In this document: piece after piece, positions 1 through 64,000 of the stretch
Layout: each line of letters starts with the position of its first letter
How positions within the stretch are numbered: position 1 is the stretch's first letter
Source: Ensifer adhaerens
GTDB taxonomy: Bacteria; Pseudomonadota; Alphaproteobacteria; Rhizobiales; Rhizobiaceae
DNA length: 64,000 nucleotides
Assembly (NCBI RefSeq): GCF_020035535.1
Contig: NZ_CP083349.1
Location: 2,604,001 to 2,668,000, forward strand
Direction: 5' to 3'
Notes under the pieces: model-generated
What the model was told of the DNA's origin: nothing
What the model saw: only the letters and a program-made list of their open reading frames with translations
Database searches by the model: none
Translations under genes and position numbers: made by a program

Positions 1-19
1 AGAGAAAAGGACCTGACGC

Positions 20-235
20 ATGGCCGAAACTGGCACTGTAAAATTCTTCAACACCGACAAGGGCTTTGGTTTCATCAAGCCTGACAACGGTGGTGCAGAT
101 ATCTTCGTACACATTTCCGCAGTCCAGGCTTCCGGCCTGAACGGTCTGACGGAAAATCAGAAGGTGAGCTTCGACACCGAACCGGATCGCCGCGGCAAAG
201 GCCCGAAGGCGGTCAACCTGCAGATCGCCGGCTAA
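20..235 (+). CDS. cspA: Cold-shock protein (CspA family)
   Basis: A 71-residue single cold-shock domain that binds single-stranded RNA or DNA and acts as a cytoplasmic RNA chaperone. The RNP1 motif KGFGFI lies at residues 14-19 and RNP2 DIFVHI at about 27-32, both intact. The length is typical of the family. An AAGG ribosome binding site sits just before the ATG. The 5' untranslated region, where cold-shock control usually lies, is cut off by the window edge. A strong intrinsic terminator follows, so it is probably monocistronic. Rhizobia carry several paralogues, so which csp number this is cannot be told. Confidence 0.95.
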   Translation: MAETGTVKFFNTDKGFGFIKPDNGGADIFVHISAVQASGLNGLTENQKVSFDTEPDRRGKGPKAVNLQIAG

Positions 236-268
236 CGCCGACTTCTGCTGACAGATTCAAAGTTGAAG

Positions 269-294
269 CCCGGCAGACTTGCCGGGTTTTTTTT
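269..294 (+). terminator. Intrinsic terminator of cspA
   Basis: A perfect 7-bp stem (CCCGGCA/TGCCGGG) with a 4-base loop is followed directly by eight T residues. This is a textbook Rho-independent terminator. Confidence 0.92.
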
Positions 295-381
295 GTTCAG
301 GCTCGGTTCAGGCTGCCAGCATTAACTTCCTCTCATCATGAAATCCGGATTGATCCGGTCCATGCGATAGGATTGAAGCTC

Positions 382-828
382 ATGAACAAGTTCATCAAAG
401 CCGCCGTTCTTTCGGTCGCAGCAGCCGCCATCGTCATCCCGACGTTCGGTGTTGCTGAAGCGGGTGGCGGCCACCACCACAACAATGACGACGCATGGGC
501 AGCTGGTGCAGCGGGCCTGGTCGCCGGCGCGTTGATCGGCGGCGCGATTGCCTCGCAGCCCCGTTACAACAGCGGCTACAGCGACCGCGTCTATGTCGAT
601 CCGGAACCGGAATACGATTATTACGAGCCGCGCCCGGTCTACCGCGCCCGTCCCGTCTATCAGGCACGCCCGGTCGTCGTTGACAGCTACGGCGGCGGTT
701 ACCGCTCGCTCGAGCCCTGGACGCCATCCTGGTACCGTTACTGCTCGCAGCGCTACCGCTCGTTCAACCCGGACAACGGCACGTTCCGCGGCTATGATGG
801 TCGCAGCTACTTCTGCACCGCCGGCTGA
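382..828 (+). CDS. BA14K-like exported protein
   Basis: A 148-residue exported protein. It has an N-terminal signal peptide ending near AEA-GGG, then a His-rich patch, a short Gly/Ala hydrophobic segment (about residues 38-55) resembling a membrane or glycine-zipper stretch, a Tyr/Pro/Arg-rich linker, and a C-terminal motif with WYRYCSQRYRSFNP and a second Cys. That ending matches the BA14K family of rhizobial and Brucella envelope proteins, reported as immunoreactive and lectin-like in Brucella. I chose the ATG three codons after a TTG because an AGGA sequence lies 9 bases upstream. The exact role is unknown. Confidence 0.8.
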   Translation: MNKFIKAAVLSVAAAAIVIPTFGVAEAGGGHHHNNDDAWAAGAAGLVAGALIGGAIASQPRYNSGYSDRVYVDPEPEYDYYEPRPVYRARPVYQARPVVVDSYGGGYRSLEPWTPSWYRYCSQRYRSFNPDNGTFRGYDGRSYFCTAG

Positions 829-850
829 CCAAGCGAGCGTCAGAACGAAA

Positions 851-886
851 AAAAAGCGCATGGCTGTCGCGAGCCATGCGCTTTTT
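851..886. terminator. Bidirectional terminator
   Basis: A 15-bp perfect stem (AAAAAGCGCATGGCT and its complement) with a 6-base loop lies between two convergent genes. The A and T tracts at the stem ends let it work in both directions. Confidence 0.9.
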
Positions 887-921
887 GATTCGGGGCTATT
901 GATGCTATTGGCGCGGACCGA

Positions 922-1563
922 TCAGAGCCCGCGCAAATAGGGATTGGTGCGACGTTCCTCGCCGATCTGCCCCCCGGGCCCATGGCCGCAGATGAAACCG
1001 ACAGTGTCACCGAGCGGCAGGATCTTGTCGCGGATCGAATCGAGCAGTTGCTGATGGTTGCCGCCCGGCAGGTCAGTGCGGCCGATCGAACCGTGGAAGA
1101 GCACATCGCCGACATGGGCGAAATTCTGCGCCCGATTGAAGTAGACGACATGGCCCGGTGCGTGGCCGGGGCAATGCAGTACCTCGAAGACATGATCGCC
1201 GAAGGAAACGGTATCACCCTCTTCGAGCCAGCGATCCGGAATGACGTTCTGGACCTTCATTGCGAGGCCAAAGCGCTCGGCCTGGCTCTCCAGCCTTTCA
1301 AGTAGCGGCAGGTCGTCCTTGTGCGGGCCGATGATTTCGAGCCCGAGCGCATCCTTCAATTCCTTGGCGCCGCCGGCGTGGTCGATGTGGCCATGGGTGA
1401 TCCAGATCGCCTTCAGCGTGATGCCATTCTCGCGAACCGTCTGCAGGATGAGATCGACGTCACCACCGGGATCGACGATCACACCTTCCTTGGTGTCGCT
1501 GTCGAACAGCACCGTGCAATTCTGCTCGAAATGGGTAACCGGAATGATGCCCGCCTGTAACAT
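922..1563 (-). CDS. Metallo-beta-lactamase-fold hydrolase (glyoxalase II-like)
   Basis: A 213-residue cytoplasmic hydrolase of the metallo-beta-lactamase superfamily, in the glyoxalase II-like subgroup. The metal-binding signature is THGHIDH with H57, H59, D61 and H62. Later ligands appear as CPGHAPGH, VGDVLF and ICGHGPGG near the C-terminus, so the dinuclear zinc site looks complete. It is shorter than true glyoxalase II (about 255 residues) and lacks that enzyme's long C-terminal helical domain, so hydroxyacylglutathione hydrolase activity is possible but not shown. It stands alone, convergent with the BA14K-like gene. Confidence 0.88.
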   Translation of the reverse strand: MLQAGIIPVTHFEQNCTVLFDSDTKEGVIVDPGGDVDLILQTVRENGITLKAIWITHGHIDHAGGAKELKDALGLEIIGPHKDDLPLLERLESQAERFGLAMKVQNVIPDRWLEEGDTVSFGDHVFEVLHCPGHAPGHVVYFNRAQNFAHVGDVLFHGSIGRTDLPGGNHQQLLDSIRDKILPLGDTVGFICGHGPGGQIGEERRTNPYLRGL

Positions 1564-1730
1564 GTGCGCCTGCCTCTTTAGGATCCGCCGCGGCTTCCTT
1601 CGATCGTCGTCGATAGAAGGTTAAAACGCCTGCAGCACGTCAAAGTTCTATAACGACGAGCGCGCCGACAGGACGCGCTGCGCTGTAGTTCTTCTCCTAT
1701 AGCCGCAATTGGCGCCGGTGACAGCGCCAA

Positions 1731-1910
1731 TCAGCGCAGAACGGCGACTTGGGCAATTGCGGCCTGGCTGGTGGCAGGTTGCGGCACCGGCCATTGCACC
1801 GTCGTCATCAGCAGCGCTGAAATGGCCAGCTCCGCGGCAACGACGATCCGCACCACCGGCTTGAGGCTGCGGGCGGTGAAATTGTTCTGGTCCCGCTGAA
1901 TATCCTGCAT
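1731..1910 (-). CDS. Small single-pass membrane protein
   Basis: A 59-residue ORF with one hydrophobic stretch (VVRIVVAAELAISALLMTTV, about residues 15-34), preceded by a basic segment. It could be an inner-membrane protein or carry an uncleaved signal anchor. The start at ATG 1910 is supported by a purine-rich GAGGGGACGAAG sequence directly upstream. It is divergent from the SH3-domain gene. I do not recognise a family, and it could be spurious. Confidence 0.5.
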   Translation of the reverse strand: MQDIQRDQNNFTARSLKPVVRIVVAAELAISALLMTTVQWPVPQPATSQAAIAQVAVLR

Positions 1911-2057
1911 CTTCGTCCCCTCTCCCGCCGCCTGTTCTCGTTGGCCCATGGGGCACGGCAGCAGCGGGAGAATGTCACGGCGTCACATTTCGTGACGTTC
2001 CCGGGGGAACATCCGCGCGCGCGGAGACGTTTCGCCTGCATCAATAAGAGGAGAAAG

Positions 2058-2684
2058 ATGATGGTGAAGCTTACCCGCCCCCTGTTGCGAGCCGCTGCGG
2101 CCGCGGGTTTGGTGTTGACGGTCGGCATGCCGGCCGCCTTTGCAGCCATGACCGCAACGACAGTCACGGACCTCAACATCCGCACGGGTCCGGGCCCCCA
2201 ATATCCGACCGTTGGCCTCGCGACGCGCGGTAGCACCGCGGTCATCGACGGCTGCATCGAAGGCAGCAAATGGTGCCGCATCGATATCGATGGCGTGCGC
2301 GGCTGGGTCTATGCGCAATATCTGACGACCGACTTCGACGGTTCCGCCGTCGTGGTTCAGGAACGTCGGGCCGACCTGGCTATTCCCGCCGTCACCTATG
2401 AGGCGCAGCCGAACGATCCTGTGATCGTCAGTAGCGGCGACGAATTGATCGGCCCGGTCGAAGAGGTCGATCCGATCGTGCCGCCGGACAATGTGCGCAC
2501 CTACATCACGTCCAACCCTGGCGACACCGTCTATCTCGACGGCGAAGTCGTGGTCGGGGCCGAACTTCCGCAGACCGTCACGGTTCACCGCGTGCCTGAC
2601 TATAGCTACGACTATGTCAGCATCAACGGCCAGCCCGTGCTGGTCGAGCCGGCGACGCGACGCATCGTCTACGTTTACCGATAG
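2058..2684 (+). CDS. Exported SH3b and DUF1236 protein
   Basis: A 208-residue exported protein. The signal peptide ends at about residue 29 (PAAFA-AMTA). Next is a bacterial SH3 domain (about 32-92, with the typical LNIRTGPGPQYPTVG opening and WCRIDIDGVRGWVYAQYL). The C-terminal domain is DUF1236-like, with TVTVHRVPDYSYDYVSING and a final RRIVYVYR. SH3b domains often bind cell-wall peptides, so an envelope role is likely. The start follows AGGAGAAAG; a second ATG is adjacent. A strong hairpin follows the gene. Confidence 0.88.
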   Translation: MMVKLTRPLLRAAAAAGLVLTVGMPAAFAAMTATTVTDLNIRTGPGPQYPTVGLATRGSTAVIDGCIEGSKWCRIDIDGVRGWVYAQYLTTDFDGSAVVVQERRADLAIPAVTYEAQPNDPVIVSSGDELIGPVEEVDPIVPPDNVRTYITSNPGDTVYLDGEVVVGAELPQTVTVHRVPDYSYDYVSINGQPVLVEPATRRIVYVYR

Positions 2685-2693
2685 AACTCGACA

Positions 2694-2719
2694 CTCCGGC
2701 GACCCCGAGGTCGCCGGAG
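2694..2719 (+). terminator. Hairpin terminator after the SH3b/DUF1236 gene
   Basis: A perfect 11-bp stem (CTCCGGCGACC/GGTCGCCGGAG) with a 4-base loop starts 9 bases after the stop codon. The following sequence has only a weak T tract, so termination efficiency is uncertain. Confidence 0.65.
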
Positions 2720-3007
2720 ACTGCTGTTTCTGCGATCCTCCACGCCGTCTGGCGCATGCGCGAATCATCCATTTCATCGGGAAAAGACAGAGAACCGTTC
2801 GTTCCCAACGCTGCGGCGAACCTTCCTCCCCGTCCCGCCAGGCTCGGCCTCCGGTTGAAAGCGAACCATTTCAATAGGCTAAGATCCGGCCCTCCGGCTG
2901 CCATTTCGTTCAAATTGACAATAAATCAGAATAGGCTTCAACCTATCGGTGCCGGCTCATCGGCTTTTAGTGGCCCGTCCACGGCGAGCCACGACACGGA
3001 GGGATCA
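2720..3007. other. Intergenic region with no recognised gene
   Basis: This 288-base stretch has no credible ORF on either strand. It contains a TTGACA hexamer at 2915-2920 and a small inverted repeat ATAGG/CCTAT at 2931-2946, which may belong to the promoter of the downstream small membrane protein. No good -10 box is visible at standard spacing. Confidence 0.4.
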
Positions 3008-3274
3008 ATGGAAGCATTAATGCCTATCATTACCCAGTTGATCGCGGGGGCGGCCGGCGGTAACGCGGCCAGCGCAGTGTTGAAGCAGCAAGCATTCAGT
3101 GTCGTCGCGCGGACCATCGTCGGCGCGATCGGCGGCCTGGGCGGAGGGTTCCTCATTCAGATGCTCGGTGGCGAAGCGGCCGCAACCGGTCTTGCCATGC
3201 AAGCCATCGGCAGCCTCGTTGGCGGCGGCGTGCTCAGCGGCATCGTCGGGCAGTTCCTCGGCAAGGCAGCCTGA
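3008..3274 (+). CDS. Small glycine-rich membrane protein
   Basis: An 88-residue, very hydrophobic Gly/Ala-rich protein. It has two likely membrane segments, around residues 36-55 (IVGAIGGLGGGFLIQML) and 62-84 (AMQAIGSLVGGGVLSGIVG), rich in GxxxG-like patterns that favour helix packing. The ATG follows CGGAGGGATCA, a good ribosome binding site. An intrinsic terminator follows at 3305-3329. I do not recognise its function. Confidence 0.72.
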   Translation: MEALMPIITQLIAGAAGGNAASAVLKQQAFSVVARTIVGAIGGLGGGFLIQMLGGEAAATGLAMQAIGSLVGGGVLSGIVGQFLGKAA

Positions 3275-3304
3275 CCCATCCCACGATCATATCCGTAGCA
3301 AGAC

Positions 3305-3329
3305 AAAAGGCGGCCGGAGGCCGCCTTTT
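3305..3329. terminator. Bidirectional terminator
   Basis: An 11-bp perfect stem (AAAAGGCGGCC/GGCCGCCTTTT) with a 3-base loop lies between the small membrane protein gene and the convergent ilvE. Confidence 0.9.
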
Positions 3330-3355
3330 CTGCATTCGAAAACGTCCCTATGGCG

Positions 3356-4246
3356 TCACTCGGCCGCTGCGGCAACCGGATAGACTTCCTTCATGTAGTC
3401 GTTCATCAGCGTTTCGCAGATCGTCGCCGGCGTGAACCGGTAGGGGCCGATTTCGGATACCGGCGTCACCTCGGCAGCCGAGCCGGTCAAGAAGCATTCG
3501 CTGAAGCCGGAAAGCTCTTCCGGCATGATCGCCCGCTCAACGACCTCGTAGCCGCGGCGTTTGGCAAGCTCGATGACCGTGCGGCGGGTGATGCCGTCGA
3601 GGAAGCAATCCGGAACCGGTGTATGGATGACGCCGTCCTTGACGAAGAAGATGTTGGCGCCCGTCGCTTCGGCCACGCGGCCGCGATAGTCGAGCATCAT
3701 CGCATCCGCATAGCCCTTGGCCTCCGCCGCATGCTTGGAGATGGTGCAGATCATGTAGAGACCGGCGGCCTTGGACTTCGAAGGTGCTGTCTGCGGGTCC
3801 GGGCGGCGATATTCGGCGATATCGAGACGGATACCCTTCAGCTTCTCGGCCGGATTGAAGTAGCTGCCCCACTGCCAGATGGCGATGGCGACGTTGATGC
3901 GGTTGTTCTGCGCCGAAACGCCCATGCTTTCGCTGCCGCGCCAGGCGATCGGCCGCACATAGGCTTCGGAAAAGCCCTGGCGCTTCAGGAGCTCGACGCT
4001 TGCAGCATCCAGTTCTTCCACCGAATAGGGAATCTTGAAGCCGAGGATATCGGCCGACTGATGAAGGCGCTGGTTGTGTTCGTTCAGCTTGAAGATACGT
4101 CCGCCATAGGCGCGCTCGCCTTCGAAGACCGCGCTCGCATAGTGCAGGCCGTGGGTCAGCACATGTACTTTGGCGTCCTTCCATGCCACGAACTCGCCGT
4201 TGAACCAGATCTCTCCGTCCAACTGATCAAAAGGAACCGCTGCCAT
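3356..4246 (-). CDS. ilvE: Branched-chain-amino-acid aminotransferase
   Basis: A 296-residue PLP-dependent class IV aminotransferase. It catalyses the last step of leucine, isoleucine and valine synthesis, moving an amino group from glutamate to the branched-chain 2-oxo acids. Visible features are the N-terminal FNGEFVAWKDAKVHVLTHGLHY, the PLP-lysine region around SKAAGLYM, and EATGANIFFVKDG followed by the typical GITRRTVIELAK segment. The length is normal. It lies divergent from the petP-petR type regulator genes, an arrangement I associate with rhizobia; any regulatory link is inference. Confidence 0.93.
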   Translation of the reverse strand: MAAVPFDQLDGEIWFNGEFVAWKDAKVHVLTHGLHYASAVFEGERAYGGRIFKLNEHNQRLHQSADILGFKIPYSVEELDAASVELLKRQGFSEAYVRPIAWRGSESMGVSAQNNRINVAIAIWQWGSYFNPAEKLKGIRLDIAEYRRPDPQTAPSKSKAAGLYMICTISKHAAEAKGYADAMMLDYRGRVAEATGANIFFVKDGVIHTPVPDCFLDGITRRTVIELAKRRGYEVVERAIMPEELSGFSECFLTGSAAEVTPVSEIGPYRFTPATICETLMNDYMKEVYPVAAAAE

Positions 4247-4515
4247 GGTGTCATCCTCCGGCGCATGTGCGCCATTCTTAGTTGATTATCGTCCTGCTTT
4301 CAGTTTATCGGCAAACTGATTGAGGGAAAATTCAATTTCGTGATTTTGGATTTGCGATCGGAACGGCGCGGCATATCCTCTCAAGGTGTTGCCAACGCCA
4401 AATGTCTCGCTTACCGAGCAAGGACGCTAACGGTGCGGTAAAAATATGTCAATAAAGCTGACGTATTTTTCCGAATGTTTCGCAAGTTGCAATCTGGCTG
4501 AAAGGAAATGACCGC

Positions 4516-4992
4516 GTGGCCGGCCAATCCAAAGAGAACACCCGGTATCTCACCGATGCCGCCGCCGATGATGACACGATCGATTTCGAGATCATTGAGC
4601 TGCTCTTCTTCGCCTATCGCGACTTCACCTCCGATCCCGACGCCATTCTGGAAAAGAGCGGCTTCGGGCGGGCGCATCACAGGGTCGTCCACTTCGTCGA
4701 CCGTGAGCCGGGCATGACCGTCGCCAACCTTCTGGACACGCTGAAGATCACCAAGCAAAGCCTTGCCCGCGTGCTCAAGCAATTGATCGATTCGGGCTAT
4801 ATCCGCCAGGAGACCGGCCCTGAAGACCGGCGCCAGCGGATGCTCTATACAACCGAGGAAGGTCAGGCGCTCGCGCGTGCACTGGCCGAGCCACAGTCCC
4901 GCCGCATAGCGGATGCATTGGCAAGAACGGGTCCGGGCGCGCGGGAGACGGTCAAACGCTTTCTCGCCGGAATGAAGAACGCCGCAGACTGA
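4516..4992 (+). CDS. petP: MarR-family regulator (PetP-like)
   Basis: A 158-residue winged-helix regulator. The MarR core covers about residues 25-145. The recognition-helix region TVANLLDTLKITKQSLARVLKQLID is followed by the wing (IRQETGPEDRRQRMLYTTEEG). The gene lies 56 bases before an OmpR-type response regulator, which matches the petP-petR pair described in Rhodobacter capsulatus and found in rhizobia. I chose the GTG at 4516; the ATG at 4508 is in another frame. Probable role: transcriptional control together with the response regulator, target unknown. Confidence 0.82.
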   Translation: MAGQSKENTRYLTDAAADDDTIDFEIIELLFFAYRDFTSDPDAILEKSGFGRAHHRVVHFVDREPGMTVANLLDTLKITKQSLARVLKQLIDSGYIRQETGPEDRRQRMLYTTEEGQALARALAEPQSRRIADALARTGPGARETVKRFLAGMKNAAD

Positions 4993-5048
4993 CACGAGGC
5001 CCCACCGCCGGCAGGCGGCGCGGGAGCCTGGAACTTGGGAAGCGTGGA

Positions 5049-5750
5049 ATGACGACAAAAGCGACTGTCTCGGACGATGCGGCTCACCTTCTGGTCGTTG
5101 ACGACGACCGACGCATCCGCGACCTCCTCAACCGCTATCTGGTCGACCAGGGATTTCGGGTAACGACCGCGTCGGACGCGGACGAGGCGCGGCGCAAGCT
5201 CGTCGGCCTCGATTTCGACCTTCTGATCGTCGACGTTATGATGCCGGGCGAAAGTGGCATCTCGCTTACCCATAGCCTCCGGCAGATCAAGACCGTGCCG
5301 ATCCTGATGCTGACGGCGCTGGCGGAATCCAATTCCCGCATCGAAGGTCTCGAAGCCGGCGCGGATGACTATCTGTCGAAGCCTTTCGAGCCGCGCGAAC
5401 TGGTGCTGCGCATCAACAATATCCTGCGCCGCAACCAGCCCGCCCAGACGCCCAAGGTCGACCAGGTGATCTTCGGTCCCTACACCTTCTCGGTGGTGCG
5501 CAAGGAACTCAGGCGCGGCGCCGATCACATCCGCCTCACCGACCGCGAGCAGGAGATCATGACGCTCTTTTCGCAGCGCGCCGGCGAGACCATCCCGCGC
5601 CACGAGCTGATCGGCGACGATGCCGAGGTCGGCGAGCGAACGATCGACGTGCAGATCAATCGCCTCCGGCGCAAGATCGAGGACGATCCGTCCAATCCCG
5701 TCTGGCTACAGACGGTGCGTGGTATCGGCTATCGGTTGAGCGTGGACTGA
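5049..5750 (+). CDS. petR: OmpR-family response regulator (PetR-like)
   Basis: A 233-residue two-component regulator. The receiver domain (about 13-125) has acidic pocket D18-D20, phosphoacceptor D62 in LLIVDVMMPG, and K111 in LSKPFE. A winged-helix DNA-binding domain (about 135-232) ends with RRKIEDDP and the typical VRGIGYRL. It sits between the MarR gene and a histidine kinase gene, its presumed partner. PetR in R. capsulatus was linked to cytochrome bc1 expression; whether that holds here is unknown. Confidence 0.9.
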   Translation: MTTKATVSDDAAHLLVVDDDRRIRDLLNRYLVDQGFRVTTASDADEARRKLVGLDFDLLIVDVMMPGESGISLTHSLRQIKTVPILMLTALAESNSRIEGLEAGADDYLSKPFEPRELVLRINNILRRNQPAQTPKVDQVIFGPYTFSVVRKELRRGADHIRLTDREQEIMTLFSQRAGETIPRHELIGDDAEVGERTIDVQINRLRRKIEDDPSNPVWLQTVRGIGYRLSVD

Positions 5751-5782
5751 GATGGCAGCCCTTTCGATGAGTACGGCGTCCC

Positions 5783-7165
5783 ATGGCAAGCTTTGATGGC
5801 ATAGAGCGCGGAGCGGCAGGCTCCAGCGACAATGCCTGGAGGCGCTTCACGCGTTGGCTGCGCCGCCGCCTGCCCATGGGTCTTTATGCCCGTTCGCTGC
5901 TCATCGTCATCATCCCGATGGTGCTGCTGCAATCGGTCGTCGCCTTCATCTTCATGGAGCGCCACTGGCAACTGGTGACGCAGCGCCTTTCAGCCGCCGT
6001 CACCGGCGACATCGCCGCGATCGTCGATCTCATCGATACCTTCCCCGACGACCGCAACATCGCCGAGATCATCCGCATCGCCCGCGATCAGCTCGATCTC
6101 AGTATTTCCGTCGAACCGCCTGGCGAACTGCCGCCGCCGCGGCCAAGCCCGTTCTTCGAAATCCTCGACCAGATCCTCGGCGAAGAGATCTCCAACCAGG
6201 TCCGCCGCCCCTTCTGGATCGATACGGTCGGCAACTCCAAGCTCGTCGAGATCCGCATCAAGCTCGACGATGGCCGCATCCTGCGGGTCTATGCCCGGCG
6301 TAACCAGGCCTATGCCTCCAACACCCACATCTTCCTCGTCTGGATGGTGGCCGCATCGCTGGTGCTCCTGACGATCGCGATCCTGTTCCTGCGCGGCCAG
6401 ATCCGGCCGATCCTGGCGCTGACCAAAGCGGCCGAAAGCTTCGGCAAGGGCCAGAAGATCGACGACTTCGCACCGCGCGGTGCCGACGAGATCCGCCGCG
6501 CCGGCCTCGCCTTCATCCTCATGCGCGAGCGCATCGAGCGCCAGATCGAGCAGCGGACGGCGATGTTGACCGGCGTCAGCCATGATCTTCGAACCATTCT
6601 TACCCGCTTCAAGCTGCAGTTGGCGCTCGCCGGCAACAACCCGGATCTCGAGGGCCTGAACCAGGACGTCGAGGATATGCAGAACATGCTGGAAGGGTAC
6701 CTTGCCTTCGCTCGCAGCGAAGCAGAGGAAGATGTCGGCCAGCTGAAACTCAGCGACCTGATGACCCGGCTCGCCGCGGAAGCCGAACTGCTCGGCAAGA
6801 CCCTGACCACATCCATCGAGGGGGAAGACGAGATCCGCGTCCGGCCAAACGCGTTCACCCGTCTCGTCGCCAACATCGCCTCGAACGCCTATCGCTACGC
6901 CAACACCGTCCGCATCGATGCGCGCCACAGTGCCAAGTGGCTGACCATCACCGTCGACGATGACGGTCCGGGCATTCCCGAACGATCGCGCGAGGACGTG
7001 TTCAAGCCGTTCTTCCGCCTCGACGAGGCGCGTAATCTCGACAGTTCCGGCACCGGACTTGGTCTGGCGATCGCCCGCGACATCGCCCGCAGCCATGGCG
7101 GCAACGTCACCCTCGGCGAAAGCCCGCTCGGCGGCCTGCGCGCCACGGTGCGCGTGCCGGCTTGA
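5783..7165 (+). CDS. EnvZ-type sensor histidine kinase
   Basis: A 460-residue inner-membrane kinase. It has a first membrane segment at about residues 37-58, a periplasmic domain to about 180, a second membrane segment at about 183-205, then HAMP, and a dimerisation/phosphoacceptor domain with H267 in GVSHDLRT. The ATPase domain has an N box near VANIASNAYRYA, a G1 box DDDGPGIP and a G2 box GTGLGLAI, so all catalytic boxes are present. It starts 32 bases after the response regulator gene and is very likely its cognate kinase. The start codon has no strong ribosome binding site. Confidence 0.9.
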   Translation: MASFDGIERGAAGSSDNAWRRFTRWLRRRLPMGLYARSLLIVIIPMVLLQSVVAFIFMERHWQLVTQRLSAAVTGDIAAIVDLIDTFPDDRNIAEIIRIARDQLDLSISVEPPGELPPPRPSPFFEILDQILGEEISNQVRRPFWIDTVGNSKLVEIRIKLDDGRILRVYARRNQAYASNTHIFLVWMVAASLVLLTIAILFLRGQIRPILALTKAAESFGKGQKIDDFAPRGADEIRRAGLAFILMRERIERQIEQRTAMLTGVSHDLRTILTRFKLQLALAGNNPDLEGLNQDVEDMQNMLEGYLAFARSEAEEDVGQLKLSDLMTRLAAEAELLGKTLTTSIEGEDEIRVRPNAFTRLVANIASNAYRYANTVRIDARHSAKWLTITVDDDGPGIPERSREDVFKPFFRLDEARNLDSSGTGLGLAIARDIARSHGGNVTLGESPLGGLRATVRVPA

Positions 7166-7220
7166 CCTTCTCGCATTGATGGGTGACTGCTCGCGGGAGA
7201 CCGGGCAGAGGGAGTGCGCT

Positions 7221-7724
7221 GTGGCGAACGTTATCGATTGGAACGACTGGGAAAGACGACTGGCCGAGCTCTGGGCCGCCTTAGACACCGTCGACGGCGA
7301 AACCTTCATCGCCCGGATCGAGGCGCTCGCATCCGAACTTCCGACAGATCACGCCATCGGCCTCTTCGAACGAGCTTCGGCGCAGGATTCAACCGGCCAT
7401 GAGACGCAAGCCGAGCCGCTGTATCGGCAGGCGCTGAAAAACGGTCTCACGGGCATTCGCCGGCGGCGCGCCGCGATCCAGCTCGCCAGCACTCTGCGCA
7501 ATCTCGGCCGCGCCGATGAGGGCATCGCATTGCTCAGCGCCGAGCAGGCCCAGCCCTCGGATGAACTCGACGATGCGGTCGCCGCGTTCCTGGCCCTGTG
7601 CCTGGTCGATGCCGGTCGCGCGCAGGAGGCGGCCGCACTTGCGCTCGGCAGCCTGTCGCGCCACCTCCCCCGCTACAATCGTTCGCTCAAGTGCTACGCG
7701 GAGGCGTTGCTGGCAGACCAGTAA
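7221..7724 (+). CDS. Tetratricopeptide-repeat protein
   Basis: A 167-residue, mostly helical protein with TPR-like repeats. Examples are AIGLFERASAQDSTGHETQAEPLYRQAL (split here across two helices) and LASTLRNLGRADEGIALLSAE. It resembles the small TPR_5-type proteins. There is no signal peptide, so it is probably cytoplasmic and acts through protein-protein contact. The GTG start follows GAGGGAG. It begins 55 bases after the kinase gene and is probably co-transcribed. Function unknown. Confidence 0.75.
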   Translation: MANVIDWNDWERRLAELWAALDTVDGETFIARIEALASELPTDHAIGLFERASAQDSTGHETQAEPLYRQALKNGLTGIRRRRAAIQLASTLRNLGRADEGIALLSAEQAQPSDELDDAVAAFLALCLVDAGRAQEAAALALGSLSRHLPRYNRSLKCYAEALLADQ

Positions 7725-7727
7725 GCG

Positions 7728-8300
7728 TTAGCGCTGATAGATCGAGGTCAAGCCGCGTCGTTCGTTGAAGCGATGCCAGGCATCGATGCGTCGCGGATGG
7801 CGTGCACGCATGACATCGAGCGGGGCGAGCAGCCGACCTTCGCACCCAAGCGCTGTATCGAGGATTTCGATGATCCGCCGGTTCGGCCAGGGCTTGCGGG
7901 TAATCGTCAGCAGCGCCCGGAAGGCCTCATCCTCACGGCCAGCACCGAGCTGGTGGGCGATCAGTCCATAGGCAAAGGCAGTGGAACGGCTGACACCTGC
8001 GTGGCAATGAACGAGGATGCGGCTCGAAGCATCCTCGGCTGCAGGGCGCATCGTCTCGAACACTTCCAGCACCAGATCGGGGAAATGCTCGGTAGCGGTC
8101 GGGTTTTCCTGGTCGCGCATGCGCACGATCCGGTGGCTTGCGTGAGTGATGACGGGAACGTTGGCATCCGGCAGTTCCGGATCGAGCAGCGAGAGCACGT
8201 GGCTCGCGCGCCAATCGCGCGCGGCATCGACGGCGCGCCACAGGCAGGAAACCTTGACGCGCTCGGGGATCACTTCGAATGCAATGTTCATTGGGATCAC
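7728..8300 (-). CDS. Protein tyrosine/dual-specificity phosphatase-like protein
   Basis: A 190-residue cytoplasmic phosphatase-like protein with the CX5R signature [11 protein letters not shown] (catalytic Cys at residue 99, Arg at 105). An upstream acidic residue in MRDQENPT may serve as the general acid. The P-loop type is that of dual-specificity and tyrosine phosphatases; the substrate is unknown. The GTG start overlaps the stop codon of csaA by GTGA, so the two genes are translationally coupled. An ATG three codons later (8291) is the alternative start. Confidence 0.82.
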
Positions 8301-8638
8301 ATCAGTTTTTTGCCGTTGGGGACCGGCCGTTCGGTGGCCGCCAGCACGATCGCGCCGGCCTCGTCTTCAAAGCCCAGGGTCAGCACTTCGGAGCGGACAG
8401 GCCCGATCTGGCGCGGCGGAAAATTGACAACGCCCAACACCTGCCGCCCGACGAGATCTTCCGGGCGATAGTGCACCGTGATTTGGGCTGATGACTTTTT
8501 TATGCCGATCTCCGGGCCGAAATCGATTTTCAGCTTGAAGGCCGGCTTGCGCGCCTCCGGAAAAGGCTCAGCCTCGACGATCGTGCCCACGCGAATGTCG
8601 ACGCGCTCGAAATCAGCAAATTCAATAGTCTCGGCCAT
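8297..8638 (-). CDS. csaA: tRNA-binding-domain chaperone CsaA
   Basis: A 113-residue single OB-fold tRNA-binding domain, as in CsaA and the C-terminus of methionyl-tRNA synthetase. The sequence runs through [36 protein letters not shown] and [23 protein letters not shown], all typical. CsaA acts as a chaperone for protein export in Bacillus; in alphaproteobacteria the role is less clear. The length is normal. It is upstream of, and overlaps, the phosphatase gene. Confidence 0.93.
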
Positions 8639-8674
8639 TACAATTCCCTTTGTGAAAAGTCGCTGCCGCCGGAT

Positions 8675-9256
8675 TTAAAGCATCGAGGGAGATTCCGGAA
8701 GCATACCGACATCGGCGGGCTCCCCGTGAAATCTGGCCTCCTCCCAGGGGCGGTGTGCGAACTGCTCGGCCAGGAATTCGACGAAGACGCGCACGCGCGG
8801 AGGCAGGAAACGCCGGTGCGGGTAGACAACGGTTATCGGTTCCGCCTCGGCATAATTCCAATCGGCCAGCAGCGGCTCCAGCAGGCCCGCCTTGATGTCG
8901 CCACCGACCGGAATGTCGGAGAGCCGCACGATCCCGATGCCTGCGAGCGCGAGCCGCCTCAGCGCCTCCGTGCTGTTGGCCTCGACGGAACCGCGTACAC
9001 GGATCGCATGCCGGCCGTCGTCATCCTGGAACTCCCAGACATTCAGGCGACCATGGGCCGTGATGGCAAGGCATGCGTGCCGTTGAAGTTCGTCGGGCGT
9101 TTTGGGACGCGGCGTCAGCGCAGCGCGGCGATGGCTGACGCGACCCGCCGGGCAATCGGTGTGATCTGGAGGTTTCTGCTCAACCGGAAATCGCGGCAAG
9201 AGCACGACGCATGCGCGGGTGTCTCCCGCACATGCACGCCCTAAGGCAATCACCAC
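8675..9256 (-). pseudogene. Remnant of a LysR-family regulator (effector domain only)
   Basis: The open frame matches only the last part of a LysR regulator: KTPDELQRHACL, VEANSTEALRRLALAGIGIVRLSD and PPRVRVFVEFLAEQF. The helix-turn-helix and the first effector subdomain are missing. The first 55 codons do not look like a protein. In another frame just upstream, PIARRVASA resembles the usual LysR segment before this point, which suggests at least one frameshift as well as deletion. It is probably not functional. Confidence 0.7.
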
Positions 9257-9291
9257 GCCGACGCTGCGAATAGCGCGGCGGCGTCGCGGGC

Positions 9292-10110
9292 TCAGCCCGC
9301 CAGTTCTTCCGCCCGCTTGCGCGCCGCCGCGATCGCCTTGTCGAACAGCGGCTGCATGCCGTCGTCAGCCATCAGCACGGAGAGCGCTGCAGCGGTCGTG
9401 CCGCCGGGAGAGGTTACGTTCTGACGCAACCGCGCCGCTTCGTCGGGGGACTGGTGCAACAATTCGCCGGCCCCTGCGACGGTTTCCCGCGCAAGCCGCA
9501 TGGCAAGGTCCGCCTCGAGGCCAGCCTTGCGGCCCGCCTCCGCCATGCACTCGACGAGGTAGAAGACATAGGCCGGACCGCTGCCGGAAACAGCCGTCAC
9601 GGCATCGATCTCGGCTTCAGTCCTCACCCATTCGACCGGGCCGCTGACCTTCAGGAGGTCGTTGACCTGGCCGCGCTGCGCGTCGCTGACGCGCGCATTG
9701 GCAAAGGCACCGGTGACGCCACGGCCGATCATCGCCGGCGTGTTGGGCATGGCGCGAACCGTGGCTGCAGCACCCAGATGCGTCTCGATGAAGGCAAGCG
9801 TCTTGCCGGCCGCGACCGAGACGATGACCGTGTTCGGACCGACTAGCGGTTTCAACGGCGGCAGCACGACGTCCATCACCTGCGGCTTGACCGCAAGGAA
9901 GATCACACCGGCCGCAACGCCGGACGGCGCCTGGGTCGCATGCGTCACGCCATTGTCGGCAATGAGCTTGGCCATGGCCGGCGGCGGACCGGGATCGACG
10001 ACGAGCACGTCGGCACCCCTGACACCACTCTTCAGCCAGCCGGAAAGCATGGCGCCGCCCATATTGCCGGCGCCGACGAGCACGATGGGACCGGAAGCGG
10101 CATTCGCCAT
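9292..10110 (-). CDS. proC: Pyrroline-5-carboxylate reductase
   Basis: A 272-residue NADPH-dependent enzyme that performs the last step of proline synthesis. The Rossmann motif LVGAGNMGGAML lies near the N-terminus. FLAVKPQVMDVVLP, the VSVAAGKTL segment and the C-terminal signature with TAVSGSGPAYVFYLVECMAEAG and VTSPGGTTAAAL are all present. The ATG at 10110 follows GAGAGGC and sits just after the stop of the YbjN-like gene, so the two form an operon. Confidence 0.95.
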   Translation of the reverse strand: MANAASGPIVLVGAGNMGGAMLSGWLKSGVRGADVLVVDPGPPPAMAKLIADNGVTHATQAPSGVAAGVIFLAVKPQVMDVVLPPLKPLVGPNTVIVSVAAGKTLAFIETHLGAAATVRAMPNTPAMIGRGVTGAFANARVSDAQRGQVNDLLKVSGPVEWVRTEAEIDAVTAVSGSGPAYVFYLVECMAEAGRKAGLEADLAMRLARETVAGAGELLHQSPDEAARLRQNVTSPGGTTAAALSVLMADDGMQPLFDKAIAAARKRAEELAG

Positions 10111-10112
10111 GA

Positions 10113-10613
10113 TCAAGCCTCTCCAACCGTTTCGAACAGGACCGCATCGACGGCGCGCTGCGCGTCCATGCCGGACCAGACGACGAATTGAAACGCCTGG
10201 TAATAGGATTCGCAAGCGTCGAGTGCGCTCGAAAGCAGAACTTCGACCTGCTGGTTGGTGGGCTCGGCGCCGCCAGCGAGCAGTAGCGATTGGCGGAAGA
10301 TCACCACTTCCTCCTGGCGCCACAGATCGAAGTGGCCCATCAGCACCTGCCCGTTGATGTGCGAGAGCAGGCGGATAACTTCGTTCACCCGGCTTTCGGA
10401 GACCTTGATATCGAAGGCGCAGGCAAGGTGCAGAGCTTCGAACTCCTCCATCCAGGAGAAGGAAACGTGGTAGTCCGCCCACTTGCCTTCGACCGTCATG
10501 GCGATTTCATCTTCGCCGGATCGTTCGAACGACCAGTCGTTATTTGCAGCCACGAACTCGATCATGTCGACCGGGTTGGATTGGCGCTCGACTTCCATTT
10601 CCAAAAGGCTCAT
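10113..10613 (-). CDS. YbjN-domain protein
   Basis: A 166-residue cytoplasmic protein of the YbjN family (also called bacterial sensory transduction regulator family). Typical features are the opening around NPVDMIEFVAANNDWSFER, the central YHVSFSWMEEFEALHLACAFD and the helical VNEVIRLLSHINGQVLMGHFDLW. The fold resembles type III secretion chaperones; the molecular role is unknown. Its stop codon is 2 bases before the proC start, which suggests translational coupling. Confidence 0.87.
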   Translation of the reverse strand: MSLLEMEVERQSNPVDMIEFVAANNDWSFERSGEDEIAMTVEGKWADYHVSFSWMEEFEALHLACAFDIKVSESRVNEVIRLLSHINGQVLMGHFDLWRQEEVVIFRQSLLLAGGAEPTNQQVEVLLSSALDACESYYQAFQFVVWSGMDAQRAVDAVLFETVGEA

Positions 10614-10795
10614 TCATCACCCTGCATAGGTGTGGCGCAGACATGCATCATCACGCTCACAAGACGCAACGCTGCAAACCCAACACCGATTACAAACACA
10701 TTATGATTGCTGAACTCACATCCATCCTGGCTGACTTACCCTGCCCGGAGCTTGCGTGGTTCGTTTCGAATCATCATTTAAAATCAGTGTATAAT

Positions 10796-10908
10796 GGCGG
10801 AGTCAGGCTGCCAGCCCCCGGGCCGAAAAATAGCCGGGATGAATCGCGTCCACGTTGTCATTTGGATGAAGCGCCCAAGCTTAACTGACTCTGCCATAAG
10901 GGTTTTTT
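10796..10908 (+). ncRNA. Candidate small RNA (weak)
   Basis: A TATAAT hexamer at 10790-10795 is followed by TGGCGGAGTCAG (10795-10806), which pairs with CTGACTCTGCCA (10885-10896) over 12 positions with one G-U pair. A T6 run follows at 10903-10908. The layout suggests a closed-stem RNA of about 110 bases. No convincing -35 box is visible, and the downstream T run is not directly attached to the stem. I could not match it to a known rhizobial RNA family. Confidence 0.25.
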
Positions 10909-10991
10909 GGCAGTGTCCACAGGTGGAAAACTTTTCAGGTTTTATTAACCAGCCTTAAGGCCGTTTCAATCGAGCCAGGATTAACGACAGC

Positions 10992-11020
10992 AAAACGCCC
11001 GCGAAACCAGTTCGCGGGCG
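10992..11020 (-). terminator. Intrinsic terminator of ubiK
   Basis: A perfect 10-bp stem (CGCCCGCGAA/TTCGCGGGCG, 10996-11005 and 11011-11020) with a 5-base loop. On the minus strand it is followed by four T residues. It lies about 40 bases after the ubiK stop codon. Confidence 0.82.
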
Positions 11021-11061
11021 AAGTAAAAACGCTGGAATGCCGTTATTTCGGCGGAATCGCG

Positions 11062-11322
11062 TTACTTGCCGGTCGCAGCGATACGCGCTTCCAAAGCCTC
11101 TATGCGGGCGAGCAGCGCATCATTTTCCTCACGCGCCTTGATGGCCATTTCCTTGACCATCTCGAACTCCTCGCGCTTGACCACGTCGAGCGAGTTCAGT
11201 GCCCGTTCGGCCTGCGCACGGAAGGCGGTCTCGACCTCGCGGCGCACGCCTTGGGCGGCACCTGCGGCATCGGTCATCATCTTGGCAAAGTCATCCAGAA
11301 TGCGGTTGGCGCCTGTGCTCAT
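11062..11322 (-). CDS. ubiK: Ubiquinone biosynthesis accessory factor UbiK (BMFP family)
   Basis: An 86-residue protein with an N-terminal amphipathic helix (ANRILDDFAKMMTDAAGAAQG) and a C-terminal coiled coil (VKEMAIKAREENDALLARIEALEARI). This is the architecture of UbiK/YqiC, a membrane-associated trimer that helps aerobic ubiquinone synthesis. The ATG at 11322 is chosen because GGAG lies 9 bases upstream; an in-frame ATG 15 bases earlier is less likely. It is divergent from lgt. Confidence 0.85.
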   Translation of the reverse strand: MSTGANRILDDFAKMMTDAAGAAQGVRREVETAFRAQAERALNSLDVVKREEFEMVKEMAIKAREENDALLARIEALEARIAATGK

Positions 11323-11537
11323 CGTCGCGATCTCCATTTCAGCCGTCGCCTCGCATTGCGATGCGGTCATGAATTTCAGGTAGGGTCAGCAGCGAGCGGA
11401 TGCAAGGAAAATCACGTGCCAAATCACGGCCCTGTGTGCGAGGCACGCGCGTCGGCGCCTTGACCCGGTGAAAATCGGTCGCCATGTTCCGCCGAAACAA
11501 CCGGCCCCTGCACGCGCAATAGGTACGAGAACATATC

Positions 11538-12374
11538 TTGGAAACTCTAGCTACCCGTCTCGCCATCCTTCCCTTCCCCGAAATCGACCCCGTCATTTTC
11601 CAGATCGGGCCTCTCGCCGTGCATTGGTACGGGCTCGCCTATGTGGCGGGCATCCTGATCGGCTGGCTCTACGCACGGCGCCTGGCGATGAACAATGCGC
11701 TCTGGCGCAACGAGACGCCTGCGGTCACGCTACAGCAACTCGACGACTTCCTGCTCTGGGCAGCCGGCGGTATCGTGCTCGGCGGCCGCATCGGCTACAT
11801 CCTCTTCTATGATCTCGGCTCCGTGCTCGCCAATCCGATCCGCGCGCTGGAAATCTGGAATGGTGGCATGTCGTTCCACGGCGGCTTCCTCGGCACGACG
11901 CTCGCCATGATCATCTTCGCCCGGCGCAACGGCATCGTTCTCTGGAGCCTGTTCGATATCGTCGCGGCCGTTGTCCCGATCGGCCTTTTCTTCGGCCGCA
12001 TCGCCAATTTCATCAATGGCGAGCTCTGGGGCCGTCTCTCCTCGATGCCCTGGGCAATCGTCTTCCCGACAGGCGGCCCCTTCGCCCGCCACCCGAGCCA
12101 GATCTACGAGGCCGCCCTTGAGGGCCTCGTCCTGCTCTCCGTACTCGCCTGGTTCATCTATCGTCGCCAGGCGTTGAAGTCCCCAGGCCTCGTTACCGGC
12201 ATCTTCGTCCTCGGCTATGCCCTGAGCCGCATTTTCGTCGAATTCTTCCGCGAACCGGACGCGCAGATCGGCTATCTTGTCGGTGGCTGGCTGACGATGG
12301 GCATGGTGCTTTCGTTGCCGATGGCGCTCGCCGGCATCTGGGCGATTTCCCGGGCGCGGCGCGCAGCCGCCTGA
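11538..12374 (+). CDS. lgt: Prolipoprotein diacylglyceryl transferase
   Basis: A 278-residue inner-membrane enzyme that transfers diacylglyceryl from phosphatidylglycerol to the lipobox cysteine of prolipoproteins. Seven membrane segments are plausible. The signature [14 protein letters not shown] begins at about residue 153, and the conserved HPSQIYEA lies further on. It starts with TTG, consistent with related proteins beginning [16 protein letters not shown]. It is the first gene of a plus-strand run with the midA-like gene and pgeF. At least one lipoprotein gene (15724) lies nearby. Confidence 0.95.
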
Positions 12375-12432
12375 GAGCGGATAGGGCAAGGGCGTGCGGC
12401 CTCCGGCCGCCTCCCGCTAATTGGACGAAGGC

Positions 12433-13536
12433 ATGACGACACCACTTGCGGACAAGATCAAGGCGCTGATCAAGGCTCACGGGCCGATCAGCGTCACCGA
12501 CTACTTCTCGCTTTGCCTGGCGGATCCGGAGCACGGCTACTACCGCGTTCACGAGCCCTTCGGCAAAGAGGGCGACTTCACCACGGCGCCGGAAATCAGC
12601 CAGCTTTTCGGCGAGATGATCGGCGTCTTCCTCGTTCACGCCTGGCAACAGCACGGCAAGCCCGAAGGCGCTGTCATCGCCGAAATCGGCCCCGGCCGCG
12701 GCACGATGATGGCCGATATGTTGCGGGTGGTGCGTCGCCTTGCCCCGGAGCTCTACGCATCCGCCGGCGTGCACCTCGTCGAAACCAGCGAACGCCTGCG
12801 CAAGGTCCAGTCCGAAACCCTTGCCGCCCACGGCAACAAGGTCGAATGGCATGCAAGCTTCGAGACCTTGCCCGAAGGCTTCCTGCTGCTTGCCGCCAAC
12901 GAGCTGTTCGATGCCATTCCGATCCGGCAATTTGTGCGCACCGCGCAAGGGTTTCGTGAGCGCATGGTCGGCCTCGACGCCAATGATGACCTCACCTTTG
13001 CCGCCGGCGTCGCCGGCATCGACCCGGACCTCTTGCCGACGCCGGCCCAAGGTGTGGCCGAAGGCACCATCTTCGAGATCGCCCCGGCCCGCGACGCCGT
13101 CATGTCCGCCCTTTGCGAGCGGCTGAAGATTAGCGGCGGCACCGCGGTGATCATCGATTACGGCCACCTCGCCACCGGCTATGGCGACACGCTGCAGGCC
13201 GTCCGCGATCACGAATATGATCCGCCTCTCGCAAGCCCTGGCCGGGCCGACCTCACCAGCCATGTCGATTTCGAGCAACTGGCCCGCCGCGCCAAGACCG
13301 ACGACGTGCAGATCAACGGCCTTGCACACCAGGGCGATTTTCTTGTTGGACTCGGTCTTCTGGACCGCGCCGCGGCACTTGGCCGCGACAAGGACGCACT
13401 GACGCAAGAAGGCATTCGCCAGGACGTGGAAAGACTTGCCGGTGCGGGCGCCGGAAAGATGGGCGAACTCTTCAAGATCCTGGCCGTCAGCAGCCCGCCG
13501 GTGCCGCTTTCGCCTTTCCGCAAACCGAAGGCCTGA
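12433..13536 (+). CDS. MidA/NDUFAF7-like SAM-dependent methyltransferase
   Basis: A 367-residue class I methyltransferase of the MidA (NDUFAF7) family. In eukaryotes the homologue methylates an arginine of a complex I subunit. Family features are PISVTDYFSLCLADPEHGYY, GKEGDFTTAPEISQLFGEM, the SAM-binding IAEIGPGRGTMMADML, and the later ANELFDAIPIRQFV and VIIDYGH motifs. I chose the ATG at 12433 over the TTG at 12421. It starts 58 bases after lgt and is probably co-transcribed. Its bacterial substrate is not established. Confidence 0.9.
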   Translation: MTTPLADKIKALIKAHGPISVTDYFSLCLADPEHGYYRVHEPFGKEGDFTTAPEISQLFGEMIGVFLVHAWQQHGKPEGAVIAEIGPGRGTMMADMLRVVRRLAPELYASAGVHLVETSERLRKVQSETLAAHGNKVEWHASFETLPEGFLLLAANELFDAIPIRQFVRTAQGFRERMVGLDANDDLTFAAGVAGIDPDLLPTPAQGVAEGTIFEIAPARDAVMSALCERLKISGGTAVIIDYGHLATGYGDTLQAVRDHEYDPPLASPGRADLTSHVDFEQLARRAKTDDVQINGLAHQGDFLVGLGLLDRAAALGRDKDALTQEGIRQDVERLAGAGAGKMGELFKILAVSSPPVPLSPFRKPKA

Positions 13537-13686
13537 GCCCTCCCCGGACGGCCCCGTGCCGTTCGGGAATTGACAGCCCAGCCATCGCGGGTCAACATCG
13601 CGCCGGCAAATCAGCCGTCATTCGCCGGGCCGGAGCGCGCCCCCAAACCCATTGAATTTCTTCATAAAGCAAAGGCAAATATACCG

Positions 13687-14481
13687 ATGCAGCATGACGC
13701 CGCGCTTTCTCCCGTGCAAAGCTCGCTTTTCGGCGAGAAGGCCGGGCCGGCAATCGCCCATGGTTATTTCACCCGCCAGGGCGGCGTTTCCGAAGGGCTC
13801 TATCGCGGCCTCAATGTCGGCCTTGGCTCGAAGGACGAAAGAGCCCATGTCAACGAGAACCGCACCCGCGTCGCGGGCTGGTTCGGCGCGCCGCTGGAGC
13901 GGCTGGCGACGTTGCATCAGGTCCACTCTCCAGACGCCGTCATCGTCGATGAAACCTATGACGGTACCCGCGCCGAAGCCGACGCGCTGGTGACGGCGAC
14001 GCCAGGCATCGTGCTCGGCGTATTGACCGCCGATTGCGGCCCCATTCTCTTTGCCGATGCCGAGGCCAATGTCATCGGCGCGGCCCATGCCGGCTGGAAG
14101 GGCGCGCTCGGCGGCGTCCTGGAAAGCACCATCGAGGCGATGGTCTCGATCGGCGCCCGGCGCGACCGCATCGTCGCCTGCCTTGGCCCGTCGATCAGCC
14201 GCCGCAACTACGAAGTCGGCGCCGAATTTGTCGAGCGTTTCGTCTCGTCGGATGAAGGCTACGCGTCCTACTTCAGACCGTCCGAGCATGACGGCCACGC
14301 GATGTTCGATCTGCCGGGTTTCACCATCCGGCAGTTGACCGAAGCCGGCGTGACCGCCGAAAATCTCGATATCTGCACCTATGCCGACGAGGAGCGCTTC
14401 TTCTCCTACCGTCGGACGACCCACAGGCAGGAGCCGGACTACGGCCGGCAGATTTCCGCCATTTGCATACGGGGGACCTGA
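13687..14481 (+). CDS. pgeF: Multicopper-oxidase-like/purine nucleoside phosphorylase (PgeF/YfiH/LACC1 family)
   Basis: A 264-residue protein of the YfiH/LACC1 family, long annotated as polyphenol oxidase or laccase. Members are zinc-dependent purine nucleoside phosphorylase/adenosine deaminase enzymes, and YfiH (PgeF) also acts in peptidoglycan editing. Metal-site motifs are LHQVHS, the TADCGPILFAD segment with its Cys, and GAAHAGWKGALGG; ACLGPSISRRNYEVG follows. The ATG at 13687 is the first sensible start. A hairpin at about 13541-13568 separates it from the previous gene. Its stop is one base before the next start. Confidence 0.9.
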   Translation: MQHDAALSPVQSSLFGEKAGPAIAHGYFTRQGGVSEGLYRGLNVGLGSKDERAHVNENRTRVAGWFGAPLERLATLHQVHSPDAVIVDETYDGTRAEADALVTATPGIVLGVLTADCGPILFADAEANVIGAAHAGWKGALGGVLESTIEAMVSIGARRDRIVACLGPSISRRNYEVGAEFVERFVSSDEGYASYFRPSEHDGHAMFDLPGFTIRQLTEAGVTAENLDICTYADEERFFSYRRTTHRQEPDYGRQISAICIRGT

Positions 14482-14482
14482 C

Positions 14483-15634
14483 ATGGCGCTTCAATTTGCC
14501 CAGGAAGAATATGCAGGCCGCCTCGAGCGGCTGACGGAGAAGATGCGCGAGGAGAAGCTGGACGCGGTGCTGCTCTTCGCCCAGGAGAGCATGTACTGGC
14601 TGACGGGCTACGACACCTTCGGGTACTGCTTCTTCCAGACGCTGGTCGTGAAGAAGGACGGCTCGCTGGTTCTGCTGACGCGCTCGGCCGACCTGCGCCA
14701 GGCGCGCCACACCTCCAACATCGAGCGCATCGAAATCTGGGTGGACCGGGCCAACGCCGATCCGACCCTGGATCTCAAGAACCTGCTCAGCGAACTCGAC
14801 CTGCTCGGCTGCCGCATCGGCGTCGAATACGACACCCACGGCATGACCGGCCGCGTCGCCCGCCTGCTCGACCGCCAGCTCCAGACCTTCGGCGAGTTGA
14901 TCGACGCCTCGTATCTCGTCAGCCGGCTGCGGCTGATCAAGAGCGACGCCGAGATCGCCTATGTCGAGAAGGCCGCAAGCCTTGCCGACGATGCGCTCGA
15001 TGCCGCGCTGCCGCTGATCCGTCCGGGCGGCAACGAAGCCGACATCCTCGCCGCCATGCAGGGCAAGATCCTGGCCGGCGGCGGCGACTACCCTGCCAAC
15101 GAATTCATCATCGGCTCCGGCGCCGACGCGCTGCTCTGCCGCTACAAGTCCGGGCGCCGCGTGCTCGACAGCCAGGACCAGCTCACCCTCGAATGGGCCG
15201 GCGTCAGCGCCCATTACCATGCTGCCATGATGCGCACCGTCGTCGTCGGCGAGCCGACCAACCGTCACCGTGAACTCTACAGCGCCTGCCGAGAGACCAT
15301 CCAGGCGATCGAGATGGTGCTTCGTCCCGGCAACACCTTCGGCACCGTCTTCGACATGCATGCCAAGATCATGGACGAGCGCGGCCTTGCCCGTCACCGC
15401 CTGAATGCCTGCGGCTATTCTCTCGGCGCCCGCTTCTCGCCCTCCTGGATGGAGCACCAGATGTTCCACATCGGCAACCCACAGGAGATCGAGCCGAACA
15501 TGTCGCTGTTCGTGCACATGATCATCATGGATTCCGACAGCGGCACCGCCATGACCCTCGGCCAGACCTATCTCACGACGACGGATACCCCCCGTGCGCT
15601 CTCGCGCTATGGCCTGGACTTCATTTCTGCTTAG
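14483..15634 (+). CDS. Creatinase-like M24-family hydrolase without metal ligands
   Basis: A 383-residue protein with the creatinase N-terminal domain (about 1-150) and a pita-bread M24 domain. In Xaa-Pro peptidases five residues (two Asp, one His, two Glu) bind metal. Here they read E, A, Y, a non-acidic residue and Q: LEWAGVSAHYHAAMMRT, CGYSLGARFSP, EPNMSLFVHMI, TLGQTYL. So it is unlikely to be a metal-dependent aminopeptidase. The pattern is closer to creatinase or ectoine hydrolase (DoeA), which cleave C-N bonds without metal. It follows pgeF by one base. Confidence 0.8.
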   Translation: MALQFAQEEYAGRLERLTEKMREEKLDAVLLFAQESMYWLTGYDTFGYCFFQTLVVKKDGSLVLLTRSADLRQARHTSNIERIEIWVDRANADPTLDLKNLLSELDLLGCRIGVEYDTHGMTGRVARLLDRQLQTFGELIDASYLVSRLRLIKSDAEIAYVEKAASLADDALDAALPLIRPGGNEADILAAMQGKILAGGGDYPANEFIIGSGADALLCRYKSGRRVLDSQDQLTLEWAGVSAHYHAAMMRTVVVGEPTNRHRELYSACRETIQAIEMVLRPGNTFGTVFDMHAKIMDERGLARHRLNACGYSLGARFSPSWMEHQMFHIGNPQEIEPNMSLFVHMIIMDSDSGTAMTLGQTYLTTTDTPRALSRYGLDFISA

Positions 15635-15723
15635 GGAAATCCGCCTAGACTTGCGTTCGTACTGGCAGACGACAGGAGACGTTTCAGGAAACTGCCGCGA
15701 AGAAACGGACGGACGGTTTGAAC

Positions 15724-16554
15724 ATGCGAAAGCTCACCACGCCCATCGTAGCTTTTGGCCTCGCCATTGCCCTGGCCGGCTGCAACAGCACCGAGATGCT
15801 GACGCCACAGGTTGACGTCGGCGGGGGAACCTTCCGCTCGCCACCGGTGACGCAATCCGACCTCGACGCCATGTCGACGCAGACGGCAATGGCGCCGGTG
15901 CAGCGCGAACCCATCAGCCAGACCACCGCCTACTCGCCTCCGTCGAACACGCCGACTGCCTATGCCACTGGCGACGCGACCTATACGGATCCCGCCGGCA
16001 CCTTCGAGGGACAGGCAAGCCGACTTGCCGCCGGCTCAGCGCCGGTCCAGAACACGATCGAGAGCCGCCAGGCACCGATCGAACAGTCACCAGTTCAGCA
16101 CACCCCGGTCCAACAGACGGCGGCTGCGGCCGAGACCATCCAGACCCAGCCGAGCGTCGCATCGCTGCCGAAGGCAAGCGCTGCCACCAGTGGCACGATC
16201 CGCTTCCTGCCGATCATCGGCGCGCCGGTCCAGGCGGTGACCCCGCTCTCCAAACAGCTGGGCGCCGAAGCGCGCGCGCACGGCTTGACGATCAAGGGCT
16301 CTGGCGATGCCAGCAGCGAACATATCCTCAAGGGGTACTTCTCGACGCTGAAGGACGGCGAGAAGACGACGGTCGTCTATGTCTGGGATGTGCTCGACGG
16401 CAGCGGCAATCGCCTGCATCGTATCCAGGGGCAGGACTCGGTTCCCGGTGCCGGCGCGGACTTGTGGAGCGGAGTGCCGGCGACAACCATGCAGGGAATC
16501 GCGACGAAAACCATCAACGCCTACCTCGAATGGCGGCAATCTCAGGCCGGTTGA
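15724..16554 (+). CDS. Lipoprotein of unknown function
   Basis: A 276-residue exported lipoprotein. The signal peptide ends in the lipobox LAGC with Cys at residue 20. A low-complexity Thr/Gln/Pro/Ala-rich region (about 25-155) follows, with repeated QTPVQ- and PVQ-like pieces. A folded C-terminal domain (about 160-276) contains [39 protein letters not shown] and a final NAYLEW. The start is ATG 15724, two codons after a TTG. The layout fits an envelope-anchored protein; no function is recognised. Confidence 0.82.
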
Positions 16555-16597
16555 CACAAAGTTTTTAGGATATTGGCCTTCGCGGCGCAGCATTCCC

Positions 16598-16626
16598 CTT
16601 GCATTCAAGTTCAGTCTCGCTAAAAA
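16598..16626 (+). promoter_or_regulatory. Candidate sigma-70 promoter of prs
   Basis: CTTGCA at 16598-16603 and TAAAAA at 16621-16626 are separated by 17 bases. The -35 box is close to the rhizobial consensus; the -10 box is weak. It would give a 5' leader of about 125 bases before prs. Confidence 0.4.
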
Positions 16627-16759
16627 GCGGCCGATCAGCTCTGAACGGCGGCCATCCGCAAAGAATGACCGCGATTGGAATGGCTCTCGGAATCTGCGCG
16701 GAACACACCGCCCCGGAAAACACCGGTCGGTAACCGCGCCAGCTCAAGGCGGTCCGTCA

Positions 16760-17692
<933 letters not shown>

Positions 17693-17720
17693 GGTCGTAC
17701 CGAATTTGCGAATTTCTGAA

Positions 17721-17749
17721 AACGCCGGCGCCAAAGCGCCGGCGTTTTT
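17721..17749. terminator. Intrinsic terminator of prs
   Basis: An 11-bp stem (AACGCCGGCGC/GCGCCGGCGTT) with a 4-base loop runs into a T tract on the plus strand. A matching A-rich left side allows it to serve the convergent aldo/keto reductase gene. Confidence 0.92.
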
Positions 17750-17764
17750 CGTTGCGGAAAGCAG

Positions 17765-18793
17765 CTACTTCCCGAGTGCCTGTACCAACGGCTGGTCGGC
17801 GAGATTGTCGATGAACCAGTTGGGATAAACCGCGGCCGGCACGGTCTCGGCATCGAGCGCCGAAATCTCTGCTTGCGTCAGCATCAGGTCCACCGCACCG
17901 AGATTGTCCCTGAGCTGATGCGGCTTGGACGCGCCGAGCAGCACGCTCGTTACCGCCTTCTTCGCCAGGAGCCAGGCAATCGCCACTTGCGCGACGCTCG
18001 CCCTATGCTCGCCGGCGATCCCGCGCAGGCGCTCCACCAGCTTGAAGCCCTGCTCCTTGTCGAAGGGCAGAATGTCGAAGCCCGAATAGCGGTTGTCCGG
18101 ATCACCGAGATTATCGCGGGTGTACTTGCCCGAGAGGAACCCCGAGGCGAGCGGGCTCCAGACCGTCAGCCCCAGCCCGTAGCGCTGCATCATCGGGATG
18201 ACGTCGCGCTCCACGTCGCGGCCGAGCAGCGAATAGTGCATCTGGCCGTGGGTGAAGGGCGCCAGCCCGTTGGCCTTCTGGATCTCGGCTGCTGCCGCCA
18301 CCTTCCAGGCCGACCAGTTGGAAAAGCCGATATAGCGTACCTTGCCGGAGCGGACGACCGCATCGAGCGCGGAAAGCGTCTCTTCAAGCGGCGTGTGCGG
18401 GTCCTCCTTGTGGACGATATAGGCGTCGATCCAGTCGGTGCCGAGGCGCTTGAGACTCTGATCGACCGACCAGAGGATATGGCGGCGCGAAAGACCGGCC
18501 TGGCTGAGCGGTGTGCCGGTGCGGAAACCGACCTTGGTGGCGATCACCACTTCGTCGCGGCGGGACTTGAGCGCGTCGCCGAGGATCCGTTCCGATTGCC
18601 CCGAGGCATAGGCGTCGGCAGTGTCGAAAAAATTGATGCCGGCGTCCAGCGCCTGCCCGACTAGGGTGTCGGCAGCTTCGGCATCGGTCTTATAGACCGC
18701 GCCGAGGCTGCGGTCGCCGGCGGTGAAGGTCATCGCGCCGAAGGCGAGGCGCGAGACCACCAACCCGGTATTTCCAAGCGTCGTATATTGCAT
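17765..18793 (-). CDS. Aldo/keto reductase
   Basis: A 342-residue NADPH-dependent oxidoreductase of the aldo/keto reductase superfamily. The catalytic tetrad is visible: Asp and Tyr in FFDTADAYASGQSE, Lys in VIATKVGFR and His in AYIVHKED. The cofactor segment near the C-terminus reads AIAWLLAKKAVTSVLLGASKPHQL. The ATG at 18793 has GGAG 6 bases upstream and is preferred over the one four codons earlier. The substrate is unknown. It is divergent from a LysR gene that probably controls it. Confidence 0.9.
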   Translation of the reverse strand: MQYTTLGNTGLVVSRLAFGAMTFTAGDRSLGAVYKTDAEAADTLVGQALDAGINFFDTADAYASGQSERILGDALKSRRDEVVIATKVGFRTGTPLSQAGLSRRHILWSVDQSLKRLGTDWIDAYIVHKEDPHTPLEETLSALDAVVRSGKVRYIGFSNWSAWKVAAAAEIQKANGLAPFTHGQMHYSLLGRDVERDVIPMMQRYGLGLTVWSPLASGFLSGKYTRDNLGDPDNRYSGFDILPFDKEQGFKLVERLRGIAGEHRASVAQVAIAWLLAKKAVTSVLLGASKPHQLRDNLGAVDLMLTQAEISALDAETVPAAVYPNWFIDNLADQPLVQALGK

Positions 18794-18910
18794 GTCGTTC
18801 TCCATCCACTCCGAGACAGGTTCATGTTGCAGCGACTATGCCAAAGTTGATTGCCGCGAAAAATCACAGCTCTCTTGATAGGTTTGGAAGAATTCCTTCA
18901 TAATCGCGCG

Positions 18911-19816
18911 ATGGCAAACGATCCCTTCACAGGACTGCGGGAGTTTCTGGCGGTGGCGGAAGCAAGCAGCTTCACCGCAGCATCAGCGATCCTCGGCGTC
19001 ACACCCAACGCCGTCAGCCAGACAATCAGGGCGCTGGAAGCCCGTCTCGGCCTCCAGCTCTTCGTGCGCACCACGCGACGCGTTGCCCTCACCGAGGCAG
19101 GCCTCGCCTTCCTGAAGCGCGTGCGTCCCGCCGCCGCCGAGATCACTGACGCCTATGAATTGCTCGGCGACTTTCGCGACAAGCCGATGGGCAATCTCAG
19201 GCTGACCGTGCCGCGCATGGCGATCCCTCTGGTGCTGACGCCGCTCCTGCCGCGCTTTCGCCAGGCCTATCCGGACGTTTCCGTCGAAGTCTCCATCGAC
19301 GATGCGGCCGTCCATATCACCGAACACGGCTTCGATGCCGGCATCCGCATCGGCGAAGCGATCGAGCGCGACATGATTGCCGTCAGGCTGACGCCCGACA
19401 TCACCTGGGCCGTGGTCGGCTCGCCCTCCTATTTCGTCAAGCACGGGCGGCCGTCGACGCCCGAGGACCTGACGCGCCACGAAGCCATCCGCTATCGCTA
19501 CCCGGGATCGGGCACGATCTATCGCTGGGAGTTCGAGCGGGAGGGACGCGACTTCTCCGTCGACGTCCCCGGCGGGCTGACGGTCAACGATTTCCAGATG
19601 CTCATGGAGATGGCCGAAGCCGGCACCGGGCTTGCCTACCTGCCGGACCTTTCGGTGCGCGACGCCGTCGCAAACGGCCGCCTCGAACGGGTGCTAGACG
19701 CCTATCTGCCGACGTCGCCGGGCCTCTTCATCTACTTCCCCGCCAAGGCCCAGACCCAGCCCAAGCTGCGGGCTCTTCTCGATCTCTCGTCAAAGATTGG
19801 GCGGGAGCGGAGATAG
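18911..19816 (+). CDS. LysR-family transcriptional regulator
   Basis: A 301-residue LysR regulator with an N-terminal winged helix (about 5-65, FLAVAEASSFTAASAILGVTPNAVSQ) and a complete effector-binding domain (about 90-295). The DLTRHEAIRYRYPGSGTIYRWEF segment is typical of the subgroup that often sits beside oxidoreductase genes. It is divergent from the aldo/keto reductase with a gap of 117 bases, so mutual control is likely. Confidence 0.9.
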   Translation: MANDPFTGLREFLAVAEASSFTAASAILGVTPNAVSQTIRALEARLGLQLFVRTTRRVALTEAGLAFLKRVRPAAAEITDAYELLGDFRDKPMGNLRLTVPRMAIPLVLTPLLPRFRQAYPDVSVEVSIDDAAVHITEHGFDAGIRIGEAIERDMIAVRLTPDITWAVVGSPSYFVKHGRPSTPEDLTRHEAIRYRYPGSGTIYRWEFEREGRDFSVDVPGGLTVNDFQMLMEMAEAGTGLAYLPDLSVRDAVANGRLERVLDAYLPTSPGLFIYFPAKAQTQPKLRALLDLSSKIGRERR

Positions 19817-19917
19817 TCTCGCCTACAACTAGACCTGAAATGTATGCGCATTGACAAGCCTGGGATGTGAGCCGCATATTTCGACTAAATTAGCAATCTC
19901 ATATATTGAGAGGTGGC

Positions 19918-20619
19918 ATGGGGACTGGCTCCGAGGGGCGTCGTGATCGCCTGGCGATCTTGATAGATGCTGAGAATGTTCGCCCGAAATTTCTGCCGCT
20001 TATCATTCTCAAGGCCTCGTCGATTGGCACCGCCTCCATCAAACGTGATTATGGAAATTTTGGCAGTGCTGCGATGGCCGCATGGCAGCCGCTGCTCCAT
20101 GAATATGCGCTCTTGCCAGTCCATGTCGCACCCGCGGCAAAGAGCAAGAATGCCACCGATCTGAAGCTGGCGATCGACGCGATCGATATTCTGCATCGCC
20201 GGCAAATCGAGGGATTTTGCATTGCCTCCAGCGACAGCGATTTCACCTCTCTCGCAAGCCGAATCCGGGAGGACGGGTTGGCCGTCTACGGCTTCGGGGA
20301 AAAGAAAGCGACCAATCCCTATGTGAAATCTTGCGACCGCTTCTTTTACTGCGACCTGCTTCTCGAGGAAGGTGCAAAGGGTGCTGCCGGCCAGCCAGCG
20401 AAATTGCCTTTGAAGGAAATTCACGCCGCTGTGGACGACACGTCAGGTGAAGACGGCTGGGCTTATCTCGGGGAAGTTGGCAACGTACTCAACAAGCGCA
20501 TGCCAGATTTCGATTCCCGACTTCACGGATTCAGCAAGCTCAATATTTTGATGAAAAGCATCCCATCCCTGGAGTGCAAGTCGAATGGCGGCGGCTCGAT
20601 CTACGTGAAACGGAAATAG
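19918..20619 (+). CDS. NYN-domain protein with C-terminal OST-HTH/LOTUS domain
   Basis: A 233-residue protein. The N-terminal NYN (PIN-like) domain (about 10-150) has the acidic residues expected of a metal-dependent RNase: D in AILIDAENV, D in NATDLKLAIDAID and SDSDF in CIASSDSDFTSLA. The C-terminal segment (about 160-233) matches an OST-HTH/LOTUS RNA-binding domain (DGWAYLGEVGNVLNKRMPDFD, then GFSKLNILMKSI). This pairing points to an RNA-processing or RNA-decay role. The ATG at 19918 follows GAGAGG. Codon use is slightly more AT-rich than that of its neighbours. Confidence 0.85.
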   Translation: MGTGSEGRRDRLAILIDAENVRPKFLPLIILKASSIGTASIKRDYGNFGSAAMAAWQPLLHEYALLPVHVAPAAKSKNATDLKLAIDAIDILHRRQIEGFCIASSDSDFTSLASRIREDGLAVYGFGEKKATNPYVKSCDRFFYCDLLLEEGAKGAAGQPAKLPLKEIHAAVDDTSGEDGWAYLGEVGNVLNKRMPDFDSRLHGFSKLNILMKSIPSLECKSNGGGSIYVKRK

Positions 20620-20629
20620 ACCGATCGCG

Positions 20630-21031
20630 TCAGCGCCCCCGAAAGACAACGGCGCAACTCTCGCCGCCGCCGAACAGCCGCGAGCGCGTGAGAAACCGCT
20701 TCTCCCGTCCATTGTCGAGCGAGAACATGCCGCCCCTGCCCGGCACCACGTCGATGATCAGTTGCGTGTGCTTCCACACTTCGAACTGGCTGGCGCTGAT
20801 ATAGACGGGCACGCCGCCGATTTCGCCGAGCTTCACGTCATTGTCGCCGACGATGTAGTCATCGGCCGGATAGCACATGGGCGACGAGCCGTCGCAGCAG
20901 CCGCCGGACTGGTGAAACAGGATATCGGGGTGATCGCGCCGGATTTCGGCGATCAGGTCGAGCGCCGCATCCGTCGCCAGCACGCGGGGTTCGTTGGTAC
21001 CGCCGGTATTTCCCGTTAGTTCAGTGGGCAT
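20630..21031 (-). CDS. DUF779 protein
   Basis: A 133-residue protein of the DUF779 family. Its conserved Cys cluster is SGGCCDGSSPMCYP, which could bind a metal, followed by VYISASQFEVWKHTQLIIDVV and SLFGGGESC-type C-terminal features. DUF779 genes commonly lie next to aldehyde dehydrogenases of the ExaC/AldB type, as here. The ATG follows GGAGGCTCGCCA. It may help mature or regulate the dehydrogenase, but its role is not established. Confidence 0.88.
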   Translation of the reverse strand: MPTELTGNTGGTNEPRVLATDAALDLIAEIRRDHPDILFHQSGGCCDGSSPMCYPADDYIVGDNDVKLGEIGGVPVYISASQFEVWKHTQLIIDVVPGRGGMFSLDNGREKRFLTRSRLFGGGESCAVVFRGR

Positions 21032-21185
21032 TGGCGAGCCTCCAAGCTCAGGCGCGGTCGGTGTGGTCGGCTGAGGCGCGGGTGGAGAGCACACCTCAGC
21101 CGCCGATCGAGCCGGACGGACGGTGGAGAAAACCGTCCCTCCGGCTCCTGTCGCCTTCCCCGGCGGCGGGGAAGGCAGTTTCCGA

Positions 21186-22694
21186 TCAGAAGAAGCCGAG
21201 CGCCTTGGGGCTGTAGCTCACCAGCATGTTCTTGGTCTGCTGGTAGTGATCGAGCATCATCTTGTGGGTCTCGCGGCCGATGCCGGACTGCTTGTAGCCG
21301 CCGAAGGCCGCATGGGCCGGATAGGCGTGGTAGCAATTGGTCCAGACGCGACCGGCCTGGATTTCGCGGCCGAAGCGGTAGCAACGGTTGGCGTCGCGGC
21401 TCCAGACACCGGCGCCGAGGCCGTAGAGCGTGTCGTTGGCGATCTCCAGCGCTTCAGCTTCCGTCTTGAAGGTGGTGACCGAGACCACGGGCCCGAAGAT
21501 CTCCTCCTGGAACACGCGCATCTTGTTGTGACCGCGAAACACCGTCGGCTTGACGTAAAAGCCCTCCGACAGCTCGCCCTCAAGCACGTTGCGGCCGCCG
21601 CCGGTCAGCACCTCGGCGCCTTCCTGGCGGCCGATATCGATATAGGAGAGAATCTTTTCGAGTTGCTCGCTCGACGCCTGCGCGCCGATCATCGTGGCGC
21701 TGTCGAGCGGATTGCCCTGGCGGATCGCCTCGACGCGTTTCACCGCCCGCTCCATGAAACGGTCATAGATGCTCTCCTGTACGAGCGCGCGGCTCGGGCA
21801 GGTGCAGACTTCGCCCTGGTTCAGCGCGAACATGGCGAAACCTTCGAGCGCCTTGTCGAAATAGTCGTCGTCCTCGGCGAGCACATCGGCGAAGAAGATG
21901 TTCGGCGACTTGCCGCCAAGCTCCAGCGTCACCGGAATGAGGTTCTGGCTGGCATATTGCATGATCAGCCGACCGGTCGTCGTCTCACCGGTAAAGGCAA
22001 TCTTGGCGATGCGCGGGCTGGTCGCAAGCGGCTTGCCGGCCTCGAGCCCGAAGCCGTTGACGATGTTGAGCACGCCGGCCGGCAGCAGATCTCCGATCAG
22101 CTCCGCCCAGACGAGGATCGAAGCCGGCGTCTGCTCGGCAGGCTTGAGCACGACGCAATTGCCGGCGGCAAGCGCCGGCGCCAGCTTCCAGGCAGCCATC
22201 AGGATCGGGAAGTTCCAGGGAATGATCTGCCCGACGACGCCGAGCGGCTCGTGGAAGTGATAGGCGACCGTGTCATGGTCGATCTCACCGATCGAACCTT
22301 CCTGCGCGCGGATGCAGGACGCGAAATAGCGGAAATGGTCGATGGCCAGCGGAATATCGGCCGCCATGGTCTCGCGGATCGGCTTGCCGTTGTCGAAGGT
22401 TTCGGCCCGCGCCAGGAGTTCGAGATTGTCCTCCATGCGGCCGGCGATCTTCATCAGGATGTTGGAACGCTCGGCTGCCGAGGTCCGGCCCCACTTTTCA
22501 CGAACGGCATGGGCGGCGTCGAGCGCCAGCTCGATATCGGCGGCATCGGAGCGAGCCACCTGGCAAAGCACGCCGCCGGTCACCGGCGTTGTGTTGTCGA
22601 AGTAGCGCCCGGCCACCGGCTCGCGCCATTCGCCGCCGATGAAGTTGCCGTATTTCTGCTTGAACGGGCTTTCGACGATCTTCTGATGCAACAT
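21186..22694 (-). CDS. NAD-dependent aldehyde dehydrogenase (ExaC/AldB-like)
   Basis: A 502-residue aldehyde dehydrogenase that oxidises aldehydes to acids with NAD(P). The Rossmann region is [22 protein letters not shown], the catalytic Glu lies in [10 protein letters not shown] (about 258), and the nucleophile Cys in NQGEVCTC (about 297). The whole family length is present. I chose the second of two close ATGs because GGGAGGA has better spacing to it; the alternative is 22700. It lies upstream of DUF779 and downstream of an AcoR-like regulator gene, suggesting an inducible alcohol or acetaldehyde oxidation unit. Confidence 0.94.
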
Positions 22695-22860
22695 GGTCAT
22701 TCCTCCCTGAGAACCAGCAACGAGCTGTGTGTAGGAAGGTGAAGTTGAATGCGGGTCTTCGATAGAGCCGTGCGAGCGGCGGCAAGGAGAACTGTTTCAG
22801 AATTGAGACAGGTCGGCGTGGGCGACCATGCTGCAACGCAGCAAGCGGACACACTGTATC

Positions 22861-23022
22861 GCCCCTCATCCCCCTGCCGGGACCTTCTCCCCGTGATCAC
22901 GGGAGAAGCGACAAGCTGAGCGCTCCACATGCCCCAAGGATCCGGGCCAACATAAGTACGACGATCGCTATCAGGCACGTTCCCTCTCCCCGCCTGCGGG
23001 GAGAGGGTTAGGGTGAGGGGCA
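22861..23022. repeat. RIME-type palindromic intergenic repeat
   Basis: A roughly 162-bp element bounded by the inverted ends GCCCCTCA and TGAGGGGC. It contains the inner arms CCTTCTCCCCGTGATCACGGG and CCCTCTCCCCGCCTGCGGGG in two sub-palindromes. The AGAGGGTTAGGGTGAGGGGC end is characteristic of the Rhizobium-specific intergenic mosaic element. It sits between the aldehyde dehydrogenase and its presumed regulator gene. Confidence 0.82.
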
Positions 23023-23044
23023 ACCTCCAGACGGCGTAGGAAGA

Positions 23045-24001
23045 TCAGTTGACAGAGAGCCGCTTCATCTTGCGGTAAAGCGTGGCGCGGCTGATGCCGA
23101 GCAGCTCGGCCGCCATGGAGACGTTGCCATTGGCGCGCGACAGCACACGTCGAAGCGCTGCACGTTCCGCATCGGGAAGCTCGGCGGCGTCGCCTGACGT
23201 ATCTTCCTGGAGGAGATCGGAGGCCGGAACGCCGGCGGCGATGCGCCGGTCGTCGAGATCGAGCCATTGGCGTGCCACACGCGTGGCGCCGAGCACGAGG
23301 TCGTCGCGGTCGACGGCGAGAAGCGCAGGCCCGGCACGGTCCACCGGCACCAGCACGATCCGCGCACCGGCAAAGGCGCGACGGAAGAGGCCGGCCTCGA
23401 TGCGCGCAGCGGCATCGCGCACCGCCTGCGACAGGATCGACATCGTGATCTCGGATGCATCGTCGCGGCAAGTGGAGATGTCGATGGCCGCCGCCAGCCG
23501 GCCGCGATGATCGCGGATGGGTGCTGTGGCGCAGCTCAAGCCGATATTGCTGCTGAGGAAATGCTGGTCGCGCTGGATGACGACCGCGCGCTCATCGGCG
23601 ATCGCCGTGCCGATGCCATTGGTGCCGACGCTCGCCTCGCTCCACACCGTTCCCGACCAGAGCCCGACGCCGCGAAAATCGGCGTCGTCGCCGACTGCAC
23701 CGCGCCGTTCCAGTGCCACGCCGTCATTGTCGGTGAGGAGCAGGCAGCACCCGGCCTTGCCAACCGTGGCGAACAAGCGGTCGAGCTCGATGCCGGCTTC
23801 CGCCAACAGTTCACCCGAACGCTCGCGCACGGAGTGGAACTCACTGTCGAGCAGCCGAAGCGGCGTGCGCGCTTCCTCCGGAGCAAGCTTGTGCAATGTC
23901 ATGCAGCGGCGCCAGGAGGCGGCCACGGGCGAGCTCGCCGCTGCCGAAGACTGGTGCGCGACCCGATAGACAAGTTCCGAATGATCCCTGACGACAGGCA
24001 T
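23045..24001 (-). CDS. AcoR-like GAF/Fis regulator lacking an AAA+ domain
   Basis: A 318-residue regulator. The N-terminal half resembles AcoR-type sensor regions (SWRRCMTLHKLAPEEAR) with a GAF domain (about 70-200) containing WSEASVGTNGIGTAI and LSCATAPIRDHRGRL. The last 45 residues form a Fis-type helix-turn-helix (NVSMAAELLGISRATLYRKMK). The central sigma-54-activating ATPase found in AcoR is absent. So it probably works without sigma-54, perhaps as a repressor or sigma-70 activator of the aldehyde dehydrogenase gene. Confidence 0.85.
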   Translation of the reverse strand: MPVVRDHSELVYRVAHQSSAAASSPVAASWRRCMTLHKLAPEEARTPLRLLDSEFHSVRERSGELLAEAGIELDRLFATVGKAGCCLLLTDNDGVALERRGAVGDDADFRGVGLWSGTVWSEASVGTNGIGTAIADERAVVIQRDQHFLSSNIGLSCATAPIRDHRGRLAAAIDISTCRDDASEITMSILSQAVRDAAARIEAGLFRRAFAGARIVLVPVDRAGPALLAVDRDDLVLGATRVARQWLDLDDRRIAAGVPASDLLQEDTSGDAAELPDAERAALRRVLSRANGNVSMAAELLGISRATLYRKMKRLSVN

Positions 24002-24249
24002 CGCCCTCCTCCCTGAAAGCGTCGACCGGCGACGACGGATGCAACCGATCTCCCAAACGGCGCACCTGCTTGGGCGGCACTATAGCCAACGATGTTCGCA
24101 AAGGTCCAGCCAGACGAAGGTTCGAGTGCCAGCACCCGTCAGCGAGTTTGATCGGTGCATCACGCCGGCGATATCGACAGCGCGCGCGAATGTGATAGGC
24201 GAAAGGATCATATCGCCGCGACTTAACCCCACAACAGCCGGTTGCCGCC

Positions 24250-25431
24250 ATGCTTCGTGACTTCTCGCTCCAGAGCCTCTTCATGGGCCTGCTGATCGCC
24301 TTCGTCGGCTTCGCCAGTTCCTTCGCAGTCGTGCTGCATGGTCTGACCGGTGTCGGCGCCAGCGAAGCGCAGGCCGCCTCGGGGCTGATGGCGCTGTCGA
24401 TTTCGATGGGCGTCTGCGCGATCGTCATCAGCGCCGTGACACGGCTGCCGGTCAGCATCGCCTGGTCGACGCCGGGTGCCGCATTGCTCGCGAGTGCCGG
24501 CGTCGTCGAAGGCGGCTTCAACGCGGCCGTCGGCGCCTTTCTCCTCTGCGGGTTGCTCGTCGTCATCGCCGGCCTCTGGAAGCCGCTGGGCCGACTGGTC
24601 TCGACCATCCCTGCCCCGCTTGCCAATGCCATGCTTGCCGGTGTGCTGCTCAGCCTCTGCTTCGCGCCGGTAAAGGCGATCGCCTTCAATCCGTTTCTCG
24701 GCTTGCCGATTCTTCTCGCCTGGGCCGTCGTCGGCAGCGTCAACAAGCTCTATGCGGTTCCGGCGGCACTCATCGCCTTCGTGCTGGTCATCGCCTTCGG
24801 CGTCGAAATCCCGGCGGGCGCGTTCTCGGCTCTATCCTCGGCGCTTGTGCCGACCGTGGAATTCGTGGCGCCGCAGTTCAATGTTGCGGCCATGGTCAGC
24901 ATCGCCCTGCCGCTTTTCATCGTCACCATGGCCTCGCAGAACATTCCCGGCATCGCGGTGCTGAAGGTCAACGACTATCATCCCGCCCCCGGCCCGCTGT
25001 TTGCAACTACGGGCCTCTTTTCCATGCTGAGCGCCCCCTTCGGCGGGCACGCGGTCAATCTGGCCGCGATCACTGCCGCCATGTGCGCCGGTAGCGATTC
25101 CCACCCCGACCGCGCCCGGCGCTACTGGTCGGCAATCAATGCCGGGGCTTTCTACATTGTCTTCGGCCTGCTCGCAGGTGTCGTCACTACCTTCGTCAGC
25201 CTAGCGCCTTCCATCCTGATCGAGGCGGTGGCGGGGCTGGCCCTTGTCGGCGCCTTCGCCAGTTCCGCCATGGCCGCCTTCACCGAGGCGAAGACCCGCG
25301 AAGCGGCCGCCATCACCTTCCTGGTGACAGCCTCCGGCGTCAGCTTCGGCGGTGTTTCTGGCGCATTCTGGGGGCTGATTGCCGGCGGCCTGATGCTGGT
25401 GCTCGCGCGCTTCACCGCGAGAAAGGCTTGA
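24250..25431 (+). CDS. benE: Benzoate/H+ symporter family transporter
   Basis: A 393-residue polytopic inner-membrane protein of the BenE family, with about 11-12 membrane segments and little outside them. Typical features are the SIAWSTPGAALLAS motif in the first half and FGGHAVNLAAITAAMCAG in the second. BenE imports benzoate with protons. No benzoate degradation genes lie nearby, so the substrate here is open. It is divergent from the GAF/Fis regulator gene with a 248-base gap. Confidence 0.9.
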   Translation: MLRDFSLQSLFMGLLIAFVGFASSFAVVLHGLTGVGASEAQAASGLMALSISMGVCAIVISAVTRLPVSIAWSTPGAALLASAGVVEGGFNAAVGAFLLCGLLVVIAGLWKPLGRLVSTIPAPLANAMLAGVLLSLCFAPVKAIAFNPFLGLPILLAWAVVGSVNKLYAVPAALIAFVLVIAFGVEIPAGAFSALSSALVPTVEFVAPQFNVAAMVSIALPLFIVTMASQNIPGIAVLKVNDYHPAPGPLFATTGLFSMLSAPFGGHAVNLAAITAAMCAGSDSHPDRARRYWSAINAGAFYIVFGLLAGVVTTFVSLAPSILIEAVAGLALVGAFASSAMAAFTEAKTREAAAITFLVTASGVSFGGVSGAFWGLIAGGLMLVLARFTARKA

Positions 25432-25523
25432 GCGCACCGCATCTTCCCACTCGATTTCCGGCACGACGTTGCCGCAAGACCGCTGTGCACTTTCGTGCGA
25501 CATGCTTTAAAACCGCGGCAAAG

Positions 25524-25552
25524 CTTGCATTTGCGGGCGATCTCGTCTATGC
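25524..25552 (+). promoter_or_regulatory. Sigma-70 promoter of rplY
   Basis: CTTGCA (25524-25529) and CTATGC (25547-25552) are separated by exactly 17 bases, close to the rhizobial housekeeping consensus CTTGAC-N17-CTATAT. Transcription would start near 25559 and give a leader of about 108 bases. Confidence 0.7.
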
Positions 25553-25587
25553 ACCGCCCCGTCCGCGTAGACACCCTTGGAGGCAAC

Positions 25588-25621
25588 GCGGATGAAGCCC
25601 ATGCGGCTTCGGTTCATCCGC
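25588..25621 (+). promoter_or_regulatory. Hairpin in the rplY leader
   Basis: A perfect 9-bp outer stem (GCGGATGAA/TTCATCCGC) encloses a smaller GC-rich inner pairing, 45 bases before the rplY start and inside the predicted transcript. There is no T run after it, so it is not a terminator; autogenous control by L25 or an mRNA-stability role is conceivable. Confidence 0.4.
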
Positions 25622-25666
25622 ATTGTCGGATGAACTCTCCAGATTTAGACATAGAAAGGTCTACCC

Positions 25667-26275
25667 ATGAGCCACGCAACTTATGAGCTCAAGGCCGAGA
25701 CGCGCGAACGGGTTGGTAAGGGGTCCTCCCGTGAACTTCGTCGCAACGGTCTTATCCCGGCTGTCATCTACGGTGACAAGCAGGCCCCCCTTTCCATCGC
25801 GCTCTCCACCAAGGAAGTGACGATGAAGATCCACGCCGGCGGTTTCATGACCACCGTCGCAACGATCGACCTCAACGGCGAAAAGATCCGCGTCCTGCCG
25901 AAGGACTACCAGCTGGATCCGGTCCGCGACTTCACCATGCATGTCGACTTCCTGCGCGTCTCCAAGGACAGCCAGGTTACCGTTGAAGTTCCGGTTCACT
26001 TCGTCAACGAAGAAAAGTCCCCGGGCCTGAAGGCTGGCGGCGTTCTCAACATCGTTCGCCACGAAGTCGAACTCAACGTTTCGGCTAACGACATTCCGGA
26101 ATTCCTGACCGTCGATCTCTCCGGCCTCAAGGTCGGCGACGCCGTTCACATCTCCAACATCAAGCTGCCGAAGGGCGCGACCCCGGTTATCGCCGACCGC
26201 GACTTCACCGTTGCAACGATCGTTGCTCCGGCCGGTGGCGTGAAGGAAGAAGCCGAAGGCGAAGCAGAAGCCTGA
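25667..26275 (+). CDS. rplY: 50S ribosomal protein L25 (CTC/TL5 type)
   Basis: A 202-residue long-form L25. The N-terminal 5S-rRNA-binding domain (about 1-90) opens with [23 protein letters not shown]. The TL5/CTC C-terminal beta domain (about 95-190) is followed by an acidic Glu/Ala tail. Codon use is strongly biased towards preferred codons, as expected for a highly expressed gene. It is followed by a hairpin terminator; pth, its frequent neighbour, lies 3.5 kb downstream after a two-gene insertion. Confidence 0.96.
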
Positions 26276-26324
26276 TTGGCTTTTGGCTGACTGGCGAAAG
26301 CCAGTCCCGCTGCACTTCATCGAG

Positions 26325-26355
26325 AGCCCGTCCCATTCGTTTGGGGCGGGCTTTC
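26325..26355 (+). terminator. Intrinsic terminator after rplY
   Basis: An 11-bp stem (AGCCCGTCCCA/TGGGGCGGGCT, one G-U pair) with a 6-base loop is followed by a short TTTC tract. Confidence 0.75.
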
Positions 26356-26500
26356 TGCATTGCCGCGAGCCTGCGGCAGCGCAACGCCGGCATCGCGTCT
26401 CATCATTTATCATGCCGCGATTTCAGCAACATTTAAGATTTTGATGATGTTCTTCAGGCGGGGAAACTGGGGCTCAGACTGAAGAGAATCCGAATATGAG

Positions 26501-28915
26501 ATGCGTGGCAGCACCTTCCAGGGCGTGCATACGATGATGCACTCCGTGGAGAACCGATTTATCGCGATTGTCTGTGGCGCAATGCTCGTGTTCATTGCCC
26601 CGCTGCTCGTCCTCTTCCTGAGCATTTCCAGCGATCGCATCGCACGCGAGCGCATTCACAATATCGAACTGCTGATGGCCGCAAGCGCCGAAGCGCTCGG
26701 CAAGCCCATCTGGGACTTCGACAGCGACGGTATCAAGCATATCGCCCGATCGCTGATCAACGGTACCGATATCCTCTCCGTCACTGTCCGTGACCAGACC
26801 GGCTCCATCCTCGCCCAGATGCCGCTGGGCGGCGCCATACCCAGCGCCAAGGACCGGATCCTCAGCCTGCCCATTTCCTATCAATCCGTGGATGGGCTGA
26901 AGGAAGTCGGCCGCATCGAGGTAAGAGTTCCCACGCCTGGCCTTCTGTCGCAATTCAGCAGGGACGAACTGGCGATCCTCGCCATTCTGCTTTTCGCAGT
27001 CGCGATCGTCTTTGCCGCCGCGCTCGTCGGCAATCGCTTCACGGTGATGCGCCCGCTGATGCGGCTGACGGCGGCAATCGAGGCGACCCGCCGGCTCGGC
27101 TCACGCCACCGCGTCGACTGGACCTCCGACGACGAAATGGGCGCACTTGCCGCCAACTTCAACGAGATGCAGGACCGGCTCGAGCGCGAAGAGACGGAAC
27201 TGAAAAGCGCGCACGAACGCGTCACCGATATCTACAACCTGACGCCCGCCATGCTGTTTTCGCTCGACGTCGACGGGCGCCTGCTGGCCGTCAGCGACTA
27301 TTGGCTGCTGGCGACCGGTTACGACCGCGACGACGTGATCGGCCGTGACTTCGTCGACTTCATCGATCAGCACTGGCACGAAACCTATCGCAGCCACGCC
27401 AAGACGATCGCGGTCGGCGATCACGAGATCCGCGAGGTTACCGTTCCTTTCCGCAAGGCGGACAGTGAGCTCATGACGGTGCTGATCCAGGAGACGAAGG
27501 CAACCGGCGAAGGCAGCCTGTCGCTGTCCGTGATGACCGATGTCACGGCGCTGAAGCAGGCGGAAAGCCGCAACCACACCCAGGCGATCACCGACCACCT
27601 CACCGGCCTGCTGAACCGGCAGGGGTTCGAGGCGGCACTCGACGACGCGATCCGGCAGGCTGATGAATGCGGCATGCAGCTCGGCTGCCTTTTCATCGAC
27701 CTCGATCGCTTCAAGTGGATCAACGACAATTTCGGCCACGCCGCCGGCGACGAAGTACTGCGCCACACGGTCGAGCTCATCCATGACGCGTTGCGCCCCG
27801 GCGACATCATGGCCCGCCTCGGCGGCGACGAATTCGCCATCCTGATTTCTGACCGGGACGCTGCGGCACTCGCAAGCGAGATCGGCGAGCGTATCGTTTC
27901 GGCCCTGCACGAGCCGATGCCGATTGCCGGCAACGAACTCCTCGTCAGCGCCAGCGTCGGCATTTCGGTCTATCCCGCCCATGCGGAAAACGCCTCCGAT
28001 CTGCTGCTGAAGGCCGACATGGCGATGTATGCGCGCAAGCACGATGGCAAGAACGGGCTGCAGCTGTTCGACGCCAGCATGCTCGACGCTTCCCGCGAAC
28101 GCCATGAGATCGAACAATGCATCGAGGCCGGACTGAAAGACGACCATTTCGAGGCCTGGCTGCAGCCGATCGTCAGCCTTGCCGACGGGCAGATCGCCGG
28201 CTTTGAAGCACTGATGCGCCTCAACCACCCGGAAAAGGGCCTGATGCCGCCGGGCAAGATCATCGGCATCGCCGAGGAAACCGGTACCATCGCCCGTATC
28301 GGCGACCGCATCCTCGAAAAGGCGATCCAGCACTTGGCGGCCATCTCCGAGCTGGACGGCACCCAGAACACCTACCTGGCCGTCAATTTCTCGCCGCTGC
28401 AATTCGAACTGACGCTGCCGCACAAGCTCGCCGCCCTGCTCCTGAAGCACCACATTTCGCCAAGCCGGATCGTCGTCGAGATTACCGAAGCGGTGCTCAT
28501 GCTCGACAATCCGGAAGTGCACGCCGTGCTGAAGCAGCTTAACGAATTCGGCTGCCGCATCGCACTCGACGATTTCGGCACAGGCTATTCGTCGCTGAGC
28601 TATCTCAACCGTTTCCCGGTCGATATCGTCAAGGTCGACCAGTCCTTCACCCGTTCGCTGAGCTCCGGCACCGCCGATATCCGGCGCAAGAGCCGCATGC
28701 TGATCAAGGGCATCCGCACCATCTCGCATCAGATGGGCTGCACCGTCGTCGCCGAAGGCATCGAGACGAAGGAGCAATGGCAGCTCCTGCGCAAGCTGGG
28801 CGTCGATTGCGGCCAGGGCTATCTCTTCAGCCGGCCGATGCAGATCGACAGCATGCTGAAGATGCTGGAAAGCGATTCGGAAGCAAAGTCGACGGCAGCA
28901 GACAGACGGGCATGA
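26501..28915 (+). CDS. Membrane-bound GGDEF-EAL protein (cyclic di-GMP turnover)
   Basis: An 804-residue inner-membrane protein. It has a membrane segment at about 22-42, a periplasmic sensor domain to about 155, a second membrane segment at about 158-182, HAMP, PAS (about 236-345), a GGDEF domain (about 360-515) with intact GGDEF at 441-445, and an EAL domain (about 530-785) with EAL at 569-571 and DDFGTGYSSLSYL. Both active sites look usable, so it could make or degrade cyclic di-GMP. A periplasmic binding protein gene follows directly. Confidence 0.93.
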   Translation: MRGSTFQGVHTMMHSVENRFIAIVCGAMLVFIAPLLVLFLSISSDRIARERIHNIELLMAASAEALGKPIWDFDSDGIKHIARSLINGTDILSVTVRDQTGSILAQMPLGGAIPSAKDRILSLPISYQSVDGLKEVGRIEVRVPTPGLLSQFSRDELAILAILLFAVAIVFAAALVGNRFTVMRPLMRLTAAIEATRRLGSRHRVDWTSDDEMGALAANFNEMQDRLEREETELKSAHERVTDIYNLTPAMLFSLDVDGRLLAVSDYWLLATGYDRDDVIGRDFVDFIDQHWHETYRSHAKTIAVGDHEIREVTVPFRKADSELMTVLIQETKATGEGSLSLSVMTDVTALKQAESRNHTQAITDHLTGLLNRQGFEAALDDAIRQADECGMQLGCLFIDLDRFKWINDNFGHAAGDEVLRHTVELIHDALRPGDIMARLGGDEFAILISDRDAAALASEIGERIVSALHEPMPIAGNELLVSASVGISVYPAHAENASDLLLKADMAMYARKHDGKNGLQLFDASMLDASRERHEIEQCIEAGLKDDHFEAWLQPIVSLADGQIAGFEALMRLNHPEKGLMPPGKIIGIAEETGTIARIGDRILEKAIQHLAAISELDGTQNTYLAVNFSPLQFELTLPHKLAALLLKHHISPSRIVVEITEAVLMLDNPEVHAVLKQLNEFGCRIALDDFGTGYSSLSYLNRFPVDIVKVDQSFTRSLSSGTADIRRKSRMLIKGIRTISHQMGCTVVAEGIETKEQWQLLRKLGVDCGQGYLFSRPMQIDSMLKMLESDSEAKSTAADRRA

Positions 28916-29007
28916 TGCCGCCGCCAGCGGTCGCGATTCCGATGGAGGTTCGGGACGCGGACATACCGCACGGACACGGCAAGATGCGGCGAAAAGGAGG
29001 AACGCAC

Positions 29008-29742
29008 GTGAAGGCGCTGATCCCATTACTTTTCCTCGGTCTCGTCACGACCGCGGAGGCGCAAACGATCAAGTTCGTCACCGAGGAGTATCCCCCTTAC
29101 AATTTCTCGACCGAAAACGGCCCGAGCGGCGCTGCCGTCGATCAGGTCAAGCTGATCATGGAACGGCTGAAACAGCCCTATACAATCGAGGTTCTGCCGT
29201 GGGCGCGAGCCTTCATGCTGGCCGAAACCGATCCGGCCTACTGCGTTTTCACGACCGGCCACGACGCCGAACGTGACGGGAAGTTCCAATGGGTCGAGCC
29301 GCTGCTGGTCGATCATATGGTCATGGTTCGCCATGCCGGCTCCGACATAGCACCAGATTCGCTGGAGGCGGCACGCCAGTACTCCGTGGGCACGCAGCGC
29401 GAGGACTTCTCCGCAACCTATCTCAGGGACCACGGCTTTCCGAAAATCGACTATGCCGCAAATCTCGAATCCAGCCTGAAGAAGCTGATCGCCGGACGCG
29501 TCGATCTGCTGATGACGTCGGAGAAGACCTTCCAGAGCATGCGCGCCGAAGGCAAGCCGGTCGAACCGGCACTGGTTCTCGAAGGCAAGCTCTATGGCAT
29601 CGCCTGCCACCGCGATGTGTCGCGGGCAACCATCGCCGCCATGCAGCGCGAACTGGACCGGTTGATTGGCAACGGCACCCAGGACGAGATCTTCAAGCAC
29701 TACGGCCTCACGCCGAACGCCAGCCTGCGCGCCGCGAAATAA
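29008..29742 (+). CDS. Periplasmic substrate-binding protein (SBP family 3-like)
   Basis: A 244-residue exported protein. A signal peptide ends at AEA-QT near residue 18. The rest matches the bacterial extracellular solute-binding family 3 used by amino-acid transporters (IKFVTEEYPPYNFSTENG near the start). There is no permease or ATPase gene nearby. It lies 92 bases after the GGDEF-EAL gene, with a strong AAGGAGG site before its GTG. An orphan binding protein beside a periplasmic-sensing c-di-GMP enzyme could be its ligand-sensing partner; that is inference. Confidence 0.85.
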   Translation: MKALIPLLFLGLVTTAEAQTIKFVTEEYPPYNFSTENGPSGAAVDQVKLIMERLKQPYTIEVLPWARAFMLAETDPAYCVFTTGHDAERDGKFQWVEPLLVDHMVMVRHAGSDIAPDSLEAARQYSVGTQREDFSATYLRDHGFPKIDYAANLESSLKKLIAGRVDLLMTSEKTFQSMRAEGKPVEPALVLEGKLYGIACHRDVSRATIAAMQRELDRLIGNGTQDEIFKHYGLTPNASLRAAK

Positions 29743-29809
29743 GCGTTGACTTCCCCCCGGCGCGATGATTTTGGATGGCCCCATCCCGAAATCATCGACG
29801 CGTGACGAC

Positions 29810-30529
29810 ATGCTGATCATCGTAGGGCTTGGCAATCCAGGTTCGAAATACGCCGCCAACCGGCACAATATCGGCTTCATGGCGGTCGACGTCATCCACC
29901 GCCGCCATGGCTTTGCCTCCTGGTCGAAGAAATTCAAGGCCGAGATCGCCGAGGGCGAGATCGCCGGCGAACGCGTGCTGCTGATGAAGCCGCAGACCTT
30001 CATGAACCTGTCCGGCGAAGCGGTCGGCGAGGCCATGCGCTTCTACAAGCTGCAGCCGAAGGACATCACCGTCATCTACGACGAGCTCGACCTGCCGGCC
30101 GCCAAGGCGCGGATCAAGGTTGGCGGCGGCCACGGCGGCCACAACGGCATCAAGTCGATGGACGCCCATTGCGGCAAGGATTACCGGCGCCTGCGGCTCG
30201 GCATCGGCCATCCCGGCGTCAAGGATCTGGTGCACGCTTATGTGCTCGGCGATTTCGCCAAGGTCGACCAGGCCTGGCTGGTGCCGCTGCTCGACGCCAT
30301 CGCCGACAACGCCGACATGTTGGTGCGCGGCGAGGATTCCCAGCTTCTGAACAAGATCGCGCTCGCGACCGGCGGCAAGCCGGAAGCGGAAAAAGCCGAA
30401 GGCCCGAAGAAGCAGGGTGCGCAGTCGCATATCCACCAGGCGCGCAACTCTGCCCAGCCGAAGAAGCTGCCGACGACCGGTCCAATGGCCGACATGCTGA
30501 AGAAGATGTTCGGCTCGAAGGGCGACTGA
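29810..30529 (+). CDS. pth: Peptidyl-tRNA hydrolase
   Basis: A 239-residue enzyme that frees tRNA from peptidyl-tRNA that has dropped off the ribosome. The start [11 protein letters not shown] and the catalytic His19 in NRHNIGF (E. coli His20) are intact, as are [14 protein letters not shown] and [12 protein letters not shown]. Beyond residue 190 it has a Lys/Ala-rich extension ([14 protein letters not shown]) typical of rhizobial members. It is the partner of rplY in many bacteria and next to ychF in many proteobacteria. Confidence 0.95.
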
Positions 30530-30559
30530 GCATCACCATTCCCTGCCCGATATCGGCGT

Positions 30560-31189
30560 CTAGCTCGCCTTGTGGGCCGCAAGGAAAATCCGCACCGCTT
30601 CCGCAGCATGCGCCTGCAGTGCCCAAGGTGTCGGGATCGCGCCGTCGCCAAGCAGCATGGCGTCGTTGACCGGCCCGCCCATGACCAGCCAGTTGAAGAA
30701 CCCCCCGGCGACCTCGGCATCCCTCACCAGGATGTCGCCCTTCTCGCCATAGCGCTTGAAGGCGACGGCAAGCCGCCGGATCGAGCGCATCGGTCCGCGC
30801 TCGTGCAGCGCTTCGCCGAGTTGCGGAAAACGTTCGACCTCGGCGATGACAAGGCGACGAACCTGCATCAGCCGCGGCGTCATCACGATCTTCAGCAGTT
30901 GCGTCGCATAGTCGAGCAGGAAATCCTCGATCGGCTCATCGCCATCGGGGTCGGCGACCTGCTCCTGGAACTCGTCGCCCGCCCCGCCCGTCATGCTGCG
31001 CACGACCTCCAGAAACAGCGCTTCCTTGCTCTGGAAGTGGGAATAGACCGTCTGCTTCGACACTTCAGCCGTCGCAGCGATCTCGTCCATATTGGTGCCG
31101 AGAAAGCCGTGTTTCAGGAAAAGGTCGCTCGCCGCAGCCACGATCGCCTTGCGGGTGCGCTCCATGCGCGTCTTTGCGCCGTTGCTCAA
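30560..31189 (-). CDS. TetR-family repressor
   Basis: A 209-residue TetR regulator. The N-terminal helix-turn-helix (about residues 10-57) contains TRKAIVAAASDLFLKHG and IAATAEVSKQTVYSHFQSKEAL. The rest is an effector-binding domain with a TetR-C-like helix (ERFPQLGEAL). I prefer the TTG at 31189, with GAGAGGGGGG upstream; a GTG at 31213 is possible. It is divergent from a GFA-type gene, and a perfect palindrome lies between them, so it probably represses both. Confidence 0.88.
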   Translation of the reverse strand: MSNGAKTRMERTRKAIVAAASDLFLKHGFLGTNMDEIAATAEVSKQTVYSHFQSKEALFLEVVRSMTGGAGDEFQEQVADPDGDEPIEDFLLDYATQLLKIVMTPRLMQVRRLVIAEVERFPQLGEALHERGPMRSIRRLAVAFKRYGEKGDILVRDAEVAGGFFNWLVMGGPVNDAMLLGDGAIPTPWALQAHAAEAVRIFLAAHKAS

Positions 31190-31264
31190 TGTTGCCCCCC
31201 TCTCCTGCCACACGTCACCAAATCACTTGCCGCGCAGAATAGGCCAGTCGGATTGACAAATCAA

Positions 31265-31279
31265 ACTGGACGGTCCAGT
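31265..31279. promoter_or_regulatory. Palindromic operator for the TetR regulator
   Basis: ACTGGAC-G-GTCCAGT is a perfect 7-1-7 palindrome in the 121-base divergent gap. It lies just downstream of a TTGACA (31253-31258) pointing towards the GFA-type gene, where repressor binding would block RNA polymerase. Confidence 0.7.
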
Positions 31280-31310
31280 CTAATTAGTGAGATGCGATCG
31301 GGAGAGGGTC

Positions 31311-31871
31311 ATGGTCAAACCACAAGCAAAAAATCGGATTGCCGCCTGCCGTTGCGGGCTGGTTGCCTTTGAAGCCATCGGCGAGCCGATCGTCGGCGCC
31401 GCCTGCTACTGCACCAGTTGCCGCACCGCCGGCGAGCGTTTCGAGGCTCTCCCCGAAGCATCGCCGGTCATGGAAGCCGACGGCTCGACGCGGTTTGCGC
31501 TCTACCGCAAGGACAGGATCCGCTGCATCAGAGGCAACGACCTCTTGCGCGAGCATCGGTTGACGCCCGAGGCACCCACCCGCAGGGTGATCGCAAACTG
31601 CTGCAACGCCGCCATGTTCCTGGAATTCAAGGGCGGCCACTGGCTGAGCGTCTACAACCAGCGCTTCGCCCCGGATGAGCAGCCGCCGCTCGAAATGCGG
31701 ACGATGACGAAGGATCGCAAGGCCGGCGTCGAGTTCGCCGACACGCTGCCGAGCTACAAGACACATTCCGGTCGGTTCATGTGGCGGCTTCTGACCGCTT
31801 GGGCGGCGATGGGTTTCAAGGCGCCGAAAATCGACTATGTGAAAGGCGAGGCCAATGGCATCCCAGGCTGA
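31311..31871 (+). CDS. GFA/CENP-V-like zinc protein
   Basis: A 186-residue protein with the Cys pattern of the glutathione-dependent formaldehyde-activating (GFA) family. The motifs are CRCGLVAFEA near the start, CYCTSCRTAG about 30 residues on, and NCCNAAMF, which would hold zinc. The sequence is longer than standard GFA proteins (about 130-150) and the C-terminal part is unlike them, so function is uncertain. The ATG follows GAGAGGGTC. It overlaps the next gene by 17 bases and is probably controlled by the divergent TetR repressor. Confidence 0.72.
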   Translation: MVKPQAKNRIAACRCGLVAFEAIGEPIVGAACYCTSCRTAGERFEALPEASPVMEADGSTRFALYRKDRIRCIRGNDLLREHRLTPEAPTRRVIANCCNAAMFLEFKGGHWLSVYNQRFAPDEQPPLEMRTMTKDRKAGVEFADTLPSYKTHSGRFMWRLLTAWAAMGFKAPKIDYVKGEANGIPG

Positions 31872-32157
31872 GAAGATCGAAGTCGAAAACATCGTTTCGC
31901 CCGGTCACAAATACCGCGTCGACCGGGTGAAATACGAGGCGATGCGTGAAGCTCTGCTCGCGGTGCTGCCGCCATCCGCGCCGGGCTTGACCGTGGCGGG
32001 CGCAAAGGAACGGCTGCTGCCTATGCTGCCGCAGGACCTTTTCCCCGGGGGCGCGAAGGCCGGCTGGTGGCTGAAGGCGGTACAGCTCGATCTCGAAGCC
32101 AAGGGTACGATCGAGCGCGAAGCGAGCAAGCCGCTTCGGCTGCACAAGAAAGCGTAA
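31855..32157 (+). CDS. Small uncharacterised protein (DUF6958-like)
   Basis: A 100-residue, Lys-rich cytoplasmic protein. Recognisable features are HKYRVDRVKYEAMREALLAVLP and the tail with LFPGGAKAGWWLKAVQLDLEAKG, a layout that resembles a winged-helix. I associate it with DUF6958, from memory. It overlaps the GFA-like gene by 17 bases, so it is co-transcribed and probably under the same TetR control. Confidence 0.7.
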   Translation: MASQAEKIEVENIVSPGHKYRVDRVKYEAMREALLAVLPPSAPGLTVAGAKERLLPMLPQDLFPGGAKAGWWLKAVQLDLEAKGTIEREASKPLRLHKKA

Positions 32158-32198
32158 AGCAGGCCGGTGCTGCCCGGCACGTCCCCGCGGGCCGCTCG

Positions 32199-32510
32199 CT
32201 ATTCCTCCGGCTCGGTGGTGAAGAGCAGCGGAAAACCCGCTTCCTTGGCGAGATCCGTCGCCGCCTTGGCCTTGGTTTCTGCGATATCGCGCACACAAAC
32301 GACGACCACCGAAGTGCCCATCTTATGCGCCGTCATCATCACCCGGTAGCCGGCCTCCTCGCTCATATGGAACACGGCCTTGAGCACGCCGACGACGAAC
32401 TCGCGCGGCGTGTAATCGTCATTGAGCAACATGACCTTGTAAAGCTTCGGCCGTTCGAGCTTCGGCTTCACCTTCACTTTGACTTTTCTGGCAACTTCGT
32501 TGTCACTCAT
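32199..32510 (-). CDS. clpS: ClpS, N-degron adaptor of the Clp protease
   Basis: A 103-residue adaptor that binds substrates with N-end-rule residues and delivers them to ClpAP. The core YKVMLLNDDYTPREFVV and the helix around FHMSEEAGYRVMMTAHKMG (with the conserved His) are intact, as is the ending GFPLLFTTEPEE. The N-terminal extension is basic. I chose the ATG at 32510; the frame continues upstream without similarity. clpA is not in this window. It follows the caspase-like gene on the same strand by 149 bases. Confidence 0.93.
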   Translation of the reverse strand: MSDNEVARKVKVKVKPKLERPKLYKVMLLNDDYTPREFVVGVLKAVFHMSEEAGYRVMMTAHKMGTSVVVVCVRDIAETKAKAATDLAKEAGFPLLFTTEPEE

Positions 32511-32659
32511 CGGAACCACCCCGTTGATGACAGACTGCAGCAAATCTAAGCGTTGCAGCGGCCTTGGCGCGTCTCGAAAGGACAGGGCGCTGTAGCCGCA
32601 CTATCCTACGGGCTGAGGTGCCGATCAAGCAAAAGCAGACTGAACGGCGCCGGTGTCGG

Positions 32660-33226
32660 TCAACGGTACGGCCGATGACCGACGAACATCGCTGCCGCCT
32701 CGTCATAGGAGCGGGCGCGCTCCAACGCCGTCTCGGGCGTCTGCTTGCGTGCGAGAAGCGCATGGTAGAAGCAATGCACGAAGAGCGGCGCATCGGACCC
32801 TTCAGGCGAACCATCCGGAGCGACATAGAGCGCCGCGCCGCCCTTCTCGACAAAGGCATCGCCAAAGACCTTCCCGCCGGTCTCGCAGCAGGTGCTAAGC
32901 ACGATCTTGCCATCGAGCCTGGCGTGTTGGGCGACGACCGCGGGCGGCAGGCTGCCTTCGACCAGCATCGAGGTGTCGATTTCCTCGATGTAGTCGCCGA
33001 AGGCGAAGCCGTTCTCGTCGCCGTGGCCCGAGATGACCAAATGCTGATGGACGAGCTCGCCGCCGGCCAGAAGGGTCAGGAAATCCCCCGGCGTGCCCGG
33101 CAGATGCAGGGTGACGAAGGCACCGAGACTTTCCAACGTGGCGCGGATCAGCAACGCCTCGTGCGTATCGCCGATATCGACGACGGCCACCGGCACACGT
33201 GGAAACAGGAATTTCTGGTCGATCAA
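32660..33226 (-). CDS. Caspase/CHAT-fold-like protein of unknown function
   Basis: A 188-residue protein with no family I can name. Its pattern is that of caspase-fold proteins: a His-Gly dyad at the end of a hydrophobic strand (HLVISGHGDENGFAF) and, about 45 residues later, a Cys at the end of another (KIVLSTCCETGGKVFG), followed by FVHCFYHALLA. That order and spacing fit CHAT or metacaspase-type peptidases. The TTG at 33226 has GGGGAG 7-8 bases upstream; in-frame starts at 33283 and 33301 are alternatives. Function is inferred from motifs only. Confidence 0.6.
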   Translation of the reverse strand: MIDQKFLFPRVPVAVVDIGDTHEALLIRATLESLGAFVTLHLPGTPGDFLTLLAGGELVHQHLVISGHGDENGFAFGDYIEEIDTSMLVEGSLPPAVVAQHARLDGKIVLSTCCETGGKVFGDAFVEKGGAALYVAPDGSPEGSDAPLFVHCFYHALLARKQTPETALERARSYDEAAAMFVGHRPYR

Positions 33227-33349
33227 TGCGGGCTCCCCAGATTTCTTGCCGCCGCAACAAGGCCGGCGGAATTCTGAGCGCATATGCGGCCCGAAGAGCA
33301 CGCCTTCAACGGCCGGAACCCCTTATTTACCGTGAACAGGGCCTGCGCC

Positions 33350-33378
33350 CTTGACCGGGGAGCGCCCTTCCCGCATAG
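33350..33378 (+). promoter_or_regulatory. Sigma-70 promoter of ychF
   Basis: A perfect rhizobial -35 box CTTGAC (33350-33355) and GCATAG (33373-33378) are 17 bases apart, 37 bases before the ychF start. Confidence 0.65.
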
Positions 33379-33415
33379 CCACGCCAACGGAATTTTAAGA
33401 TACGGACGAGACCCC

Positions 33416-34519
33416 ATGGGCTTCAAATGCGGTATTGTTGGGCTGCCGAACGTCGGCAAGTCCACGCTCTTCAACGCACTCACCAAGACGGCAGCGGCGC
33501 AAGCGGCCAACTATCCCTTCTGCACGATCGAGCCGAACACCGGCGAAGTAGCGGTGCCGGACCCGCGCATGCGCAAGCTTGCCGACATCGCCAAGTCGAA
33601 GGAAATCATCCCGACGCGCATCTCCTTCGTCGACATCGCCGGCCTGGTGCGCGGCGCGTCGAAGGGCGAAGGCCTCGGCAACCAGTTCCTCGCCAACATC
33701 CGCGAAGTCGATGCCGTCGTTCACGTGCTGCGCTGCTTCGAGGATGACGACATCACCCATGTCGAAGGCCGCATCAACCCGGTCGCCGATGCCGAGACGA
33801 TCGAGACCGAGCTGATGCTCGCCGACCTCGAAAGCCTGGAGCGCCGCACCGAGCAGACCCGCAAGCGCGCGGTCGGCAAGGACAAGGATTCGATGGCCCA
33901 GCTTCCGATCATGGAAGCTTCGCTGAAGCTGCTGCAGGACGGCAAGCCGGTCCGCACGCTGCTTTCGACGCTCGACGCCGAAGAACTGCGCATCCTCCAG
34001 GGCCTCAATCTCCTGACCGCGCATCCGGTTCTCTACGTCTGCAACGTCGCGGAAAGCGATGCTGTCGACGGCAACGAACACACCCGCGCGGTTGCCGAAA
34101 TGGCAAAGGCGCAAGGGGCCGAAAGCGTTGTGATCTCGGCGGCGATCGAATCCGAAGTGGCTCAGCTTCCGGAAGACGAATCCAAGGAGTTCCTGAGCGC
34201 GCTCGGCCTTGAGGAAGCGGGTCTCGACCGCCTGATCCGCGCCGGCTACAAGCTGCTCGACCTCATCACCTATTTCACCGTCGGCCCCAAGGAAACCCGC
34301 GCCTGGACGATCCAGCGCGGCACCAAGGCACCGCAGGCCGCCGGCGTCATCCACACCGACTTCGAACGCGGCTTCATCCGCGCCAATACCATTGCTTACG
34401 AAGACTACATCGCGCTCGGCGGCGAAGTGGGCGCCAAGGAAGCCGGCAAGGCCCGCGACGAAGGCAAGGAATACGTCGTCCAGGACGGCGACGTCATCCA
34501 CTTCCGCTTCAACACGTAA
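33416..34519 (+). CDS. ychF: Redox-regulated ATPase YchF (Obg family)
   Basis: A 367-residue P-loop NTPase (OLA1/YchF). The G1 motif is GLPNVGKSTLF and the G3 segment DIAGLVRGASKGEGLGNQFL. The G4 position reads NVAESD instead of NKxD, which explains the known preference for ATP over GTP. A coiled-coil insert (about 130-200) and a C-terminal TGS domain (about 280-365) complete it. The protein associates with ribosomes and the stress response. The ATG at 33416 matches family length. Confidence 0.96.
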   Translation: MGFKCGIVGLPNVGKSTLFNALTKTAAAQAANYPFCTIEPNTGEVAVPDPRMRKLADIAKSKEIIPTRISFVDIAGLVRGASKGEGLGNQFLANIREVDAVVHVLRCFEDDDITHVEGRINPVADAETIETELMLADLESLERRTEQTRKRAVGKDKDSMAQLPIMEASLKLLQDGKPVRTLLSTLDAEELRILQGLNLLTAHPVLYVCNVAESDAVDGNEHTRAVAEMAKAQGAESVVISAAIESEVAQLPEDESKEFLSALGLEEAGLDRLIRAGYKLLDLITYFTVGPKETRAWTIQRGTKAPQAAGVIHTDFERGFIRANTIAYEDYIALGGEVGAKEAGKARDEGKEYVVQDGDVIHFRFNT

Positions 34520-34527
34520 GGCCTGTC

Positions 34528-34562
34528 GGTCTGATCCCGCACTCAAGGCGCGGGATCAGACC
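34528..34562. terminator. Bidirectional hairpin between ychF and a convergent gene
   Basis: A perfect 13-bp stem (GGTCTGATCCCGC/GCGGGATCAGACC) with a 9-base loop lies between the stops of two convergent genes. There is no T tract, so it may stabilise 3' ends more than terminate. Confidence 0.65.
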
Positions 34563-34578
34563 GCATCAGAACCTGATA

Positions 34579-35685
34579 CTACCGCGCGGCATGCAACCGC
34601 GCCGTTATCGTTTCCGGCAAAAGGTCGATGACCATGCGGCGCAGCCGCTGCCAGAAGATACCGATGAACAATACGGTCACCCCGACGATCGCCAGGGCGA
34701 TGAAGACGTAGCTGTCGAGCGACGCATTGGTCTTGCTCAGCACGGTCCAGATCGCGCCGCCCAGCGACAACAGCCCGGATGTGACGAAGGCGCGGCGGTC
34801 GATGACGAGCCCGACCAGCATGAACGCGGCGACGATCACAATGGCGGAAGCGGCCTGATTGAAGCTCGCCTGTCCATCCCACCATGTGGCGCCGCCGTTG
34901 GCCAGGAACACCAGTCCCATCAGCGAATAGAGCAGAGCCGGCGCGGCCGCTAGGTGCAGCCAGAAGGCGATGTCCGAACGGGTGGTGAGCCGCTGCGGGT
35001 CCGAAATGTCGTAGCGCATGGCGATCGCGAACACGGCCATCGCCCCCACGAACAGGGTCAGAGGAAAGAGCAGGACGTGGTCGGGGTTGGCAACGTCGAT
35101 ACCGAAGACCTTCTGGAAGGCGATGAGCACCGCCACCACGCAGAGCATCGCGATCGACAGCACCAGACCGGCCAGTGCCAGCGGAACGCGGTATCGCCAG
35201 TAGAACAGCGCCAGCGGGATCGGGAAGGCAGCAACATAGGCCAGGCCGAACGTCAGGGGGTGCCAGGCTTCCCCATGATCGTCCACGAACCACATCGACG
35301 TCATCGCGACCCAGTGGACGAGCGCGAGCGTCAGCACCACCGAGGGCAGCGCCAGACGCTGGCGCCGCACGAGAATTTCCGCAAGCACGAGAATGATCGG
35401 CAGCGTTGCGAGCGGACCGGTCAAGCCCCACAGGCCGATGAGGACGACCACGACGCCGATCGTGATCAGGATATCGTGGAAACCTCTGATGAATCGGGGC
35501 TGCTCGCTGTCTTCCGCCGCCCGCGCATCGAGCGCGGCGTCAGCCCTGTCGGCTGCCGCATCTGATGCCGCCGGACCGAAACGGAAGCCGCGATCGGCAA
35601 GATAGACTTCGAGATCCCGCACCTGATGTGCAGAGATGATCCCTTTTTCGGCAGCGCCGGCGAGCGCTCTGTTCAGTTCGGTCAC
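34579..35685 (-). CDS. Polytopic membrane protein of unknown function
   Basis: A 368-residue protein. The first 80 or so residues are soluble and mixed-charge (ELNRALAGAAEKGIISAHQ, then an acidic Ala-rich linker). About ten membrane segments follow, from FHDILITIGVVVVLIGLWG to YVFIALAIVGVTVLFIGIF. An N-terminal cytosolic region followed by many helices resembles DUF2157-type proteins, but I cannot confirm the family. The GTG at 35685 is chosen because GAGGAG lies 7 bases upstream; the frame extends a further 38 codons. Confidence 0.8.
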   Translation of the reverse strand: MTELNRALAGAAEKGIISAHQVRDLEVYLADRGFRFGPAASDAAADRADAALDARAAEDSEQPRFIRGFHDILITIGVVVVLIGLWGLTGPLATLPIILVLAEILVRRQRLALPSVVLTLALVHWVAMTSMWFVDDHGEAWHPLTFGLAYVAAFPIPLALFYWRYRVPLALAGLVLSIAMLCVVAVLIAFQKVFGIDVANPDHVLLFPLTLFVGAMAVFAIAMRYDISDPQRLTTRSDIAFWLHLAAAPALLYSLMGLVFLANGGATWWDGQASFNQAASAIVIVAAFMLVGLVIDRRAFVTSGLLSLGGAIWTVLSKTNASLDSYVFIALAIVGVTVLFIGIFWQRLRRMVIDLLPETITARLHAAR

Positions 35686-35866
35686 GAATGCTCCTCGATC
35701 AAGCGCCAGCGAATGCGGCGACAAGACAGGAGGTTGCATGAACCTCCGGCACGCGCAACCTGGAAATTCACCCCACTCCGCAGCAACAGCGCCGCTCAAA
35801 ATGGATTCCGCTTCAGGAAATTATACAGTAGGTAGACGGCAGCAAATCAGACGGGACAACGCAAGC

Positions 35867-36319
35867 ATGCTGTATTTCGAAGATTTTTCCGAGGGGCGAC
35901 GCTTCGACTACAAGCCGGTCGAAATGAAGCCGGCGGAAATGATCGCGTTTGCCAGCGAGTTCGACCAGCAACCGATGCATCTCGACGAGGAAGCCGGAAA
36001 ACGCAGCATTCTCGGCGGTCTCGCCGCCTCCGGCTGGCACACCAGCGCGATCGGCATGCGCATGATGCTCGATGCCTTCATGGGCAACTCGACGTCCCAG
36101 GGCTCGCCCGGCATCGATTTCATGGACTGGAGAAAACCGGTTATCGCCGGCGATGTCCTCAACGGTTTCAGCCTCGTTCTCGAGGCGCGGCGATCGAGGT
36201 CGAAGCCCGATCTCGGCATCGTCAAATTCCGCAACGAAATCACCAACCAGGCCGGTGAGCCCGTAGCGGTCTCCGAATGCACCGTTCTCTTTCGCTGCCG
36301 CGAGAAGGGCAGATCCTGA
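35867..36319 (+). CDS. MaoC-family hot-dog dehydratase, first of a pair
   Basis: A 150-residue hot-dog-fold protein of the MaoC-like (R)-specific enoyl-CoA hydratase family. The hydratase motif region reads FASEFDQQPMHLDEEAGKRSILGGLAASGWHT: the expected Asp and His are both there. The second half is the WRKPVIAGDVL segment. Its stop overlaps the start of the next gene by ATGA. Two half-size subunits encoded side by side suggest a heteromeric enzyme. Substrate unknown. Confidence 0.88.
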   Translation: MLYFEDFSEGRRFDYKPVEMKPAEMIAFASEFDQQPMHLDEEAGKRSILGGLAASGWHTSAIGMRMMLDAFMGNSTSQGSPGIDFMDWRKPVIAGDVLNGFSLVLEARRSRSKPDLGIVKFRNEITNQAGEPVAVSECTVLFRCREKGRS

Positions 36320-36789
36320 TGATGACGATGGAAGAATTCTACGCGGCCAAGAGCAAGACCGCCATCGGGACCCTGGCCTTTACGGCCGAGGACATCATCC
36401 GCTTTGCCCGTGACTTCGATCCGCAGCCCTTTCATCTCGATGAAGAGGCGGCGCGGCATTCGTTGTTCGGCGGCCTCTGTGCTTCGGGCTGGCACACTTG
36501 CGCCGGCTGGATGCAATGCTTCGTCCGCTTCTGGAAAAATGAGCAGCGCCGGCTTGCCGCCGAGGGCCTGCGTGCGCCCAATCTCGGCCCCTCGCCCGGC
36601 TTCCGCGATCTCAAGTGGTTGAAGCCGGTCTATGCCGGAGACACGGTCACCTATTTCGTGACCTTCCTCGATAGCCGCTCACTCACCTCGAAGCCTGGCT
36701 GGCGGATCAACACCATCCTCTGCGAGGGCGACAACCAGCATGGCGAGCCCGTGATCCGCTTCGAGAGCAAGGTCATCGAGTTCGTGTGA
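36319..36789 (+). CDS. MaoC-family hot-dog dehydratase, second of a pair
   Basis: A 156-residue MaoC-like protein. The motif FARDFDPQPFHLDEEAARHSLFGGL keeps the catalytic Asp and His, followed by CASGWHTCAGWMQCF and the FRDLKWLKPVYAGDTVTYF segment. It starts within the stop codon of the first MaoC gene (ATGA), so the two are translationally coupled and clearly duplicated from each other. The pair may form a mixed dimer acting on a short- or medium-chain enoyl-CoA. Confidence 0.88.
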   Translation: MMTMEEFYAAKSKTAIGTLAFTAEDIIRFARDFDPQPFHLDEEAARHSLFGGLCASGWHTCAGWMQCFVRFWKNEQRRLAAEGLRAPNLGPSPGFRDLKWLKPVYAGDTVTYFVTFLDSRSLTSKPGWRINTILCEGDNQHGEPVIRFESKVIEFV

Positions 36790-36980
36790 ACGGAGCGAGA
36801 GTTTCCGGCACACGGGGTCTTTCAGACGCGCCAGTGTCGCTGCAACACCTTGAACTGCCGAAGCTCCTTAAATTCGCCGCTGACCAGGCGCAGGGTGCCC
36901 ATCTGCAGGCAAGGTTGCGCACCTCGACCGCATCTTAAGCGGCTTGAGGGCGGCGAACCGCTCGGACCGGAGGAGCAGCC

Positions 36981-37193
36981 ATGGAAAGAACCCATGTCCG
37001 CGAACTGGCGGATGAATATGTGCGTCTCGGCGGTCACCGTCGTGTCGTCATAGACGATAACGAGACATCTGTCAGAAGCTGGGAAGAAGAGCCGCCGGAA
37101 GCCGAAAGCTTCTGGCAGAAGGAAGTGGAAACACTGCCGCTGGCAACACAGCGTGAGGTCCAGCTGATGTTGCGGACGATCAATCGTCTCTAG
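36981..37193 (+). CDS. Small acidic protein of unknown function
   Basis: A 70-residue soluble protein with an acidic middle (DDNETSVRSWEEEPPEAESFW) and a helical end. No known domain is recognised. The start is well supported by GGAGGAGCAGCC directly before the ATG. It lies 191 bases after the MaoC pair, in a separate unit or as a distal gene. Confidence 0.6.
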   Translation: MERTHVRELADEYVRLGGHRRVVIDDNETSVRSWEEEPPEAESFWQKEVETLPLATQREVQLMLRTINRL

Positions 37194-37244
37194 GCTCGAC
37201 GAGGGAAAGGGTACGATTTAGGCCCGCACCCGTTCCGGGGCCGA

Positions 37245-37787
37245 TCAATGGCCTTCGAATTCGATCAGCGTGCGGACATTGACGCCGAGCGCCTCGAGCT
37301 TCTTGCGTCCACCGAGTTCGGGCAGATCGATGACAAAGCAGGCGGCGACGATATCGGCGCCCATCTGTTTCAGCAGTTTCGTCGCCGCTTCCGCCGTGCC
37401 GCCGGTCGCGATCAGGTCGTCGACGAGGATTACCTTCTCGCCCGGCTTGATCGCGTCCTTGTGCATTTCCATTTCGTCGACGCCGTATTCCAGGCTGTAG
37501 GCTATGCGCACGGTATCGTGCGGCAGCTTGCCCTTCTTGCGGATCGGCACGAAGCCCGAGGAAAGCTGGTGTGCGATCGCGCCACCAAGAATGAAGCCGC
37601 GCGCCTCGATACCGGCGATCTTGTCGATCTTGGTCCCGGCATAGGGATGCACCAGTTCGTCGATCGCGCGGCGAAATGCGCGCGGATTGCCGAGCAGCGT
37701 GGTGATATCGCGAAACATCACGCCCGGCTTCGGATAATCAGGAATGTTCCGGATGGCGGAGATCAGTTCCGATTGAACGGTGGTCAT
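37245..37787 (-). CDS. apt: Adenine phosphoribosyltransferase
   Basis: A 180-residue type I phosphoribosyltransferase that salvages adenine to AMP with PRPP. The PRPP-binding loop is [17 protein letters not shown], and the N-terminal [18 protein letters not shown] and [14 protein letters not shown] are family landmarks. Length is exactly typical. The ATG at 37787 is preferred to a TTG two codons earlier. Confidence 0.95.
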
Positions 37788-37878
37788 GGGCAAAAGGGCC
37801 TTTGCGTCTCTTGTTACCGCAAACCCATAACACCATCGGCCCGCTTGTCGATAACGGTTTCTTCTCGCGTCGTCGGCG

Positions 37879-37904
37879 GGAACAATTGGCCGTCCCGGGG
37901 GGTT
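37879..37904 (+). promoter_or_regulatory. Candidate EcfG-type stress promoter
   Basis: GGAAC (37879-37883) is followed after 19 bases by TT (37903-37904), matching the GGAAC-N18-19-TT pattern reported for general-stress sigma factors (RpoE2/EcfG) of rhizobia. The predicted start lies about 70 bases before the DUF1059 gene. Confidence 0.4.
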
Positions 37905-37981
37905 GATGCTACTCTACTCGTGCGGTCGCCCGACCGGCGCGCCGCGCTCTCGCATCAAACTTACACAGGGAAGGAAGCACC

Positions 37982-38167
37982 ATGCGCCTGTTTGAATGCG
38001 GTTCCCTCGTCCCGGGTTGCGAATGGCACACGCGCGCCGACAACGATGCCGAAATCGTGCGCCGCGTCGTCGAGCACATGCGCGAAACGCACGGCGAAAC
38101 CGTCATCCGCGAAAATATGATCGACAACATCAAGGCCCGGATTACCGACGAATCCAAGGCGGCTTAG
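37982..38167 (+). CDS. DUF1059 small protein
   Basis: A 61-residue cytoplasmic protein of the DUF1059 family. The two Cys residues (LFECGSLVPGCEWHT) and the His-rich helix ADNDAEIVRRVVEHMRETHG are typical. GGGAAGGAAGCACC precedes the ATG. The gene stands alone behind a candidate general-stress promoter. The family's function is unknown; the Cys/His pattern suggests a metal or redox role. Confidence 0.88.
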   Translation: MRLFECGSLVPGCEWHTRADNDAEIVRRVVEHMRETHGETVIRENMIDNIKARITDESKAA

Positions 38168-38238
38168 CAGTCCTCAAGGCGGCTTGTCGTTCTGCGTGCG
38201 AACCAAGTCGTCCGGCCAAGGCGGCGGAAGCCGTTCGA

Positions 38239-39498
38239 TCAATCCGGCTGCACCATCGCCTCAAGCCGGGCGACGAGGTTTTCCCGGTCGAGATTGAAGT
38301 TGCGCTCGATCCAGAGATTTTCGAGTTCGCCGAGGATTTCCCCCACGCGCGGGCCGGCCGGCACGCCGGCCTTCAATACGTCGCCGCCGTTCAGCGGGAA
38401 GCTTGGCCGCTTCCAAGCCTCGGCGCGCGCCAACAGCCGGCGCAGCGCCGCAGTCTCCGAGAGCAACGCCGGATCACCTTCCGACTTGCGCCGCGCCGTT
38501 GCCAGCGCCAGCCGCAACCGCACGACGATCCCTTCCACGCCATGACGATAGAGCAGCCGGTCAAAAGCGGTATCGACGGTCGCGGGGGGGATCGCCGGCG
38601 CCTTTGCCCAGCGGTCGAAATAGGCGGCTTCGGCCTTCGACAGGCGCAGACGCTCGGCCATCGCCTCCAGCCGTTGCTCGTCCGGCGGCACGATCGCAGC
38701 CAGGCGCAGGAGCGGATCCGGTGCCCAACCGAAGGCCCGCTCGGCGGCTACGATATCCGGGATCGCGTCGATCCCCCACTTTTCCGTTTCCGGCAGAATC
38801 TCGGTCAGCACACCGGCCTGGCGCATCCAGAGAAGCGCGCGGCCGGGATCGGCGGCGGAAAGCAGTTTCTTCGTTTCGGCCCAGACCCGTTCGGCCGAAA
38901 GGGTCACAAGTTTCGATCGTGCCCTAGCGCAGGCGCGCAGGCCATCGGCATCCGGCCGGCCGCTGCCGTAATGGGCGAAGAAACGGAAGAACCGCAGTAT
39001 GCGCAGATAGTCCTCGGCGACACGCTCGCTGGCATCGCCGATAAAGCGCAGCGTGCGCGTCTCGATGTCGGCGAGCCCACCGACATCGTCGAACACCTCG
39101 CCGCGCTCGTCCGCATAGAGTGCGTTGATGGTGAAATCCCGCCGTTCGGCATCCGCCTTCCAGTCGGTGCCGAAGGCGACTTCCGCGCGGCGGCCGTCAG
39201 TTGATACGTCGCGGCGCAGCGTCGTCACCTCATAGGGCGTCCCGTCGATGACAAGCGTCACCGTGCCGTGGTCGATGCCCGTCGGCACCACCTTGATGCC
39301 TGCCGCCTTCGCCCGCTCGGAGACTTCTTCCGGACGCCAGGTGGTGGCCATGTCGATATCGCCGGCCGGCAGGCCCATCAGGCTGTTGCGTACGGCACCG
39401 CCGACGACCCGGACCTCGCCGCCCTCGACATTCAGGACCTCGAAAACACGGCGCAAAGAGGGTGCTGAAAACCAGCCTTCGCCGGCAACGGAAGTCAT
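38239..39498 (-). CDS. cca: CCA tRNA nucleotidyltransferase (class II)
   Basis: A 419-residue class II nucleotidyltransferase that adds or repairs the CCA end of tRNAs. The nucleotidyl-transfer motif VVGGAVRNSLMGLPAGDIDMAT contains the catalytic D-x-D. DFTINALYAD, RVAEDYLRILRFFRF and the conserved ERVWAETKKLL segment follow. It is the last gene of the operon DUF1285 - NUDIX - cca; its ATG overlaps the NUDIX stop by ATGA. Poly(A) polymerase is a related possibility but the genomic context favours CCA addition. Confidence 0.92.
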   Translation of the reverse strand: MTSVAGEGWFSAPSLRRVFEVLNVEGGEVRVVGGAVRNSLMGLPAGDIDMATTWRPEEVSERAKAAGIKVVPTGIDHGTVTLVIDGTPYEVTTLRRDVSTDGRRAEVAFGTDWKADAERRDFTINALYADERGEVFDDVGGLADIETRTLRFIGDASERVAEDYLRILRFFRFFAHYGSGRPDADGLRACARARSKLVTLSAERVWAETKKLLSAADPGRALLWMRQAGVLTEILPETEKWGIDAIPDIVAAERAFGWAPDPLLRLAAIVPPDEQRLEAMAERLRLSKAEAAYFDRWAKAPAIPPATVDTAFDRLLYRHGVEGIVVRLRLALATARRKSEGDPALLSETAALRRLLARAEAWKRPSFPLNGGDVLKAGVPAGPRVGEILGELENLWIERNFNLDRENLVARLEAMVQPD

Positions 39499-40127
39499 GC
39501 GTAAAGCCTTTCATAGAGCATGCGGAGAATACCGGCGGTGATACCCCAGATGTTGTGGTCGCCATAGGGCATGCGGTAGAAATGACGTTCCTCGCCCTGC
39601 CAGTGCCCACGCCCACGGGCGTGATTGCCGGGGTTCATCAGGAAGGACAGCGGCACCTCGAAGACGCTTTCGACCTCGTCCGGATTGGCGATCAGCTCGA
39701 AGCCGGGCTTCACCACCGCCAGTATCGGGGTGATGCGGAAACCGGACATCGCCATGTAATGCGGCAGCCGGCCGATGGTTTCGACGAACCGCGGATCGAG
39801 GCCGATTTCCTCCTGCGCTTCGCGCAGCGCCGCCACCTCGACCGACCGGTCCTCTGGATCGACGGCACCGCCGGGAAAGGCGACCTGGCCGGAATGCTTG
39901 CGCAGGCTCGCCGTGCGCTGGGTGAGAATGACATGCGCATCGTCGCCATCGTCGACGACGGGCACGAGGACTGCCGCGTCCTTCAGGTGCAGCGTCTCCA
40001 GATAGGGCACCATGCCCGGATTGAGCAGAAAGTCGCCATGGTCGCGCCAGGAGGTCTCGATCGGTCCGCCCATCTGGGTCAGGGCGCGTCGACGGAACTC
40101 GTCAGCAGAGAAGAGATGCCGGTTCAT
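39495..40127 (-). CDS. NUDIX hydrolase (CoA pyrophosphatase-like)
   Basis: A 210-residue NUDIX enzyme. The Nudix box GGAVDPEDRSVEVAALREAQEEIG matches GX5EX7REUXEEXGU when read over its full span. Just before it, HSGQVAFPGG and LTQRTASLRKHSGQ are the marks of CoA pyrophosphatases (NudL/CoAse). It lies between DUF1285 and cca and overlaps both (ATGA at each junction), a conserved cluster in rhizobia. I chose the ATG at 40127. Confidence 0.92.
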   Translation of the reverse strand: MNRHLFSADEFRRRALTQMGGPIETSWRDHGDFLLNPGMVPYLETLHLKDAAVLVPVVDDGDDAHVILTQRTASLRKHSGQVAFPGGAVDPEDRSVEVAALREAQEEIGLDPRFVETIGRLPHYMAMSGFRITPILAVVKPGFELIANPDEVESVFEVPLSFLMNPGNHARGRGHWQGEERHFYRMPYGDHNIWGITAGILRMLYERLYA

Positions 40128-40747
40128 CGCGACAGCGCTTCCAGCTCGGCTGCCGGCATGATCGGGAAGACGGCGCCGCCCGAGCATACGCAGAACATTT
40201 CGATGCCGTCGACGACAACGGTCTCTCCAAGTTCGACGATGTCATACATGACCGGCCGCGACACCAGCGCCTCCAGGCGCCCGCGCACATGCAGGTAAGG
40301 CTTAAGCTCGCGGTTCTCGCCGTGGATGACAAAACGCAGCGGATGAGCCGGCCCGGCTTCGACCACATCGCCGACATTGGTGCGGAAGGTCAGGACCTGG
40401 CCCTTCTCCCCTTCGGTCACGCTCATCTCGACAGCGACGAAGGGCGCATCGACGATGCGGATGCCGACTTTTTCCACAGGAGTAACGAGATAGGTGCGCC
40501 CATCCTCGTCCTTGCGCAAAACGGTGGAAAACAGCCTGACCAAGGGCTGCCGACCGATCGGTGTGCCCAGATAGAACCAGGTTCCGTCGGCGCGGATCTC
40601 CATGTCGATGTCGCCGCAGAACGGCGGATTCCAACGGTCCACCGGCGGCAGGCCGCGCGCCTTTTCGCCGGTCTGCCCGGCGGCACGCGCAATCAATGCC
40701 GCCAGTCCGGCGGCATCGCCGGTTTGCTGAATTTCGGCTTCTGCCAT
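40124..40747 (-). CDS. DUF1285 protein
   Basis: A 207-residue soluble protein of the DUF1285 family. Conserved parts include RWNPPFCGDIDMEIRADGTWFYLG, GTPIGRQPLVRLFSTVLRKDEDG and a C-terminal VRGRLEALVSRPVMYDIVELGE. The ATG has GGGACGGA upstream. It heads the DUF1285 - NUDIX - cca operon and is divergent from moxR across a 170-base gap; the fixed gene neighbourhood is widespread in alphaproteobacteria, but its function is unknown. Confidence 0.88.
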   Translation of the reverse strand: MAEAEIQQTGDAAGLAALIARAAGQTGEKARGLPPVDRWNPPFCGDIDMEIRADGTWFYLGTPIGRQPLVRLFSTVLRKDEDGRTYLVTPVEKVGIRIVDAPFVAVEMSVTEGEKGQVLTFRTNVGDVVEAGPAHPLRFVIHGENRELKPYLHVRGRLEALVSRPVMYDIVELGETVVVDGIEMFCVCSGGAVFPIMPAAELEALSR

Positions 40748-40790
40748 TGTTCCGTCCCGTTTGACCTCGATTTTGCATCGAGACCTTTGA

Positions 40791-40804
40791 TATCTCACGA
40801 GATA
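40791..40804. promoter_or_regulatory. Palindrome in the DUF1285-moxR divergent region
   Basis: TATCTC-AC-GAGATA is a perfect 14-bp palindrome about 44 bases before the DUF1285 start. It may be an operator controlling one or both operons; no matching regulator is adjacent. Confidence 0.28.
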
Positions 40805-40917
40805 GTGCGTCGGCGCCGACTTGTCAGCCGTCCGGCAGGGTCTAAATTGGAATTTGGCGACTGAAATCCCGGTATAGGGCGATTCGGTTTAACAACGGGC
40901 GACCGGGGAGTACGACC

Positions 40918-41931
40918 ATGACTGTGATGAAGGGCGCGACCGACGCGATCGACGAGAAGGCGATTGTCGCTGCGGCGGAAAGCGCGCTCGCGGAAATCGC
41001 CCGGGTGCGTGCGGAAGTCGGAAAGGTCATCTTCGGCCAGGAAAGCGTAGTCGAGCAGACCCTGCTCGCCGTCCTCTCCGGCGGCCATGCCCTGCTCGTC
41101 GGCGTTCCAGGCCTTGCCAAGACGAAGCTCGTCGCCACGCTCGGCACCGTGCTCGGGCTCAATTCGAGCCGCGTGCAGTTCACGCCCGACCTGATGCCCT
41201 CCGACATCCTCGGCTCGGAAGTCATGGACCAGGATGCAGCCGGCCATCGCTCGTTCCGCTTCATTCCCGGCCCGATCTTCACGCAATTGCTGATGGCCGA
41301 CGAAATCAACCGCGCCTCGCCGCGCACGCAATCGGCGCTCTTGCAGGCGATGCAGGAGTATCACATCACCGTGGCCGGAGCGCGCAAGGACCTGCCGCAG
41401 CCCTTCCATGTGCTCGCCACTCAGAACCCGCTGGAACAGGAAGGCACCTATCCCCTGCCCGAGGCGCAGCTCGACCGCTTCCTGATGCAGGTCGACGTCG
41501 GCTATCCCGATCTCGCCGCCGAACGGCAGATCCTGCTCGAAACCACCGGCGTCGGCGAAGCCACCGCCCATCCCGTCATCGATGCCACCCGTCTTCAGCA
41601 GATCCAGGGCCTCATCCGCCAGATGCCGGTTAGCGAAAAGGTGGTCGACGCGATCCTGGCGCTGGTGCGCTCGGCCCGCCCCGGCAATGGCAATGCCGCC
41701 ACCGACAAGAATGTCGCCTGGGGTCCGGGCCCGCGCGCCGGCCAGGCGCTGATGCTCTGCGCCCGCGCCCGTGCGCTTTATGACGGCCGCCTGGCACCAT
41801 CGATCGACGACATTCTGGCCCTTGCCGAGCCCGTTCTTCAGCACCGCATGGCGCTCACCTTCGCCGCCCGCGCCGAAGGCATGACCGTGCGCGACGTCAT
41901 CGCCGACCTGGTGAAACAGGCCAGAGGCTGA
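40918..41931 (+). CDS. moxR: MoxR-family AAA+ ATPase
   Basis: A 337-residue MoxR ATPase, a chaperone-like AAA+ protein usually acting with a VWA partner. Walker A GVPGLAKTK lies at about 62-70 and Walker B LLMADEINR at about 124-132. The sensor region ATQNPLEQEGTYPLPEAQLDRF and the C-terminal lid (AWGPGPRAGQALMLCARARALYDGR) are intact. The ATG has GGGGAG upstream. It heads an operon with DUF58, DUF4159 and a VWA/membrane protein. Confidence 0.93.
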   Translation: MTVMKGATDAIDEKAIVAAAESALAEIARVRAEVGKVIFGQESVVEQTLLAVLSGGHALLVGVPGLAKTKLVATLGTVLGLNSSRVQFTPDLMPSDILGSEVMDQDAAGHRSFRFIPGPIFTQLLMADEINRASPRTQSALLQAMQEYHITVAGARKDLPQPFHVLATQNPLEQEGTYPLPEAQLDRFLMQVDVGYPDLAAERQILLETTGVGEATAHPVIDATRLQQIQGLIRQMPVSEKVVDAILALVRSARPGNGNAATDKNVAWGPGPRAGQALMLCARARALYDGRLAPSIDDILALAEPVLQHRMALTFAARAEGMTVRDVIADLVKQARG

Positions 41932-41934
41932 CGA

Positions 41935-42855
41935 ATGGCCACCGTCGGGCACATAGTCTCGCGTACTCCCGCCAGTGAAGTGCTTTCACGTGCGCAGCAG
42001 CGTGCCATGCTCGTTCCCGATTGCCTGGTCGAGGCGCGCCGGATCGCCAACACCGTGATCTCCGGCTGGCACGGCCGGCGCAAGCGCGGCATCGGCGAGA
42101 ACTTCTGGCAGTTCCGGCCCTATTCGGACGGCGAAAGCATGTCGCGCATCGATTGGCGGCGCTCAGCCCGCGACGACCATACCTATGTGCGCGACCGCGA
42201 ATGGGAGGCGGCGCATACCATCTGGCTGTGGGCCGATCTTTCGCCGTCGATGATGTACAAATCGAAGCTCGGCGCCGTCTCCAAGGAAAGCCGCGCGCTC
42301 GTGCTGATGCTGGCGCTCGCCGAGATCCTCGCCCGCTCCGGCGAACGCATCGGCTGCCCGGGCATCATGGAGCCGATCTCGGCCCGCAACGCCGCCGAAC
42401 GGCTGGCGACCGCAATCATGCTGAGCCCGCTGGCGGAGGGCCTTCCCGAGACCGGGATGATCCGCAGCGCCAGCGATCTGGTGCTGATCGGCGACTTTCT
42501 CGATCCGGCGGAAAAGATCATGGATCGCCTGGGTCCGCTGGCCAAGCGCGGCCTGCGCGGCCATGTGGTCGAGATCGCGGACCCCGCGGAAGAGGTATTC
42601 CCCTATACCGGCCGCACCGAGTTCACCGACCCGGAGACCGGCTTGAAGCTGACGGCCGGCCGCGCCGAAGTGCTGCGTGATGACTATCAGCGCGCCTATG
42701 TCAGCCGCCGCGACAGCCTGGGCGTGACGCTCCGTCATCTTGGCTGGACCTTCAGCCCGCACAGGACCGACCGGCCCGCCTCCGAAGCGCTCGTCGCCGT
42801 GCACACCTATCTCTCCGGCATGCCGGGACGCGCGACGCACGGGGGCCAGCTATGA
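41935..42855 (+). CDS. DUF58 protein
   Basis: A 306-residue DUF58 (BatB-like) protein. Landmarks are GRRKRGIGENFWQFRPYSDGE, SRIDWRRSARDDHTYVRDREWEAAHT and WADLSPSM, a degenerate VWA-like core. DUF58 proteins are the standard partner of MoxR ATPases. It starts 3 bases after moxR and its end overlaps the next start by ATGA, so all four genes are tightly coupled. It is cytoplasmic or peripherally membrane-bound. Confidence 0.9.
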   Translation: MATVGHIVSRTPASEVLSRAQQRAMLVPDCLVEARRIANTVISGWHGRRKRGIGENFWQFRPYSDGESMSRIDWRRSARDDHTYVRDREWEAAHTIWLWADLSPSMMYKSKLGAVSKESRALVLMLALAEILARSGERIGCPGIMEPISARNAAERLATAIMLSPLAEGLPETGMIRSASDLVLIGDFLDPAEKIMDRLGPLAKRGLRGHVVEIADPAEEVFPYTGRTEFTDPETGLKLTAGRAEVLRDDYQRAYVSRRDSLGVTLRHLGWTFSPHRTDRPASEALVAVHTYLSGMPGRATHGGQL

Positions 42856-45677
42856 GCAGCCTGCCCTTCCTCTTCACCAACCCCGCCATCCTGGCCGCCC
42901 TGGTTGCCCTGCCGGTGATCTGGTGGCTGCTGCGCATGACGCCGCCAAGGCCCGCTGCCGAAGTCTTCCCGCCGCTGCGCATCCTGGCGTCCGTGATGAA
43001 GCGCGAGGAAACCCCGGCGCAAAGCCCCTGGTGGCTGACGCTGCTGCGCATGCTGCTGGCCGCCGCTGTGATCCTGGCGATCGCCGATCCGGTGTTCAAT
43101 CCGCGGCAGAACACGCTTTCGTCCGCCGGCCCGCTCGCGCTCGTCATCGACAACAGTTGGGCGACCGTCTCCGACTGGGATCGGCGGGTCGAGGCTGCCA
43201 ATGCGCTCATCGACGATGCGGAAGCCAAGGATCTGCCGGTCTCGATCGTCTTTACGACCGACCGCCAGCACGATGCGACGCCGGCCTCGGCCACCACCGC
43301 ACGAGACCGTCTCGCGGCGGCACAGCCGCAACCTCTTCCGGCCGTGCGCGATCGCGCGCTTGCCGCCATGAAAGCCGCCCTCTCGGGCTCGCCGCCCGGA
43401 ACGCTCGCCTTCCTCAGCGACGGGATCGAGGCCGGCGACGGCCAGACGATGCGTCAGGTCGCGGAGATCGGTGCTGCCAATGTCCGCCGGATCGAAGGCA
43501 ATGCGGAAAGCGCCATCGCACTGACGTCTGCAACCAATGAAAACGAGGGCATGCGGGTCACCGCATCGCGGCTGCCGATCGGCGAGCCGCGCGCCTACTA
43601 CGTCTTTGCCCGCGACGCGCGCGGCACCGCGATTGCCGAAGGTGAACTTCGCTTCGGCGCCGGCGCCACGACGGCAAATGCTCTCCTGAAAGCACCCTTC
43701 GAGCTGCGCAACGACTTCGCGCGTCTGACGATCGAGGGGCAGGCAACGGCCGGTGGCATCCACCTCCTCGACGACGGCAACCGCCGCCGCCGCGTGGCGC
43801 TTCTCAGCGGCGAGGTTCACCAGTCGCAGCCGCTGCTATCGCCGCTCTATTACATCAAGCGGGCGCTCGAACCGCATGCCGACCTGATCGAACCCAGAGA
43901 GGAAGCGATCAGCAAGGCGATAGCCGAGCTTCTCGCGCAAAATCCGTCGATCCTGGTGATGGCCGACGTCGGCCGGCTGCCGGATGAAAGCTATCCTGTG
44001 GTGACGCGCTGGCTGGAAAATGGCGGCATGCTCGTTCGCTTCGCCGGCCCACGGCTAGCGGGCGCCCCTGCCGACGACCCGCTCGTCCCGGTCGTGCTGA
44101 GGCAGGGCGAACGGTCCCTCGACGGCGCACTCTCCTGGTCGGAGCCGCAGCCGCTCGCTGACTATCCGTCGTCCAGCCCCTTTGCCGGCCTCGAGCATCC
44201 GCGCGACGTCCTCGTCAAGCGCCAGGTTCTGGCGCAGCCGACACCGGACCTCGCGGAACGGACCTGGGCAAATCTCGCCGATGGCACGCCTTTGGTCACG
44301 ACGGCCGAACGCGGGCGTGGCCGCATCGTGCTCTTCCATGTGAGCGCCGATCCGAGCTGGTCGAACCTGCCGATCTCGGGCTCCTTCGTCGACATGCTGC
44401 GCCGGTCCATTCAGCTTTCGCGCGCGGGCGGCGTTGCCGGCGACCAGACGAGCAAGGCGCAGACTCTGCCGCCCTATCGACTGCTGAACGCCCGAGGCGA
44501 ACTGACCACGGAAACAGGCAGCGCCCGTCCGCTCGAGATCGCCCCCGGAGTTCCGCCGACCGTGTCGGCTGACACGCCGCCCGGCCTCTACGGCTCGGAG
44601 GAGGGTTTCGTTGCCAACAATCTGCTCCCGGACGGCGGCAGTCTTGCTCCGATCAGAGGCAGTCTCGTCAGCGAGCGCGCGGAAGGACTGGAAGGTGTGC
44701 GCCCATTCTCGATCCGCCCCTACCTCTTCGGGCTCGCGCTGATGCTTTTCCTGATCGACACGCTGATCGTGCTCTATATGGCAGGCGGCCTCACCGGGTT
44801 GCGCGGTCGTGGAAGCCGTGGCGCCGCCGCGGCCACCGTTCTGGCCACCCTCGGCCTTGCGACGCTTGGCTTCGCGGCGCTCGCCCCCACGGTTGCTCAC
44901 GCGCAGGACAGCCAGCCGAGCGACGAGCAGACACTGCAGCGGCTCGACACGACCCACCTCGCCTATGTCATCACCGGCGAGGCCGAGGTCGACCGTCTGT
45001 CCGAGCAGGGCCTTCTTGGCCTCAGCAATTACCTGACCTATCGCACGGCCCTGGAACCGGGAGCGCCCGTCGGCGTCGATCTGGAACAGGACGAACTGGC
45101 GTTCTATCCGATCATCTATTGGCCGGTTTCGGCCACGGCGCCGATGCCGAGCAGCCGGGTGATGAGCCGGATCGACGCCTATATGCGCAACGGCGGGACC
45201 GTGCTCTTCGATACGCGCGACCAGTTCTCGTCGCTGACGCCTTCGGCCGCCGGCGACAGCCCCAATGTGCAGCGCCTGCAGGAAATGCTAAATGGCCTCG
45301 ACATTCCGCCGCTGGAACCTGTGCCCTCCGACCACGTGCTGACGAAGGCCTTCTACCTGCTTACGAATTTTCCCGGCCGCTATTCCGAGAGCCAGTTGTG
45401 GGTGGAAGCCGCTCCCAATGGCGCCGAGGAACAGAGCAACCGGCCGGTGCGTGGCGGCGATGGCGTGACGCCGATCATGATCACCGGCAACGACTTCGCC
45501 GGCGCCTGGGCTGTGGATGCCAACGGCGCGCCGCTTCTGCCGACGGTACCGCCAGACGAAATGCAACGCGAATATGCCTATCGCGCGGGCGTCAACATCA
45601 TGATGTATATGCTGACCGGCAACTACAAGTCCGATCAGGTGCATGTGCCGGACCTCCTCCAGAGGCTTGGGCAGTGA
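42852..45677 (+). CDS. Large membrane protein with BatA-like N-terminus and C-terminal DUF4159
   Basis: A 941-residue membrane protein. The N-terminal BatA-type region has membrane segments at about 8-27 and 61-79 and a degenerate VWA motif VIDNSWA at about 98-104 (the second MIDAS serine is missing). A long middle part follows. Membrane segments near PYLFGLALMLFLIDTLIVLYM and ATVLATLGLATLGFAAL precede a C-terminal DUF4159 domain (about 700-930) with GGTVLFDTRDQF. It overlaps both neighbours' ends closely and forms a complex with MoxR/DUF58 by analogy; the substrate is unknown. Confidence 0.87.
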   Translation: MSSLPFLFTNPAILAALVALPVIWWLLRMTPPRPAAEVFPPLRILASVMKREETPAQSPWWLTLLRMLLAAAVILAIADPVFNPRQNTLSSAGPLALVIDNSWATVSDWDRRVEAANALIDDAEAKDLPVSIVFTTDRQHDATPASATTARDRLAAAQPQPLPAVRDRALAAMKAALSGSPPGTLAFLSDGIEAGDGQTMRQVAEIGAANVRRIEGNAESAIALTSATNENEGMRVTASRLPIGEPRAYYVFARDARGTAIAEGELRFGAGATTANALLKAPFELRNDFARLTIEGQATAGGIHLLDDGNRRRRVALLSGEVHQSQPLLSPLYYIKRALEPHADLIEPREEAISKAIAELLAQNPSILVMADVGRLPDESYPVVTRWLENGGMLVRFAGPRLAGAPADDPLVPVVLRQGERSLDGALSWSEPQPLADYPSSSPFAGLEHPRDVLVKRQVLAQPTPDLAERTWANLADGTPLVTTAERGRGRIVLFHVSADPSWSNLPISGSFVDMLRRSIQLSRAGGVAGDQTSKAQTLPPYRLLNARGELTTETGSARPLEIAPGVPPTVSADTPPGLYGSEEGFVANNLLPDGGSLAPIRGSLVSERAEGLEGVRPFSIRPYLFGLALMLFLIDTLIVLYMAGGLTGLRGRGSRGAAAATVLATLGLATLGFAALAPTVAHAQDSQPSDEQTLQRLDTTHLAYVITGEAEVDRLSEQGLLGLSNYLTYRTALEPGAPVGVDLEQDELAFYPIIYWPVSATAPMPSSRVMSRIDAYMRNGGTVLFDTRDQFSSLTPSAAGDSPNVQRLQEMLNGLDIPPLEPVPSDHVLTKAFYLLTNFPGRYSESQLWVEAAPNGAEEQSNRPVRGGDGVTPIMITGNDFAGAWAVDANGAPLLPTVPPDEMQREYAYRAGVNIMMYMLTGNYKSDQVHVPDLLQRLGQ

Positions 45678-45687
45678 GGGCTGATCG

Positions 45688-47757
45688 ATGACTTATGGAT
45701 TTGCTCCGCTGCTTCCGCTGATGTTCTTCGTGCCGCTGCTGGTCGTCGCGGCCCTGTTCATCGGCTTCGGCCTGTGGCGAAAGATACGTGGCGCCTGGCT
45801 GCGCGCCCTCGCCTTGGCGGCACTTGCCCTGGCGATCGCCAATCCCTCCATCTTCGTCGAACTGCGTGACCCGCTCTCGACGATTGTTGCGATTGTCGTC
45901 GACCGCAGCCAGAGCCAGCAGAATGGCGACCGCACCGCGCAGACCGATCGTGCGGTCGAGGGCTTGAAGGCGCGACTGGCGGCGATACCGCTGATCGAGC
46001 CCCGCATCGTCGAGGCCAAGTCGGATCCGGCGAGCGTGTCGCCGGCGACCAATCTCTTCTCCACCCTTGCCACATCGCTCTCCGACGTCCCGCCCGCACG
46101 CATCGGCGGCGCCATTTTCGTGACCGATGGCCAGATCCATGACGTGCCGGATGTCAGCCGCAAGCTCGGCTTCGACGCCCCGGTCCATGGCCTGATCACC
46201 GGCAAGCCTGATGAGTTCGACCGGCGCGTCGAGCTCATCAACCCGCCGCGCTTCGGCATCGTCGGCGAAGAGCAGAAGCTCTCCTTCCGGGTTGTCGACG
46301 ATGGTGCCGCCCCCGGCGGGACCGCGGAAGTCAGCATCCGCCTCAACGGCAACGAGATCGCCCGGGAACGGGCCGAGCCGGGCACCGACGTTCCCTTCAG
46401 CTTCAAGGTTCCGCGCGGCGGCAACAACGTGCTCGAATTTGCGGTGGATGCCGTTCCAGGCGAAGTGACCACGACCAACAACCGCGCGGTCCACGTGCTC
46501 GACGGTATTCGCGAAAATCTGCGCGTTCTGCTCGTCTCCGGCGAACCGCATGCCGGTGAACGTGCCTGGCGCAACCTCTTGAAATCCGACGCGGCGGTCG
46601 ATCTGGTGCACTTCACCATTCTGCGTCCGCAGGAAAAGCAGGACGGCACCCCGATCAACGAGCTGTCGCTGATCGCCTTCCCGACCCGCGAACTGTTCGT
46701 CGACAAGATCAATGAGTTCGACCTGATCATCCTCGATCGCTACCAGCATCGCGGCCTCTTGCCGATCCTCTACTACGACAACATCGCGCAATATGTGGAG
46801 AATGGCGGCGCGCTGCTGATTGCAGCCGGGCCGGAACATGCCGGCGACGACTCGATCGCCGCAACGCCGCTTTCGGCCGTGCTTCCGGCCGCGCCCACGG
46901 GCGTGATGAACGAGAAGGCGTTCTTCCCCCGCCTGTCGGAGGAAGGCAAGAAGCACCCGGTCACCCGCGGTCTCGAAGGCTCCGACAGCGAGCCGCCGCA
47001 CTGGGGCCGCTGGTTCCGCACGGTCGATGTCGACAGGCCGCAGGGCAACACGGTGATGGAAGCCGCCGACGGCAAGCCGCTGCTGGTACTCAACCGCGTG
47101 GGCAAGGGCCGCGTCGCGATGCTCCTCTCAGACCAGGGCTGGCTCTGGGCGCGCGGCTTCGAAGGCGGCGGTCCGCATGTCTCGCTCTACCGCCGCACCG
47201 CCCACTGGCTGATGCAGGAACCCTCGCTTGAGGAAGAAGCGCTGACCGCGCGCGCCAGAGGCCGGACGCTTGAAATTACCCGCCAGACGATCGACGGCGA
47301 CCCCGGCCCCGTTTCCCTCGTTTCGCCCTCGGGCCAGAAGCAGGACGTGAAGCTGACCGAGCGCCAGCCGGGTCTCTACTCGGCCGAACTCGCCACGACC
47401 GAGACCGGACTGTTCGAGATGACCAACGGCGAACTCACGGCGCTCGCCCATGTCGGCGATCCCAATGCGCCGGAGTTCAAGGCAGCGATCTCGACTGAGG
47501 ACAAGCTGCGCCCCTGGGCGCAGAAGACCAAGGGCCTGGTGCGGCGTCTCGCCAGCGCCGACGGCCCGCTCGATCTGCCGACGGTGCTGCCGGTCAGAGG
47601 CTCGATACGCTCGGCCGACGATCAGCGCCTCTCCATCCGCATGACCGACGAGACCGTGTTGAAGGGCATCAACTCGCTGCCGCTGTTTACCGGGCTTCTC
47701 GGGCTTGCCGCCCTGCTCTTCCTGATCTCGGCCACCTGGTATCGCGAGGGACGATGA
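45688..47757 (+). CDS. Membrane protein with VWA-like and glutamine-amidotransferase-like domains
   Basis: A 689-residue protein with membrane segments at about 8-28 and 38-55 and one at the C-terminus (FTGLLGLAALLFLISATWY). After the first pair comes a VWA-like domain with a MIDAS DRSQS at 72-76 and GAIFVTDGQIHDV later. Then an Ig-like section and a class I glutamine amidotransferase-like fold (about 280-490, with GGALLIAAGPEHAG) follow. It is the fourth gene of the moxR operon and its stop overlaps the first acetyltransferase gene (ATGA). It probably assembles with the DUF4159 protein at the envelope. Confidence 0.82.
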   Translation: MTYGFAPLLPLMFFVPLLVVAALFIGFGLWRKIRGAWLRALALAALALAIANPSIFVELRDPLSTIVAIVVDRSQSQQNGDRTAQTDRAVEGLKARLAAIPLIEPRIVEAKSDPASVSPATNLFSTLATSLSDVPPARIGGAIFVTDGQIHDVPDVSRKLGFDAPVHGLITGKPDEFDRRVELINPPRFGIVGEEQKLSFRVVDDGAAPGGTAEVSIRLNGNEIARERAEPGTDVPFSFKVPRGGNNVLEFAVDAVPGEVTTTNNRAVHVLDGIRENLRVLLVSGEPHAGERAWRNLLKSDAAVDLVHFTILRPQEKQDGTPINELSLIAFPTRELFVDKINEFDLIILDRYQHRGLLPILYYDNIAQYVENGGALLIAAGPEHAGDDSIAATPLSAVLPAAPTGVMNEKAFFPRLSEEGKKHPVTRGLEGSDSEPPHWGRWFRTVDVDRPQGNTVMEAADGKPLLVLNRVGKGRVAMLLSDQGWLWARGFEGGGPHVSLYRRTAHWLMQEPSLEEEALTARARGRTLEITRQTIDGDPGPVSLVSPSGQKQDVKLTERQPGLYSAELATTETGLFEMTNGELTALAHVGDPNAPEFKAAISTEDKLRPWAQKTKGLVRRLASADGPLDLPTVLPVRGSIRSADDQRLSIRMTDETVLKGINSLPLFTGLLGLAALLFLISATWYREGR

Positions 47758-48248
47758 CCGATCAGACCATTGTCGTCAGCGACCTCCGCGACGCACCACA
47801 TTTCTTTGACTCCGTCGCCGACCGCGTCTGGCGTGCCTGGTGGGAACCGCACGGCTTCCCGCTGGACCACATCACCGGCCTGCTCCGGGCGAGCCTTGCC
47901 GAAGACGAGGAGCAACTCTGCCTCGTCGCGCATGCCGGAGATCGCTTCGTCGGCACGGCCTCGGTCATTGCTTCGGATCTCGAAGAGCGGCCGGACCTCA
48001 CCCCTTGGGTGGCAGCCGTCTGGGTCGATCCACCCTTCCGCAGAGCAGGCGTCGGCGGTGACATCGTGTTGAAGGCCGCCCATGCCGCTCTCGATACCGG
48101 CGCAGATACCGTCCATCTCTGCGCCCTCCCCGGCAAGCGTGCCTTCTATGAGCGTCTCGGCTGGCGGCTCGACGAAAGCGACGTGGGCGAAGACCGGCTC
48201 GACGTCTTCAGCATGGGCCGCGGCTCGCATCGCCGCGCATCTATCTAG
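47754..48248 (+). CDS. GNAT-family N-acetyltransferase
   Basis: A 164-residue GNAT enzyme. The acetyl-CoA-binding motif A covers VAAVWVDPPFRRAGVGGDIVLKAA, and FYERLGWRLDESD is the usual C-terminal part. Its ATG overlaps the stop codon of the moxR-operon membrane protein, so it is probably the fifth gene of that operon. Substrate unknown. Confidence 0.88.
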   Translation: MTDQTIVVSDLRDAPHFFDSVADRVWRAWWEPHGFPLDHITGLLRASLAEDEEQLCLVAHAGDRFVGTASVIASDLEERPDLTPWVAAVWVDPPFRRAGVGGDIVLKAAHAALDTGADTVHLCALPGKRAFYERLGWRLDESDVGEDRLDVFSMGRGSHRRASI

Positions 48249-48256
48249 GGATTTCG

Positions 48257-48679
48257 ATGTTTACGGTAACGGACGCGCCTCCGCCCGAGGCGTTGGAAGC
48301 GATCGGCAACGGCCTCACCGCCTTCAACGCCGCCGATGTCGGCCCGTCGGAGCGGCGACCACTCGCCGTTCTCGTCGGCGGCTTCGAGGCACAAGGGAAA
48401 CGCGGCGGGCTGAACGGCTACACCGGTTGGGGCTGGCTCTTCGTGCAATGGCTGTGGCTGCCGGAGGATCTCCGTGGACAGGGCCTTGCCGGCAAACTGC
48501 TGCAGGCGGCAGAAGACGAAGCTCGACGCCGCGGTTGCCACAGTGCCTGGATCGACACTTTCAACCCGCAGGCCCGGCGCGCCTACGAACGCCAGGGCTA
48601 CGCGGCCTTCGGCGAATTGCCGGACTTCCCCATCGGCCGCACCCGGGTCTTCCTGAAGAAATCCCTCGCCACAGGCTAA
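48257..48679 (+). CDS. GNAT-family N-acetyltransferase
   Basis: A 140-residue GNAT enzyme. The CoA-binding segment is LPEDLRGQGLAGKLLQAAEDEARRRGC, followed by STFNPQA-like IDTFNPQARRAYERQGYAAFGEL. It starts 8 bases after the previous acetyltransferase gene and is probably co-transcribed; the two are not close paralogues. Its relatives act on varied small molecules or proteins. It is convergent with a third GNAT gene. Confidence 0.88.
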   Translation: MFTVTDAPPPEALEAIGNGLTAFNAADVGPSERRPLAVLVGGFEAQGKRGGLNGYTGWGWLFVQWLWLPEDLRGQGLAGKLLQAAEDEARRRGCHSAWIDTFNPQARRAYERQGYAAFGELPDFPIGRTRVFLKKSLATG

Positions 48680-48681
48680 TG

Positions 48682-49227
48682 TCAGACGGCGAGCGGCAGC
48701 TCGAGCGGCGCGGCAAGCGCCAGAGCGTCGTCCCGCCAGCCGATGATGCCGGCAAGGCCCGCGTGTACGCCCTCGGCCATCGGCACGACGAGCACCCGCG
48801 CGGGATCGACCGGCCCCGGAAACTCGAGCGCTCCGTAACGCACCTTTTCGAAACCGAGCGGCTGATAATAGGGCGGGTCGCCGACGAGGATCACCGCTTC
48901 CGAACCGTTCCGCCGCGCCGCCTCGACGGCGATGCGTACCAGTTCCCGGCCGATGCCCATGTTCTTGTGCGACGGCCGCACGGCGAGCGGCCCGAGCAGA
49001 TGGCCCTTAATCGAGCCGGCCATTACAGGCGTCATGCGAACCGACGCGATCGTCTCGCCGTTGTCGGCGCAGATGAAAGAGAGAGACCGGTCATGCGGCC
49101 CCTGCTCCCGAATACGCGCGGCCGCCCGCGCAAACCGGCCGGGGCCAAAGGCTTCTTCATTGATGATTTCGATGGCGGCGTCATGGGACGCGTCTTCGGT
49201 CAGGTAGACGAGATCGTGCTTTTTCAT
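48682..49227 (-). CDS. GNAT-family N-acetyltransferase (YhbS-like)
   Basis: A 181-residue GNAT enzyme of the YhbS type. The motif GPLAVRPSHKNMGIGRELVRIAVE is the acetyl-CoA-binding loop, followed by VILVGDPPYYQPLGFEKV, typical of YhbS-like proteins. It ends 2 bases from the stop of the previous GNAT gene on the other strand. No operon partner is visible. Substrate unknown. Confidence 0.88.
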   Translation of the reverse strand: MKKHDLVYLTEDASHDAAIEIINEEAFGPGRFARAAARIREQGPHDRSLSFICADNGETIASVRMTPVMAGSIKGHLLGPLAVRPSHKNMGIGRELVRIAVEAARRNGSEAVILVGDPPYYQPLGFEKVRYGALEFPGPVDPARVLVVPMAEGVHAGLAGIIGWRDDALALAAPLELPLAV

Positions 49228-49486
49228 GGGATCGAGAAACCAGGCATGCGGACAGACATAGGGATGGCTTCGCCCGATGAGGGCGTTGGCAGCATCAGCG
49301 TCGTCGCAGGTTTCCCGAGAGCATCATCTGTGTGGATTCTTCCAGACACGAAAAAAGTTGTGAGATCGCCGATAGCAGAAAAATGCCCTCTGTCAAAGCC
49401 TAAAACGCACTGTTCTGAATTCGCCATCTATCGGACGCCGCCGGAAGCGCTATCTATTGACGCAACGATCACGAAGGAGTTTTCCA

Positions 49487-50464
49487 ATGGGTAGATTGGT
49501 GGACGGCGTCTGGCAGGACGTCTGGTACGACACCGTGGCAACGAACGGCCACTTCAAGCGCAGCGCTTCGCAGTTCCGCAACTGGGTGACCGCGGACGGT
49601 TCGGCCGGCCCGAGCGGCGACGCCGGCTTCAAGGCAGAGGCCGGTCGCTATCACCTCTATGTCTCGCTCGCCTGTCCCTGGGCACACCGCACGCTGATCT
49701 TCCGCAAGCTGAAGAAGCTCGAGGAGCTGATCCCCGTTTCGGTCGTCGATCCGCTGATGCTCGCCCAGGGCTGGGAATTCAAGGACGGCGGCATCGGCAC
49801 AGGAGACCACCTCTTCGGCTCGAAGGCGCTGTGGCAGCTCTACACCCGCGCCGACGCCAACTATTCCGGCCGCGTGACCGTGCCCGTCCTCTGGGACAAG
49901 AAGCAGAATACCATCGTCTCGAATGAATCCTCCGAAATCATCCGGATGTTCAATTCCGCCTTCGATGGCCTCACCGGCTCGACGCTCGATTTCTATCCGG
50001 AAGAGCTGCGCGGCGAGATCGATGCCTTGAACACCGACGTCTACAACGACGTCAACAACGGCGTCTACAAGGCCGGCTTTGCCACCACGCAAGGCGCCTA
50101 CGAGGAAAGCGTTGCCGCCCTCTTCGCTCGTCTCGACAAGCTGGAGGAACGCCTCGCCTCGCACCGCTACCTGACCGGCAGCCGCCTCACCGAGGCTGAC
50201 TGGCGACTGTTCACGACGCTGGTGCGCTTCGATCCTGTCTATGTCGGTCACTTCAAGTGCAATATCCGCCGCATCGCCGACTATCCGAACCTGCAGGGTT
50301 ACCTCAGGGAGCTCTACCAGGTGCCTGGCGTGGCCGAGACGGTCGACATGCGCCACATCAAGGAGCACTACTACCGCAGCCACACGACCATCAACCCGAC
50401 GGGTGTCGTACCGGTGGGTCCAGTGCTAGACCTCACCGCCCCGCATGGGCGTGAGGCTCTGTAG
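49487..50464 (+). CDS. Glutathionyl-hydroquinone reductase (GST Xi class)
   Basis: A 325-residue enzyme of the YqjG/EcmB/PcpF group, which reduces glutathionyl-hydroquinones. The catalytic Cys63 lies in LACPWAHRTL, followed by the thioredoxin-like domain; the C-terminal helical domain (about 170-320) includes RLTEADWRLFTTLVRFDPVYVGHFKCN. The start is ATG 49487, with GAAGGAG 8 bases upstream; an upstream in-frame ATG has no site. It probably protects against quinones. Confidence 0.92.
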   Translation: MGRLVDGVWQDVWYDTVATNGHFKRSASQFRNWVTADGSAGPSGDAGFKAEAGRYHLYVSLACPWAHRTLIFRKLKKLEELIPVSVVDPLMLAQGWEFKDGGIGTGDHLFGSKALWQLYTRADANYSGRVTVPVLWDKKQNTIVSNESSEIIRMFNSAFDGLTGSTLDFYPEELRGEIDALNTDVYNDVNNGVYKAGFATTQGAYEESVAALFARLDKLEERLASHRYLTGSRLTEADWRLFTTLVRFDPVYVGHFKCNIRRIADYPNLQGYLRELYQVPGVAETVDMRHIKEHYYRSHTTINPTGVVPVGPVLDLTAPHGREAL

Positions 50465-50494
50465 ATCGACAATGAAACGGAAAGTCGGTCGTGC

Positions 50495-51025
50495 CTACCA
50501 GTAGCGATCGATAGCAATGCTGCCGGCGAGCTCCGCAAGCCGGCGGCGGGTCGCCGGCGTGGTATCCTCCGGCAGCGCATCGAGCGCGAAGAAGCCACTT
50601 TCGGCAATTTCGAGATCGGGCGTCTTCGGCGCGCTCTGCCTGACACCGTCGCAGCGGTAGAAGACGACATGGTCGCGGCGGCTGGTGCGCCGGTTGTAGT
50701 AGACCTGGATGAGCACCGGTGGCACCGTCGTCTCCAGATTTCCCTCTTCGCGCAATTCGCGCAGCAAACCGTCGAGCGAGGCTTCGTCGCGGTCGAGGCC
50801 CCCGCCTGGCAGATGCCAGCCCGGCAGATAGGAATGGCGCACAAGGAAGACCCGGCCCTCGTCGTCGAAACAGGCAGCCCGCACGCCCATCGTCATGCCG
50901 CGCGCCATTGCATAGTAGGCGTGCGCGAGCCGCATCAGGAGCCGCAGATACCAGCGCCGCATCTCCGGTGGCCGATCCTGTTCCAGACGCCTTGCCCTTC
51001 CTTTTCCCGGCCGCACGCGATTCAT
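50495..51025 (-). CDS. NUDIX hydrolase
   Basis: A 176-residue NUDIX protein. The box reads GGLDRDEASLDGLLRELREEG; the conserved glycine after the EE pair is displaced by one (EEGNL where EExGU is expected), a mild deviation. RHSYLPGWHLPGGGLDRDE precedes it. A basic and helical N-terminus (about 1-45) is unusual and may contact the membrane or a partner. Substrate unknown. Confidence 0.85.
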   Translation of the reverse strand: MNRVRPGKGRARRLEQDRPPEMRRWYLRLLMRLAHAYYAMARGMTMGVRAACFDDEGRVFLVRHSYLPGWHLPGGGLDRDEASLDGLLRELREEGNLETTVPPVLIQVYYNRRTSRRDHVVFYRCDGVRQSAPKTPDLEIAESGFFALDALPEDTTPATRRRLAELAGSIAIDRYW

Positions 51026-51072
51026 CGGGCGACCTGATTCCCCTCGGCCGGAATATGCGCTAGACGGAGGCG

Positions 51073-51975
51073 ATGTTCAAATTTGCCCATATCTCCGATG
51101 TCCACCTCGGCCCTCTGCCCGAGCTATCCCTGAGGGAACTTGCGTCCAAGCGCATCACCGGCTTCGTCAACTGGCACCGCAATCGCAGCCGGCACCTCTT
51201 CACCGGCACGCTCGACACCCTTCTTGCGGATATCGAGAAGAAGGACCCTGACCATCTGGCGATGACAGGTGATCTCGTGAACCTCGCGTCGTCGCTCGAG
51301 ATCAAGGCCGTCACCGAATGGCTGGAGGACGCGGGCAAGCCGGAGAACATTTCCATCGTTCCGGGCAACCATGACGCCTATGTGCCGGGTGCCTACGAAA
51401 AGACGACCCGCGCCTGGTATCCCTATATGCGCGGCGACGATGCGCCCGCCCATTGGCATGAGCGGCACCATTGCTTTCCCTATATGCGGGTGCGCGGACC
51501 AGTCGCCCTGATCGGCTGCTCGACCGCCGTTGCGACGCCGCCATTTGCCGCCAGCGGATATTTCGGCCAGAGGCAGGCGCGCGCAACCGTCAACATGCTC
51601 AGGGCCGCCGGCGAAGCGGGTCTCTTTCGCATCGTCATGATCCATCACCCTCCGATCCGCGGCGCAGCCCCGATGCATAAGCGCATGATCGGCATCCGCC
51701 GCTTTGCCGCGACGATCTCGTCAGGCGGCGCGGAGCTCGTCATCCACGGCCACACCCATCTCAACACCGTCTACTGGCTGAAGGGCCCGCAGGCTCCGGT
51801 CCCGGTCGTCGGCATCGCCTCCGCCTCGCAGGGCCCGGGTGGTCACAAGCCGCCGGCCGCCTACAACCTCTTCACCGTGGTGGGTGAGCCTGGAAACTGG
51901 CACCTGACGCGCGAGCGCTATGCGCTGAACGGCGACGGCGCCACCGTGACGCTCGCCGAAACGACGCGTTTCTGA
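51073..51975 (+). CDS. Metallophosphoesterase (calcineurin-like)
   Basis: A 300-residue calcineurin-like phosphoesterase. Metal ligands are all present: ISDVHLG near the start, MTGDLVN, PGNHDAYV, HHPPIRG and HGHTHLN. There is no signal peptide, so it is cytoplasmic. GACGGAGGCG precedes the ATG. It is divergent from a NUDIX gene by 47 bases. The substrate could be a cyclic nucleotide or UDP-sugar-like ester; the sequence does not tell. Confidence 0.9.
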   Translation: MFKFAHISDVHLGPLPELSLRELASKRITGFVNWHRNRSRHLFTGTLDTLLADIEKKDPDHLAMTGDLVNLASSLEIKAVTEWLEDAGKPENISIVPGNHDAYVPGAYEKTTRAWYPYMRGDDAPAHWHERHHCFPYMRVRGPVALIGCSTAVATPPFAASGYFGQRQARATVNMLRAAGEAGLFRIVMIHHPPIRGAAPMHKRMIGIRRFAATISSGGAELVIHGHTHLNTVYWLKGPQAPVPVVGIASASQGPGGHKPPAAYNLFTVVGEPGNWHLTRERYALNGDGATVTLAETTRF

Positions 51976-52204
51976 GGCGACTGGGCGGACCTGCTTCGCA
52001 GAATATTCATCGCCCGGCGAATAATTTCCCGCATTCATGCGTCATACCCCGGTCGCGCTGCATGCTGGTGGCGCGCACCGTCTTCTGGCATGCTTCGTGG
52101 GTGGATCAGCCGATGGCGGTCTCCTTTCGAAGCGTCGACGACACGCGATCAGTTTGAAACCACGCGCGAGCCTTCGCGGGCATGCGCGAGAAACGGGAGA
52201 TGGC

Positions 52205-52756
52205 ATGATGTATCGGAAAAACCTGCTTTGTGCCCTGTTTGTGGCCGGCGCAACCAGCTTCATGGCGCAGGCCGTGATGGCCGCCGGCGAAGATACCAGC
52301 GAACCGCCCAAGAAGACCAAGACGACCAGCGAGTGCACTGGTGGCAAGGTCTGGGACGCGAAGAAGAATGCTTGCGTCAACGCCAAGAAGAGCGACCTCA
52401 GCGACGATATCCTGTTCCAGGCCGCCCGCGAGCTCGCCTATGACGGCCAGTATGAAAATTCCATCAAGGTGCTCGGCGCTGTCAAGGATCAGAAGAGCGC
52501 CCGCGTGCTCAACTATCTCGGCTATTCCAACCGCAAGGCCGGCCGCATGGAACTTGGCATGCAATACTACAAGCGCGCGCTGCAGGCCGACGAGAACTAC
52601 ATCCTCGCCCGCTCCTATATGGGCCAGGCCCTTATCGAACAGGGACGCGTCGAGGAAGCCCGCGTGCAGCTCGTCGAGATCCGCGATCGCGGCGGCGAAA
52701 ACACCTGGGCCTACCGCGCGCTGCTGCAATCACTCGGCGGCGTGCGCCAGTACTGA
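52205..52756 (+). CDS. Exported TPR protein
   Basis: A 183-residue exported protein with a signal peptide (residues 1-26, ending VMAAGE). A Lys-rich linker with two Cys (TSECTGGKVWDAKKNACVN) follows. Then TPR repeats (about 65-175): ILFQAARELAYDGQYENSIKVL, ARVLNYLGYSNRKAGRMELGMQYYKRAL and ILARSYMGQALIEQGRVEEA. Related proteins sit in the periplasm or outer envelope. The ATG follows GGGAGATGGC. Confidence 0.86.
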   Translation: MMYRKNLLCALFVAGATSFMAQAVMAAGEDTSEPPKKTKTTSECTGGKVWDAKKNACVNAKKSDLSDDILFQAARELAYDGQYENSIKVLGAVKDQKSARVLNYLGYSNRKAGRMELGMQYYKRALQADENYILARSYMGQALIEQGRVEEARVQLVEIRDRGGENTWAYRALLQSLGGVRQY

Positions 52757-52828
52757 CCGGGCGATAATATGGACGGGCGGCGCCGTGCGCCGCCTCGATC
52801 CGAGGTGCCACGGACACGCACCGGGACG

Positions 52829-53836
52829 CTAGGTCTTCTTCGGCCCGCTTGCCGTCGGCCCGCTCTTCTTGGGCTCGCTTCCCTTCGTCCCGCCTACCGT
52901 GGCACCGCTTCCCGCAGTGTCATCAGCAATCGACTTTGCATCGTTCTTCTTCTCCGACCACTCCGGCGGCAAGCCGAGCGCGCCGCCGGCGATGCCACCG
53001 AGGCCGGATCCCTTGCCGAACACCGCGCAATCGGGATCGGTGGGCTTGCCGGTCACCGCATAGGCGACGCTGTTCTTGACGTTCTTCATCGACGGCAGCT
53101 CGAAATCGGACTTCATCGGGTCGCTCGATTTTTCCAGAAGCGCGCTGAAATCGTCGGAGAAGTCGCCGGCGAGTTCGAATGCATCGGCGGCAGTCGATGC
53201 GCGCGAACCATTGGTGAGGATGTTGGCGCCCCGCGCCCATGTCATCCCGGCAATCTGCTTGCCCCTCGTGTCGAAGGCCTCGGCCTCGACTGCAAGGCTT
53301 CCAAGACCGATCGGAATCCGCGGAACCGGAACGGGAGCGACCGCAGAGGTGACGGTCGACACACCCGCGACAACGGCATTTGTCGATTTGACCTTGCTGA
53401 TCACGGAGCGAACGGCCATATCGGCCGGCTTCGATATGGGCACGACATCGAATTGTGCACTCAAGGCTTCGCAGAGCGAACGGTCGATCGCGGTGGCCAC
53501 CAGCTTCTGCTGCGGATCGCCAAGCTTGTCGAGATCCGCAGTGGCCGCAAAGGTCGTCGGGATCACATGCACTGTCTTCACGTTCTTGGTCGCGGCGGCA
53601 TCCACCCGATACTTGGTCTTGGTCACCATCCCGTCGCTGGCAACGAAATCCTTGTAGGACGATAGCGATCCGGTTTCGATGACCTGAGCGCTCTGGCATG
53701 CGGCGAGCCCCGCAAGCAGAGGAACGACCGCGCCAATGCGTATGGCCACGGCCCCTCGCCGAAACTGGCCCCGGCCCCATCGATCGCCCGTAATCCGAGC
53801 GACATTCATTCTCTTGCTACGATGCTGTCCGTTCAT
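52829..53836 (-). CDS. DUF3313-like lipoprotein
   Basis: A 335-residue lipoprotein with a basic N-terminus, a hydrophobic stretch (IGAVVPLLAGLAAC) and a lipobox cysteine at about 47. The region QVIETGSLSSYKDFVASDGMVTKTKYRV and the rest resemble DUF3313, a family of outer-membrane-associated lipoproteins. The C-terminus is a Lys/Ser/Gly-rich tail. The start at 53836 (CGGGGACA upstream) is preferred; 53809 is the alternative. It is divergent from an ECF sigma factor gene and could be a target of it. Confidence 0.75.
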   Translation of the reverse strand: MNGQHRSKRMNVARITGDRWGRGQFRRGAVAIRIGAVVPLLAGLAACQSAQVIETGSLSSYKDFVASDGMVTKTKYRVDAAATKNVKTVHVIPTTFAATADLDKLGDPQQKLVATAIDRSLCEALSAQFDVVPISKPADMAVRSVISKVKSTNAVVAGVSTVTSAVAPVPVPRIPIGLGSLAVEAEAFDTRGKQIAGMTWARGANILTNGSRASTAADAFELAGDFSDDFSALLEKSSDPMKSDFELPSMKNVKNSVAYAVTGKPTDPDCAVFGKGSGLGGIAGGALGLPPEWSEKKNDAKSIADDTAGSGATVGGTKGSEPKKSGPTASGPKKT

Positions 53837-54124
53837 TGGTGTGTCCCCGACATCGACCTGCAGTTGTGCGATGAGGTCCGGCCAGATTCGGGCCGAACTT
53901 TGACGCGATCTCGGGGCAGCGCTGCAGTTTACGGTAACGAAGCGCGTGGTTAACGGGCGCCGGCAAGCAAAAGCTTTTTGGGAAAAGACGCCATGAAGCA
54001 GCAGAATTTGCTTTCCGTTCCGGCGCTTCCCTTGCAGACTAAGGGGCAAATGTTTCATATCATCCGCCTCGTGCCCCACACCGCGAATAAACGCACGATC
54101 CGGCACGTTTCATTTGGAAGAGCA

Positions 54125-54643
54125 ATGCGTCCAGCGGCAGAAACGAAGGACTTCAGACGCGACTTGGTCGGCCTCCTGCCCAAATTGCGTCGGTTCGCGA
54201 TGACGTTGACGCGCAATGCCAATGATGCCGACGATCTGGTTCAGGAAGCCTGCGAGCGCGCGATCACGCGCAGCCACCTCTGGAACGGAGAAGGCCGGCT
54301 GGAAAGCTGGGTCTATGCGATGACGCGCAACCTCTGGGTCGACGAGATCCGCAAGCGCAAGGTCCGCGCCGGTAGCGGTACGGTCGACGCACTCGGCCAG
54401 GAGGAGCTCAGCATCGAGCCTTCGGCCGAAAAAGCCGTCTACGCCAATCAGTTGCAGAAGATGATCCTGTCTATGCCCGAAGGCCTGGCGAGCGTGTTCC
54501 TGCTGGTCAACGTCGAAGGCCATAGCTACCGCGAGACGGCCGACATCCTCGGTATTCCGATCGGCACTGTGATGAGCAGGCTATCGACTGCGCGCCTCAG
54601 GCTTGCCGCCATGGTCTCCGAGAATTCCGAAAGGAGGGCCTGA
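54125..54643 (+). CDS. ECF-type RNA polymerase sigma factor
   Basis: A 172-residue extracytoplasmic-function sigma factor with region 2 (about 20-90, ANDADDLVQEACERAITR) and region 4 (about 110-160, with LLVNVEGHSYRETADILGIPIGTVMSRL). The length is typical. GGAAGAGCA precedes the ATG; the in-frame ATG upstream is not supported. It is followed 3 bases on by an anti-sigma gene, forming the classic pair. It resembles RpoE1-type factors of S. meliloti, but the exact paralogue is not certain. Confidence 0.92.
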   Translation: MRPAAETKDFRRDLVGLLPKLRRFAMTLTRNANDADDLVQEACERAITRSHLWNGEGRLESWVYAMTRNLWVDEIRKRKVRAGSGTVDALGQEELSIEPSAEKAVYANQLQKMILSMPEGLASVFLLVNVEGHSYRETADILGIPIGTVMSRLSTARLRLAAMVSENSERRA

Positions 54644-54646
54644 CCG

Positions 54647-55474
54647 TTGCAACAGACAAAGGGGCACGCACTCGAAGTTCGTCTATCCGCCTATATCGAC
54701 GGCGAGATCGGCGAAGCCGAACGACATGAACTCGAAGCGCTTCTCGCCCGCGACGACGACGCCAAGGCCTTGTTCGAAAAGCTGAAGGCCGGCAGCAGCT
54801 TCGGCGATACCGCCTTCGAGGATTTTCTGCATGATCCCGTGCCGTTGGCCCTGGTTCGGCAGATCAAGCAAGGTCCCGGCGCCAGTCCCAAGACCGAGCG
54901 CGTGACGGCGACAGCCGCCAGCGTCAGAAACGTACGCATCTGGCCGCGCGTGCTTGCGGCATCGGTGGCGCTCATGCTGCTCGGCGGTTCGGCCGGCTTC
55001 CTCATCGGCGCGGCCAACAACGCAGGCCAACAGGCCGAGTTGGCGGCCGCCCGTGGCTGGCTTGACGATATCGCCGACTACCACCGCGTCTACTCGCGAC
55101 AGAAGGACCATCTCGTCGAGGTCCCCGCCTCCGAAGCACCCAAGATCGAGACCTGGCTTTCAGCCAGCGTTGGCGTTCCCTTCAAGATCCCGCAGCTTGG
55201 CGGCAAGGGCCTGACCTTCGAAGGCGCCCGCCTGCTGGTGGCCGACGGCAAGCCCGTGGCGCAGCTGGTCTACCGCAGTGCAGATGGGGAGATCTTCGCG
55301 ATCTGTTTCCTCAAGAATACGACTGGCCCGCAGCCGGTCGATTTCGACGAGAGCATCCGCGACGATCTCGGCATGGTTTCCTGGCAGAGAGGCGGCGCCG
55401 CCTTCGTGCTCGTCGGCCCTTCCGCCCATGTCGGGATGCAGGATATCGCCGAGGCCGCCGCCGCGGCGATCTGA
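54647..55474 (+). CDS. Transmembrane anti-sigma factor
   Basis: A 275-residue single-pass protein. The N-terminal cytoplasmic part (VRLSAYIDGEIGEAERHELEALL) is an anti-sigma domain; the zinc motif HxxxCxxC is absent. The membrane helix is at about 103-125 (VLAASVALMLLGGSAGFLIGAA), followed by a periplasmic domain that would sense the stress. It starts with TTG, with AGGAGGGCC upstream and the sigma gene's stop between. It is the cognate inhibitor of the ECF sigma factor. Confidence 0.88.
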   Translation: MQQTKGHALEVRLSAYIDGEIGEAERHELEALLARDDDAKALFEKLKAGSSFGDTAFEDFLHDPVPLALVRQIKQGPGASPKTERVTATAASVRNVRIWPRVLAASVALMLLGGSAGFLIGAANNAGQQAELAAARGWLDDIADYHRVYSRQKDHLVEVPASEAPKIETWLSASVGVPFKIPQLGGKGLTFEGARLLVADGKPVAQLVYRSADGEIFAICFLKNTTGPQPVDFDESIRDDLGMVSWQRGGAAFVLVGPSAHVGMQDIAEAAAAAI

Positions 55475-55503
55475 CGGCGCTAGTCGAATTTCAGACATGA
55501 AAA

Positions 55504-55531
55504 AGGCCGCACCGGATTGCCGGTGCGGCCT
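55504..55531. terminator. Bidirectional terminator
   Basis: A perfect 12-bp stem (AGGCCGCACCGG/CCGGTGCGGCCT) with a 4-base loop between the convergent anti-sigma and leuA genes. An A tract on the left gives a T tract on the leuA side. Confidence 0.85.
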
Positions 55532-55556
55532 AATTACTTGCTCGCCGATGCTCCGA

Positions 55557-57266
55557 TCAGTCGCGCTTCATGTCCAGGACGCGGTTTGCCGCCGAAACGA
55601 TCGCTTCGAGCGAGGCAGCAACGATGTTGGTGTTGATGCCGGCGCCGAAGAGCTTTCCGTCCGGATGCTCCATCTCGACATAGGCGATGGCCGCCGCGTT
55701 GGAACCGTGCTGCAGCGAGTGCTCGGAATAGTCAGCGACCGAAAGATCGATGCCCAGATAGATCGACAGTGCGTTGATGAAGCCGTCGATCGGGCCTGTG
55801 CCCTTGCCTTCGATCCGCTTCACCTCGCCGTTGTCGGTGATCTCGGCAGCGACCACGCGCACGCCCTTGTGCTCGCCCACCGGATAGGTGTGGTGGTCGA
55901 CAAACTTGATGCGCGCGCCGGGCTGCTCGACATAACGCTCGATGAAGCGCTCGTAGATGCGCTTCGAAGGCAGTTCCTTGCCTTCCTCGTCGGTGATGCG
56001 CTGGATGTCTTCACGGAACTCTACCTGGAGGTTGCGCGGCAGGTTGATGCCGTAGTCCTCCTGCAGGATGTAGGCGATGCCGCCCTTGCCCGACTGCGAG
56101 TTGATGCGGATGATCGCCTCGTAGGAGCGGCCGACATCGCGCGGGTCGATCGGCAGGTAGGGCACTTCCCACAGCGGCTTGTTGGCGGTCTTGATCGCCT
56201 TCATGCCCTTGTTGATCGCATCCTGGTGCGAGCCGGAGAAGGCCGTGTAGACCAGTTCGCCGACGTAAGGATGGCGCTCCGGAATGACCATCTGGTTGGA
56301 ATATTCGTAGACTTCCTTGATCCGCTCGATATCCGAGCAGTCGAGTTGCGGGTCGACGCCTTGCGTGAACATGTTCAGCGCCAGCGTGACGACGTCGACG
56401 TTACCGGTGCGCTCGCCGTTGCCGAACAGCGTGCCTTCGACGCGATCGGCGCCCGCCATCAGGCCCAATTCGGTGGCGGCAATACCGGTGCCGCGGTCGT
56501 TGTGCGGATGCAACGAGATGATCAGGCTCTCGCGATTGTCGAGGTTGCGGCACATCCATTCGATCTGGTCGGCATAGATGTTCGGTGTCGCCATCTCGAC
56601 GGTCGACGGCAGGTTCAGGATCAGCTTGTTGTCCGGCGTCGGCTTGACGATCTCGGTGACCGCGTTGCAGATCTCCAGCGCCACTTCGAGCTCGGTGCCT
56701 GTGAAGCTTTCCGGCGAATATTCGAAACGGTAGCCGCCGCCGGCCTTCGCCGCCATGTCGGTGATCATCTTGGCGGCGTCGGTCGCGATCTGCTTGATGC
56801 CGGCAACATCCTTGGCAAACACCACGCGGCGCTGAAGCTCACTCGTCGAATTGTAGAAGTGCACGATCGGCTTGTGGGCGCCCTGCAGCGCCTCGAAGGT
56901 CCGGGTGATCAGCTCGGGCCGGCATTGCACCAGCACCTGCAGCGACACGTCCTTGGCGACATTGCCCTCCTCGATGCACCAGCGGGCAAAGTCGAAGTCC
57001 GTCTGCGAGGCCGAGGGGAAGCCGATCTCGATTTCCTTGAAGCCCATGTCCAGCAGCAACTGGAACATGCGTGCCTTGCGGTCATGGCCCATCGGGTCGA
57101 CGAGCGACTGGTTGCCGTCGCGCAGGTCAACCGAGCACCAGATTGGCGCCTTGGTGATCGTCTTCGACGGCCAGGCACGGTCGGTCAGCGCGATCTGCGG
57201 GTAAGGCTGATACTTCACCGCCGCTTCCGGCATGCCGTTCTTGATGGAATGGGATTTCTGGATCAT
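55557..57266 (-). CDS. leuA: 2-isopropylmalate synthase (long type)
   Basis: A 569-residue enzyme that condenses acetyl-CoA with 2-oxoisovalerate, the first committed step of leucine synthesis. The catalytic TIM-barrel holds SVDLRDGNQSLVDPM near the N-terminus, FHNSTSE-type HFYNSTSELQRRVVF, and SLHPHNDRGTG; the C-terminal LeuA dimer domain (about 430-565) binds leucine for feedback inhibition. It is the long bacterial/fungal-type enzyme. The start is supported by GAAGAGAAG. A leucine-rich leader peptide lies 160 bases upstream and is likely to control it. Confidence 0.95.
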   Translation of the reverse strand: MIQKSHSIKNGMPEAAVKYQPYPQIALTDRAWPSKTITKAPIWCSVDLRDGNQSLVDPMGHDRKARMFQLLLDMGFKEIEIGFPSASQTDFDFARWCIEEGNVAKDVSLQVLVQCRPELITRTFEALQGAHKPIVHFYNSTSELQRRVVFAKDVAGIKQIATDAAKMITDMAAKAGGGYRFEYSPESFTGTELEVALEICNAVTEIVKPTPDNKLILNLPSTVEMATPNIYADQIEWMCRNLDNRESLIISLHPHNDRGTGIAATELGLMAGADRVEGTLFGNGERTGNVDVVTLALNMFTQGVDPQLDCSDIERIKEVYEYSNQMVIPERHPYVGELVYTAFSGSHQDAINKGMKAIKTANKPLWEVPYLPIDPRDVGRSYEAIIRINSQSGKGGIAYILQEDYGINLPRNLQVEFREDIQRITDEEGKELPSKRIYERFIERYVEQPGARIKFVDHHTYPVGEHKGVRVVAAEITDNGEVKRIEGKGTGPIDGFINALSIYLGIDLSVADYSEHSLQHGSNAAAIAYVEMEHPDGKLFGAGINTNIVAASLEAIVSAANRVLDMKRD

Positions 57267-57395
57267 TGCAGCTTCTCTTCATCACTGAGCGCTCTGGCCG
57301 CCTTGCCATACCCGATCGAGGATCGGATTGCGATGGCTAATGCCGCGGCGAGCGCGCCTTTATCCTAAAACTCTTATGGATTCGAGGAGCATCTG

Positions 57396-57440
57396 CCGGC
57401 GTGGCTTTTCGGCCGCCGGGCGCTCCTCAGCGAACCCGGC
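57396..57440 (-). promoter_or_regulatory. Mutually exclusive hairpins of the leuA attenuator
   Basis: On the minus-strand RNA two alternative stems share the same bases. One is GCCGGG-UU-CGCU/AGCG-CCCGGC over 57440-57415, overlapping the leader's stop codon. The other is CCGGCG/CGCCGG over 57419-57396. A further long pairing GAGGAGC/GCTCCTC spans 57429-57384. This is the usual layout of a ribosome-controlled switch. I see no U run after the second stem, so classical intrinsic termination is not shown. Confidence 0.5.
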
Positions 57441-57552
57441 AACCGCGAGTAAGGCCGAGAAGAAGAAGCGAGGCGAAGGCGCGCAACGGCGCACGATTGT
57501 CATCGTGTGCGGCAGGGATCGTAGCGATCCGATATGCGTCGGCCTTGGTCAT
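57427..57552 (-). CDS. Leucine-rich leader peptide of leuA
   Basis: A 41-codon ORF. Codons 29-34 are CTT CTT CTT CTC GGC CTT, giving four Leu in a row, then Gly-Leu; a seventh-codon TTG Leu lies just upstream. CTT is a minor leucine codon in GC-rich DNA, so ribosomes would pause there when leucyl-tRNA is short. The peptide ends LTRGCRVR before TGA. The ATG lies only 9 bases after a predicted -10 box, so translation may begin without an untranslated leader. Hairpins follow at the stop. It is the sensor of an attenuator for leuA. Confidence 0.65.
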   Translation of the reverse strand: MTKADAYRIATIPAAHDDNRAPLRAFASLLLLGLTRGCRVR

Positions 57553-57561
57553 GGTCAAAGC

Positions 57562-57590
57562 CTATACACGGCTTGCCGGACCGGAGCAAG
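57562..57590 (-). promoter_or_regulatory. Promoter of the leuA leader transcript
   Basis: On the minus strand CTTGCT (57590-57585) and GTATAG (57567-57562) are 17 bases apart, close to the rhizobial consensus. The transcript would begin within a few bases of the leader-peptide ATG at 57552. Confidence 0.6.
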
Positions 57591-57622
57591 CCGCGCAATG
57601 CGCGTAGCTCGCAGCAAAAGAG

Positions 57623-57650
57623 AAGGGCACCGGCGTGAGCCGATGCCCTT
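57623..57650 (-). terminator. Intrinsic terminator of clpP
   Basis: AAGGGCA/TGCCCTT and CGGC/GCCG form a 12-position stem with one mismatch and a 4-base loop, 25 bases after the clpP stop. On the minus strand the sequence continues CTCTTTT. Confidence 0.65.
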
Positions 57651-57674
57651 AATATCCATTCGGTTCAAGCGAAC

Positions 57675-58259
57675 TCAGATGTCCGCAGCCGAGGAGATGA
57701 TGCGCGAAACGAGACCGTAGGCCTTGGCTTCGTCAGCCGAGAGCCAATAGTCGCGGTCCGTGTCCTTGGCGATCTTTTCGACCGGCTGGCCGGTCGCCTC
57801 GGAGAAGATCTTGTTCAGACGATCGTTCATCTTGATGATCTCGCGTGCCTGGATCTCGATGTCCGAAGCCATGCCGCGGGTGCCGCCCGACGGTTGGTGC
57901 AACAGGAAGCGGGTGTTCGGCAGGCAGATGCGGCGCTCCTTCGGGGCGCCGACGTAGATCAGCGCACCGGCAGAGGCGACCCATCCGGTACCGATGGTCC
58001 AGACCTTCGGCTTCACGAACTTGATCATGTCGTGGATGCTGTCGCCCGATTCGACATGGCCGCCCGGCGAATTGACGAAGATGCGAATGTCTTCGTCGCT
58101 GGCCGCGGCAAGCGCCACCAGCTGCGAGCAGACCTTCTGCGCCAGTTCCTGGTTGATCGTGCCGTAGATGAAAATCGAACGCGACTTGAAAAGGTTCGCC
58201 TCCGTTTCCTTGCCAAGCGGCAATTCGGTCTTCTTGTCGTCCTCGTCTTCGTCGTTCAT
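57675..58259 (-). CDS. clpP: ClpP-like ATP-dependent protease subunit
   Basis: A 194-residue ClpP-type serine protease subunit. The triad is complete: Ser96 in WVASAGAL, His121 in LLHQPSGG and Asp170 in TDRDYWL. The nucleophile elbow reads ASAG instead of the usual AASMG, and GLVS replaces GLVD near the end, so this is a divergent paralogue, not the main housekeeping ClpP. The acidic N-terminus ([10 protein letters not shown]) is unusual. It stands alone downstream of hupE's divergent start; the main clpP-clpX is not in this window. Confidence 0.9.
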
Positions 58260-58497
58260 CCGTTTTTCTCCGGCGTCTCATGAATTCTTCAGCCAAAATC
58301 AGATAATGCGACTCGGCCACGAAAACAATGCAACAAACGGAAGGGGCAACAAAGCGGCAGCGCGGACTACGCTTATGGTAAAAACTGCTATCGCCAAATG
58401 CCGTATAGACAGGTCCGGAAAGGCCAATAAGATCAACCGTGTCAAACAACTACGGGACGGGCCACCTCCCAGGCACCGCCGACCTATGGGGACACGC

Positions 58498-59076
58498 ATG
58501 AACAGACGCATCCTGATCGCCGCTGCGGCGCTGGCGGCTTCCGCCGCGCCCGCCTTCGCCCACCTCAATCCGGCAGAGCATGGCTCGTTTGCCGCCGGCT
58601 TCTCCCATCCGCTCTTTGGCATCGATCACATCCTGGTCATGGTCGCCGTCGGCCTTTGGGCGGCCCAGATCGGCGGTCGTGCCCTGTGGGTCGTGCCGAC
58701 AGCCTTCGTCTCGATGATGGCGGCGGGCTTCGCTCTGGCGGTTACCGGTATCGGCCTGCCCTTCGTCGAGCCGGCTATTCTCGCCTCCGTGGTGGCGCTC
58801 GGTCTGCTGGTCGCCATGGCGGTGCGCCTCGATACGGCAGCGTCCGCAGCGATCGTCGGCGTCTTTGCCCTCTTCCACGGTCACGCCCATGGCGGGGAAC
58901 TCGGCAGTGCCGGCGCGCTTTCCTTCTCGGTCGGCTTCATCGCCGCAACCGCCGCGCTGCATGTTGCCGGCATCGGCCTTGGCATCGCGCTTCAGCGTCT
59001 CTCCGGCGGCGGCTTGCTGGCCCGCATCCTCGGCGGCCTCACGGCCCTTGCCGGGGCCGCTTTGATCTTTGGCTGA
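58498..59076 (+). CDS. hupE: HupE/UreJ-family membrane protein
   Basis: A 192-residue inner-membrane protein with a cleavable signal sequence (residues 1-20) and six or so membrane helices. The family marks are HLNPAEHGSFAAGFSHPLFGIDH at the mature N-terminus and ALFHGHAHGGEL. HupE and UreJ import nickel for hydrogenase or urease; no such genes lie here, so the metal (nickel or cobalt) is inferred. The ATG follows GGGGACACGC. It is divergent from clpP. Confidence 0.9.
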   Translation: MNRRILIAAAALAASAAPAFAHLNPAEHGSFAAGFSHPLFGIDHILVMVAVGLWAAQIGGRALWVVPTAFVSMMAAGFALAVTGIGLPFVEPAILASVVALGLLVAMAVRLDTAASAAIVGVFALFHGHAHGGELGSAGALSFSVGFIAATAALHVAGIGLGIALQRLSGGGLLARILGGLTALAGAALIFG

Positions 59077-59097
59077 TACGCCTCAGCCAAAATGAAC

Positions 59098-59120
59098 AAT
59101 GGCGGGCCAGGCCCGCCATT
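59098..59120. terminator. Bidirectional terminator between hupE and queF
   Basis: A perfect 10-bp stem (AATGGCGGGC/GCCCGCCATT) with a 3-base loop between convergent genes. The T tract on the plus strand is short. Confidence 0.75.
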
Positions 59121-59126
59121 CTCGTT

Positions 59127-59591
59127 TCAGCCGCGACCGCGATAGGTCGGCACGCCCTGGTCCGGCAGCCACAGGCCTTCCGGCGGCTTGCCGGTCTGCC
59201 AGAAGACGTCGATCGGGATGCCGCCGCGCGGATACCAATAGGCGCCGATCCGAAGCCAGCGCGGCGAAAGCAGCGAGACCAGCCGGCTGGCGATGTCGAT
59301 GGTGCAATCCTCATGGAAGGCGCCGTGGTTGCGGAAGGAATGCAGGAACAGCTTCAGAGACTTCGATTCCACCAGCCATTCGTCGGGCACATAATCGATA
59401 ACGATATGCGCGAAGTCCGGCTGACCGGTCATCGGGCAGAGCGAGGTGAACTCTGGCGCGGTGAAGCGCACCAGATAGTCCTTGCCCCGGTTGCCGCTCG
59501 GCACCCGCTCCAGCACTGCCTCTTCGGGGCTCTGCGGCAGATCCACCTTCGCGCCCAATTGCGAAAGGCCGGATACGTCGGTCTTGCTCAT
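59127..59591 (-). CDS. queF: NADPH-dependent 7-cyano-7-deazaguanine reductase
   Basis: A 154-residue type I QueF that reduces preQ0 to preQ1 in queuosine synthesis. The nucleophile Cys52 lies in [11 protein letters not shown], with Asp59, and the QueF motif ESKSLKLF at residues 75-82. HEDCTIDI completes the active site. Its ATG overlaps the stop of the CDF transporter gene by ATGA, so they are co-transcribed; queCDE are not in the window. Confidence 0.95.
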
Positions 59592-60511
59592 TTCCGTGTT
59601 GCTCCACTCACCTTGACGCGCACGCCGTGCGCCTTTTCACCTTCCGGCTCCACATGGATCGCGATCCTGGCGCCCGGATGCACATCGCGGATCGCATCCT
59701 CGATCCGGTCGCAGATATCATGCGCCTCGCCAACCGGCATCGCCTCCGGCACGACCATGTGGAAATCCACGAAGATCGCAGGTCCTGCCTGGCGGGTCTT
59801 GAGATCATGCACGCCGAGCGAACCCTTGGCATTGGCCGCAATTACCTGCTTGATCGCCTCTTCCTCTTCACTCGAAACGGCCCGGTCCATCAACCCGTCG
59901 ATCGAACGGGAAATGACTCTCCAGCCCTGGAACAGAATATTGCAGGCAACGATGACCGCAAGCAGCGGATCGAGGATCGCGTAACCGGTAGCGATGGCAA
60001 GAAGAAGGCCGACGAGCACCCCGGCCGAGGTGACCACGTCCGAAAGGATGTGATGCCCGTCTGCGCTGAGCGCAGGCGAGCGATAGCGCGCGCCGGCGCG
60101 GATCAGCACGTAGGCCCAGATCGCATTGATGACACCCGCTATGAAGTTGATCGCAAGTCCGAGCGCCGGCGCTTCGAGGAGCACCGGCGAGAACATTGCC
60201 GGCACCGCTTCCCAGACGATGAGCAGTGCCGCGACCACGATCAGCACGCCTTCGATAACGGCCGAGAAATACTCTGCCTTGTGGTGACCGAAGGGGTGGC
60301 CCGCATCGGCCGGCTTGGAGGCATAGCCGATCATCAGATAGGCGATGACAGCCGCGATCACGTTGACGGTCGACTCCAGCCCGTCGGACAGAAGCGCCAC
60401 CGAGCCGGTCAGCCACCAGGCAAGCAGCTTCAGGCCGAGCACGGCGAGCGAGAGTGGTATGCCCCAAAAAGCAAGGCGGAGCACGGTGCGGTTTTCGGTT
60501 CCAGTCGTCAT
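59588..60511 (-). CDS. Cation diffusion facilitator family transporter
   Basis: A 307-residue CDF antiporter that exports divalent metals such as zinc or iron/manganese. Six membrane helices cover about residues 12-205; the metal sites appear as LLSDGLEST in helix 2 and [13 protein letters not shown] in helix 5, and [11 protein letters not shown] follows helix 2. The C-terminal cytoplasmic domain (about 210-290) has the typical ferredoxin-like fold. I chose the second of two ATGs because of spacing to GAGGA. It overlaps queF. Confidence 0.93.
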
Positions 60512-60634
60512 TGTCATTCCTCGTGCAGATGCAAACGAGTTGCAAACGCAAGCCCATTCAAACGCAAAACCGCCCGCGCGAAAATTCGCGCAGGCGGTCG
60601 ATGGACAAGCATATGCTGGATTAAGCGCCGCTTG

Positions 60635-62210
60635 TCAAAGATTGGATCGGCTGGTTCCCGTTTCTCCGCAGGCAATCGCCTCGAAGGACGGCGCGTCGGC
60701 TTCGATTTCGTCGTCATCGACAGCCTTGTCGCCACGGCCAATGAAAAAGAACACGACGGCCGCTGTCGCGACCGTGATCGCGGTCAGTAGAATAAGCAAG
60801 GCGCTGAACGCATCGCCATAGGCCTGGAGGAGCGCGGCGTGCGATGTCTCAGGTGCAAGAAGCGCGGCCTGCGCCAGGTTGCCGGTCACGATGCGTTGCG
60901 CCATAGCTCCAGCGTTCGCGCCCGCCTCCGCCCCCAGGTTGGATGCGGTAAGCGCGGAGAGGATCGCGGTCACGATCGCCAGCGCGATACCCTCCCCGGC
61001 CACCCGTGTTGTACTGAAGATCCCCGTCGCCATGCCGGCGCGCTCGTTCGGAACGACACTGACGGCAAGCCCGTCCATCAGCCCCCAGGGCAGGCTGATG
61101 CCAAGGCCGATCAGCAGCAGCGGTGCGAACAACGTGGACGGTTCGGACCCCACCGGAAACCGGCCGAGCCACAAAAGCCCCGCCGCCGACAGCAGCAATC
61201 CCACGCCGCAGATCGCCGCGGGCCTGAACCAGCGGGTGAGCAGCCCCGCGGCAATCGGCAGGATCAGCAGCGGCGCGGACATGGCGATCATCATCCGCCC
61301 GCCGGCAACGGCACTCATGCCCTCGATGCCGATGAAGCGCACGGGAAGCAGGATGAGCAACACGACGAAGCCATAGGCCGGAGCAGCCGCAAGCAGTTGC
61401 ACGCCGACGAAGCGCGGATAGCGGAAAAGCGTCAAATCCAGCATCGGCCGCGCGACCGAACGTTCGATCCACCAGAAGGCCAGAAAGAGAAGCGCCGATG
61501 CCGCCAGCATGGCGATCACGAGCGGATGGCTCCAGCCGCTTTCCGGACCTTGCAGGATGCCGAAGGTGAGTGCAGTGAGCGCCGCCGTGAAGCTCGCGGC
61601 CCCCCTCCAGTCGAGGCCGGCGGCATCGGGATCACGCGTCTCGCGTCAGGAAGACCGCGCCGAGCGCCAGGGACAAGCCAGCCAGTAGCACCACGAGCGC
61701 GAAGATTGCCGGCCAGCCGAAGGCCTCGACCATCAGTCCTGAGGCGATCGGCCCGAAGGAAAGGCCAACACCGAAGCTGGCGCCGACCAGGCTGAAGGCC
61801 CGGAGCCGCTCGTTCTCGTCGTACTCCTGCGCGAGCGACGCCATGCCGCCGGAAAAGGCCGCTGCCGCCCCGATGCCTTGAAGGGCGCGCAAGACATCGA
61901 ACCAGACGATGTTGCCGGCGAAGGCGAGACCGATAGAAAACAACAGGAAGGCAACGAGTCCGCCGATAAAGACGCGCTTGCGGCCGAAACTGTCGGCAAG
62001 CGCGCCTGCCGCCATCAGCGAACTGCCGAAGGTGAGCATAAATGCGTTGGTGACCCAATTGAGTGCGACGGGATCAGCACCAAGGCTGCGGCTGATCGAC
62101 GGCAGCGCCACCGCCGGTCCGGTGAAGGTGAGCGGCATTGCCGCCGCTGCACAGCAAACAGCCAGAAGCACGAACCGGCGCCCGCGCTTATCTCGAATTT
62201 CTTCTCTCAT
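60635..62210 (-). pseudogene. Frameshifted MFS transporter (DHA2/EmrB-like)
   Basis: Two open frames encode adjacent parts of one major-facilitator transporter. The N-terminal part (62210-61632) carries LPSISRSLGADPVALNWVTNAFMLTFGSS and LADSFGRKRVF, then ends in FLTRDA-stop. The C-terminal part resumes in another frame with RDPDAAGLDWRGAASFTAALTALTFG and continues to 60635. At the join, GACGCGA/GACGCGT is a near-perfect 7-bp tandem repeat (61634-61647); losing one copy restores a continuous frame. So the gene is broken by a small duplication, unless this is a sequencing error. Confidence 0.82.
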
Positions 62211-62346
62211 GCCCCGTTCCATCCGTTCGAGCAAAGGAGATACCCGCGCAGGCCTCACGGAACCTCCGTCCTGACGTCAGCACTTGCGGGGTATCGATTG
62301 ACGGATGCAGGATAGTTTCGACATAATCTGATAAAAATCACGCCAA

Positions 62347-62367
62347 TGTTCCGATCATACCGGAACA
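62347..62367. promoter_or_regulatory. Inverted-repeat operator for the divergent LysR regulator
   Basis: TGTTCCG-7 bases-CGGAACA is a perfect inverted repeat 22 bases before the LysR start and within the 178-base divergent gap. The arms contain the T-N11-A pattern of LysR sites. Confidence 0.65.
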
Positions 62368-62388
62368 AAACGCTCGAATGGAGAAGCA

Positions 62389-63315
62389 ATGGATCGCCTG
62401 AGCGGCTTGACCGCGTTCGTCCGCACGGCCGATCTCGGCAGCTTCGTCGCCGCCGGGCGCGTGCTTGGCCTGTCCGCTTCAGCGGTTGGCAAGGCCGTCA
62501 CCAATCTCGAACGAGAACTCGGCGTCCGCCTGCTGCAGCGCTCGACCCGCAGCATAAGGTTGACCGAGGAAGGCCGGCTCTTTCACGAGCGCTGCCGCCG
62601 CATCCTCGACGATCTCGACGACGCCGAGGCATCGTTGGCCGAAGCGGTGGCCGTGCCGCGCGGACGGCTGCGGGTCAGCGTGCCGATCGTCAGCTACCAT
62701 CTGCTGTTGCCGGTGCTGCCGGAATTCGTGCGGCGCTATCCCGAAGTCGAACTCGATCTCGACTTCAACGACCGCATCGTCGATCTGATCGACGAGGAAG
62801 TGGATGTCGCCATCCGCAGCGGCGTCCTGCCGGACTCGCGGTTGATGACCCGGGCACTGCGCCCCTTCCAGCTTCTGCTCTGTGCTGCCCCGGCCTATCT
62901 CGACCGACACGGCACGCCCGAATGCCCGCGCGATCTCGATGGCCACCACGCGATCCGCTTCCGTTTTCCCAACAGCCGCAAACTGCAGGAATGGCCGATC
63001 GCCATGCCGTCGGGCGGACCCGAGCCGCAGATGAAGACCGTGCTCAACTGCAACAACATGGAAGCGCTGAGCGGTGCCGTCCTCAACGGACTCGGTATCG
63101 GCTGCCTGCCGGATTTCCTCGCGCGCCAACCGCTCAGCGATGGCCGGCTCCGCACCGTGCTCGACGCCTATCTCGACGCCCCCGGGCAGTTCCATCTTCT
63201 CTGGCCGTCAAACCGGCACCTCTCCCCGAAGGTCCGCGTCTTTGTCGATTTCCTGAGCGAGCGACTGTTCGCCGATCGTTGCGAGCGCGCGCCGGCCAGC
63301 GAGGCGACACGGTAG
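62389..63315 (+). CDS. LysR-family transcriptional regulator
   Basis: A 308-residue regulator with an N-terminal winged helix (about 1-60, LSGLTAFVRTADLGSFVAAGRVLGLSASAVGKAV) and a full effector domain (about 90-300). The VRSGVLPDSRLMTRALRPF segment and the C-terminal PGQFHLLWPSNRHLSPKVRVFVDF are typical of the CrgA-like subgroup. GGAGAAGCA precedes the ATG. It is divergent from the broken MFS gene, which it presumably controlled. Confidence 0.92.
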   Translation: MDRLSGLTAFVRTADLGSFVAAGRVLGLSASAVGKAVTNLERELGVRLLQRSTRSIRLTEEGRLFHERCRRILDDLDDAEASLAEAVAVPRGRLRVSVPIVSYHLLLPVLPEFVRRYPEVELDLDFNDRIVDLIDEEVDVAIRSGVLPDSRLMTRALRPFQLLLCAAPAYLDRHGTPECPRDLDGHHAIRFRFPNSRKLQEWPIAMPSGGPEPQMKTVLNCNNMEALSGAVLNGLGIGCLPDFLARQPLSDGRLRTVLDAYLDAPGQFHLLWPSNRHLSPKVRVFVDFLSERLFADRCERAPASEATR

Positions 63316-63323
63316 ATACGAAA

Positions 63324-63355
63324 AAGGTGCCACCCCATCGCGGAAGCGGCACCTT
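63324..63355. terminator. Candidate terminator between LysR and trpE(G) genes
   Basis: AAGGTGCC and GGCACCTT form a perfect 8-bp stem with a 16-base loop, between convergent genes. A short A tract on the left gives a T tract on the trpE(G) side. Confidence 0.55.
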
Positions 63356-63419
63356 GGTTTGGTCAAATCGTCACCAATGTCCCCGCGCCGGCATCGCCGG
63401 AGTGGGAGCGTTCAAGCGA

Positions 63420-64000
63420 TCAGGCCGCCTTGATCTTGGCGCGCTTGGCGAGATGCGCCACCACGTTCTCGATCATCCGCATGCCGGCGTCGCCGCCAAG
63501 CGTCATGATCGATTCCGGATGGAACTGCACGGCTGCCACCGGCTCCTTGGTGTGCTCGATGCCCATGATCGTGCCATCTTCGCTTTCGGCGGTGATCATG
63601 AAGTCCGCGGGCAGGCTCGCTGGATCGGCAAAGATCGAGTGGTAGCGACCGACAGTCACTTCCTTGCCGAGACCGGAAAAGACGATGCCCGGTTCCAGCA
63701 CGCGGATGCGTGACGGCTTGCCGTGCATCGGGACCGCCAGTTGGCGCAGATCCCCACCATAGGCTTCAGCGAGTGCCTGCAGGCCGAGGCAGACGCCGAA
63801 GATCGGCAGGTCACGCGCGCGCGCCTTCTTGATCGTCGCCTTGCAGTCGAAATCCCTGGGGTTGCCCGGTCCGGGAGAAAGCACGACGAGATCCGGTTTG
63901 ACGCGATCGAAGATCTCTTCCGCCACCGGCGTGCGCACCGTTGTCACGGTCGCCCCCGTCTGGCGGAAATAGTTGGCCAGCGTATGAACGAAGCTGTCTT
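63420..64000 (-). CDS. trpE(G): Anthranilate synthase, fused TrpE(G), C-terminal part (partial)
   Basis: The 3' end of a gene running off the window. The 193 visible residues are the glutamine amidotransferase (TrpG) domain: [15 protein letters not shown] at the window edge, [11 protein letters not shown], the nucleophile Cys in [16 protein letters not shown], and His-Glu in [13 protein letters not shown]. The frame stays open upstream with no stop or start, consistent with the fused trpE(G) gene of rhizobia rather than a separate trpG. The enzyme makes anthranilate from chorismate and glutamine for tryptophan synthesis. Confidence 0.9.

Follow-up and report, generated by a model that had tools for sequence, protein, structure and literature searches.

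The leuA gene of Ensifer adhaerens is preceded by a short open reading frame (ORF) whose late run of leucine codons is predicted to pair with the leuA Shine-Dalgarno (SD) region, and we consider a leucine-sensing translational attenuator, with somewhat better than even confidence, the most likely mechanism of control at this locus. The locus was analysed within a stretch of 64,000 nucleotides (hereafter, the window), and comparison across species shows that the ORF and two helices near its end are conserved, that the promoter keeps a characteristic geometry, and that the leucine-codon tract covaries with the SD.

All parts of the element lie on the minus strand. The leader ORF (57427..57552; ATG at 57552-57550, TGA at 57429-57427) has 41 sense codons plus the stop, ends 160 nt ahead of leuA, and carries near its end the sensor codons CTT CTT CTT CTC GGC CTT (57451..57468), i.e., four leucine codons, a glycine codon and a fifth leucine codon, with the UGA lying 21 nt beyond the last leucine codon. 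This leader, together with switch hairpins upstream of leuA, had been proposed in a preliminary description of the window, and both were confirmed. The gene itself (55557..57266) encodes a 2-isopropylmalate synthase of the long type (569 aa; NCBIfam models PRK03739 and leuA_yeast above cut-off), and its SD region, GAAGAGAAGC, occupies 57271..57280. The segment from 57560 to 57360 folds with a z-score of -2.03, equal stability being reached in 4 of 200 shuffles, and a scan of 55000-60000 with the covariance models of Rfam release 15, Leu leaders included, returned no match to the leader; at E-values up to 1 there were two weak matches, both at 57614-57669 and thus outside it. A ClpP-like gene (57675-58259, minus strand; NCBIfam PRK12553 above cut-off) lies upstream of the leader and is followed by a terminator-like hairpin (57650-57623), where the two weak Rfam matches fall. 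Because of this hairpin, we infer that leader and leuA form a transcription unit separate from the ClpP-like gene.

A LeuA match was present in 60 of the 61 genomes searched, and 36 of the 37 genomes from the window's own family, the Rhizobiaceae, encode a long LeuA, the remaining one lacking leuA. Comparison of the region upstream of leuA, as had been suggested for this family, bore out the proposal: A Leu-rich upstream ORF (uORF) stands before leuA in all 36 of the leuA-bearing family genomes. One family genome of 1.1 Mb (L037) has kept leuA with a degenerate leader, in which LLFLGL is retained and the tail is eroded. In 25 family genomes, the leader stop lies 34-228 nt from the furthest-upstream in-frame leuA ATG, the minimum of 34 nt probably reflecting a wrong leuA start. 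Genera differ in the N-terminal half of the peptide but have kept the Leu run, the frame and the stop, and also the tail, of the TRGCRVR or GDRRAR type, whose coding stretch encodes helix 2. The variable N-terminal half lends no support to a function of the peptide in trans, which had also been suggested. A pattern specific to the element matched in 123 of 199 family genomes and, when reversed, in 10; one genome had a second match, probably by chance.

A scan of named relatives, in which seven aligned LeuA proteins served as query and the best 80 loci were kept, yielded a Rhizobiaceae-like LeuA (73-98% identity) at 56 of these 80 (L168-L222 and L242). The leader was seen at 54 of the 56, with L179 in addition, and L209 had no upstream DNA; the leader-bearing relatives include Ensifer, Sinorhizobium, Rhizobium, Mesorhizobium, Hoeflea, Brucella and a Bartonella assembly. 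Among the 24 more distant long-type loci within the best 80, 15 had no Leu-rich uORF at a crude threshold and nine had some candidate, of which those at L223, L236, L244 and L246 look similar.

A second type of leader occurs in other families of the order. Regions upstream of leuA were taken from 20 of 24 genomes of those families, and a leader with a Leu run was found in 19 of the 20 (the exception being L040), mostly ending in CTT-A..-GCCCC-stop, where a stem closing on AGGGG takes in the stop codon; two of these leaders (L041 and L055) were seen in nucleotides only, and that of L045 lies farther upstream. Loci L038-L057 and L138-L167 have a shorter type of leuA, with the leader stop buried in a covarying stem, CCCCTGA...TCAGGGG. 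A pattern for this second type matched in 70 of 111 genomes, but in none of the four among them that belong to the window's family. Across 42 clusters, the stop codon and the opposing arm read TGA/TCA in 20, TGA/TTA in 11, TAG/TTA in seven, TAA/TTA in two, and TAG/CTA and TAG/GTA in one each, with the qualification that the pattern forces the first stop/arm pair and bars G at the next arm position. Among 289 genomes of the class, a narrower version matched in at least 10, none of these 10 belonging to the order. At L223 and L246, a long-type leuA follows a second-type leader, such that leader and leuA types can mix.

To follow the pairing between species, we parsed 156 leaders (104 of the family type, 52 of the second type), 146 of them unique, which fell into 126 clusters (83 family, 43 second type). 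The longest exact complement between tract and SD was then compared between each species' own pair and species-swapped pairs, with leuA start codons that were picked by SD strength and are in some cases wrong. Own pairs exceeded swapped pairs in the 83 family clusters (5.78 versus 5.25, z 5.7) and in the 43 second-type clusters (6.07 versus 5.36, z 5.0), with none of 4000 swaps doing as well in either set, and the tract-SD value was the highest of 25 pairs of sequence windows per type (runners-up 3.1 and 3.0 for the family, 2.2 for the second type). The signal held when swaps were blocked by GC content (z 4.6 for the family; 3.5, with 5 of 4000 swaps, for the second type) or by subclade (z 5.5), and after normalisation for composition (5.4 and 4.8, respectively). 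The main test includes the loci that prompted the idea; with these omitted, clusters unseen when the idea arose gave z 4.2 (n = 64, 1 of 10,000 swaps) and 3.9 (n = 27, 0 of 10,000). A further 24 clusters, drawn from 42 leaders of the best 80 named loci, gave z 1.38, 416 of 4000 swaps being as good, and a first, smaller swap test on duplex energy gave p = 0.08 for the family type (36 loci, at least 15 of them of one genus) and p = 0.001 for the second type (19 loci).

Individual loci illustrate the same relationship: Exact matches that track changed codons reach 10 nt in both L024 and L030, and in L030 and L137, which belong to one genus, tract and SD both differ while matches of 10 and 8 nt are retained. 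In most clusters the exact match is only 4-6 nt, a length that purine-rich SDs often reach, and a contingency test of CTG-to-CAG changes was not significant in either leader type. Within the window, an unusually strong tract-SD duplex was rejected, since among the 60 ORF starts the leuA SD comes only 28th in raw duplex energy with the tract and is not exceptional. Because the cross-species z values stand against this rank, the evidence for tract-SD pairing is, as far as sequence comparison goes, one of fine-tuning in cis across many species rather than of an exceptional duplex in the window.

Folding, in a form that excludes pseudoknots, places the putative anti-SD stretch at 57456..57469 (minus strand), in agreement with the covariation across species. 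In the minimum free energy structure of the window's leader, 57469-57464 and 57462-57459 pair with 57271-57280 (10 pairs with one bulge), and 57458-57456 add three further pairs with 57282-57284. With the ribosome modelled as a 31-nt footprint on the leader RNA, the predicted probability that the SD is unpaired rises from 0.12 in the free RNA to 0.62-0.71 with a ribosome at Leu codons 1-5, and is 0.20 with the ribosome at the stop. Across the 83 family clusters, the mean is 0.300 for free RNA, 0.423 with a ribosome stalled at the first Leu codon and 0.299 with one at the stop (stalled versus free, p = 7.5e-8; increase above 0.05 in 46 of the 83). Folding thus predicts both that the SD is masked and that a ribosome on the Leu codons releases it. 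The 43 second-type clusters behave in part differently: The mean rises from 0.362 to 0.477 upon stalling (in 23 of 43), and the SD is just as accessible with a ribosome at the stop (0.478) as with a stalled one, which counts against translational attenuation. Predicted tract pairing was also higher with the own SD than with swapped SDs (0.697 versus 0.604, p = 0.004; 0.628 versus 0.488, p = 0.009).

The choice of leucine codons is consistent with such pairing. In the tract region, leucine is encoded by CTT or CTC at 355 of 418 positions across the 83 family clusters and at 181 of 220 across the 43 second-type clusters; in leuA itself, these two codons account for 9 of 39. CUU and CUC share the tRNA-Leu with anticodon GAG, and the bias would be explained both by anti-SD pairing and by sensing through a single tRNA.

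Between tract and SD lie two mutually exclusive hairpins, which, like the GAGGAGC/GCTCCTC pairing, are present as had been described and are conserved and covarying in the 83 family clusters. Segment 2 (CGGTTGCCGGG, 57435..57445), within the ORF, and segment 3 (CCCGGCGGCCG, 57410..57420) form an 11-pair helix around the leader stop codon, whereas GAGGAGC (57422..57428), which overlaps the stop codon, is the 5' arm of the competing 3:4 hairpin, with GCTCCTC (57384..57390) as segment 4. Every one of the 11 pairs in helix 2:3 is present in 81-83 of the 83 clusters, although this invariance is partly selected, since the search pattern that yielded the clusters demands parts of segments 2 and 3; one pair covaries (AT in 51, GC in 21, GT in 10), and double changes elsewhere are rare. 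For the five-base arm of 3:4, 69 of the 83 clusters contain an exact complement no more than 60 nt away (GGAGC/GCTCC in 56, GGGGC/GCCCC in 11, GAAGC/GCTTC in two) and the other 14 do not, as against matches in 660 of 3190 species-swapped combinations (0.207).

The promoter for which a start within a few bases of the ATG had been predicted is plausible, not strong. Read by eye, there is a -35-like CTTGCT at 57585..57590 and a -10-like TATA at 57563..57566, the latter beginning at -14 from the leader ATG, but a scan of 57200-57800 for the sigma-70 consensus found no promoter. Spacing in relatives speaks for it: Among the 83 family clusters, TA-type tetramers (seven kinds were counted) begin at -13 in 40 and at -12 in 14 relative to candidate leader ATGs, 54 in total, position -1 is C in 72%, and TTG-like bases are enriched around -36 to -34. 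The second leader type, with 40 clusters, has no such tetramer peak, there being at most four matches at any position. From this geometry, the leader ORF is probably leaderless, with the transcript beginning at or next to its ATG. An inverted repeat, GCTTGC-N9-GCAAGC, at 57571-57591 (minus strand) overlaps the leader -35 and is seen in close relatives of the same genus and not in most other genera compared; it is possibly an operator.

In the translational attenuator that we favour, transcription would start at or beside the leader ATG, as suggested by the promoter geometry, and the CUU/CUC run would act as both sensor and lock: When unoccupied, it would pair with the leuA SD about 180 nt downstream and hold down translation of leuA. 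While leucine is plentiful, the ribosome would reach the UGA, leaving the tract free and the SD masked; with leucine short, ribosomes would be expected to halt at the Leu codons, where they would occupy the tract and leave the SD accessible, such that the likely direction of control is that leucine shortage turns leuA on. The 2:3 and 3:4 hairpins between lock and SD would probably space or gate this pairing, whatever exact part each may take, and untranslated leuA mRNA may secondarily be lost through Rho. The preliminary reading had recognised the Leu leader, the mutually exclusive hairpins and the non-classical character of the attenuator, but had missed the pairing of tract and SD. Of the ways around a missing terminator that it offered (Rho, translation coupling or antisense pairing), translation coupling comes nearest; Rho is kept as a rival. 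We find that tract-SD pairing best explains the missing terminator. That the strongly conserved 2:3 and 3:4 helices have no firm role in the model counts against translational attenuation, as do mutations of Leu codons in the actinobacterial counterpart, which the accessible text of that work reports not to fit attenuation (PMC1262725).

Other mechanisms would account for parts of these observations. In a classical attenuator, 3:4 would act as an intrinsic terminator without a U run, and the Leu codons and the mutually exclusive helices with compensatory changes are as that scheme would have them. As had been stated in the preliminary description, however, no U run follows the second hairpin past 57384; in relatives it is usually absent as well (of the 69 clusters, out of 83, in which segment 4 could be placed, only 6 have TTTT in the 10 nt behind it), a terminator scan found no terminator-like site at 57384, and a ribosome at the stop would, given a 31-nt footprint, cover segment 2 and part of segment 3. 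Because the U run is absent as a rule, this is not a plain intrinsic-terminator attenuator, and we disfavour such termination as improbable. More serious, if still unlikely, is the main rival, Rho-dependent attenuation, in which, with leucine plentiful, the leader ribosome terminates and a C-rich stretch at or after segment 4 recruits Rho, and, with leucine short, stalling on the Leu codons alters the 2:3 and 3:4 hairpins and hides that stretch. Conservation of helix 3:4 despite the absent U run would suit it, as would base composition: Over the 20-40 nt after segment 3, the 83 family clusters average 4.4 and then 3.5 C per 10 nt, against 1.5 and 1.3 G. In the family average, a short C-rich, G-poor stretch thus falls at about 57389-57369 (minus strand), and may be part of a Rho site. 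For an uORF attenuator of S. meliloti, Rho dependence is described as probable in the accessible part of its report, and C makes up 38% and G 18% of an element directly behind that uORF (PMC12218461). The C excess in our leaders is, however, short and partly segment 4 itself, the whole linker has C 0.30 and G 0.26 (82 clusters), skew is slight in the second type, and Rho would leave the covariation of tract with SD unexplained. Both mechanisms could act together, because leuA mRNA left untranslated by SD masking would be exposed to Rho.

Least probable of all, and in our view very much so, is that a regulatory protein or another ligand binds the leader RNA, with the Leu peptide secondary. A protein was proposed for the actinobacterial element, in the text accessible to us with reference to Leu-codon mutation data (PMC1262725), but here the Leu run, the frame and the stop are conserved while the N-terminal half varies, and so is the spacing from promoter to ATG, all of which translation explains directly.

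Translational attenuation through tract-SD pairing has partial counterparts among known systems. Classical leu and trp attenuators of enterobacteria combine regulatory codons in a leader ORF with mutually exclusive helices; a Leu-codon run and mutually exclusive helices are both found here, whereas the U run is usually absent and the predicted target of control is the leuA SD. Antibiotic-resistance genes such as ermC and cat have translational attenuators in which stalling of a ribosome on the leader exposes the SD of the gene that follows, as folding predicts here; in the leuA leader, however, stalling would result from a shortage of charged tRNA-Leu, and the anti-SD would be formed by the stall codons themselves. 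The trpL/rnTrpL system of S. meliloti, as far as described in the accessible parts of two reports, resembles it in having a leaderless leader ORF, in a related genus, and attenuation by an amino acid, and differs in its transcription terminator and in its trans-acting sRNA and peptide (PMC7298713, PMC10117765).

The closest likeness is to the LEU element upstream of leuA in Actinobacteria, for which a base stem between Leu run and SD was predicted in 2005 (Seliverstov et al., PMC1262725); in the accessible text, its authors doubted attenuation on mutation data, proposed a protein and left the mechanism unknown. As described there, both elements have an uORF with a Leu run upstream of leuA, a base stem of Leu run and leuA SD (here by prediction and covariation, with weak signals in the 24-cluster set and in the duplex ranking within the window) and alternative inner structures. 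They differ in that a pseudoknot is described for the LEU element (PMC1262725), whereas pseudoknot-free folding gives 2:3 and 3:4 hairpins around the stop here, and in that the ORF here is probably leaderless and belongs to another phylum. Our literature searches, in which subscription journals were poorly covered, found no alphaproteobacterial leuA leader of this kind. What is new is thus the predicted pairing of a Leu tract with the leuA SD in alphaproteobacteria, the same pairing having been predicted for the actinobacterial LEU element.

We judge the chances to be evenly balanced that leuA leaders of the Hyphomicrobiales constitute a class of translational attenuators whose regulatory codons are themselves the anti-SD, with about 18 nt both sensing and masking, and that this scheme operates on two distantly related leuA types through two leader architectures, one of which has its stop within a covarying stem, and is either shared with the actinobacterial LEU element or has converged on it. 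The model predicts that synonymous Leu codons would break the pairing and that changes in the SD could restore it. If the model is correct, it would add to tRNA charging a further reason for the CUU/CUC codons in the tract, would reopen the case of the actinobacterial LEU element, and would explain how leucine could be sensed at leuA in rhizobia and their relatives when no terminator is involved.
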